From: Rubripirellula sp.
Lineage (GTDB): Bacteria > Planctomycetota > Planctomycetia > Pirellulales > Pirellulaceae
Direction: 5' to 3'
DNA: 37,273 nt
Assembly (NCBI GenBank): GCA_028823035.1
Contig: JAPKCI010000038.1
Span: 1 to 37,273 of the forward strand
The number at the start of each line of letters is the position of its first letter. Positions within the stretch are counted from its first letter, which is position 1. This document shows positions 1 through 37,273 of the stretch, piece by piece. Under the pieces are notes generated by a model. It saw only the letters and a program-made list of their open reading frames with translations. It did not search any database and was not told where the DNA came from. Both the position numbers and the translations under genes were made by a program.

Positions 1-360
1 CCAAGCCAGACAAACATGAAGCTGGAACTTGCGACCAAACACGCAGACCAACAGCAGACCGGATTCAGCGTGCGATGCGGAGTTTGCGATGAGACTCGTT
101 GATGTGCATGCTAAGCGTTCTGCTGGCACGAAAGACAAACCGTAAAATCGGCGTGCAGCATTGGTTGCTACGGAGATCGTCAGCGGCCTTTGGATCGGGG
201 AAAGTCCATTGCTGACCAGAGAGATGCTGACCAGAGAGATGCTGGCAGCGTCCGTCGAAGCGATCAAGCAATGGCAAACGCAGTAACGGACGGAGATGCC
301 AATGAATCACTTAAAAGCACGTGACAAAACTGGCCGTCGGTAACAACGAAATCAGTGTTG
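1..360. other. Non-coding stretch at the window edge
   Basis: No reading frame here has a composition or motif I can support as protein. The only visible structure is a 15-bp tandem duplication at 211-240. The short frames on both strands overlap each other and look like chance. A gene entering from the left edge cannot be excluded for the first few dozen bases. Confidence 0.5.
211..244. repeat. 15-bp tandem duplication
   Basis: The unit GCTGACCAGAGAGAT occurs twice in a row (211-225 and 226-240), followed by four more matching bases. It lies outside any supported gene. It is one of several short tandem duplications of similar size in the non-coding DNA of this window. Confidence 0.9.
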
Positions 361-606
361 CTAAGAAGGGCGGCGTACCGCTTTGAGGATGCTCTGCAAA
401 AGAAACCCGCGACGCTGACCAGCCCGTCGTCTCTGGACAACATTTTCCCGCTGGTCAAGCCAGAACTCAACCTCTTGGTAGGTACCAGCGAACAGACGCT
501 GGCCGTCATTACCCTGCACTACGAAATGTTCGCCTTCGAGTTTGATTTCAGTCTCCTTATGGGATCGCTTGTCCAATTCCATCATCTCCCAAGTTTGCCA
601 CAACAT
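361..606 (-). CDS. Small conserved-looking hypothetical protein (81 aa)
   Basis: I cannot assign a function. The central part (about residues 22-60) reads like a folded small domain: alternating hydrophobic residues (KLEGEHFVV, RLFAGTYQEVEFWLDQREN) with an aromatic and acidic pattern resembling short planctomycete proteins that carry an FxGTxxExExWLDxxEN-like stretch. The C-terminus is basic (QRRRAGQRRGF). No signal peptide or membrane segment is visible, so it is probably cytoplasmic. The start is uncertain: besides the first ATG at 606 there are two consecutive ATGs at 585 and 582, preceded by GGGAG. No operon partner is visible; 1.2 kb of apparently empty DNA lies to the right. The overlapping plus-strand frame at 355-639 lacks such organisation and was rejected. 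Confidence 0.6.
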   Translation of the reverse strand: MLWQTWEMMELDKRSHKETEIKLEGEHFVVQGNDGQRLFAGTYQEVEFWLDQRENVVQRRRAGQRRGFLLQSILKAVRRPS

Positions 607-1247
607 TTAATACGTTGCGTGTTGAAAAGAGTGCGTTAGAAAACAGTAAAGAATCGCAACTCGCCTCAAATCAACCGGTCACTCAACTCAACTCAACGAT
701 CGATCGCCTCCGTGTCAACTCTTGAAAACTTCTGCTGCTCATCACTTAACCACATTAGCCTGAGTGACCACAATGCATGTTAGCGTTTCCATACCCTCGA
801 GCGTGATGCCATTCAATGACGTCTTTCTAAATCAAACATCAACCCAATCACGGCAAACCGCAAAGATGCGCAAGCAGGGAAACCTAAGGAGAATGGGCGG
901 GTTATTTTCACAAACCTATCAAGCTCCTGCTTGAATCAACCTTGTCCCACTCACCAAGTTCCGAAAAAACCGGCACTATGCAGTACATATTCGACCCAAA
1001 CACACCTGCTAAGGGTTGCCCTCTGCTAATCGTGATCTGGCAATCAGACGAACGACAGAGAGGGTGAAGATGAAAACAACAAATGAACTGAGTGTCGAGC
1101 GTAAGACGCACCAAGACAGATAGATCTCTGAGAGCAGAAAGCACCGCGACAACGATTGGTCAGGCACAAGAAGTTACAACTGAACGAACTGATATTGGTG
1201 ACAGCGATCGCTTCGCAGAGCGTTCGCCTTGCAACTGTCATGATCAG

Positions 1248-1285
1248 GACGCAGAGGTTTTGTTAAGACGCAGAGGTTTTGTTAA
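1248..1285. repeat. 19-bp tandem duplication
   Basis: The unit GACGCAGAGGTTTTGTTAA is present twice without a gap (1248-1266 and 1267-1285), in the long non-coding stretch. Copies are identical, which suggests a recent event. Confidence 0.9.
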
Positions 1286-1403
1286 GCAGTCGAGACACCG
1301 GGAGACGTTAGGAATCGGTTCTGCTGTGCGTCGAGGATCGTCGTCAGCAGTAAGCAAGGTTTCCTTGCCTTGGTGTCTCCATCTGCCAGAGCAATATCTG
1401 ACC

Positions 1404-1432
1404 GCGTTTCGACAGCGTTTCGACAGCGTTTC
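1404..1432. repeat. 11-bp tandem repeat, about 2.6 copies
   Basis: The unit GCGTTTCGACA is repeated at 1404-1414 and 1415-1425, with a partial third copy to 1432. It lies in DNA without a supported gene. Confidence 0.85.
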
Positions 1433-1731
1433 CATTTCCGCAGACGGTTGAACGACTGACCACCGACAGTACCGCTTTTCCACGGCAGGAATGCTCAGTT
1501 CTCTCGAGACATCCATCACCCCCCCCTCTAAGGAGGTAACACCAGTTTCCATTTTCCTGCAGCGGCCAGATTCAGGACTTTGGAACGATGGGAATCAGCC
1601 GAGTCTGTTTTGTTGTCAAAAACACAATTGGACCACAAACCTAAAGAAAAACGTCCTGAATCAAGATTCTAAACTGATTTGGTAAGTCCGTTTACGTCGG
1701 ATATGCGGGCCAGCATCGAGCTGAGCAAAGA

Positions 1732-1760
1732 TTGAACCAACCCTGCCGGTTGCATATCCT
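1732..1760 (+). promoter_or_regulatory. Possible sigma-70-like promoter
   Basis: TTGAAC (1732-1737) and TATCCT (1755-1760) are separated by 17 bp and lie about 60 bp upstream of the cysteine-rich gene at 1821. Each hexamer matches the bacterial consensus at four of six positions. This is only a spacing-based suggestion; planctomycete promoters are poorly predictable by eye. Confidence 0.2.
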
Positions 1761-1820
1761 GCGACGACTGGCGAAGATAGGGAAAAGCTGATATCCCACC
1801 TTCCAACATGAGAGACACAG

Positions 1821-2195
1821 ATGAACACTTTGCGTGGATTAATCACAGGATGCATGGCTGTGGCCATGCTTTCGTTCGCAGCCCCCACAACGGCAGAAGC
1901 GGGTTGTTTCGGATTTCTAGGCCGGTGCTGTGCACCCGTCGACTGCTGCGAGCCCGTATGCTGCGAGCCCCCACCACCGATCGCAGTGACTTGGTCCATC
2001 GAAGACCCGTGCAACTGCTGCACCTATGAAGTCACCGCATGCGTGCCTGCATGTTGCGTTGATGCCGCACCGATGCTGGTTTGCTGCCGACCCGGAATAT
2101 TTGGTCGTAAAGTCATGACCTTTTCGTTCGGCGATTGTGGTCATACGGTCGACGTGATAATCACTTCGCATGGTCGAACAATTGTCCGCAACTGA
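1821..2195 (+). CDS. Small secreted cysteine-rich protein (124 aa)
   Basis: Function unknown. Residues 1-27 form a typical signal peptide (hydrophobic core ITGCMAVAMLSFAAP, cleavage probably after AEA), so the mature chain of about 97 residues is exported. It contains 16 cysteines, twelve of them in six adjacent CC pairs (36-37, 42-43, 47-48, 66-67, 78-79, 88-89), with a CCEPPPP proline segment near 48-53. The C-terminal third is less Cys-rich and ends in an amphipathic, beta-like stretch (TVDVIITSHGRTIVRN). Such a pattern fits a disulfide-stabilised structural or surface protein, or metal binding; sequence alone does not decide. A GAGAGA stretch upstream may be the ribosome site. The gene is monocistronic: a strong hairpin terminator follows 35 bp after the stop. 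Confidence 0.85.
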   Translation: MNTLRGLITGCMAVAMLSFAAPTTAEAGCFGFLGRCCAPVDCCEPVCCEPPPPIAVTWSIEDPCNCCTYEVTACVPACCVDAAPMLVCCRPGIFGRKVMTFSFGDCGHTVDVIITSHGRTIVRN

Positions 2196-2230
2196 GCTAC
2201 CATCGAGTAGACAAATCACTTGATTCAGCG

Positions 2231-2270
2231 AAAGCCTGTTTGCCCAATCCGGGTCAAACAGGCTTTTTTA
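2231..2270 (+). terminator. Rho-independent terminator of the Cys-rich gene
   Basis: A perfect 12-bp stem (2231-2242 with 2255-2266, AAAGCCTGTTTG and its complement) closes a 12-nt loop that itself contains a CCC/GGG pair, followed by a T-tract to 2269. It begins 35 bp after the stop codon at 2195. The A-tract on the 5' side means it could work weakly in the other direction too. Confidence 0.92.
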
Positions 2271-2383
2271 TTGCTTGCATTGGTTCCCAGTCGCCCAATG
2301 GCTTTTGGTGCGACACGCTCATAACCTGCGGCTAACCGCGATCATGGCTTCAGCAGGCTTGCATTTGAGCCAGAGCCTCGCAC

Positions 2384-2410
2384 TCCCAAAATTCGCGTTC
2401 CCAAAATTCG
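2384..2410. repeat. 12-bp direct repeat, 15-bp period
   Basis: TCCCAAAATTCG occurs at 2384-2395 and again at 2399-2410, in the gap between the terminator and the next gene. It belongs with the other short duplications in non-coding DNA. Confidence 0.75.
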
Positions 2411-2560
2411 TCGGCCTTTTGCGTGAGTTCCACGAACGACTTGGGCAGTTTCCGTTGACCAAACTTCTAAGGAAGCGATAAGATCTGACCGTCGTGACCC
2501 TCGCCGCTGAGCGTGAGCTTTGTCCCAACGACGCCTGACTGTGCATTCAAGGAAGAACAG

Positions 2561-3604
2561 ATGTCAGTGATTGATGGATTGCCAAACAGATTGAAACCGT
2601 TCGCTTCTGGCTGCTTCAGCATTCTGCCCGGTCTACCCAGCCGAGCTTGGCAGCAAGCAAGTTTCCGGGGCCAGCGTGTGGCTGTGGCAACCTTCCTGCT
2701 CGCGAGTTGTGTCATACCAGGTTCGACCGCTGCTCCCCCCGCCGCCGTCATATCGTCAGCAATCCCAGGCGTGGACATGACCCGCAAGCCGGTTCCCCAA
2801 CTGATGCCCGGCACCCTTGTTGGTAACCCAAAACAATCGGGTTATTCCAATGTAGTAACGCTTGCCATGCCACGCTTGGCAAGCGGCGAGATCGACAGCC
2901 TTCCTGAGTACGCAAAGCGGTACGCAGGCATGTTTCACTTCACAGTCCTGGCCAACATCAAAACGGTGACCGCAGGTAACCGGACCGATTACCTGCTGGA
3001 TCGCTTTGGCGTCGGGCTGTCGATGGATATCAACCGACAATTGGTGATTGTCACGCCCGACACCGCCAACAGGCTAGGCGCAAATCTGCAGATGATCGAG
3101 CGTGGAATACTGAAGGGAAACGAAAAAGATCTCAAAGTCATCACGCAAGTCGCACGTACGAGCCGAATGATCATCTTCGATGCTTCGATCAATATGCTAA
3201 TCGATGACAAACACAGAAAACGAATTCTTAGATACTTCGTGTGGGCTTCGCCTGCCTCAGGCAAGCTCGGTGTTCTGGTTTGGCTGCTTGGCGATCAAAA
3301 ATCTGCGCAGTACGCCATTGAATCCAGCTGCATGCAGTTGCTTCCGCCTGACTATCGGGAAGATCGCGCCATTCATGTTTCCAAGGGTCCTTTACTGTCA
3401 AACATTCCGACCGCCAATCGCTTTGCATTGGCACAGATTCCGCAGGGCACACCTGTTCCTTTCTCTGCAAAAATGCGGAAAGTTGCAGCCTTGAGAACCA
3501 TGAAGGTGCAGGACCTGCATGAAATGATGACTGGCGTCAGTGAATCACTTGCACAAGTTCCACTGATCCAGCAGGCGAGCCAGCCAACCTCGCCGCGAAA
3601 GTAA
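2561..3604 (+). CDS. Putative exported lipoprotein of unknown function (347 aa)
   Basis: No family recognised. The start at 2561 is chosen over the earlier ATG at 2513 because AAGGAAGA lies directly upstream. The N-terminus has a long polar lead (residues 1-40) and then a hydrophobic segment ending in LLASC (Cys50), which fits a lipobox. The leader is longer than usual, as often in planctomycetes. Residues 90-260 look like a mixed alpha/beta domain with motifs such as DRFGVGLSMDINRQLVIVTPDTANRLG and a basic loop DDKHRKR near 208. The C-terminus (about 290-347) is helical and low in aromatic residues. No catalytic signature is visible. It stands alone; the following gap carries the 20-bp repeat array. 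Confidence 0.75.
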   Translation: MSVIDGLPNRLKPFASGCFSILPGLPSRAWQQASFRGQRVAVATFLLASCVIPGSTAAPPAAVISSAIPGVDMTRKPVPQLMPGTLVGNPKQSGYSNVVTLAMPRLASGEIDSLPEYAKRYAGMFHFTVLANIKTVTAGNRTDYLLDRFGVGLSMDINRQLVIVTPDTANRLGANLQMIERGILKGNEKDLKVITQVARTSRMIIFDASINMLIDDKHRKRILRYFVWASPASGKLGVLVWLLGDQKSAQYAIESSCMQLLPPDYREDRAIHVSKGPLLSNIPTANRFALAQIPQGTPVPFSAKMRKVAALRTMKVQDLHEMMTGVSESLAQVPLIQQASQPTSPRK

Positions 3605-3670
3605 TGCCAGCCGAGAATTTGATATCCCCAAGCATCCACCGCCCAAGAAAGACTAGAATCTCGATTCCGG

Positions 3671-3750
3671 GATCCGTGATAAACGGCTGCGATCCGTGAT
3701 AAACGGCTGCGATCCGTGATAAACGGCTGCGATCCGTGATAAACGGCTGC
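3671..3750. repeat. Four perfect 20-bp tandem repeats
   Basis: GATCCGTGATAAACGGCTGC is repeated four times without gap or mismatch (3671-3690, 3691-3710, 3711-3730, 3731-3750). The array ends 53 bp before the start of the phosphatase gene at 3804. The 20-bp period is close to two helical turns, so an array of protein-binding sites is conceivable. Replication slippage alone would also explain it. Confidence 0.97.
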
Positions 3751-3803
3751 CGAACACGAGCGTCGATGGAAAACCACTGAGAAACAGGGAGGGAACATCA
3801 ACA

Positions 3804-4502
3804 ATGCGTACACTTGCAGTGGGCGATATCCACGGCTGCTACAAGGCACTTGCCACGCTCGAATCCTTTGTGAACTTCCAGCCTGAGGATCACATCATCA
3901 CTCTGGGTGATCACATCAACCGGGGGCCTGATTCCCGATCTGTCATTCAATGGTTGATTGATCATCATGCAACGGGACACTTGACCGCTTTACGTGGAAA
4001 CCACGAGTGCCTCTTCAGTGCAGCCGTTGAATCAAGACTGAATCACGAGAACTGGATGAATTTCGGGGGCGATAAATTCCTCGCGTCCTACAACGCCCAG
4101 AGTATCGATGAACTGCCAGCGGAACACCTGGCGTTTCTGCAAAACGACTTGCAAAGCTACTATCAGAATGAAACGCACTTCTGTGTCCACGCCAATGCAT
4201 GCAGCGACTTGGATCTGGAGAAACAGCCCGACACGATGCTGTTCTGGGAACGATTCGAGAATGTGAAACCCCACAAATCGGGTCGAATCATGGTGTGTGG
4301 ACACACGCCACAACGAAGTGGTTACCCAAAAGACATTGGCCACGCCATCTGCATTGACACCGCTGCGGCCCGCAAGGGGTGGCTGACCTGCCTGGATCTG
4401 GATTCGCGTCATTGCTGGCAGGCAAACGAGGCGGGGGAAACTCGCCGTTTTTCTCTGGATGCTCAGAAACCTCTGAATGCCCAGGAACGCAGAGCGATGT
4501 AA
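3804..4502 (+). CDS. PPP-family metallophosphoesterase (232 aa)
   Basis: Predicted cytoplasmic phosphatase of the calcineurin-like/PPP superfamily (bacterial PrpA/PrpB/ApaH-like), hydrolysing phosphoester bonds with two metal ions. Motifs in order: GDIHG at 7-11, GDHINRGPDS at 35-44, GNHE at 65-68, a CVHAN segment replacing the usual HAG near 130, and CGHTP near 167. D8, H10, D36 and N66 would bind metal. In the second motif the usual GDxxDRG aspartate is Asn (N39); in PPP enzymes that Asp pairs with the catalytic His, so activity or metal preference may differ. The length fits the family. GGGAGG lies 11 bp upstream of the ATG. The gene is preceded by the 20-bp repeat array and followed by a 547-bp gap. 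The substrate (protein phosphate, dinucleotide) cannot be told. Confidence 0.92.
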   Translation: MRTLAVGDIHGCYKALATLESFVNFQPEDHIITLGDHINRGPDSRSVIQWLIDHHATGHLTALRGNHECLFSAAVESRLNHENWMNFGGDKFLASYNAQSIDELPAEHLAFLQNDLQSYYQNETHFCVHANACSDLDLEKQPDTMLFWERFENVKPHKSGRIMVCGHTPQRSGYPKDIGHAICIDTAAARKGWLTCLDLDSRHCWQANEAGETRRFSLDAQKPLNAQERRAM

Positions 4503-5049
4503 CCGGCCGATCTGTGGCTCACCGGCATTTTCTGGTCAGCCTCCCGGGATCGGATCGTTGTGTTCAAAAACGCAATTCTTGCCCGTTTCTGCCCATCCAC
4601 CGATAATCCAGATCGGACATCGCGAAATACCGCAACTCCCGCCCAGTAGGGAGACCAATCCTCAACCATGCGAGACAACGTCCAGTTATAGCTTGACCAT
4701 CAGTCCACACTTGGACGCTGGACTTGGCGGCTGGACCGGTGTCCCCACACTGACTCGGTGTGTCAGGCCTCGATTGGCGAGTGGCATCTGATCAGCGGAT
4801 GCCTCAGCGAGTATATTGCGGAGCCTGTAGTCGTCAGTGTCGCACCGTGACACCCCTGACAACACTGCCGTCGACTTCCTCAACATGCGAGGTTTGCGGT
4901 GTGGTGCAAGCAGGCCGGGGAACGAATTTCGCTCGCCTGCGTTCAACCTGTTTGACACGCCGCACAGGCACCTGACTCAACCATCATTTCACTACGGTGC
5001 GAAGAAACACCGCTACCACTGAATCCTGCTCCGGTTTGGAAAGAATCCC
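4503..5049. other. Non-coding gap before the symporter gene
   Basis: About 550 bp with only short overlapping chance frames. No terminator hairpin or recognisable operator was seen. It presumably contains the promoter of the carbohydrate-use locus starting at 5050. Confidence 0.5.
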
Positions 5050-6723
5050 ATGCTGTCAATGACTCTGCTTTCGTTTCTTTTCTTCACCGGATTGGTGGCC
5101 GTCCTGACTTGGTGGGTCACACGTGGCACGAATCTAGATACCGACGAAGGGTATTTTCTGGCGGGGCGAAGTTTGACTGGCATCTTCATTGCCGGCTCGC
5201 TGCTGTTGACCAATTTATCAACCGAGCAACTGATTGGATTGAATGCGGGATCCTTCGATCAGGGGCTGTCGGTGATGTGTTGGGAAGTGGTCGCTGGCAT
5301 GTCGCTGGTCATTTTGGCTTTGGTCTTTCTACCGCGTTACCTCAAATCGGGAATCGCGACGATCCCCCAGTTTCTTGAGGAGCGATATGGTTCTCCGGTC
5401 AGAGCGTTGACGGCAGGCATCTTCATCGTGGCTTACATGCTGATTCTGTTGCCGTTTGTTTTGTTTCTAGGAGCACGTGGACTCAACGGTATGCTTGGAC
5501 TGGAAGGCATGCTTGGTTTTCCCAATGAGCTAACGACCATCTGGGCCGTCATCATTTTCATCGCCGTACTTGGCGGAGCCTATGCGATTTGGGGTGGAAT
5601 GCGAGCAATCGCCGTGTCTGACACCTTCAATGGCGCCGGTTTGTTGATTGGTGGATTGATGATCACCTTCTTTTCCTTAAGAGTGGTTGCCGGAGACGAA
5701 GGTGGATTCATGGGAGCCTTTGAGAAGATCAAGGCGGCTGATCCCGATGCTTTCAACTCCTTGGGCGGATCGGATGAAGATACACATTGGCCGACACTGT
5801 TCACCGGCGTGTTACTGCTGAACTTTTTTTACTGGTGCACCAATCAGCAGATCATTCAACGTACGTTTGGAGCCAAGAATCTGGCCGAGGGTCAAAAGGG
5901 TGTGCTGCTGGCGGCGTTCTTCAAAATCCTGGCACCGCTGATTCTGGTTTTACCCGGGATCATCGCAGCCTATCTGGTAATCGGCATTGCGGATCCCGAA
6001 ATGATGGCTGACGTTGGAAAGAATCAGGAAGGAAAATGGGTCGCTGACCGAGCCTATGGTGCTCTGGTGAGCAAAGTGCTGCCCACCTGGTTTTTAGGTT
6101 TCTTTGCTGCCGTGGTGGTAGGTTCGATTTTGTCAACATTCAATTCGGTGCTCAATTCCGCAGCGACATTGTTTTCTCTGGATGTTTACAAGAAGTACTT
6201 GAATCCCGAAGCTTCCACCAAATCGGTCGTCCGATCAGGTCAGATTTGCAGTTTACTGATCGGGATCTTTGCCGTGGTTGCAGCGCCCAATATTTTCCAT
6301 GGCCGCGAAGCAATTTTTGGATTTTTCCAGACGCTCAACGGAGTCTACTTCATCCCACTGTTGGCCATCATCATGGTCGGGATGTTCAACCGATATGCCG
6401 ATGGCAAATCGGCGTTGATCACGTTGCTGGTGGGTTTGGGGCTGATGATCATCGGTACCTTCTTTACCGGTGAGGTCAAAGAACCTGAAACAAGCGGGTG
6501 GTTGAAGGACTACTTCGGTTCCCCATTCCATTACATGGGCGCGGTATTTGCCTTGTTAATTGCTTTGCAACTGGCACTCAGTGCCGCAGGCATGAAGAGA
6601 GCCGAACCCTATGTTCAAGTCGATGCTGGTCTCGTTGATCTGACACCTTGGAAACCAGCTCGCTATGTCGGTGCTGCATTGATTCTGTTGGTCCTCGCGA
6701 TCTATGCATTTTTCGCGATCTAA
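5050..6723 (+). CDS. Sodium/solute symporter, SSS (SLC5) family (557 aa)
   Basis: An inner-membrane transporter coupling sodium influx to uptake of a small organic solute, probably a sugar given the neighbours. The protein has about 13-14 hydrophobic segments from the first residues (LLSFLFFTGLVAVLTWWV) to the C-terminal helix (ALILLVLAIYAFFAI). The segment DEGYFLAGRSLTG, followed by an LLLTNLSTEQLIG helix, matches the start of SSS carriers. GSILSTFNSVLNSAATLFSLDVYKKYL (about 357-383) corresponds to the helix carrying the sodium-site serines in sugar symporters such as vSGLT. Two long loops (about 211-250 and 310-335) are polar. It lies 230 bp upstream of the sulfatase-GH43 gene on the same strand, which suggests import of the released sugar. 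Co-transcription is unproven. Confidence 0.95.
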   Translation: MLSMTLLSFLFFTGLVAVLTWWVTRGTNLDTDEGYFLAGRSLTGIFIAGSLLLTNLSTEQLIGLNAGSFDQGLSVMCWEVVAGMSLVILALVFLPRYLKSGIATIPQFLEERYGSPVRALTAGIFIVAYMLILLPFVLFLGARGLNGMLGLEGMLGFPNELTTIWAVIIFIAVLGGAYAIWGGMRAIAVSDTFNGAGLLIGGLMITFFSLRVVAGDEGGFMGAFEKIKAADPDAFNSLGGSDEDTHWPTLFTGVLLLNFFYWCTNQQIIQRTFGAKNLAEGQKGVLLAAFFKILAPLILVLPGIIAAYLVIGIADPEMMADVGKNQEGKWVADRAYGALVSKVLPTWFLGFFAAVVVGSILSTFNSVLNSAATLFSLDVYKKYLNPEASTKSVVRSGQICSLLIGIFAVVAAPNIFHGREAIFGFFQTLNGVYFIPLLAIIMVGMFNRYADGKSALITLLVGLGLMIIGTFFTGEVKEPETSGWLKDYFGSPFHYMGAVFALLIALQLALSAAGMKRAEPYVQVDAGLVDLTPWKPARYVGAALILLVLAIYAFFAI

Positions 6724-6953
6724 GATTAAGCCCGCAAAGATCAGGAGGGGTCAGATACGAGATGCCGCGTGCACCGGATCGCCGCTGCGTTCGCTGAAAC
6801 GCGTGCATTCACTTGGTTCGTAAAATCTGCCACGAGCCAATGCGCGAGACAACCCAAAGCGAATCCAACCGAAAAAACGGCAAAACGTTGCAACAACAGT
6901 CGAGCCCATCAATATTGGAATCAGGATGATGCCCCGGTCATCGAGAGAACGCC

Positions 6954-9900
6954 ATGACACACCCTCAGCTTAATGCCTTCCCCTCCATCAGCCGCCTCAG
7001 CCTTTGCCTTGCGGCTTTCTTCTACACTCAGTTTGCGTTATTGTCGGCAGACAAACCACCGCGGCAACGGCCCAACATCATCGTCGTTTTCATCGATGAC
7101 ATGGGCTGGTCAGATCTGTCGTGTTTCGCTGGCAAGCAAGTCAAAACCGAACAAATTGATCGTCTGGCTGCCGAGGGGATCCGGTTCACCAACTTCTATG
7201 TCAATTCGCCGATCTGCTCTCCCTCGCGTGTCGCTCTGGCCACGGGCCAGTATCCACAGCGATGGCGAATCACCTCGTACCTGAACAATCGACGTTCGAA
7301 TCACGAACGGGGCATGGCCCAATGGCTGGACCCGGCAGCCCCAATGTTGGCAAGAGAATTACAACAAGCGGGCTATGCCACCGGCCATTTCGGAAAATGG
7401 CACATGGGTGGTCAACGCGATGTGGGCGACGCCCCGCTGATTCAAGAATATGGTTTCGATCGTTCGCTGACCAACTTTGAAGGGCTCGGGCCTCGCGTGC
7501 TGCCTCTCAAGGATGCTTACGACGGCAATCCACCCGGCCGACACGATTTGGGCTCTGCAAAACTTGGCAAGGGTCCAATTCAATGGATGGACCGTTCGGT
7601 CATCACAGCTGAGTTCACTCGGCAAGCCATCGATTTCATCGATCAAGCCAAGGCTGCCAACCAACCCTTCTATGTCAACGTCTGGCCCGACGACGTCCAT
7701 TCGCCATTTTTTCCGCCTCAGAACCTGCGTAAACAAACAGATGGCAGTAAACGGGCTTTGTATTACGCAGTCCTCGATGCAATGGACCAGCAACTGGGTG
7801 TTCTGTTCAACCGGATACGCGGCGATGAACAACTGCGGAACAACACACTAATCATTCTGGCATCGGACAATGGGCACGAAGAGGGTGCCGGTCAGTCAGA
7901 TCCTCTACGAGGTGCCAAGACATGGCTTTATGAAGGTGGTATCCGATCACCCTTGATCGTTTGGGGGCCGGGACTGATCAATCAACAAGCAGCAGGGACG
8001 ACGAACGAGGTTTCCATTCTGTGCGCGATGGACATCAATGCTTCGCTTTATTCCATCGCTGATGTCGCATCCCCGGCAGAAACCACGCTCGATGGTGAAC
8101 CGTTAGCTGCAACGTTGCTGGGTAACTCACTTGAAAGTCGGTCCAAGCCCATCTTTTGGCGGCGACCTCCCGATCGTCCCGGCACCCAACGCGAAGACAA
8201 CCCAGACCTTGCCGTGCGTCATGGTCGATGGAAATTCCTTGTCAATCATGATGGTAGTAAGCCGCAACTTTTCGATCTCAAACAAGACGCAAGTGAGCAA
8301 CACAATGTTGCGGCATCCCATCCCGACATCGCAGATCGCTTGCTCACCACCGTTCAGGCATGGAACAGAGAACTTCCTGCTGACGCTGGCGTTCCCGGCT
8401 TTCAGAACACCGGCAACGTTACAGAACCGCTCGCTGACGATCAATTCATCAACCCCGTGGGTGAGGGTGCTGATCCATGGGTCATTCGTGATCCAAACGC
8501 AAATCGTTATCTGTGGTGCCTGTCTGAAGGCAATCGGGCGATCGCGATACACACTTCTGATCGTCTGGAATCAATGGGACAGAAACACATTGTTTGGGAA
8601 GCTCCCAACGAGGGACCGTATTCCAAAGAAGTCTGGGCTCCCGAACTGCATTTCCTTGATGGTCGATGGTACATCTATTTTGCAGCATCCGATGGGAACA
8701 ACGCCAACCATCTTTCCTACGTGCTTGAAAGTGAAGGCCCGAATCCACTTGGTCCTTATTCGCTGCGCGGCCCCTTGGCGACAGGTCAAGGCAAGGATGG
8801 ACGCAGCCCCAATCTGTGGGCCATCGATGTCACGGTGCTGGAGCACGATGGCAAGAAATTCGCGATCTGGTCTGGCTGGGATGCTCAGGGTACCGACCAA
8901 CAGTACCTGTACATTGCCCGCATGAAATCTGCGACTGAACTGGCGGGTCCGAGAGTCCGCCTGTGCAACAACGATGATTACCCGTGGGAATTTACCCAAT
9001 ACACAGGTGATCCCGAATCGCTTGACAAAGGCCGCGGTTTGAACGAAGCGCCTCAATCATTCAAGTCCAAGGGCCGGACCTTCATTACCTACTCGTGCGG
9101 TGCATCCTGGCTGCCCACCTACAAATTGGGACTATTGGAACTCACCGGCCAGAACCCTCTCGAACCCCAGGCCTGGAAAAAACGTCCGACACCCGTCTTC
9201 ACCGGCGACAGAACAACCATCGGCGTCGGGCATTCCTGCTTTGTCCGTTCACTGGACGGCAGCGAGCTCTGGCATGTCTATCACGCCAAACGGGATCGCG
9301 ATCCCGGTTGGCGAAGAACTGTCTTTGTGCAACCGATGAAAACCGGAACACTTGGCTTTCCGTTGCTTGGTCGCCCCACAGCGCGCGGAACCACGACGCT
9401 GCGACCGAGCGGGGGAAAACCACGGCCAGCCCGCCAGCAATTCAAGCAATCACTGCGACAGAAAACACCTCCGGTGGATTTCAACTACTACGGTCATCAC
9501 CAATATGTCAGGCCAACAACCAGAGGGTTTGAGCTTGGTGTCATCCCCGCCGATCCCGTCAATGCTTTCCGAAGCGGCGAAAAGATTGTGTTCGACGGGA
9601 CACTGCCATCCGATATCGATGTGTCAGTCACGATCGATCTGCTGGGACAATCCGATGCGCGTGACGCAGGCCTGCTGGTACGCACCAGCGGACCTTCCGT
9701 TGGATATGATTCCCAGCGAGGTTACTTTGCTGGTTTAATCCCCAGAACCGGCCTGGTCATTTTCGGAAAGACAGATGGCGATGCATGGACAGAATTGGCC
9801 CGGCAGAAGAGCAGTTTCAATCCGAAAAAAGATCAGCGACTGAGAGTCATCTGCCGTGGGGATCAGTTCACTGTGAACCTGAATGGAAAGCCAGTGATAT

Positions 9901-10004
9901 CGGTCAATGATCCAACTTATGATCGTGGAACGATCGGCCTACGTGTGGTCGACACCCATGCGGTTTTCAAGGATCTTGAATTAACGCCATTGCACAACAA
10001 CTAA
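6954..10004 (+). CDS. Trimodular sulfatase / GH43-like glycosidase / lectin-like fusion (1016 aa)
   Basis: Predicted exported bifunctional enzyme that removes sulfate esters and cleaves a glycosidic bond of the same glycan. Residues 1-32 are a signal peptide. Residues 38-480 are a type I sulfatase: metal-binding DD at 48-49, CSPSR at 88-92 (Cys88 is converted to formylglycine), GKWH at 147-150, DNG at 305-307, GGIRSP near 328-333. Residues 500-800 read as a five-bladed GH43-type propeller: GADPW with candidate base D507, WAPELHFLDGRWYIYFAAS near 561-579, AIDVTVLEHDGKKFAIWSGW with D625, and NEAPQSFKSKG with candidate acid E698. Residues 840-1016 resemble a DUF1080/laminin-G-like beta-sandwich. 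Frame and spacing are continuous, so this is one protein. It follows the symporter by 230 bp. Free sulfatases are about 450-500 aa, half this length. The substrate (sulfated arabinan, xylan or similar) is inference. Confidence 0.9.
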   Translation: MTHPQLNAFPSISRLSLCLAAFFYTQFALLSADKPPRQRPNIIVVFIDDMGWSDLSCFAGKQVKTEQIDRLAAEGIRFTNFYVNSPICSPSRVALATGQYPQRWRITSYLNNRRSNHERGMAQWLDPAAPMLARELQQAGYATGHFGKWHMGGQRDVGDAPLIQEYGFDRSLTNFEGLGPRVLPLKDAYDGNPPGRHDLGSAKLGKGPIQWMDRSVITAEFTRQAIDFIDQAKAANQPFYVNVWPDDVHSPFFPPQNLRKQTDGSKRALYYAVLDAMDQQLGVLFNRIRGDEQLRNNTLIILASDNGHEEGAGQSDPLRGAKTWLYEGGIRSPLIVWGPGLINQQAAGTTNEVSILCAMDINASLYSIADVASPAETTLDGEPLAATLLGNSLESRSKPIFWRRPPDRPGTQREDNPDLAVRHGRWKFLVNHDGSKPQLFDLKQDASEQHNVAASHPDIADRLLTTVQAWNRELPADAGVPGFQNTGNVTEPLADDQFINPVGEGADPWVIRDPNANRYLWCLSEGNRAIAIHTSDRLESMGQKHIVWEAPNEGPYSKEVWAPELHFLDGRWYIYFAASDGNNANHLSYVLESEGPNPLGPYSLRGPLATGQGKDGRSPNLWAIDVTVLEHDGKKFAIWSGWDAQGTDQQYLYIARMKSATELAGPRVRLCNNDDYPWEFTQYTGDPESLDKGRGLNEAPQSFKSKGRTFITYSCGASWLPTYKLGLLELTGQNPLEPQAWKKRPTPVFTGDRTTIGVGHSCFVRSLDGSELWHVYHAKRDRDPGWRRTVFVQPMKTGTLGFPLLGRPTARGTTTLRPSGGKPRPARQQFKQSLRQKTPPVDFNYYGHHQYVRPTTRGFELGVIPADPVNAFRSGEKIVFDGTLPSDIDVSVTIDLLGQSDARDAGLLVRTSGPSVGYDSQRGYFAGLIPRTGLVIFGKTDGDAWTELARQKSSFNPKKDQRLRVICRGDQFTVNLNGKPVISVNDPTYDRGTIGLRVVDTHAVFKDLELTPLHNN

Positions 10005-10011
10005 AATTCAA

Positions 10012-10025
10012 GACTCAATTGAGTC
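10012..10025. other. 14-bp perfect palindrome between convergent genes
   Basis: GACTCAATTGAGTC is a perfect palindrome 8 bp after the stop of the sulfatase-GH43 gene and 35 bp before the end of the convergent PilZ gene. It could be a weak hairpin or a dimeric protein-binding site. There is no following T-tract, so I do not call it a terminator. Confidence 0.35.
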
Positions 10026-10059
10026 CCGATAATCGTCGCCGGGAATCGCAGGGGAGCAA

Positions 10060-10473
10060 TCAGACCGTTTCGAAGTCAACAGGAAAGTCTTCGAGTTTCT
10101 CTACGTAGACACCGCCCATTCCATAAAACGGTCCTGCATCAGCCTGCCACTCCATCAATACCACAAGATTCACTTCGGTATCGGCCAGCTTCAATTGAAC
10201 GGCAAGTCGATTCACATCCAGTGGCTCGGTGTGAAAAAATCCGATCGAAGTGGGCGAGACATCCCGGGTGATCACCTCAATTGGATCACCCACCGGTTGA
10301 TTATCCTCGTCCAGCGGAACAACAACCACTGGAATCGCCATGGTGTGCCGCTTGTCCTGCCGGCGTTCCCCACCTTTGTAGACAGTGGAATTGAGAAATT
10401 GCCTCTTGGCAAAGTCGCTCAGTTCCTGCGGCAGTTTCTTCAAAGGACGGCAAAGATTGGTCTCGGTAAACAA
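10060..10473 (-). CDS. PilZ-domain protein, TTG start (137 aa)
   Basis: Probable cyclic-di-GMP-responsive regulator or adaptor in the cytoplasm. A short N-terminal region (1-35) precedes a PilZ-like domain (about 36-130). RRQDKRH at 37-43 supplies the RxxxR element. TRDVSPTSIGFFH near 69-81 supplies the second motif, in which the usual DxSxxG has Ser in place of the first Gly. The end, FYGMGGVYVE, resembles the closing strand of PilZ domains. No upstream in-frame ATG exists before a stop, so the start is TTG at 10473 or another non-ATG codon nearby. It lies antisense between the two sulfatase genes. Control of surface or adhesion behaviour is a guess from the family. Confidence 0.75.
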   Translation of the reverse strand: MFTETNLCRPLKKLPQELSDFAKRQFLNSTVYKGGERRQDKRHTMAIPVVVVPLDEDNQPVGDPIEVITRDVSPTSIGFFHTEPLDVNRLAVQLKLADTEVNLVVLMEWQADAGPFYGMGGVYVEKLEDFPVDFETV

Positions 10474-10992
10474 GGTCAGATCTCGTAACGGGGATCAGGG
10501 GATACGTGCTCAACATTGGTGCCCCCCGGCATCCAAACAAGTCCCCCGTACGACGAACTGTCATCAACTAAAGTCCGCATCAGAAAAGTGGGGTACGGAT
10601 CGGGGGGGTGAGCGATTGAAACGATCCAGCGGCACCAAAACTACCGTCAACGGTTTCCAAAGGAACGGTTAAAACGGTTGTTCCGCCTAATGACCACACA
10701 CCAAGCTGTTGAAGTATCATTGTCATTGCGTGGAAATAACCCCGCTAAACATTCTGTTTCGAGTCGTCAGACGTTACTGATTCACGAAAGACAGGGGAGC
10801 CTCATGCCCCAATTACCAGCCAAGGCAACAACGCATCACTCATGGAATGATTGACTGTTTCGAAAGAATGAACACAACGCTTTCGAAAGAATGAACACAA
10901 CGCGGCCAGCCTCAGCGGCAGTCCATGCTACTGCCTCGCGAACCCACGACACCCGCAAGCACCGTCCAAAACCAAGACACCGGAACCTCAAT
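10474..10992. other. Non-coding gap upstream of the second sulfatase
   Basis: About 520 bp without a supported gene. It would hold the divergent promoters of the PilZ gene and the second sulfatase gene. The notable structure is the 23-bp tandem duplication at 10858-10903. Confidence 0.55.
10858..10903. repeat. 23-bp tandem duplication upstream of a sulfatase gene
   Basis: Two identical 23-bp units (10858-10880 and 10881-10903), each beginning TTTCGAAAGAATGAACACAA and ending CGC. Each contains the palindrome TTTCGAAA in part and a GAACAC element. The second copy ends 89 bp before the chosen sulfatase start. A duplicated regulatory site is possible; slippage is the simpler explanation. Confidence 0.95.
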
Positions 10993-12384
10993 ATGAAATC
11001 TTTCCCTGAACTCAATGGGAGCTTGATGACCTGGTTAATCTGCCTGTTGCCGATGACAGGATTTACTGCGAACGCGGCTGAAAAACCCAACGTCGTGATT
11101 CTGCTAGCGGATGATCTGGGATATCAGGACATTGGCTGTTACGGCGGACCCGTGAAAACGCCAACGTTGGATTCATTGGCCGCCCGTGGCACACGCTTTG
11201 AACAATTCTATTCCGGCTGCGCCGTCTGCTCACCATCGCGGGCAACGCTAATGACAGGTCGTCATCATATCCGAACGGGTGTTTACAGTTGGATTCATGA
11301 TGCCAATCAAAAATCCCACCTCCTGCCGCGCGAGGTCACTGTGGCGGAAATTCTGCGGGCCGCCGGATACCAAACGGCACACGTCGGCAAATGGCATCTT
11401 GGACTGCCGACCGAACAACATGCCAAGCCAACGCCTGACCAGCATGGCTTTGATTACTGGTTTGCCACTTGGAACAATGCCGAACCCAGTCACAGGAACC
11501 CCAACAATTTCATCCGCAATGGAAAGCCAGTGGGGCAGCTCGAGGGTTACGCATGCCAGCTAGTGGTCGATGAAGCCATTTCATGGCTGGATACGCAACA
11601 CCACCCTGACCAACCGTTCTTTTTGAATGTCTGGTTTCATGAGCCACATGCGCCGATCGCTGCCCCCGATGCCATCGTCAACCAGTATGGTTCCAGCAAG
11701 GACAAAGCCGCCATCTACTCCGGCACCATCGACAATACCGACAGGGCAATTTCCCGTCTGTTGAAGAAACTCAAACAGGTCGCTAGTGAACAGGACACGC
11801 TCATCATTTACGCCTCGGACAATGGCAGCTACCGGGACGATCGCACCGGCGGCCTGCGCGGTCGCAAAGGTGTGAACTGGGAGGGCGGCCTTCGGGTCCC
11901 AGGTATCTTCAGTTGGCCGGGTGTCATACGAACCGATGTCGTCTCATCCACCCCCGCTGGACTAGTCGATGTCCTGCCAACGATCTGCGGGTTGCTCGAA
12001 ATTGAAAAACCGAATCGGCATCTGGACGGTACCGACCTGACTCCGATTCTGACCGGGCGGAATGATTCATGGCACCGCCAACAACCGTTGTTTTGGCATC
12101 TTCAGAAATCTCGCCCGATTGTCGCGATGCGAGACGGAAACCATTCATTGGTTGCGGAACCGGATTACGAGCTGTCCACCAACAACATGTTCCAGGAAGC
12201 ATGGATTCCCACCATCAGATCTGGTGGCTACCGAAACTATCAGCTGTTCGATCTGACCGCAGATCCGCAGCAACAGAACAACATTGCCGCCGAAAACCCG
12301 CAGTTACTTGAACAACTGAAAAGCAAACTCCTGAAAATCAACCGCAGTATCATGGATGAAGCCCACGACTGGACCACTGAGTAA
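10993..12384 (+). CDS. Exported type I sulfatase (463 aa)
   Basis: Hydrolyses sulfate esters, probably on a polysaccharide, outside the cytoplasm. The start at 10993 gives a normal signal peptide (MKSFPELNGS then a hydrophobic core, cleavage near ANA at 26-28); the upstream ATG at 10891 would add 34 basic residues. Sulfatase motifs: DD at 40-41, CSPSR at 79-83 with Cys79 as the formylglycine precursor, HVGKWHLG near 131-138, ASDNGSYRDD near 274-283, GGLRVPG near 302-308. The length is normal for the family. It contains GRHHIRTGVYSW after the active site, as in arylsulfatase A-like planctomycete enzymes. It lies 187 bp upstream of the DUF6807 gene on the same strand. The FGly-generating enzyme is not in this window. 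The exact substrate is unknown. Confidence 0.93.
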   Translation: MKSFPELNGSLMTWLICLLPMTGFTANAAEKPNVVILLADDLGYQDIGCYGGPVKTPTLDSLAARGTRFEQFYSGCAVCSPSRATLMTGRHHIRTGVYSWIHDANQKSHLLPREVTVAEILRAAGYQTAHVGKWHLGLPTEQHAKPTPDQHGFDYWFATWNNAEPSHRNPNNFIRNGKPVGQLEGYACQLVVDEAISWLDTQHHPDQPFFLNVWFHEPHAPIAAPDAIVNQYGSSKDKAAIYSGTIDNTDRAISRLLKKLKQVASEQDTLIIYASDNGSYRDDRTGGLRGRKGVNWEGGLRVPGIFSWPGVIRTDVVSSTPAGLVDVLPTICGLLEIEKPNRHLDGTDLTPILTGRNDSWHRQQPLFWHLQKSRPIVAMRDGNHSLVAEPDYELSTNNMFQEAWIPTIRSGGYRNYQLFDLTADPQQQNNIAAENPQLLEQLKSKLLKINRSIMDEAHDWTTE

Positions 12385-12571
12385 ATCAGCCACGTTTGAC
12401 AGTCCGAGCAGCACGCGGAAAGAACTTCGACAGGCAAGTTACAGAAACCTCGCTGTACGCGCGGACTACAGATAGATTCCAAAAGCCATTTGAAGTACCC
12501 AACGCGGGCCTTTAGAATATCAGACTCATTGAAACGCAACAGCTCGAATCCCCTCCCTGCCGGAACCCTCC

Positions 12572-13486
12572 ATGTACCGCTCTCTCACTCTCTGCAGCTT
12601 ATTTTTGTTCGGAATCGCTGCAAGCACGGCTAACGCTGCCGATGCTTATCAGGTCAAGGACACTCCCGGGCAATACGCGGATGTCATCACGCCTGCCGGG
12701 CAACCGATCCTTCGGTACATGTACGCCCGTGACACAGCGGACGAGTCCAAGACCTTTGACACCGCCAAGATCTATGCACACGTCTTTGCGGATGACGGCG
12801 AAACGACCCTAACCAAGGGAGCCGGTGGCAAGTTCCCGCATCATCGCGGCATTTTCATCGGCTGGAATAAACTCAAGCATGGTGGCAAGAGCCATGACCT
12901 TTGGCACGTTCGCAACACAGTACAGAAACACCGTGAATTCGAAGAAATCGAAGCGGCAGACAAGGGAGCCAGGATCACATCGCTGATCGATTGGATTGGC
13001 ACCGATGGCAAACCTGTCATCGAAGAAAAGCGAACCTACAAAATAACGGCTGAAGATGGAGCACACGCGGTGATTGACTTCACCGCCAAACTCACAGCGG
13101 TCGGCAGTGATGTGGAACTCAATGGTGACCCCGAGCACGCAGGGGTGCAGTTCCGCCCGTCTCAACAGGTTGCTGAAAACCAATCAGCTGCCTACACGTT
13201 TCACAAGGATGGAACCGACCCCAAAGTGGACCGCGACCTTCCTTGGGTCGCCGAGAGTTTTCAGGTGGGGGACGACTGGTGGTCAGTGCAACACATGAGC
13301 CATCCGTCGAATCCCGACGGCGCACGCTGGTCGGCGTACCGCGACTACGGCCGCTTCGGACCCTTCACCGTCGTGAACATCGCCGACGGCGAATCCATTA
13401 CATTTCGCTATCGTTTCCGAGTGACTAAAGGAAAAACAGACGACCGAAACGCGTTGCAGGCATGTTTTGAACAATACAGCAAATAA
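12572..13486 (+). CDS. Exported PmoA-like DUF6807 protein (304 aa)
   Basis: Member of the family often annotated as methane oxygenase PmoA (DUF6807), common in planctomycetes. The name is historical and no methane oxidation is implied. Residues 1-22 are a signal peptide (TLCSLFLFGIAASTANA). The conserved core contains PILRYMYARD near 46-55, the His-rich KFPHHRGIFIGWNKLKHGGKSHDLWH near 87-112 and EHAGVQFRPSQQ near 188-199, then DLPWVAESF and the closing FRYRFRV strands. These are typical of the family, whose fold is thought to be beta-rich. The His cluster could bind metal. It follows the second sulfatase on the same strand and may belong to the same glycan-use locus. The biochemical role is unestablished. 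Confidence 0.9.
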   Translation: MYRSLTLCSLFLFGIAASTANAADAYQVKDTPGQYADVITPAGQPILRYMYARDTADESKTFDTAKIYAHVFADDGETTLTKGAGGKFPHHRGIFIGWNKLKHGGKSHDLWHVRNTVQKHREFEEIEAADKGARITSLIDWIGTDGKPVIEEKRTYKITAEDGAHAVIDFTAKLTAVGSDVELNGDPEHAGVQFRPSQQVAENQSAAYTFHKDGTDPKVDRDLPWVAESFQVGDDWWSVQHMSHPSNPDGARWSAYRDYGRFGPFTVVNIADGESITFRYRFRVTKGKTDDRNALQACFEQYSK

Positions 13487-13551
13487 GCCAGGTAACCGTT
13501 GGCGGGTCCACGCAGGGCAGCGCGGATGTATGTTTCAGCCTGTCAACCTTC

Positions 13552-14397
13552 TCAGTGTGTTAACGCGTACACCAGAATATTGATGGTAATCGCGTAGGCA
13601 TCAATCGAGAAACGCTCAAAAAACTCCTTTGACTCGCCCTCACGTTCCCAACCGTCTGCGATGTCGGTGTTGTGAGTCGCGACCACCATCAAGCGATCCT
13701 GTTTATCGAATAGTCCCATGAAGCGAACGCGGTTAACGCCAGGCACGCCGCCGCTGGGACTGCGATGGGCAAAGGGCGGATCCCATGGCAAACCGGTCTC
13801 TATGTAAAAAATTCTCGCAGGCACCTGAGGACACTGCTGCAAGGGGTAGACCACATTGAAAATCGGATGGCCTGATGGAATCGGACGCACAGTCCAGTCA
13901 CTACGAAGCGTTCCAATATTTCTGACAAAGTTCAACCACTCAGCTTGCCCCCAGAAGTCATCAACCCATAGGAATCCACCCCGTTGCAGATAGCGTTCCA
14001 GCCCCGCACGTTCTGCTTGCGACAACTCCTGCCAGCCAACGTCACTCATGAAAATGAATGGGTAATCGAGAAGTTTTTCGTCGGTCAGACGCAACACAAT
14101 CGGCTCAGGGCTGATCCTCATCGACGTCAGTTCATTCAACCGAAGGATCAGATTTTTTTCAGCACGTGGATAATCAGTTTCCCAACGCTGCCAGTCGCGT
14201 CCTTCATAACGGTACCACGATTCGTTGTATCCACCTGAACTGTCATACTTCACGCGTACAAACGTAAACGCATCAGGATCAGGCTGCGATAGAACGCCAC
14301 TGCTGTCTGTGTCAGCGACCAAATGACTGACGCCAAGCACGACGACCACCACCAGTCCGGACAGAAAAATTGAACGGCGAAGCGTCAAGCGAATCAT
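13552..14397 (-). CDS. DUF4159 domain protein with N-terminal anchor (281 aa)
   Basis: Function unknown. Residues 8-28 form a hydrophobic segment (IFLSGLVVVVVLGVSHLVA) after a basic start, so the protein is exported or membrane-anchored. The rest is a DUF4159 domain: FTFVRVKYDSSGGYNESWYRYEGRDWQRWETDYP (from about 44), an IFMSDVGWQELSQAE element near 114-128, RGGFLWVDDFWG near 138-149, IPSGHPIFNVVYPL near 174-187, and RVRFMGLFDKQDRLMVVATHNTDIADGWE near 226-255. In other planctomycetes DUF4159 genes often sit with MoxR-type ATPase and Bat-like genes; none is seen here. It converges with the DUF6807 gene (65-bp gap) and lies 199 bp downstream of the SMP-30-like gene on the same strand. Confidence 0.88.
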   Translation of the reverse strand: MIRLTLRRSIFLSGLVVVVVLGVSHLVADTDSSGVLSQPDPDAFTFVRVKYDSSGGYNESWYRYEGRDWQRWETDYPRAEKNLILRLNELTSMRISPEPIVLRLTDEKLLDYPFIFMSDVGWQELSQAERAGLERYLQRGGFLWVDDFWGQAEWLNFVRNIGTLRSDWTVRPIPSGHPIFNVVYPLQQCPQVPARIFYIETGLPWDPPFAHRSPSGGVPGVNRVRFMGLFDKQDRLMVVATHNTDIADGWEREGESKEFFERFSIDAYAITINILVYALTH

Positions 14398-14498
14398 GGA
14401 GCAGTTGCTGCTTCAACAAAAGTGGATAGAACCCGAGCGTTCAGCATTACGATACCTGACATTCATACTGACTGCATCTGGCAGTGCATCCACCCTGC

Positions 14499-14588
14499 GA
14501 TACAGGAAGATACAGGATTGCCAGGCAAAGCATGGGCCGCTGACACGCTCACGACCAGCATGGACGAACATTCAGCATGGACGAACAT
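14499..14588. repeat. Two short tandem duplications (10- and 17-bp periods)
   Basis: GATACAGGA repeats with a 10-bp period at 14499-14518. A 16-bp match, CAGCATGGACGAACAT, repeats with a 17-bp period at 14556-14588. Both lie between the DUF4159 and SMP-30-like genes, next to the stop of the latter. Confidence 0.85.
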
Positions 14589-14596
14589 CGTCAGTC

Positions 14597-15505
14597 CTAC
14601 TGTTCCAGCCCGGAAACATCCATCTTGATCACGAACACTGAATCCTGTGCGGTAATGAACAGGTGTTGATTTTTGGGCCCGGCAAAGGTGACGTTAGCGG
14701 TCCATCCCTTTGGAATCGGTATGTTTCTAAGTTTCTTGCCGTCGCGATCAAAGACCGTCACACCCTTTCCTGTCAGGTAAACATTTCGCTGCTGATCAAT
14801 CGTCATCCCATCGCTTCCCATGGAACAAAAAAGCATGCGGTCCGTCAGTTTGCCATCATCATCGATACTGTAACGATAGGTTTTCTTGTCACCAATATCA
14901 GCGACATACAGGTGGCGATTCTCGGCGTCGCCGATGATTCCATTGGGCTGTTTCAAATCAACGGCAACCTGTGACAGCTTGCCATCAGGCGTGACACGAT
15001 AAACGCCACGCGGGTTATCTGGGGGAATGACCTGAGTCCAGTACGGGCGTTTGTACAACGGATCGGTAAAGTAGATGGCACCATCACGATCCACCCAACA
15101 GTCATTTGGTCCTGACAAGCGACGCCCTGCTGGCCCGACCGCGAGGACACGATGCTTTTGATCCGAAATATCAATCTGCCAAAGCTCGTTATTCTCATCA
15201 GCACAGGCAATGATCTTGTTGGGTGCTACAAAGAAAAGCCCATTGGCACGACCACATGGTTTCAGCCAATCACTGAGTTTTCCGGTGGCAAAGTCATAGT
15301 GAACAATGCGATCGTTGGGTTGGTCGGTAAAGTAAACGTTGCCCGCAGCATCTGACGTGGGTCCTTCGGTGAAGGAGTACGCATCCCCCACAAGTTTCAG
15401 CGGACCCTGCGGCTCAACAGCTCCGGCCCAAATCGCTGGCAGCAGCCCGGTCACGACAAAGAACGACCGTGCAGTGATCGCGGACAGGGAATTGTGGAAT
15501 CGCAT
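14597..15505 (-). CDS. Secreted SMP-30/gluconolactonase-like propeller protein (302 aa)
   Basis: Predicted metal-dependent six-bladed propeller of the SMP-30/gluconolactonase/LRE family, which hydrolyses sugar lactones or related esters. The start at 15505 gives a signal peptide (MRFHNSLSAITARSFFVVTGLLPAIWAGA); the alternative ATG at 15529 adds eight residues. Family motifs: FTEGPTSDAAGNVYFTDQPNDRI near 45-67 (the EGP Glu is the usual metal ligand), GRANGLFF near 84-91, LSGPNDCWVDRDGAIYFTDP near 129-148 (ND pair is a ligand), KQPNGI near 185-190, and DGMTIDQQRNVYLTG near 234-248 (catalytic Asp in family members). Export indicates an extracytoplasmic substrate. It is divergent from the P-II gene with a 173-bp gap. 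Confidence 0.9.
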   Translation of the reverse strand: MRFHNSLSAITARSFFVVTGLLPAIWAGAVEPQGPLKLVGDAYSFTEGPTSDAAGNVYFTDQPNDRIVHYDFATGKLSDWLKPCGRANGLFFVAPNKIIACADENNELWQIDISDQKHRVLAVGPAGRRLSGPNDCWVDRDGAIYFTDPLYKRPYWTQVIPPDNPRGVYRVTPDGKLSQVAVDLKQPNGIIGDAENRHLYVADIGDKKTYRYSIDDDGKLTDRMLFCSMGSDGMTIDQQRNVYLTGKGVTVFDRDGKKLRNIPIPKGWTANVTFAGPKNQHLFITAQDSVFVIKMDVSGLEQ

Positions 15506-15678
15506 GCAAACATTCCAAAGCGTAAGCACCGGTCGGGAAAACCGTGATTCTAACGAGGCTGCTGGATTGATTCATGAGTCAAAGCCCTGTTCTGTTGAAA
15601 AATCGCTGGAACGATTGTTCTGACCGACGTCTTTTCGAGGCGGAACGGTCCGCTAAACTGTCAGGTAGCAGGAAAACC

Positions 15679-15981
15679 ATGAAGCAAATCGTCACTATCG
15701 TTCGACCCCACCTCGCCGAAGAGGTCCTGACCAGCTTGCGTCGGGCTCCGATTGAAGCAATGAGTGTGACTGAAGTGAAAGGCTATGGTCGCCAAAAGAG
15801 CTATCTGGATGAGTATCAGGAAACCGAGTACTCACAAGCCTTTGTTCCCAAAGTCGAAATAACACTGTGGGTCGATGACTCGCGTTGCGAAGAGGTGCTT
15901 GAAAAGATTGTCGCCGTCGCCCGATGTGGACGAATTGGGGATGGCAAAATACTTGTGCTGCCGGTGAGTGAATTTCAGTAG
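15679..15981 (+). CDS. Short P-II family regulatory protein (100 aa)
   Basis: Cytoplasmic trimeric sensor that binds ATP/ADP and often 2-oxoglutarate. The start at 15679 has CAGGAAAA just upstream and aligns with the P-II N-terminus (MKQIVTIVRPHLAEEVLTSL). GYGRQK at 35-40 is conserved. The T-loop (41-55) keeps Tyr51, the uridylylation site in E. coli GlnB, and Lys58. CGRIGDGKILVLPV at 83-96 matches the nucleotide-binding C-terminal strand. The chain ends shortly after, at 100 residues instead of about 112, so the usual C-terminal RxR/TGE segment is missing. Typical P-II genes sit next to amtB or glnA; neither is nearby. Hence an orphan, variant P-II whose partner is unknown. Confidence 0.88.
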   Translation: MKQIVTIVRPHLAEEVLTSLRRAPIEAMSVTEVKGYGRQKSYLDEYQETEYSQAFVPKVEITLWVDDSRCEEVLEKIVAVARCGRIGDGKILVLPVSEFQ

Positions 15982-16255
15982 CAACGGATGACTGAACCAT
16001 CGCATGGGTCGGGTGGACGTGAGTCTGAAAGCCAACATCTGGCACGCCATCTTGAGTTGATCATCCCGACCAAAAAGCGGGGACTCTGACCTGAAATCCC
16101 AAACAAGGGTGTGTGAATTTTCCATGCATACCCCAGAAGCTGCGGATCGAACTTCCCGGCGCGGCATCCTGTTATCGGTGTGGCTCTCGCTGGACCAATC
16201 GTTCACAATTCCATGTAGCATCTTAACCGTTCCGATAACCTGCGATTGAAACCAG

Positions 16256-16744
16256 ATGGATTGGCCCCCCCTTCCTGATTACGGTTGTATCCCGCGCTGG
16301 CCGCAGAATGGTCAAGCATTCATCCATCCGGATGATGTGACGATTGCGACTCGCTGTTTTCCGAGTGAGAGAGTGTTTCGCCGCGATCGATTTGATGGAA
16401 CATACTATCACTACAGTTACGGTTCTGTACGGTTTCGTCTGAGACCGAGCATGTGGTTGAAGGTCACGCCAGATGGAATTGACATCAGCGACCATGTCGA
16501 AACGATCGGGGCTTCCCTGCAACGCGAACTGTTCGTTGCACAGGTTTGGGGGATGTACTTTATCCGCCGCAAAGGTTGCATCCTGTATCGACTGCGACGT
16601 GGTGATACCCATGTCCCCCGGCTCTACACTGCAACGAATCTACGTCTGCTGACAGACAAGACGAAAGTGCGTCCCGGTGACACAGCGTACCCAGAGCCCA
16701 AATGGAGTGGCGATGGAGACCTGCTGAAAGGAGTCGACCTGTAA
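16256..16744 (+). CDS. Conserved-looking hypothetical protein (162 aa)
   Basis: No function assigned. The protein is rich in aromatic residues and arginine: WPPLPDYGCIPRWPQNGQAFIHPDDV (3-28), CFPSERVFRRDRFDGTYYHYSYGSVRFRLRPSMWLKV (34-70), then a more variable half with a WGMYFIRRKGCILYRLRRG strand pair (98-116). The HPDD, FDGTYYHY and RFRLRPxxWL elements look like conserved motifs, which together with normal codon structure persuades me that the gene is real. There is no signal peptide, so it is probably cytoplasmic. The ATG has no obvious ribosome site. Upstream, 275 bp separate it from the P-II gene on the same strand. It is convergent with the next gene. Confidence 0.7.
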   Translation: MDWPPLPDYGCIPRWPQNGQAFIHPDDVTIATRCFPSERVFRRDRFDGTYYHYSYGSVRFRLRPSMWLKVTPDGIDISDHVETIGASLQRELFVAQVWGMYFIRRKGCILYRLRRGDTHVPRLYTATNLRLLTDKTKVRPGDTAYPEPKWSGDGDLLKGVDL

Positions 16745-16772
16745 AACGGCGATCCGTTGGCAACCGACAAAA

Positions 16773-17213
16773 TCACTCACAAGACGCAGACCAGCAAACG
16801 AACCGGGACGCGCAGCCAGCAGACATGGGGGTAAATCCATCCCCGATGGGATCTCTGGCATAGTGGTAAATGTAAGCGCGAGTGGTCGCATCGCTCTGAG
16901 CAACCCCATCAGGCTCCTGAGCTAGATCCCACGTATCGACAACCAGACGTCGATACAAATCTGGCAACCCGGGCTGATTCGCGCCTTCGATGGCGTCCAA
17001 CACCTCCAAAACCTGTTGCATTTCCGGGTGCCGAAAATCCCATCTTTCTCCAGACACACAATCCGTTCCGCTGGTCATCGCCGGGTAGTCGCTGCGATCA
17101 AACAGAGCACCGAGGGTCCAGACTGGTCGCACCGCGAGTGGAATGCATGGCCACATCGACGCTCGGCATTCCCCACGCTTGAGTGTGCCGTAAACAAAAA
17201 TCGAGGAAATCAT
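16773..17213 (-). CDS. Gamma-glutamylcyclotransferase-like protein (146 aa)
   Basis: Small cytoplasmic protein of the GGCT/AIG2/YtfP superfamily, whose enzymes cyclise gamma-glutamyl amines to 5-oxoproline. The N-terminus IFVYGTLKRGE (5-15) is the family's substrate-binding loop. A central LDAIEG near 72-77 contains the catalytic Glu position. The chain then shows YRRLVVD and AYIYHYARD, matching the later strands of the fold. The length fits. The last 15 residues (SAGCASRFVCWSASCE) are Cys-rich and unlike the rest, perhaps an extended tail. It converges with the upstream plus-strand hypothetical (28-bp gap). The true substrate is unknown. Confidence 0.85.
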   Translation of the reverse strand: MISSIFVYGTLKRGECRASMWPCIPLAVRPVWTLGALFDRSDYPAMTSGTDCVSGERWDFRHPEMQQVLEVLDAIEGANQPGLPDLYRRLVVDTWDLAQEPDGVAQSDATTRAYIYHYARDPIGDGFTPMSAGCASRFVCWSASCE

Positions 17214-17437
17214 ATCGGAATCAATCTCTGAAATGGTTCATTGCGCAACTGCCTGGGAATACAACAGGCCAGTGAAAAACAACGTTCGATCATGCGCAAT
17301 GCCGGGATCATTCGGCCCGCTACCCGACATCATCCACGAAACCTGTCGCCGATATGCGGGGCTGTCCTTCCCAATTCGTACTCGCTACATCATCATCTTT
17401 CATCTCTCTCTGGTGCATCCATCCCCTGAAAATACCC

Positions 17438-18112
17438 ATGCCAATCGATCCTGAATTTGCCAAGGCTCTGCAAGCCCACTCCATGGAGATTGACGAAGCG
17501 ATTGCAGAGCGATTAGAAAAATATGCTCGCGTTCTTTGGAAGTGGAACGAACAACTGAATCTCACGCGACACACCAACTGGGACCTCTTTGTTGGTCGTG
17601 ACCTTCGGGATTGTTTGCAATTAGCCCCTTTGCTCGAATCCGGGGAAGAGGTGCTCGACTTGGGCAGCGGAAACGGAATCCCGGGAATTCCACTGGCCAT
17701 CCTCCGATCTGACATCGACATTTCGCTTGCCGAATCGGTCACGAAACGGGCCAATGTGCTTGGCGAAATCATCGATGAATTGCAACTGCCGGTTCCAATT
17801 TACGGCGCCCGTGGAGAGGATCTGCTCGAAGATTTCCGATTCTCGACGATCGTATCACGAGCCGTCGGCAGCATCCTCAAATTCTGCCGCTGGGTGGAGC
17901 CACATTGGACGAGCGTCGATCGCCTGCTATTGGTGAAAGGGCCAAAATGGGTCGAGGAGCGGAACGAAGCCCGCCATTTAGGAGGCTTGGCCAATCTGGA
18001 CCTGAGACGGGTTGCTTCGTACCCACTGGGAGATGACGCCGATTCCGAGGGTGTCATTCTGCAGATTTCTCCAGCAGGCAGGAAAGTGGGCCAAACCAGT
18101 GATGAGTCCTGA
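17438..18112 (+). CDS. rsmG: 16S rRNA (guanine527-N7)-methyltransferase RsmG (224 aa)
   Basis: SAM-dependent methyltransferase forming m7G527 in 16S rRNA, acting on the 30S subunit. The start at 17438 is chosen because the family begins about there (MPIDPEFAKAL); the frame extends upstream to 17354 but those residues look unrelated. Motifs: KWNEQLNLTRHT near 38-49, characteristic of RsmG; LDLGSGNGIPGIPLAI near 74-89, the SAM-binding loop; ESVTKRANVL near 98-107; and FSTIVSRAVGSI near 136-147. Loss of RsmG in other bacteria gives low-level streptomycin resistance. It stands 281 bp before cysD; no mnmG or parA neighbours, unlike the classic arrangement. Confidence 0.93.
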   Translation: MPIDPEFAKALQAHSMEIDEAIAERLEKYARVLWKWNEQLNLTRHTNWDLFVGRDLRDCLQLAPLLESGEEVLDLGSGNGIPGIPLAILRSDIDISLAESVTKRANVLGEIIDELQLPVPIYGARGEDLLEDFRFSTIVSRAVGSILKFCRWVEPHWTSVDRLLLVKGPKWVEERNEARHLGGLANLDLRRVASYPLGDDADSEGVILQISPAGRKVGQTSDES

Positions 18113-18393
18113 TCGCCGCTAAAAAGCGTGAATTGCCCCTAAAACGTTACTTTTCTATGCTGGCACGCACCCGCAACGTGATTCGTCTAGGCATGTTCTG
18201 TCAGGCGTCTATACTTCTGCCATCGAAACGCCGTGTTTTTGGCCTCTGGACTCACGAATCGCCCTGATTGGGTGAATGGGGACCTTGCCCGTCCAGAAAC
18301 AAGATTCCGCAGAGCCGTCTCGATCAGAGCGTTTCCGGCAGTCTGGTTTTGCACGTCACACTCGCTCACAACCGCACCACACAGTTTCCCGAA

Positions 18394-19305
18394 ATGTCGG
18401 ATTACAGCCTCACTCATCTCAAGCAGCTCGAAGCTGAGAGCATTCACATCCTCCGTGAAGTCGTCTCGGAATTCCAAAAGCCAGTCATGCTGTACAGCGT
18501 CGGCAAGGATTCAGCAGTACTGGTTCATCTGGCCCGTAAAGCCTTTTACCCGGGCAAGCCACCCTTTCCTCTAATGCATGTGGACACGACCTGGAAGTTT
18601 CGGGAAATGATCGAGTTCCGCGAACAATACGCGCGTAAGGAACTGGGACTCGACCTGATCGTCTACACCAATGAGGAAGGCCTGAAACACGACATCAAGC
18701 CTTGGGAAGACAGCGAGCGTCACACCGAGTTGATGAAGACCGATGCCCTCAAGACTGCTCTCGACAAATACCAATTCGATGCAGCTTTTGGTGGCGCACG
18801 ACGCGACGAAGAAAAAAGTCGGGCCAAGGAACGGGTATTCAGCTTCCGCGACAAGTCACACCGCTGGGACCCCAAGAATCAGCGTCCTGAACTATGGAAC
18901 CTGTACAACGGAAGGGTCAACAAAGGCGAATCGATTCGAGTCTTTCCAATGAGCAATTGGACCGAACTCGATGTCTGGCAATACATCCACCTGGAAGACA
19001 TTCCGATCGTTCCGCTCTACAAGTCGGCGATGCGCAAAGTCGTCCGCAGAGATGGCATTCTGCTGATGTTGGATGACGATCGCATGCCACTGCTGCCTGG
19101 TGAAAAAGCAGAAAACAAAATGGTTCGTTTTCGAACACTCGGCTGTTACCCGCTGTCGGGTGCTGTCGAAAGCGAAGCGACCACGTTGCCTGAGATCATC
19201 CAGGAAATGCTGCTTGCCAAAACAAGCGAACGGCAGGGCCGGATCATCGATCAGGACGAAGGTGGCGCCGGGATGGAAGAAAAGAAACGGCGTGGCTACT
19301 TCTAG
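18394..19305 (+). CDS. cysD: Sulfate adenylyltransferase subunit 2, CysD (303 aa)
   Basis: Adenylates sulfate with ATP to form APS in the cytoplasm, together with CysN. The start at 18394 ([19 protein letters not shown]) matches the family's N-terminus; an earlier ATG at 18268 would add 42 unrelated residues. The ATP-pyrophosphatase loop is [10 protein letters not shown] at 34-43. Further family blocks are [14 protein letters not shown] near 61-74, [41 protein letters not shown] near 131-171, [18 protein letters not shown] near 180-197, and the C-terminal [14 protein letters not shown]. It is complete at normal length. The gap to cysNC is 170 bp, larger than usual for this pair, yet the two subunits must act together. 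Confidence 0.96.
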
Positions 19306-19475
19306 CCCCGCAACCTTTCCATCCAACAACCGCCACCGGAGCCAATGGCCGCCCGTGTGACACCGGGCCTGATGATGGCCCACCCGTACCCAACGCAAAT
19401 ACATCTGCTGCAAACAAGCAACCTCCGTCGCCTCTCGATCCAACCCTCGTGGTCAAACAATCCTGAATCGTTCTC

Positions 19476-21413
19476 ATGAGCCATCAATCTGACCTGATCG
19501 CCACTGACATCCATGCGTACCTGAAACAGCATGAGTCCAAGCAACTCATGCGTTTCATCACTTGCGGTAGTGTTGACGACGGAAAAAGCACTCTGATCGG
19601 TCGTCTGCTGTATGACAGCAAGATGATCTATGAGGACCAACTTTTGCAACTCGAAGCTGAATCGAAATTGTTCGGCACAACCGATGGAAAATTTGACCCG
19701 GCGCTGCTTACCGATGGCTTGAAAGCTGAACGTGAGCAAGGCATCACCATCGACGTTGCATATCGATACTTCAGCACTCCGAAACGCAAATTCATCATTG
19801 CCGACACGCCTGGTCACGAGCAGTACACTCGCAACATGGCGACTGGGGCCAGCACCGCTGATCTGGCTGTGATCCTGATCGACGCGAGACATGGCGTTTT
19901 AACCCAAACACGACGCCACAGTTTCATCGTCTCGTTGCTGGGCATCCGGCATGTGATCGTTGCCGTCAACAAAATGGACCTGGTCGATTTTGACGAAGGC
20001 CGATTCAACGAGATCTGTGACGAGTATCGATCGTTCGCAATGCGGTTGGACCTGCCTGACCTGCACTTCATCCCGATCAGTGCGTTAGACGGCGACAACG
20101 TCGTGGATCGCAGCGAAAAATCGCCCTGGTACAGCGGAAGCACGCTGATGAACTTCCTGGAAACGGTCTACATCGGAAGCGACCGGAATCTGCAGGACTT
20201 TCGCATGCCAGTCCAGTACGTCAGTCGCCCCAATCTGGATTTCCGCGGATTCTGCGGAACAATCGCATCGGGAATCATTCGGCCGGGCGAAGAAATCATG
20301 GTATTGCCCAGTCGGCAAACATCCAAGGTCAAGGAAATTGTCACCTTTGATGGAGCCTTGGAAGAAGCCTTCGTGCCATTGTCGATCACCCTCACGCTGG
20401 AAGATGAGATCGATGCCAGTCGCGGCGACATGATCGTCCGCCCCGGCAACCTGCCGAGATCACGCGACCAGATCGAAGCCATGCTGGTCTGGATGGATTC
20501 CGAATCGATGGTTCCCGGCAAGACTTACCTGTTCAAACATACTTCACAGACACAACCCGGCACCATTGATTCGCTCAAGTACCGAGTCGACGTCAACACA
20601 CTGCACCGCGATCCGGCACCAGAACTTGGCCTGAACGAAATCGGTCGCGTCAGCATTTCACTCAACGCACCCATTCACTTTGATGCCTATCGCCGCAACC
20701 GGAACACCGGCGCGTTCATTGTGGTCGACCGGATCACCAACGCCACCGTCGCCTCCGGCATGATCCTCGATAAATCGGGAGACGGGTCACCCAAGTCGGT
20801 GTGGGATGATGAAGTAAAATCAGATGATGACAGCAACGAAGTTTCTGCCGTTTCCGCTGAAGAACGTTCTGCCCGCTTTGGACAACAACCAGCAACCGTG
20901 CTACTGACAGGATTGACTGGCAGCGGGAAAACATCCATCGGTATGGCTGTGGAACGCAAACTCTTCGAACAGGGACGCGCGGTAGCCATGATCGACGGCG
21001 AGTACGTCCGCCGAGGTCTGAACCGTGATTTGGGCTACACCGCTGAGGACCGAAGCGAAAATCTGAGGCGTAGCGGCCACCTTGCCCACACTTTGAATGA
21101 TGCCGGTTTGATTTGCCTGGCTTCCTTTGTCGCTCCCTCTGAAGATGTCCGCCAGAAAGTCGGGATGCTGATTGGTGAGGAACGATTCCTGGTCGTGCAT
21201 GTTGCCACATCAATAGATGTCTGCCGCGCACGCGATACCAAAGGACAGTACAAGCAAGCCGACGAAGGGAATTTGCCAAACTTCCCCGGTGTCACAGCAA
21301 AGTACGAAGCCCCCGCTGAACCCGATCTGGTGCTCGACGCAGCAAAACAAAATATCGATACCTGCGCCGACGCTGTCATCGAGTTGCTCCGATCGAAAAA
21401 CAAGATCAAGTAG
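19476..21413 (+). CDS. cysNC: Sulfate adenylyltransferase GTPase / APS kinase fusion, CysNC (645 aa)
   Basis: Bifunctional cytoplasmic enzyme: the N-terminal GTPase drives APS formation by CysD, and the C-terminal kinase phosphorylates APS to PAPS. GTPase signatures: GSVDDGKST at 31-39, [11 protein letters not shown] from 110, NKMD at 165-168, followed by EF-Tu-like beta-barrel domains to about 435. A charged linker ([19 protein letters not shown]) joins the APS kinase. Its P-loop is GLTGSGKTS near 479-487, then [23 protein letters not shown] near 508-530 and a C-terminal KYEAP...PDLVLD. In the [11 protein letters not shown] element the serine phosphorylated in E. coli CysC (SFIS-type position) appears to be Ala. 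No cysH or cysI is nearby, so PAPS could serve assimilation or sulfotransferases. Confidence 0.95.
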
Positions 21414-21861
21414 TGCCCACACAACGCTATCAAACAGTGATCATCAGCGGCGAGACGACGGGGCAAAGCCGCAATCAATCCAATCAACGGATAACCACCA
21501 GACTCAGGGCGATGCCGTCGAGATCGGCCATCCAAATTCACAGCATTGATTCAGCTTCGTCGATGATTGCCCCAACGATGTATTTGCAAGTCACTGTCAG
21601 AGATTCATGCTTCAGGTAAGCACGGTGAGGACAACACGCATTCACAGCCCCATGCATGTGTGTGCCCCACACCGTACTCACCATCATTCGATGCCGGTAA
21701 TGGCAACCATCCCTGTGCCCCGTAGTCGCCAACTGGCATCGAAGGCTCCGTCACTATTAAGGAGAGGATGTTCTGCCTGATTGATCCGCCAACAAAATCA
21801 CAATATTTTGTAGAAAGAAGATGGGAAATCAGTTTGGCTCCCCTCTCACCTCCTGAATGGC
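21414..21861. other. Non-coding gap between cysNC and the PQQ-propeller gene
   Basis: About 450 bp in which I see no supported gene and no clear terminator. The short frames overlap on both strands. Confidence 0.55.
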
Positions 21862-23136
21862 ATGCCCCAACCAATGCAAAATAACCCTCGTCCATTCCGC
21901 TGGGCAATTGCTATCAGCGCGATCTACCTTTGTCTTCACTCCGCATCGGCGGCCGAACCCGAATGGACAGGTTGGCTCGGTCCTAACCGCAATGGCTGGG
22001 TAAGTGATGTCAAACTTCCGCAAGCCTGGCCCGATGCCATCCAACCGCGTTGGCGCATCAAGGTCGGTGCTGGCTACGGATCCCCTCTTTTGGCTGACGG
22101 TCACGTTTATCAACATGCCCGGCAAGATGATCAAGAAGTCGCATGGTGTGTCGATCTGGATACGGGCAATATTCGCTGGCTACAAACCGAGCCGACACCG
22201 TTCAAGATGGGTGGGGGGGGGGAACAACATGGCAAAGGCCCCAAATCATGCCCCGTCCTGGCCGACGGACGTCTCTTCACCATGAGTATCACGGGAACAT
22301 TGATCGCCCGGGAAATAGAAACCGGCAACGTCCTCTGGAAGCGAGACTACAACGCACGGTTCGCCAAGAGCCATCCGTACTGGGGAGTCTCGGCATCCCC
22401 GATCGTTGTCGACAACCTTGTCATCGTTCACTTCGGAAATGACGAACGAGGCACTCTGGTCGCTCTGGATACCGCCACCGGCAAAGAAGTCTGGACGCAA
22501 GGCACGGAGGGCACTTCGTATTCGTCACCCTTGTTGGCCGATTTCGCTGGTGTGCCACAAATCATCGACTGGAATCACAATACGTTGGCAGGCATTGAAG
22601 TCGCGACCGGAAAGTTGCTTTGGCAGCAGCCATTCCCCCATGAGGGTCACAATCAGAACATGCCGACTCCCACGATCCACCAGGGCCAGATCCTGTTGGG
22701 TGCCGAGAATCGGGGAATTCACAGTTTTGAACCGCAGCAAAAAAACGATGGCTGGCTTGTCAAAGAAAACTGGCACCAACCAAAAGTCGCTCTCGACATG
22801 AGTACCGCGGTCATGAATGAAAGCCTGCTGTACGGTTTCTCGCACTACAACAGCGGCCAACTCTTTTGCCTGAATCCTGATAATGGAGAGGTCCTGTGGC
22901 AAAGCCGTGGCCGATCAGGTCAGAATGTGACGTTTCTATCGGTTCCCGGTCACATCCTTGCCTTGATCGACAATGGTGAGCTGAAAGTGCTTTCTGCGGA
23001 GGGTGCGGACACTAAACTGGTGGCAAGTTATCGAGTCGCCGAAACCTCCACGTGGGCTCCGCCCGTTCTACTCAATGACGGATTCCTGATCAAAGATCGT
23101 GACATGCTGACCCGTTGGACCTTCAGCGACGAATGA
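21862..23136 (+). CDS. Exported PQQ-like beta-propeller protein (424 aa)
   Basis: Predicted periplasmic eight-bladed propeller of the pyrrolo-quinoline-quinone repeat (BamB-like) type, without an evident catalytic domain. Residues 1-31 are a signal peptide (WAIAISAIYLCLHSASAAE). Blade motifs recur: DLDTGNIRWLQT, EIETGNVLWKRDY, DTATGKEVWTQ, EVATGKLLWQQ and NPDNGEVLWQS, each an xDxxTGxxxW tryptophan-docking turn. The opening EWTGWLGPNRNGW is common in planctomycete PQQ-repeat proteins. Residues 117-121 are encoded by a run of ten G at 22213-22222, a potential slippage site. The methyltransferase gene starts 36 bp after its stop, so the two may be co-transcribed. Whether it binds a cofactor or acts as scaffold cannot be told. 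Confidence 0.92.
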   Translation: MPQPMQNNPRPFRWAIAISAIYLCLHSASAAEPEWTGWLGPNRNGWVSDVKLPQAWPDAIQPRWRIKVGAGYGSPLLADGHVYQHARQDDQEVAWCVDLDTGNIRWLQTEPTPFKMGGGGEQHGKGPKSCPVLADGRLFTMSITGTLIAREIETGNVLWKRDYNARFAKSHPYWGVSASPIVVDNLVIVHFGNDERGTLVALDTATGKEVWTQGTEGTSYSSPLLADFAGVPQIIDWNHNTLAGIEVATGKLLWQQPFPHEGHNQNMPTPTIHQGQILLGAENRGIHSFEPQQKNDGWLVKENWHQPKVALDMSTAVMNESLLYGFSHYNSGQLFCLNPDNGEVLWQSRGRSGQNVTFLSVPGHILALIDNGELKVLSAEGADTKLVASYRVAETSTWAPPVLLNDGFLIKDRDMLTRWTFSDE

Positions 23137-23172
23137 TCCGTGAGCCGGTAAACCCTTGATCGTGAGCACTGC

Positions 23173-23808
23173 ATGGGAATCGAGTCGATTCACGAAAACT
23201 ACGTCAAGTCACGTCGACTAACCGTGCTGGCGGACCATTTCTCGCAACTGCTCCCCGAAGATGCGACGGTCTTGGACGTGGGATCAGGAGACGGTGGTCT
23301 AGCAGCAGCAATTCTCGACCGCAAAGCAACGCTACATTTCAAAGGCCTCGACACGCTGGTCCGGGAACATACGCACATCCCGGTTGATGTCTTTGACGGT
23401 CAGACGATCCCCGCAGCGAACAAATCCCACGACTACGTGCTGTTTTCGGATGTCCTGCACCACACCGAAGATCCCATGATTCTGCTGCGAGAGGCTGTGC
23501 GTGTTGCCCGCCGTGGTCTTGTCATCAAAGACCATCTTGTCAGTGGACTCTTTGCCCAGCCGACCCTGCGATTCATGGACGAGGTCGGCAATCGACGCTT
23601 CGGTGTGAAATTGCCACACAACTACTGGCGGCCCCGGCAATGGGACACCGCCTTTGAAGAACTGAGGTTGCACCGCGAGGACTACTGTACCCAGCTTGGC
23701 CTTTATCCGTTCTGGGCAAACTGGTGCTTCGGCCGCAGTCTTCATTTCATCACACGGCTTGGCATCGACAATGGCGAAACCATTTCAACTGCTGAGAATC
23801 CTGTCTGA
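23173..23808 (+). CDS. Class I SAM-dependent methyltransferase (211 aa)
   Basis: Cytoplasmic methyltransferase of the Methyltransf_11/25 type. The SAM-binding loop is VLDVGSGDGG at 33-42. The post-motif LFSDVLHHTEDPMILLREAVRVARRGLVIKDHL near 93-125 is typical of small-molecule or lipid methyltransferases. The later part includes MDEVGNRRFGVKLPHNYWRPRQW near 136-158 and an aromatic segment, LGLYPFWANWCFGRSLHFI, which may bind a hydrophobic substrate. No membrane segment is clear. It lies 36 bp downstream of the PQQ-propeller gene, consistent with an operon, and converges with the carbonic anhydrase gene (50-bp gap). The substrate is unknown. Confidence 0.88.
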   Translation: MGIESIHENYVKSRRLTVLADHFSQLLPEDATVLDVGSGDGGLAAAILDRKATLHFKGLDTLVREHTHIPVDVFDGQTIPAANKSHDYVLFSDVLHHTEDPMILLREAVRVARRGLVIKDHLVSGLFAQPTLRFMDEVGNRRFGVKLPHNYWRPRQWDTAFEELRLHREDYCTQLGLYPFWANWCFGRSLHFITRLGIDNGETISTAENPV

Positions 23809-23858
23809 GCGATTGAAAATCATTACGCCGGACAGCCATGCGGTGACGGAACCAGACA

Positions 23859-24533
23859 TCAATCTGTCAAGAACGTGACATCGCCGGTTTCAACGTCATA
23901 CATGCCACCGGCCACCATCAGATTCCCGGCGTCAACGGCCTGCTGAATCACGTCACTTTGTCGAAGTATCTCACTGATTGCGCGAAGAACATTTCGCTTT
24001 GCTACTTCATCGACAAATGCGTTCTGCGTCTCGGGGTCCATCGCTTTGAATGTCTCAAATTCACTCTCATCGATGCAGGGTGCGACTTCATCCACAATCT
24101 TGTGCAAGTGTTTGCAACCCGTTGCTTCTGTCACGTCTTTTTTATCGCCAAGCAACTTGACTGACGAAGTGACTGCGCCACAGCGGGTGTGCCCAAGCAC
24201 AAGCAGCAGTTTTACACCTGCAACAGCCACCGCGTACTCGATGCTACCCAACGATTTGCTGCCGGAAATGTTACCGGCAACCCGAATACTGAAAACATCT
24301 CCAATCCCCAGGTCAAAGACCATTTCGACAGGCACGCGGGAATCAATGCAACCAAGAACAGCGGCTAATGGCGTCTGGCCGCCTGAGGTTGCTTTGACTA
24401 ATGCTGCATAGTCACGCGGAAAACGGTCTCCTTTCTGGAAACGCTGGTTTCCCTCGCGAAATAACTCCAGCACCTCTGTCGGTGTGATTCGCTCTTGCAA
24501 CTCTCGTGATGAGTGATAGGCAGTCTCTGTCAT
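23859..24533 (-). CDS. Beta-class carbonic anhydrase (224 aa)
   Basis: Zinc enzyme interconverting carbon dioxide and bicarbonate in the cytoplasm. The conserved block GCIDSRVPVEMVFDLGIGDVFSIRVAGN (61-88) supplies the zinc ligand Cys62 and the Asp64/Arg66 dyad. LVLGHTRCGAV (111-121) supplies His115 and Cys118. The N-terminal helix region (RFQKGDRFPRDYAALVKATSGGQTPLAAVL) is as in bacterial beta-CAs, and the length is normal. No signal peptide is seen. It is a single-gene unit, convergent with the methyltransferase gene, with its promoter in the 603-bp gap to the right. No bicarbonate transporter is adjacent. Likely role: bicarbonate supply for carboxylases and pH balance. Confidence 0.95.
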   Translation of the reverse strand: MTETAYHSSRELQERITPTEVLELFREGNQRFQKGDRFPRDYAALVKATSGGQTPLAAVLGCIDSRVPVEMVFDLGIGDVFSIRVAGNISGSKSLGSIEYAVAVAGVKLLLVLGHTRCGAVTSSVKLLGDKKDVTEATGCKHLHKIVDEVAPCIDESEFETFKAMDPETQNAFVDEVAKRNVLRAISEILRQSDVIQQAVDAGNLMVAGGMYDVETGDVTFLTD

Positions 24534-25136
24534 GTTTTATCCCCGATCTGAAAAAATCATCACCTTTCGGCTTGCCGAACGTCAGAAGGACCCGACTCAG
24601 AATCCGACCCTAGAACTGTTGTGATACCCGCCACCCGCGATTTGTTCCAGTCCTCGTGATACCACCGCACTGAACGAATCCACCCGCAGCACAGATTGTC
24701 AGGTTTCAGCTACTTGGGGGGGCTCAGGATGTAGTTGCCGTCCCTAGGGGCTGAATCCTGCGGCAAACAGGATGCCATCCTCAATGCTGTGCAGCCCTGC
24801 AACCGGTGACATCACCCCTCAGCTATATCGACGTCGTTCCGCCTCATCTTTCGCCCTGCCACTGAGGCGTCGCACAGGAGCAAAATTTCAGGAAGATTTC
24901 CTGATCAACTGTCTGCAATTTCCCGTCTGGCAGGAAAAGTGTACATAATGGTTTGAGTCGAACCGGATTCCTCCGGACGCCCTCAACTGACATCACAAGA
25001 CAGACACCGACATCCGTCACCCTTGGAACAAATGTTTGCTGAGTGCTTCAAGCCGTGGCAACCGCCATCCCGCCAACTTCAAATCTCCCTGCCGCTTGTG
25101 ATAGTCACCCACCAACGCCCTGCCCTACCAATCGTC
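24534..25136. other. Divergent promoter gap with small hairpins
   Basis: About 600 bp between the carbonic anhydrase gene and the cytochrome/DUF1549 gene. No gene is supported. Small inverted repeats are visible: CGCCTCA/TGAGGCG at 24840-24869, CAGGAA/TTCCTG at 24889-24903, and ATCCTG/CAGGAT at 24755-24773. None has a T-tract. They could be operators or RNA hairpins, but the stems are short enough to occur by chance. Confidence 0.45.
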
Positions 25137-27497
25137 ATGCCATCGGTCGTCATTGCGCAACACAACGACAAATCTCCGGTTCACCGGCGGCGATTCAGGA
25201 ACAGCCTCGCGTGGTTAGTCGCGAATTGTCTTTGGATCACTGCCGCCCAAGGATCCGACGCGCAACAACTTGAGTTCTTCGAAACAAAAATTCGACCGCT
25301 TCTGGTCAATCACTGCTACGAATGTCACAGCGGAGAATCCAAAAAACTGGGTGCAGGCCTTAGACTCGACAGCCAGGCAGCAATCATGCGGGGTGGTGAA
25401 ACAGGAGCTGTCATTGTTCCTGGCAAGCCCGAGGAAAGCCTGCTGATTCAATCGGTCCGATATGACACAAACGAAATGCCTCCCAACCAGAAACTTGCCG
25501 ATGCTGAAATCGCAGCGTTGGAACAGTGGGTTACGTGGGGCGCACCGTGGCCTGACGAGGTACCCGCCAGTTCCTCGGATCCTGAACAGGGCTATGACTG
25601 GAAGGCACTGCGAAAACACTGGGCATGGCAGCCGATTGAACGACCAACACCTCCTTCGCCCGGAGATGCTGCTCAGATCAAAAACCCGATCGACCAGTTT
25701 GTCGCGGCACGCCTGCATGAACATGACTTGAAGCAACCCGCACCGGCCACAACTGCCGTTCTGGTCAGACGCTGCTTCATTGACCTGCTGGGAATACCTC
25801 CCTCGCCCGATCAACTTGCCCGCTGGGTAACTGGCATCAATGCTGATCCGGGACAGCAAGACATGGTCATCAGCCAAATGATCGATGAATTGCTGGAACG
25901 CCCACAATATGGCGAGCGATGGGGCCGGCACTGGCTTGATGTTGCACGCTATAGCGACATTGGAGGTTGGAGCCAAGACAATCGCCCACACCCCGAAGCG
26001 TGGCGATATCGAGACTGGGTTGTATCAGCCTTCAACACAGACATGCCGTACAACGACTTCGTCAGTCGACAGATCGCAGGTGACCAAGTTGACAGCCAGT
26101 CAGCCATCGGCACCGGTTTCTTCGCACTCGGCCCCTTCTATTCCTCCGATGGCGGTGATCCTGAAAGTATTGCTCAGGCCAAAAGCGAAACTCTGGATGA
26201 TCGCGTTGACACGTTCTCGCGCGCATTCCTCGGATTGACCGTGGCCTGCGCACGGTGCCACGATCACAAATTCGATCCGATTCCAACACAGGATTACTAT
26301 TCGATCGCAGGTATCTTCAACAACACCCGCGAGACCGAAACACCACTGGTCGATGCGGAGATCCAAAAGGCGTACCACGACCACCAAAGAAGAATCCGAG
26401 AAACTCAGGACAAAGTCAAACAGATCCAGAAACAGGCAGCCGATGCAAAGCGGGAAGCCACTGAACAGGAAAAATCCGAGATCAAGAGTTGGCAGGACAA
26501 AGTCAAGGAACTCAACGCCTCAGCTCCTCCCAAATATGACTTTGCCCATACCATCGAAGATTTCGGTGGGAACGACATGAAGATCGCCTTGAGGGGAAAC
26601 CTGTTGAAGACCGGGGAGATAGCCCCGCGCCGCTTTCTGCGAATTGTCGAGGGTGAAGAACGGCAACATTTCAACGAAGGCAGCGGCAGAATACAACTCG
26701 CCCAAGCTGTCGTAAGTCCCTCCAACCCGCTGACGGCCCGCGTGATCGTCAACCGGATCTGGATGAATCACTTCGGTAAAGCACTGGTCCGAACACCCAG
26801 CAACTTTGGCACGTTGGGCGAACCCCCGACCCACCCTGAACTGCTCGACTGGCTGTCAGCGGAATTCTTGAAATCGGACTGGTCCATCAAATCCATGCAC
26901 CGGTTGATCATGAACTCGGCCACCTATCGAAGCAGCAGCGACTTCCATGAACAGGCCTTCCTGGCCGACGGGGATAACCGACTGCTATGGCGAATGCCTC
27001 CCCGCCGTATGGATGTCGAAACATGGCGTGACTCCCTGCTGGCCGTCACCGGTGAACTCGACACCACCCTCGGTGGACCGTCCATTGACCGGATCGTCAA
27101 TAGCCAGCGCCGAACCCTGTATGCCAAAGTCAGCCGTAACGAGCCACAAGGCTCGGATGATTTCCTCAGACTGTTCGACTTCCCGATCCCGCGTGCCAGC
27201 GCCGCAAAACGCACCTCCAACGTCATCCCCCAACAGTTCCTGTTCATGATGAACAGTCAATTCATGATCAACCGCGCAAAAGCACTATCAAGCCAACTGC
27301 AACAGCAAGCAACGAACGATGAGGCAAGAATCATGCTCGCGTATTCGCTGCTGTATGGCCGTCCCCCAACACACCAAGAACTGGTGATCGCCAACCAATT
27401 CCTCGCCCCGCAAGCTACACAGCACGCCGCTACCGACCGTTGGCAGCAATACTGCCAGGTCATGCTGAGCGCAAATGAATTCATGTACATTCGTTGA
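25137..27497 (+). CDS. Planctomycete cytochrome c with DUF1549 and DUF1553 domains (786 aa)
   Basis: Large exported protein of a family much expanded in Planctomycetes. The start at 25137 is preferred; the frame opens earlier at a TTG (25023). A hydrophobic segment near 24-38 (SLAWLVANCLWITAAQG) is the export signal. The PSCyt1 domain follows: CYECH with Cys60, Cys63 and His64 as a c-type heme site, then GLRLDSQAAIMRGGETGAVIVPGKPEESLL. The DUF1549 domain ends with a second CxxCH (Cys371-His375) in CARCHDHKFDPIPTQDYYSIAGIF. A charged coiled coil (about 395-450) leads into DUF1553 (about 500-770: NPLTARVIVNRIWMNHFGKALVRTPSNFGTLGEPPTHPELLDWL). Function unproven; redox-linked breakdown of complex carbon is the usual proposal. 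The DUF1501 gene follows by 70 bp. Confidence 0.93.
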   Translation: MPSVVIAQHNDKSPVHRRRFRNSLAWLVANCLWITAAQGSDAQQLEFFETKIRPLLVNHCYECHSGESKKLGAGLRLDSQAAIMRGGETGAVIVPGKPEESLLIQSVRYDTNEMPPNQKLADAEIAALEQWVTWGAPWPDEVPASSSDPEQGYDWKALRKHWAWQPIERPTPPSPGDAAQIKNPIDQFVAARLHEHDLKQPAPATTAVLVRRCFIDLLGIPPSPDQLARWVTGINADPGQQDMVISQMIDELLERPQYGERWGRHWLDVARYSDIGGWSQDNRPHPEAWRYRDWVVSAFNTDMPYNDFVSRQIAGDQVDSQSAIGTGFFALGPFYSSDGGDPESIAQAKSETLDDRVDTFSRAFLGLTVACARCHDHKFDPIPTQDYYSIAGIFNNTRETETPLVDAEIQKAYHDHQRRIRETQDKVKQIQKQAADAKREATEQEKSEIKSWQDKVKELNASAPPKYDFAHTIEDFGGNDMKIALRGNLLKTGEIAPRRFLRIVEGEERQHFNEGSGRIQLAQAVVSPSNPLTARVIVNRIWMNHFGKALVRTPSNFGTLGEPPTHPELLDWLSAEFLKSDWSIKSMHRLIMNSATYRSSSDFHEQAFLADGDNRLLWRMPPRRMDVETWRDSLLAVTGELDTTLGGPSIDRIVNSQRRTLYAKVSRNEPQGSDDFLRLFDFPIPRASAAKRTSNVIPQQFLFMMNSQFMINRAKALSSQLQQQATNDEARIMLAYSLLYGRPPTHQELVIANQFLAPQATQHAATDRWQQYCQVMLSANEFMYIR

Positions 27498-27567
27498 TTC
27501 ATGAAGCCGCACCTGATTCTGACCTGATCCCCCACTACGAACGTCACTGTCCTTGCCGGAACCCGAC

Positions 27568-28998
27568 ATGCCACATCGCAACCCACTGCCACCCGTATCT
27601 CGCCGTGATGCCTTGCACCGAATCGGTTCTGGATTTGGGACAATTGCTGCCGCCAGTATGCTGGCAGGCACGACACAGGCCGGTACACCACAGGTCGGCG
27701 TCCCCACGTCACTACTGTCGCCGAAGCTTCCACACTTTGCCCCAAAAGCAAAGCATGTGATCCAACTGTTCATGCCCGGTGGCCCCTCACAAGTCGATAC
27801 TTTCGACTACAAACCGTTAATCGCCAAACATGCAGGAGAACGTCCGGGGACGGTCGATCGAAAAACGCTGCGGAATACAAAGAACGGTTTGTTTCCATCG
27901 CCCTTTGGTTTTCAGCAATACGGTCAATCTGGAAAGTGGGTCAGCGACATTTTTCCACACACGGCCCAGTGCGTTGACGATATTTGTTTTATTCATTCCA
28001 TGCACACTGACATTCCTGAGCACGCGGGTGCCATGTTGATGTTCAATCTCGGACATCTTCAACCGAGTCGCCCCAGCATGGGTTCGTGGCTTTGCTACGG
28101 GCTGGGCACGGAGAATCAGGAACTACCAGGCTTTGTTGCCATGAGCCCACGAGCCCAACCACGCGGCAAAGCTGCCAACTGGGGTAACTCGTTCCTGCCC
28201 GGAGCCTACTCTGGCGTCTACGCCAACATCGCGAGCATGAAACCTGATCAGATTCTTCGCGATCTCAAGAACCCGCATCTTCCCCGTGTAGAACAACGAC
28301 AGCAGGCTGAATTACTCGCCCAGCTCAACCGACTGGATCTCCAACGACAGCAGCAGGACCAACAACTCGAGGCCAGTATTCAGGCGATGGAAATGGCATT
28401 CAAAATGCAATTCGCCGTCCCTGAGGCCTTCAATACGGAAAGTGAAACAAAGCCAACCCACGATATGTATGGTGAGAGTGAATTCGCCAAAGGATGCCTG
28501 CTTGCCCGACGACTTGTTGAGCGTGGCGTCCGAATGGTGCAACTGTCACATTCGATCGATGGCTATGACATTGCCTGGGATACAGGACATGGCGACATTA
28601 AAGGTGGGCATGCGCGTCTTGCTCGTGAATGCGATCAAGGGATCGCCGCTCTGATCAAGGATCTGAAACAACGCGGACTGCTGGATGAAACATTGGTCAT
28701 CTGGGGTGGTGAATTCGGTCGCGCACCAACGTCTGAGGGACAAAAAGGACGAGACCATGACCACTATGGATTCACCGTCTGGATGGCGGGCGGAGGTGTC
28801 AAACCAGGGTTCACCTATGGCGCAACCGATGAATTTGGATGCTCGGCGGTCCAGGATCGAGTTCACGTTCATGACTTGCATGCCACCATCCTGCATCTGA
28901 TGGGACTGGACCATGAACGTCTGACCTACCGTTACTCGGGTCGCGATTTTCGCCTGACCGACGTTCACGGCAACGTTGTGCACGACATCATCGCTTGA
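27568..28998 (+). CDS. Tat-exported DUF1501 protein (476 aa)
   Basis: Partner of the preceding DUF1549/DUF1553 protein; such pairs recur throughout planctomycete genomes. The start at 27568 (ATG) is preferred over an in-frame TTG at 27553. SRRDALHRIG near 11-20 is a twin-arginine motif, followed by a short hydrophobic stretch (TIAAASMLAGTTQA), so the protein is likely folded, possibly with cofactor, before export. DUF1501 belongs to the alkaline-phosphatase/sulfatase-like superfamily. Relevant blocks are HVIQLFMPGGPSQVDTFDYKP near 63-83, MGSWLCYGLGTENQELPGFVAM near 171-192, RLVERGVRMVQLSHSIDGYDIAWDTG near 312-337, and ETLVIWGGEFGRAPTSEGQKGRDHDHYGFTVWMAGGGVKPG near 376-416. The 70-bp gap and shared strand suggest one operon. 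Confidence 0.94.
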   Translation: MPHRNPLPPVSRRDALHRIGSGFGTIAAASMLAGTTQAGTPQVGVPTSLLSPKLPHFAPKAKHVIQLFMPGGPSQVDTFDYKPLIAKHAGERPGTVDRKTLRNTKNGLFPSPFGFQQYGQSGKWVSDIFPHTAQCVDDICFIHSMHTDIPEHAGAMLMFNLGHLQPSRPSMGSWLCYGLGTENQELPGFVAMSPRAQPRGKAANWGNSFLPGAYSGVYANIASMKPDQILRDLKNPHLPRVEQRQQAELLAQLNRLDLQRQQQDQQLEASIQAMEMAFKMQFAVPEAFNTESETKPTHDMYGESEFAKGCLLARRLVERGVRMVQLSHSIDGYDIAWDTGHGDIKGGHARLARECDQGIAALIKDLKQRGLLDETLVIWGGEFGRAPTSEGQKGRDHDHYGFTVWMAGGGVKPGFTYGATDEFGCSAVQDRVHVHDLHATILHLMGLDHERLTYRYSGRDFRLTDVHGNVVHDIIA

Positions 28999-29206
28999 GC
29001 CGCTCCCATTCAGAAGTCGCCTCCCCATGGGTCCAAAGCCCCAAAATCGGACACTGCAACCACCAACCCCGTCGCAATCGACTCATTCCCACTCTTGATT
29101 GACTCCCATCGACACAACCCGAGCCGCCTTTCGCTATCCTGTTGATCGGGTTTCGATCCTTCCAGCCAAATTTCAACCCAGCGCAAACATCGACGCGAGG
29201 ACCACC

Positions 29207-29992
29207 ATGACAAGCTCAAGCCTTCCATTGCCTACGCTTCTTTCTCTCGCCGTATTGCTCGCACTGGGTACATCCCTGCAGGCCGATGACCACATTGGCG
29301 TTGGTGCAAAACCCATCGCAGGATCCGAAGTAATCTTTGACGGTTCCCGCGAGATGCTCGACGCCAAATGGACGTACTGGAAAGGCCCCCGATTCAGTTC
29401 ATCCCTTCCTATCAAATGGAAGATCTTGCCCGACCCCGTTGATGATGGAACTGTTCTGATGACCCAGGATCCAGCAGCAGCCGGCGGAAAATATGGCACT
29501 GCCGATGTGGTGACGAAAAAAAAATACAGAGACTTTCGGCTGCACATTGAATTCCTGGTCGCAAAGAAGCGTGGCAACAGTGGTGTTTACCTCCAGAATC
29601 GATATGAGATTCAGGTTCTCGATGGAGACAAGACGCCGCACGGAATGGGTGCCGTGATCAATGAAACCGAGTCTCCCTATGATGCCTACAATGGCACCGC
29701 CAAGTGGAACGCGTACGACATCATGTTCCGCGCAGCACGCTTCGAAAATGGAAAGCGAGTTAAAAAAGCCATGGTCAGCATGTATTTCAACGGCAAGAAA
29801 GTCCACTCCGATGTGCAAATCACTCAAGTCTGGGGTGGAGCCAACTCGGGCATCGATGGTGGGAATGATGGAGGGCGTGGCATTACCGATGTCCCCGGAG
29901 GCCTGAAACTGCAAAACGAAGGGCACGACGTCCGGTATCGAAACATCTGGATCCAGGAACTTGAACTGACCGAACCGACTACCAAGTTCTAA
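29207..29992 (+). CDS. Secreted DUF1080 (3-keto-disaccharide hydrolase-type) protein (261 aa)
   Basis: Exported protein with a laminin-G/concanavalin-like beta-sandwich of the DUF1080 family (PF06439). Some members act on 3-keto sugars or bind glycans. The start at 29207 is chosen because CGAGGA lies upstream and a clean signal peptide follows (LPTLLSLAVLLALGTSLQA). The frame also opens at 29099. Family motifs: SEVIFDGSREMLDAKW near 38-53, YRDFRLHIEFLVAKKRGNSGVYLQNRYEIQVLDG near 106-139, KWNAYDIMFRAARFENGKRV near 166-185, and the closing GGLKLQNEGHDVRYRNIWIQEL near 231-252. A hairpin follows its stop at about 30 bp. The SGNH hydrolase gene is next on the same strand. Confidence 0.92.
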   Translation: MTSSSLPLPTLLSLAVLLALGTSLQADDHIGVGAKPIAGSEVIFDGSREMLDAKWTYWKGPRFSSSLPIKWKILPDPVDDGTVLMTQDPAAAGGKYGTADVVTKKKYRDFRLHIEFLVAKKRGNSGVYLQNRYEIQVLDGDKTPHGMGAVINETESPYDAYNGTAKWNAYDIMFRAARFENGKRVKKAMVSMYFNGKKVHSDVQITQVWGGANSGIDGGNDGGRGITDVPGGLKLQNEGHDVRYRNIWIQELELTEPTTKF

Positions 29993-30021
29993 GCATCCCT
30001 TTGCAGACGCAAGATCATCAG

Positions 30022-30052
30022 GTTACTGCAGTCCAGCACTGCAGTGACTTTT
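30022..30052 (+). terminator. Probable terminator after the DUF1080 gene
   Basis: An 11-bp stem with one G-T pair (30022-30032 with 30038-30048, core ACTGCAGT on both sides) closes a 5-nt loop and is followed by TTTT. It starts 29 bp after the stop at 29992. A second small hairpin (ACGCCC/GGGCGT, 30075-30089) follows. The T-tract is short, so termination strength is uncertain. Confidence 0.6.
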
Positions 30053-30139
30053 CATCGGTGCATCGCACACCCTAACGCCCGCAGGGCGTCTCTTTAGATA
30101 GATGTTCACATCCGACCGTCTCAGGCTCTCAGGCACACC

Positions 30140-30868
30140 ATGCGTATCCCGCCCTCACTTGCCATCGTCTTCGCAATTCTGATGGGTAGTGAACTTTGCA
30201 TCGCCGAGGAAAATTCGCGACTGGCGTCTACACCTCCTTGGCAAGTTGTGTTGCTCGGTGACTCAATCCGCATCAACTACCAGCAGGTTGTGCGTGACGC
30301 TCTTCAAGACAAGGCGATCGTTTGGACCCCAAAGGATAATTGCCAACATACCGCCTACACCCTCGACAATCTTGATCGATGGCTTAAGAACCGTGACCCA
30401 GACCTGGTCCATATCAATGTTGGCCTGCACGACATGTTCCTGAACGCCAAGACCGGCAAGACGCGTCACAACCTGAAAACATACAAACGCAACCTTCAGC
30501 TGATTCTGGAAAAGCTGGCAGAGATCACAGATGCCACCATCGTTTTCGCGTTAACAACCGCCGTGGACGAAAATCGCCAGCAAAGCTCGCAGACCTATGG
30601 ACGACTAGTTCGTCGCAATCGGGACGTCGACCAGTTCAATGCTGCCGCACGCGAAATTGCAAAGGAACAAAACATTTTGGTCAATGATCTGAATGCGATC
30701 GTCAAGACCAGCGGTGCAGCGAATGTTTTGAGACAAGACGGCATCCACCTTTCACCTGCTGGATGCCAGATCGTTGGCAACCGCGTCGCCGAATTGATCG
30801 AACAGCAATTGACCCAACAGACCCCATCAGACGCTAAGACGGACACACCCTCGGAAGCCACTAGGTGA
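30140..30868 (+). CDS. Secreted SGNH/GDSL-type hydrolase (242 aa)
   Basis: Predicted exported esterase or acetylhydrolase. A signal peptide (SLAIVFAILMGSELCIAEE) occupies about 1-23. Block I VLLGDSIRINY (37-47) carries the nucleophile Ser42. Block III, normally GxND, reads VGLHDMF (94-100), so the oxyanion-hole Asn is His97 here. Block V QDGIHLSPAG (199-208) supplies Asp200 and His203. The middle helix region (residues 105-190) is typical of the fold. The C-terminal 15 residues are Thr/Ser/Asp-rich, a disordered tail. Many secreted SGNH enzymes remove acetyl groups from polysaccharides, which would fit the surroundings but is inference. It lies 147 bp after the DUF1080 gene. Confidence 0.88.
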   Translation: MRIPPSLAIVFAILMGSELCIAEENSRLASTPPWQVVLLGDSIRINYQQVVRDALQDKAIVWTPKDNCQHTAYTLDNLDRWLKNRDPDLVHINVGLHDMFLNAKTGKTRHNLKTYKRNLQLILEKLAEITDATIVFALTTAVDENRQQSSQTYGRLVRRNRDVDQFNAAAREIAKEQNILVNDLNAIVKTSGAANVLRQDGIHLSPAGCQIVGNRVAELIEQQLTQQTPSDAKTDTPSEATR

Positions 30869-31575
30869 AAGCACCTGATGGCTAACGTCAACCGTCTTGT
30901 CCATTCCCAACGATTTCTTCCACCTGGTCAGGTCTCATCTGCATTGGTCGGCTGATCTCATCTGTACTCAACCCGTCGATCCAACCCAACTGGATGGCAA
31001 ACGGCCTCGCGTTAGTACGCTCATGTCGCCGTAGGATGTAGATTCCGCCCGGGGCGAACTCATCAAACTCTTATGTGTAGACCGCGAATTGGATTTACTC
31101 TTAACAATCAGCGGCGATCAAACACGTCTCTCCGTTTGTCGTCAGCAAACCGCGTTCAGGTGCGTGACCAATCGCCGCAGCAAAAATACTCCGACAGCTA
31201 AGCCTGCTCAACACTCGAGATCAGTCGAGAGGACTTTATGATTGCAACCGGTAGGCAATCGCGGGATCGACTCACGGATCATCGACATGCCCTCTGTCTT
31301 ATAGTGTTCGCCTGCTTCATGACCATCGCAAGTTTGCCAACGGCGGTTCCAACGAGTCCCTGTTGTCCAGCGATCCAATGGCGTTGCTTGAGCAAAGTTG
31401 ACCAATGGCATTTAGAAACAGTCTGCACCTCGTGCATGTCCGCGTGTTACCTTCCCAAACTTGCCAATGCGATGGCAAATTTCGGGCATCGACAGATGGA
31501 TTACAATGCAGTCGTTCAACGCAACGCTTACTTGTTGCTGCCCACGCAAACCCACCACTCTACGGCCGTCATTTC
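30869..31575. other. Non-coding gap before the FG-GAP metallopeptidase gene
   Basis: About 700 bp with no confident gene. A 113-residue frame at 31238-31579, preceded by GAGAGG, overlaps the start of the next gene. Its translation is Cys-rich with a hydrophobic stretch but lacks a recognisable domain, so I do not call it. No terminator or operator is evident. Confidence 0.45.
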
Positions 31576-33798
31576 ATGAACCATCTCGACCTGAGAACGG
31601 GATTACCTGCAGTACTTACGTTGGCATTGCTGCTGGATCTTAGTAGCGTGACCCCGAAAGTATCTGCTGCGGATCCGGCGCAATCACCGACCGCGACGAT
31701 GACCTACGCTGACGCTGTTCCGATCCAAAGTAACGGGTCCACTATCAAGCTTCAAAACCACGTATCAGCACGCTGCTATGACTGGGATCATGACGGAGAC
31801 ATGGACCTGTTAGTTGGTGACGGCGAGGGAAAACTCTGGCTGTTTCGCAATCAGGGAGACCGCAAAAACCCGGTCTTCGCCGAACAAGAATCGTTGGTCG
31901 CGGGTCAGAAATCGACATGGGGAAATTCCTACACCGGCATCGCCTTGGCGCAGGTTGCCGGAAACAAGCTACCAGACCTCGTGGTAGGCCATTCGCGTCG
32001 AATGGTAACGATCCATGAAAACATCGGCACGATCAAGAAACCGGAATTTGTGGAACACGGTACAACCGTCGAAGTCCAACCGGGCTGCGATGCGCGTTTT
32101 GATCTCGCTGACTGGGACCAGGACGGAAGACTCGATCTGATCACAGGTTCGTTCGACGGTATCGTGCAGTGGCATCGCAACCAAGGGTCTGAAACAGAGA
32201 TCGCATTTGCAACCGGGAAGCCTTTCTGCGGGATCAGAATCGCCTACAACTCACATCCCCGAGTGCTGGATTTCGACGGTGATCATGAACTCGATCTGTT
32301 GCTGGGACTGAACTGGGGAAGCGTCACGCTGTACCGTCACGACACCGGTCAATCTGAACCCGCGTTACAAGGTGGGCGGCAACTCAATTGGGACAACGGT
32401 AAACACCTCAACATCCGAAACCTCAACGGGGATGACACGACACCCGAATTAGCTGATCTGGATGGGGACGGTGTCCTGGATCTAATCAGTGGTGGAAAAA
32501 ACGGTCAGATTTTCTGGATGAAAGGGATTGGTTTTCCATCACGCTTGCAGACATTCCAGAATCTTCTGGCCGAATACAAGACGAACCTGGGTCAGAAACT
32601 GCAGGAAGATTCCACCGTCCGCGACGCAATTTTCGGATCCCTCACAGCACTGCAGGCAGATCTCCGCAGTGGACTGATTCCAACTGCGGCGAGGCAAACA
32701 CTCTTCGATTCTCTGGCACGCATGGCCAGTCAGTATCCAGAATATCTGGGACGCCAGCACTTTGATCTACAGCAGGATCCTCACCTGCCGATTCTTGCTG
32801 CGCAATACTGGGTCGTGCTGCTCGAAAGCCTTCCGGACTCAAAACCCAACCGGCAACGGGTCGCCGAATCACTCGGTTTCACTTCCGGCTATCGAACGCT
32901 GCTTGTCGACCTCGGTGTGCTATTCATCGACAACAACACAGCCACGTCTGAACATCTCGATGCCATGATTCGCCTGATGAAGGAAATACCCCGCGAGACG
33001 TGGGACGTAGAAACCATCACGGTCGCCGGATGGCTCGGCCCGGCCTTGAAAACACAAAAGATTCGATCCCGTTCCGGCATCAACATCTTTGATCTTCCAC
33101 TGGGCCGGCCCGAAAACAGTTTTGCGGCCGATTCACCTCGCCCCGGTGTGACCGACGTCTACCTGATCTGCCTTGCCCACGAACTGGCACACAACATGCT
33201 CGACACGGTGGGCCGAAAAAAACGCCCCGACCTATACGAAAGAAAGTATGCGGGACTGGCACAGTCAGCGGGACCACATGTTGTCTACCGATCACCACCA
33301 TCTCGCGGAATCGACATGGAGGCTACCAAGACAAACTTTCGCCGAATCGGTGCATGGGATGGTCAAAAAGAAACATGGCGAGATGCGTGGGTCAACTATT
33401 TTGCGGGCAAGCCGAAATTTGACCGAGCATATTCTCGAGGTAATGTGCAATTCTTTCTGGATTCTCCGCAAGAAGCATTTGCGACTCTTGCCAATCAATA
33501 CTACGCAGACAGCGGTCTGATGCTTGAATTCTGCAAGACGCGTTGGGACGCCGGACACCGCACCAACGTCAACCAGTTTCTGTTGATCACCGAGTACCTC
33601 AGCGAAGGCAAGGACGATGGCAAGTTTTTTCAAATGCGGCCCGGTGGCAGACTGACTGTTGAACCCGTCAGTTTTCAGCGTGATGCTCACGAAAGAATTG
33701 GCCAACTACAGTCGGGGAACCTGACCGCCCGTTTCGGCTATCAGGACCGGGACTTGGTGACCTCTTTTGAACTTGATATCGACGACAAACAAGAGTGA
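31576..33798 (+). CDS. FG-GAP/VCBS propeller fused to a HELAH metallopeptidase-like domain (740 aa)
   Basis: The predicted secreted protein combines a calcium-binding integrin-like propeller with a zincin-like domain. The start at 31576 gives a signal peptide (LPAVLTLALLLDLSSVTPKVSA); the frame opens earlier at 31405 without an export signal. Four FG-GAP calcium loops: DWDHDGDMDL from residue 69, DWDQDGRLDL from 179, DFDGDHELDL from 232, DLDGDGVLDL from 294. A helical linker region runs about 315-490. LICLAHELAHNML contains HELAH at 535-539, a zinc-site motif with Glu536 as catalytic base. A Pro-Gln-Glu-Ala-Phe segment supplies a candidate third ligand, Glu633, 94 residues downstream, in a context (EAFATLANQYYAD) reminiscent of anthrax lethal-factor-like domains. 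The Glu assignment and family are inference. No inhibitor or partner gene is obvious. Confidence 0.85.
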   Translation: MNHLDLRTGLPAVLTLALLLDLSSVTPKVSAADPAQSPTATMTYADAVPIQSNGSTIKLQNHVSARCYDWDHDGDMDLLVGDGEGKLWLFRNQGDRKNPVFAEQESLVAGQKSTWGNSYTGIALAQVAGNKLPDLVVGHSRRMVTIHENIGTIKKPEFVEHGTTVEVQPGCDARFDLADWDQDGRLDLITGSFDGIVQWHRNQGSETEIAFATGKPFCGIRIAYNSHPRVLDFDGDHELDLLLGLNWGSVTLYRHDTGQSEPALQGGRQLNWDNGKHLNIRNLNGDDTTPELADLDGDGVLDLISGGKNGQIFWMKGIGFPSRLQTFQNLLAEYKTNLGQKLQEDSTVRDAIFGSLTALQADLRSGLIPTAARQTLFDSLARMASQYPEYLGRQHFDLQQDPHLPILAAQYWVVLLESLPDSKPNRQRVAESLGFTSGYRTLLVDLGVLFIDNNTATSEHLDAMIRLMKEIPRETWDVETITVAGWLGPALKTQKIRSRSGINIFDLPLGRPENSFAADSPRPGVTDVYLICLAHELAHNMLDTVGRKKRPDLYERKYAGLAQSAGPHVVYRSPPSRGIDMEATKTNFRRIGAWDGQKETWRDAWVNYFAGKPKFDRAYSRGNVQFFLDSPQEAFATLANQYYADSGLMLEFCKTRWDAGHRTNVNQFLLITEYLSEGKDDGKFFQMRPGGRLTVEPVSFQRDAHERIGQLQSGNLTARFGYQDRDLVTSFELDIDDKQE

Positions 33799-33908
33799 TA
33801 GCAAAAAGGGCACTCAACGTCTGACATAGACACGGTCGAAAACATCCGAACACAAGCACCCATGCGACTTCGCTTGCTGATTTCTCGGGATCCTGCTAAT
33901 AAAAACGG

Positions 33909-35234
33909 ATGAACCGTTCATCAATCTTCCCTTACTGGGCCTTGATCCTCATCGCAGCCATGACCTTACTGGGCTGCCAGACGATCCGCTCCAACGATGG
34001 CCTGCTGGAACAGCAGAGTGCAGACGCCAACGTCTCATCGCGACAGTTGAGGATTGTGCTTGATGACCTTGTTCTTCAGTTCTCAAGCCAGATAGAGCAG
34101 GCCGCAGATCAAATCCTCGCGGAAAATAACGATCCGCAGATCCGCAAGCATGCACTGATGTGGAAAACAAACGGCATCGCCAACTGTTTTCAAGCCGCAT
34201 CACGGCGAGACCCTCTTGGGGCGTACTTTGACATCTGGATTTTAAACAAACAGTCACTGGAACTATTCCAGAGACCGACCGAGGATCCACTCTTTGGAGA
34301 CTCCCAGAGCATTGCCATCCTCGCCAGCGAACAAATCGAATTGGTGATGAGTGACGTCTTGCAACTGCTCGGCAATGATCTGCCAATCGACGAATCCTTT
34401 GTCACTGATTTTACCGCAGACCATCCCGTCAACGACCTCTACTTTAACCGGGCATCGATCACAGCGAATTACACCAAATACATCGACCACATCAAAATCG
34501 ACGAACCCGAATTATTGGGCATCGTGGGCGACATTAACGAGCAACTGGATCAGGTGCAACGACTCTCATCCATGTACGCTGAATTCCTACCCAAGCAGGC
34601 ACGGTGGAACGGAGAGTTGATGCTGTTGGAAGCCATGGAAAGCACAGCAGTCACAACCTCATTGCAAAACATATCTCTGGCAGCTGATGGGGTCGCCAGA
34701 ATTGCGGACACCACGCAGGCCATGCCGAATCTGATAGAGCGAGAACGAAATCTGCTTCACGATGCAATCCGTACAGAACGTGAAGCCACAATGCTGGCCA
34801 TTGACCAGATGCGAGCAGAAACAGTGGGTCAGCTTCAGCAGGAACGAATCGCGGTGATGGGGGGACTTGAAACCGAGCGCAAGGCGGTACTACTGGCGAT
34901 TCACCAAGAACGAATGGCAACCACCGAGGATTTAAGCCAACTCGGTGAACGCACCTTGCATCAGGTCGATCAGGCCGTCGACCTGAAAATCACCACTCTT
35001 GCCAATCATGGTAGCGACCTGATCGATCAAGGGTTCAAACGTGGTATTCAGCTGCTTGCCGTCCTCGCACCGCTGACACTGTTGCTTACCGTCACATTTT
35101 TCGTTGTCCGAAATCGTCGTCGTCCTAGCATCAATGCTGACTCGACACCTGTCACTCCAATGGCAATCCGAGTCCACAGGCAAACACCCCAAGAGAGTCA
35201 TCGCCGACGACACCCTGGGCGTCGAACGGCCTGA
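33909..35234 (+). CDS. Coiled-coil lipoprotein with C-terminal membrane anchor (441 aa)
   Basis: Function unknown. The N-terminus (WALILIAAMTLLGCQT) has a lipobox with Cys23, so the chain is probably lipidated after export. Residues 40-250 are predicted mostly helical with few motifs. Residues 275-345 form a charged helix with repeated ER-A-hydrophobic units (TEREATMLAI, QERIAVMGGL, TERKAVLLAI, QERMATTEDL), a quasi-repeat of about 11-15 residues typical of elongated coiled coil. A transmembrane segment follows at 380-400 (IQLLAVLAPLTLLLTVTFFVV), then an Arg-rich tail (RNRRR, HRRRHPGRR). Lipid at one end and a membrane helix at the other would let it bridge two membranes or loop back to one. 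It lies 110 bp after the FG-GAP gene on the same strand. Confidence 0.75.
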   Translation: MNRSSIFPYWALILIAAMTLLGCQTIRSNDGLLEQQSADANVSSRQLRIVLDDLVLQFSSQIEQAADQILAENNDPQIRKHALMWKTNGIANCFQAASRRDPLGAYFDIWILNKQSLELFQRPTEDPLFGDSQSIAILASEQIELVMSDVLQLLGNDLPIDESFVTDFTADHPVNDLYFNRASITANYTKYIDHIKIDEPELLGIVGDINEQLDQVQRLSSMYAEFLPKQARWNGELMLLEAMESTAVTTSLQNISLAADGVARIADTTQAMPNLIERERNLLHDAIRTEREATMLAIDQMRAETVGQLQQERIAVMGGLETERKAVLLAIHQERMATTEDLSQLGERTLHQVDQAVDLKITTLANHGSDLIDQGFKRGIQLLAVLAPLTLLLTVTFFVVRNRRRPSINADSTPVTPMAIRVHRQTPQESHRRRHPGRRTA

Positions 35235-35435
35235 GCGTTCCTGCATCCATCGTAAATCTCTTGGCCGAGTCTGTTTACGTCAAAACTCTTCGAGTAGAAT
35301 CAGTGCATCGCCTGACACGGTCTGGCCGGCAAGTCCGGTCAATGATTAGCGTCACAGCCAAGCGGGCAACCTACAGACCAGCACTTGCTTCACGGTTGCA
35401 GTTAAACCATGAAGTATCACTCGTGAGACACTTCC

Positions 35436-36290
35436 ATGCGTTCGATTACCCTTGTCTTGATTTTTTTCCTGCTAGCTGGTTGCCCCGCTGTCTCAACGCA
35501 CAACATTCACGCTCAGGACAGTGTCACTGCCAAACCAGCGGCTGCCAATTTCCAACCCGATTTCTACGCATTTCAAAATGGACTTGGCTTCGGAACAGCC
35601 GAACAAGAAGCCGCTTTTTTGAAGCAGCACGGCTACGCCGGAGTCGGTCAGGTTTTCGACAAAGGAAGCAAACTCGCAGATCGAGTCGCTGCGTACGATA
35701 AAGCAAACATGCGAGTTGCCAGCGTCTATTTGAACGTCAACGACACTCCTATCCTAGAAGAAACCGTCAAACCGTTGGCGAATCGAGATGCAATCATTGA
35801 ATTGACGGTCAGTCGCATGTCGCCAAACACGGTCGAAGCGGTACGGCAAACGGCAGCCATGGCAGCCCGACTCAAGATTCGTGTCGCCCTCTACCCACAT
35901 CATGGCAACGCCATTGCCACCATGCCACAGGCGATCGAACTGGTCAAAAAAGTCGGACATCCCAACCTCGGCATCATGTTCAATCTGTGCCACTTTCTGA
36001 AAAACGAAAAAGCAGAAACATTGGAACGCGTGCTCAAGCAGGCCTCACCCCACCTGTTTGCAGTCAGCACATCAGGTGCAAACGAGGATGGCGAGAACTG
36101 GAGTGACTTGATTCAAACGCTGGATAAGGGAACCTTCACGCAAAGTGAACTCTTCACCATTCTGAAGACGATCGGTTATTCCGGTGATGTCGCCTTGCAA
36201 TGCTATGCCGTTCCCGGCGACAAAAAAAACAACCTGCAGACATCCATCGCTGCATGGCACAGGATTCTTACTGAAGTGAACTCCAAATGA
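35436..36290 (+). CDS. Exported sugar isomerase/epimerase-like TIM-barrel protein (284 aa)
   Basis: Belongs to the xylose-isomerase-like / AP-endonuclease-2 TIM-barrel superfamily. The start MRSITLVLIFFLLAGC has a lipobox at Cys16, suggesting a lipoprotein. Barrel elements: FYAFQNGLGFGTAEQEAAFLKQHGYAGVG, then RVASVYLNVND, RIRVALYPHHGNAIATMPQAIELVKKVGHPNLGIMFNLCHFLKNE and YSGDVALQCYAVPGDKKN. At the usual metal-ligand positions the residues differ from classical epimerases: FNLCH where others have an LDxxH-type element, VSTSGA in place of HxxD, and LQCY where a final Glu is common. So it may be a divergent or non-catalytic branch; similar NLCH...LQCY proteins are common in planctomycetes. It is followed by a strong two-way terminator. 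Confidence 0.85.
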   Translation: MRSITLVLIFFLLAGCPAVSTHNIHAQDSVTAKPAAANFQPDFYAFQNGLGFGTAEQEAAFLKQHGYAGVGQVFDKGSKLADRVAAYDKANMRVASVYLNVNDTPILEETVKPLANRDAIIELTVSRMSPNTVEAVRQTAAMAARLKIRVALYPHHGNAIATMPQAIELVKKVGHPNLGIMFNLCHFLKNEKAETLERVLKQASPHLFAVSTSGANEDGENWSDLIQTLDKGTFTQSELFTILKTIGYSGDVALQCYAVPGDKKNNLQTSIAAWHRILTEVNSK

Positions 36291-36346
36291 TCAAAATCCA
36301 ATTCGCATGACTGTCGTGAAGACTACTCTCTGGCTGATCGCACAAA

Positions 36347-36376
36347 AAAACCCAACGCATCATTGCGTTGGGTTTT
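36347..36376. terminator. Bidirectional Rho-independent terminator
   Basis: A perfect 13-bp stem (36347-36359 with 36364-36376) closes a 4-nt loop, with an A-tract on the left and TTTT on the right. It lies between the convergent TIM-barrel gene (ends 36290) and the PDZ gene (ends 36398) and can serve both. Confidence 0.93.
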
Positions 36377-36397
36377 CTGTATCTGCAAACCGGAAGT

Positions 36398-37273
36398 CTA
36401 GTGGGTCGTGATTCGTAAGCGTCGCAGTCGAACATCCACGACCACGGGTGCTTCAAACCCATCACGGTAAACCTCAATATTTAAGATACCACCTGAGCGT
36501 TGGATCATCTCGGGCAGAACGGACTCGCTGTCCAAAGCGTAGCCATTCACGCTCAAGATCATGTCACCAGGCATCAAACCGGCCAAGGCAGCTGGCGAGT
36601 AGGGTGATACTTCATGAACGCCTAAAGCACACAGATCAGGAATCAGAAAACTCTCAATCCCAAAGTACCAGGCAGTTTGCGCGTGACCATGAATCGAGGG
36701 GCACCAGACAACACGGTAGTGACACGGTGTCCAGCACGACCAGTAGTTTGGCACACCGCAGATATCGACCCAGTGGCAACCGTGACGCTGCCAATGCCAT
36801 CCACACAGCAGATCAGCCCACCAGTGACAGTGTGCTCCCATTCCGAAATGACTCGACATCATCTTCTTTGCACCCGTCAACATTTTGAACTGTTCGGAAT
36901 TTGTTGCCAATTTCTCTTTCGACGGCAACATTAACTTTGGCAACTCCTTGCGAAGCTCTTCCAATTCCAACGGCTTCGCATTCGCCGTTCCGAGATTTTC
37001 AAGAATGTTGTCAAACCTTCTGTTGCTCTCCGTAATATTTGGCATCTTCCCAACCAAATTTCCCAACTGACCACCCGGCGCAGGTCCTAAATTTCCTGGC
37101 AGCGTACGGCCTCCGCCAAGCACACGACCATTACCCAAACCGTTATTGTTGCCAATGACTGATGGCGGCAGAGTGACCGGTGGTCGAATGTTAGTGACCG
37201 GTGGTCGAATGTTAGTGCCCGGTGGTCGAATGTTAGTGACCGGTGGTCGAATGTTAGTGACCGGTGGTCGAAT
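36398..37273 (-). CDS. PDZ-domain protein with Trp/Cys/His-rich segment and heptapeptide repeats (partial)
   Basis: The gene enters from the right edge; 291 residues are visible and the N-terminus is missing. No ATG lies in the visible frame before the TTG at 37138 and the frame stays open to the edge, so the true start is outside. In protein order: repeats of N-I-R-P-P-V-T (37173-37273), a Gly/Asn-rich linker (about 37090-37170), a helical region (ELEELRKELPKLMLPSKEKLA), a segment of about 58 residues with 9 Trp, 7 Cys and 8 His (about 36650-36850), and a C-terminal PDZ domain (LGVHEVSPYSPAALAGLMPGDMILSVNG, then EVYRDG). PDZ domains bind peptide C-termini. The Trp/Cys/His segment might bind metal or be disulfide-linked. 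Localisation is unknown because the N-terminus is absent. The gene ends at the bidirectional terminator. Confidence 0.85.
   Translation of the reverse strand: MRPPVTNIRPPVTNIRPPGTNIRPPVTNIRPPVTLPPSVIGNNNGLGNGRVLGGGRTLPGNLGPAPGGQLGNLVGKMPNITESNRRFDNILENLGTANAKPLELEELRKELPKLMLPSKEKLATNSEQFKMLTGAKKMMSSHFGMGAHCHWWADLLCGWHWQRHGCHWVDICGVPNYWSCWTPCHYRVVWCPSIHGHAQTAWYFGIESFLIPDLCALGVHEVSPYSPAALAGLMPGDMILSVNGYALDSESVLPEMIQRSGGILNIEVYRDGFEAPVVVDVRLRRLRITTH
37173..37273. repeat. 21-bp tandem repeat encoding a heptapeptide, 4.8 copies
   Basis: The plus-strand unit is GTGACCGGTGGTCGAATGTT plus one A, at 37173-37193, 37194-37214, 37215-37235 and 37236-37256, with a partial copy to the window end. The third copy has one A-to-C change, turning Val into Gly in the minus-strand reading. 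The array probably continues beyond the window. The 21-bp period keeps the reading frame, so copy number can change without a frameshift. Confidence 0.97.

Follow-up and report, generated by a model that had tools for sequence, protein, structure and literature searches.

The window, by which we mean the whole stretch of DNA analysed, is the 37,273-nt contig JAPKCI010000038.1 of Rubripirellula sp. (assembly GCA_028823035.1). It carries a gene in which a sulfatase, a GH43 glycosidase and a DUF1080/CBM66-like module share one open frame, accompanied by genes for a symporter and a second sulfatase. The features are as follows, all on the forward (+) strand.

5050..6723, +, Na+:solute symporter of the YidK type (PRK10484), probable partner (NF007790, 668 bits, cut-off 401)
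6954..10004, +, fusion gene, 1016 aa, a single open frame from ATG without an internal stop; order: probable signal peptide, then by Pfam S1 sulfatase, GH43, DUF1080/CBM66-like module
6954..7052, +, probable Sec signal peptide, residues 1-33 (a hydrophobic run followed by LLSA-DK, read by eye)
7059..8393, +, sulfatase module, residues 36-480 (PF00884, weaker matches to sulfatase C-terminal domains, PDB sulfatases)
7215..7229, +, CSPSR formylglycine motif, residues 88-92 (C88 and R92 in 77/77 aligned sulfatase domains)
7866..7874, +, DNG metal site, residues 305-307 (D305 and N306 in 77/77 aligned sulfatase domains)
8439..9398, +, GH43 module, residues 496-815 (PF04616; GH43_26 structures 9nxj, 9nxg, 3akf)
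8472..8474, +, D507, putative catalytic base (aligned to AtAbf43C D168; 51/51 GH43 domains)
8826..8828, +, D625, putative pKa modulator (aligned to AtAbf43C D283; 51/51 GH43 domains)
9045..9047, +, E698, putative catalytic acid (aligned to AtAbf43C E344; 51/51 GH43 domains)
9489..9995, +, DUF1080/CBM66-like module, residues 846-1014 (PF06439; levanase match 4azz)
10891..12384, +, second, separate sulfatase, 497 aa, probable partner (PF00884, 222 bits)
12572..13486, +, DUF6807 protein (PF14100)

The first-pass annotation of this DNA had read one frame through a sulfatase, a GH43-like glycosidase and a C-terminal domain, and had pointed to CSPSR, DNG, D507, D625 and E698. The frame holds at 6954-10004 (1016 codons), each of these residues lies exactly where it had been placed, and all three modules score above their Pfam cut-offs: Sulfatase (PF00884) at residues 40-365 with 149.8 bits (cut-off 25), Glyco_hydro_43 (PF04616) at residues 500-796 with 143.2 bits (cut-off 32.2), and 3keto-disac_hyd (DUF1080, PF06439) at residues 886-1010 with 31.3 bits (cut-off 26.8). 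The annotation had named two outcomes that would count against it, namely a stop codon between the modules and residues 500-800 falling outside GH43. No such stop occurs here or in the 53 fused loci described below, and the GH43 match takes in residues 500-796. Judging from its N-terminus, the protein is probably secreted.

By its sequence, the N-terminal module is classed as an S1 (type I, formylglycine) sulfatase, with the C-x-P-S-R motif and the metal and sulfate ligands in place. The putative metal ligands D48, D49, D305 and N306 and the putative sulfate-binding H249 and K322, aligned to D18, D19, D263, N264, H201 and K287 of 9fo1, are each present in 77/77 sulfatase domains. The S1_16 structures AMOR_S1_16A (9fo1) and 6ust are likewise S1 sulfatases and have the formylglycine motif, the metal ligands and the sulfate-binding Lys/His in common with the fusion sulfatase, whose identity to 9fo1, a kappa-carrageenan enzyme, is 30.3%. 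The accessible part of PMC11760155 describes the metal and sulfate ligands of 9fo1, the W79 that walls its pocket (a conserved S1_16 Trp) and His149 near the S0 sugar. The position of W79 is occupied by Y109 in the window protein and by Tyr (67/77) or Phe (10/77) across the sulfatase domains, and on this replacement we rejected S1_16 membership. Near His149 the window protein reads F-E-G-L-G, with E176, G177 and G179 in 77/77 domains and an alignment gap close by.

Residues 496-815 are assigned to GH43 on a profile score above the cut-off together with the D/D/E triad. The nearest solved relatives are the GH43_26 exo-1,5-alpha-L-arabinofuranosidases AtAbf43C (9nxg/9nxj) and SaAraf43A (3akf), which align across the domain with the same triad but carry a CBM42, whereas the fusion protein carries a sulfatase instead. 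Identity to AtAbf43C (9nxj) is 33.5%, below the 49-63% given for ten characterised GH43_26 enzymes in the accessible part of PMC12493170, and identity thus does not support placing the domain in GH43_26. Because this value is so low, the specificity of the fusion GH43 may have shifted.

The C-terminal module is related in sequence to the CBM66 of levanase. Levanase 4azz aligns with residues 875-1010 (E 9e-10, 27.2% identity), and the three solved matches, 4azz, 4b1l and 4b1m, are all levanase entries, which we take to be the non-catalytic CBM66 of Bacillus subtilis levanase.

A sulfatase and a GH43 share one frame in 53 of the 80 best related loci, mainly from Planctomycetota and Verrucomicrobiota, although this proportion overstates the frequency of fusion among sulfatase relatives because only the best 80 of at least 586 confirmed related stretches were kept. 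The first-pass annotation had proposed looking for the same domain order in other planctomycetes; the fusion recurs in both phyla, and its carriers include the cultured Stieleria tagensis (L045) and a Rhodopirellula baltica strain (L054). In the full-chain alignment (44 rows), 43 relatives at 53-76% identity keep this order in one frame, which puts the single frame far beyond chance; the fusion has been retained across long divergence in the two phyla. The other 27 loci have a sulfatase frame without GH43, one of them (L112) cut by a contig end. In locus L094 the two modules are encoded by two genes side by side, with a galactose mutarotase gene after them, and a genome of the same genus (G178) has the same neighbours beside a GH43-CBM gene that lacks the sulfatase module. 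Since the modules also occur apart, in G178 and in the 27 loci, their coupling is not essential.

Architectures vary further among the relatives, some of which add a second sulfatase to the fusion. For instance, one cluster (L080) encodes sulfatase-GH2, a sulfatase whose end is weakly laminin-G-like, sulfatase-sulfatase-GH43-CBM66-like, sulfatase-GH43 and sulfatase-GH127, while another (L061) combines GH2, two sulfatases, GH43 and a binding module in one frame of 2991 aa, followed by a GH127-sulfatase. On the sulfatase tree (77 rows), 18 changes occur among four architecture labels; the labels given to L089 (unfused) and L112 (without GH43) are wrong, as both loci are cut by contig ends. Loci L062, L083, L085 and L095 are absent from the 77-row residue counts, the tree and the neighbour tally and are included in the 53 of 80.

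The symporter gene lies 230 bp upstream of the fusion gene and is also its neighbour in L041-L044, L089 and G178. Similarly, the second sulfatase recurs in L041-L044 and L121, and the DUF6807 gene (cluster 14) is kept beside the close relatives L041, L043 and L044; L042 stops short of that position. Some relatives have sugar symporters, galactose mutarotase (galM), galactokinase (galK), GH2, GH127 and further sulfatases nearby, as judged from one or two representatives of each neighbour cluster. Standalone sulfatase relatives without GH43 adjoin galK and symporter genes in L102 and L120, the latter also galM, and one in L100 adjoins GH127 and GH2 genes.

The genome from which the window comes has 192 matches to the fusion protein (sulfatases) and 11 FGE-family genes, and no match in it was found to galactokinase, DgoK or AraA. 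Among 241 genomes of the family, galK occurs in 8/47 with a strong GH43 homologue vs 57/194 without (p 0.10, opposite to the expected direction), and araA in 3/47 vs 12/194 (p 1.0). These three marker families thus give no support to reading the host genome itself in terms of galactose or arabinose, galK and araA not being enriched with GH43, and this counts against the reading that we prefer below.

We lean towards a reading of the fusion as a secreted bifunctional exo-enzyme that first desulfates the end of a glycan rich in arabinose or galactose and then cleaves that end. Host FGE proteins would mature Cys88 to formylglycine, and the sulfatase domain would hydrolyse a sulfate ester carried by the sugar at the non-reducing end of a sulfated oligosaccharide. 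An inverting GH43, with D507 as base, D625 as pKa modulator and E698 as acid, would then take off the unblocked terminal sugar while the CBM66-like domain holds the glycan end, and the adjacent symporter would import the freed sugar. The residue removed would most plausibly be alpha-L-arabinofuranose, or its stereochemical match beta-D-galactofuranose, and the glycan a sulfated arabinogalactan or galactan from algae. That both catalytic domains are active is very probable given their residues; the release of arabinofuranose in particular we put at slightly under an even chance.

It is likely, by analogy, that one and the same glycan is processed by both domains, one step after the other. In P36 (S1_25-GH78) of the Formosa agariphila ulvan pathway, the two domains were shown to desulfate a terminal rhamnose in exo fashion and then to cleave off that residue, according to the accessible part of PMC8511951, and this precedent supports consecutive action. 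P36 likewise joins a sulfatase to a glycosidase, an exo-acting one, in one protein, and its solved sulfatase part (6hr5) matches the fusion sulfatase at E 2.7e-18; the window fusion differs in sulfatase subfamily, in having GH43 and not GH78, and in phylum. The recurrence of the fusion in two phyla also suggests a built-in two-step machine for consuming sulfated polysaccharides.

A possible, though less favoured, alternative is that the two domains act on different residues of one branched glycan without passing a substrate from one active site to the other, so that fusion would serve only to deliver them together in a fixed stoichiometry. Sulfated galactose and side-chain arabinofuranose would be an example of such residues. 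The architecture changes on the sulfatase tree are consistent with so loose a pairing, as are the standalone sulfatases beside galK/symporter or GH127/GH2 genes and the GH43-CBM gene of G178. Retention of the fusion over long divergence in two phyla and the consecutive action in P36, however, argue against it.

The resemblance of the sulfatase to 9fo1 also raises a carrageenan-like sulfated galactan as substrate, with the GH43 acting on a galactose-derived residue and not on arabinose. The Zobellia carrageenan regulon similarly consists of GH127, GH2 and sulfatases (accessible part of PMC5698469), and galK and galM adjoin some relatives. We nevertheless consider this substrate unlikely: the sulfatase lacks the S1_16 tryptophan, the relatives of the GH43 domain are arabinofuranosidases, and GH43 occurs 0 times in the accessible text of that paper.

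The C-terminal domain might be a third catalytic domain, a 3-keto-disaccharide hydrolase, as its PF06439 score above the cut-off would suggest. This is improbable, as the match is limited to profile positions 52-186 of 187, the counterpart in L094 scores 19.9 bits and falls under the cut-off, and the solved matches are all from levanase and presumably non-catalytic; a binding module fits better. Lastly, that two adjacent genes were read as one, by chance or through an assembly artefact, has practically no chance of being correct: no point was found in its favour, and it is refuted by the single frames of the 53 relatives, which come from many assemblies and include a chromosome record (L063, CP036432.1).

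Sulfatase-glycosidase fusions are known, as the first-pass annotation had noted with a GH78-sulfatase that corresponds to the S1_25-GH78 protein of PMC8511951. In the same kind of protein from related bacteria, the accessible part of PMC6388578 reports S1_7-GH10, S1_7-GH32 and S1_15-GH29 from the PVC group, and cites a Polaribacter fusion; these glycosidase partners differ from GH43, which occurs 0 times in that text. The accessible part of PMC4807772 reports sulfatase-glycosidase fusions and multi-domain sulfatases and notes that GH43/GH117 hits are frequent within the sulfatases of planctomycetes, and a word search of the accessible part of PMC10880615 returned nothing on fusions. Apart from what PMC4807772 and PMC6388578 say in general terms, the literature searched, which covered few subscription papers, holds no description of a sulfatase-GH43 architecture. 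The earlier hint of novelty is to be narrowed, since the fusion is widespread in Planctomycetota and Verrucomicrobiota and GH43/GH117 hits had already been noted. Against that literature, the conserved sulfatase-GH43-DUF1080/CBM66-like architecture would be a new form within a known kind of fusion.

Many planctomycetes and verrucomicrobia encode very many sulfatases whose substrates are mostly still to be matched. A sulfatase locked to a glycosidase offers a direct clue, as the sugar of the glycosidase points to the substrate of the sulfatase, and a fusion present in two phyla with varied partners provides natural pairs for enzyme-by-enzyme matching on sulfated algal glycans. More tentatively, PVC bacteria may possess a class of glycan-degrading clusters that covalently pair glycosidases with sulfatases, of which the window gene would be one widespread brick, an exo-acting desulfate-then-cleave line for sulfated arabinogalactan in which the sugar end is handed between the active sites of one chain. 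A plasmid search with the GH43 and C-terminal part returned 34 records, all below 60% identity, and among the five matches listed, four were annotated as GH43.

The first-pass annotation had read one open frame as a sulfatase joined to a GH43-like glycosidase and a lectin-like C-terminus, and Pfam searches place three domains in that order:

6954-10004, forward strand: fusion gene, single frame with an ATG start, 1016 codons
Residues 40-365: Sulfatase, 149.8 bits, above cut-off
Residues 500-796: Glyco_hydro_43, 143.2 bits, above cut-off
Residues 886-1010: 3keto-disac_hyd (DUF1080), 31.3 bits, above cut-off

The positions it had assigned to CSPSR (88-92), DNG (305-307), D507, D625 and E698 are correct, and the N-terminus, judged by eye from the translation, reads as a Sec signal. 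Among solved structures, the sulfatase part matches 7stt best, followed by the kappa-carrageenan sulfatase 9fo1 (30.3% identity) and 6ust. At the C-terminus, the matches are to levanase entries of B. subtilis (27.2% identity to 4azz), taken here as the CBM66 of that enzyme. For the GH43 part, the best sequence matches are 9nxj (33.5% identity) and 9nxg, with further matches to 3k1u, 5m8b and 3akf; 9nxj, 9nxg and 3akf are GH43_26 arabinofuranosidases (PMC12493170).

The fusion is real and conserved. In a protein scan with one genome per species, sulfatase and GH43 share a single frame in 53 of the best 80 of at least 586 confirmed loci. The C-terminal module is present as well in 48 of these; of the five that lack it, L073, L083, L085 and L089 reach a contig end and L087 does not. 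The hosts are Pirellulaceae and other Planctomycetota, Verrucomicrobiota and Kiritimatiellota (L087), and the record titles of L050, L066 and L104 say only “bacterium.” Within the window's own family, 69 of 241 genomes match the GH43 part at some level, 47 of them strongly (E below 1e-120). By row count, 32 of those 47 encode it in a frame of 998 codons or more. In one genome, G184, the unfused appearance is probably due to a contig break that separates the two halves.

Sulfatase-glycosidase fusions in general are known, including S1_25-GH78 (PMC8511951) and S1_7-GH10, S1_7-GH32 and S1_15-GH29 (PMC6388578). Multi-domain sulfatases, estimated by protein length, number 34 and 21 in two planctomycetes, their partners being mostly glycoside hydrolase and hypothetical domains, and GH43/GH117 hits inside sulfatases have been remarked upon (PMC4807772). 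The conserved sulfatase-GH43-CBM66-like architecture is of this known kind; no description of it in particular, or of its two-sulfatase form, was found in the available portions of the open-licence literature.

The catalytic residues are invariant: D48, D49, C88, R92, H145, K148, H150, H249, D305, N306 and K322 in 77/77 sulfatase domains, and D507, D625 and E698 in 51/51 GH43 domains. The latter three align with D168, D283 and E344 of the exo-arabinofuranosidase AtAbf43C, whose alanine mutants are inactive (PMC12493170). The S1_16 tryptophan is absent from the fusion's sulfatase, so position specificity cannot be taken over from that subfamily. Maturation of Cys88 could in principle be provided by the 11 FGE-family matches in the window's genome.

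The pocket of AtAbf43C, which acts in exo mode, is deep and narrow (PMC12493170), and the sulfatase's second-best match among solved structures, 9fo1, removes sulfate at the non-reducing end (PMC11760155). In the Formosa S1_25-GH78 protein, one domain desulfates a terminal rhamnose and the other removes the same rhamnose (PMC8511951). By analogy, the sulfatase domain would take the sulfate off a terminal sugar, which the GH43 domain would then remove; that the two domains are also found apart counts against this two-step reading. The sugar released would most likely be arabinofuranose, from a sulfated arabinogalactan. Alpha-L-arabinofuranose and beta-D-galactofuranose share the same ring stereochemistry.

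The galactokinase binding signature, DgoK and AraA were not matched in the window's genome. Across the 241 family genomes, neither galK (8/47 with a strong GH43 homologue vs 57/194 without; p 0.10, in the wrong direction) nor araA (3/47 vs 12/194; p 1.0) is enriched. The predicted sugar is thus drawn from the enzyme's resemblance to its family and from gene neighbours in other genomes; the catabolic genes of the window's genome do not back it.

The gene upstream of the fusion encodes a Na+:solute symporter of the YidK type (NF007790, 668 bits vs a cut-off of 401); downstream come genes for a stand-alone sulfatase and for a DUF6807 protein. The symporter and second sulfatase recur in related loci L041-L044, and DUF6807 in L041, L043 and L044. 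A core gene was called in 76 loci and in the window, and neighbours within 8 kb were tallied over these 77 sequences:

Galactose mutarotase: 11/77
YidK-type symporter: 9/77
Another symporter family: 8/77
XylR-type regulator: 7/77
Sugar MFS transporter: 6/77
Galactokinase: 5/77

A scan of 18 chosen neighbour proteins identified GH127 domains at L061, L080, L093 and L100, GH2 domains at L080, L087 and L100, and additional sulfatase-joined GH43 domains at L077 and L080, with none of these in the remainder of the 18. GH127 covers beta-L-arabinofuranosidases (Pfam's description) and also 3,6-anhydro-D-galactosidases of carrageenan breakdown (PMC5698469).

The architecture is modular. An SGSH-like second sulfatase lies N-terminal to the first in 22 of 77 tree rows, 16 of them with GH43 in frame, and further arrangements include:

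L080:2249-20164: cluster of sulfatase-GH2, sulfatase with a sub-threshold laminin-G-like match, four-module sulfatase-sulfatase-GH43-CBM, sulfatase-GH43 and sulfatase-GH127
L103:7791-11966: single frame of 1391 aa, three sulfatase domains, no GH43
L061:3222-12197: single frame of 2991 aa, GH2 domains, TraB/PrgY domain, two sulfatases, GH43 and C-terminal CBM66-like module (a GH5-like stretch is weak, below cut-off)
L121:5386-10856 (G178, same genus as the window): gene order symporter (82%), GH43-CBM, sulfatase (68%) retained, sulfatase module absent from the GH43-CBM gene

Next after the L061 frame come an overlapping gene for a GH127-sulfatase and another gene for a double sulfatase. At L094, adjoining separate genes encode two sulfatases, the second of them 60% identical to the window's, then an SGSH-like sulfatase, a GH43-CBM protein and a galactose mutarotase, a Rosetta-stone argument for placing the parts in one pathway. 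The GH43-CBM gene of G178 would reflect either a domain lost naturally or an earlier arrangement; elsewhere in that genome, the closest reported sulfatase, from 142 scored among 247 candidates, is 58% identical to the fusion's. Mapped on the sulfatase tree, the four architecture labels require 18 changes vs a minimum of 3 (L089, labelled unfused, and L112, labelled without GH43, are mislabelled, both being cut by contig ends), and both phyla are intermixed.

Between the window's two sulfatase genes, a 137-aa frame on the opposite strand (10060-10473) had no Pfam match at E 0.001; its sequence is suggestive of a PilZ domain. Sulfate-assimilation genes at 18268-21413, for a PAPS reductase and a CysN-CysC-like fusion protein, lie about 6-8 kb downstream of both sulfatase genes. 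Elsewhere in the same genome, a standalone sulfatase paralogue (contig C54:172-1536) is 60% identical to the fused module; such copies occur at 55-60% identity in 8 of the 12 genomes searched and at 53% in a ninth. This 7.4 Mb genome gives 192 matches to the fusion protein, of which those listed, besides the protein itself, all hit the sulfatase part, against only two GH43 genes.
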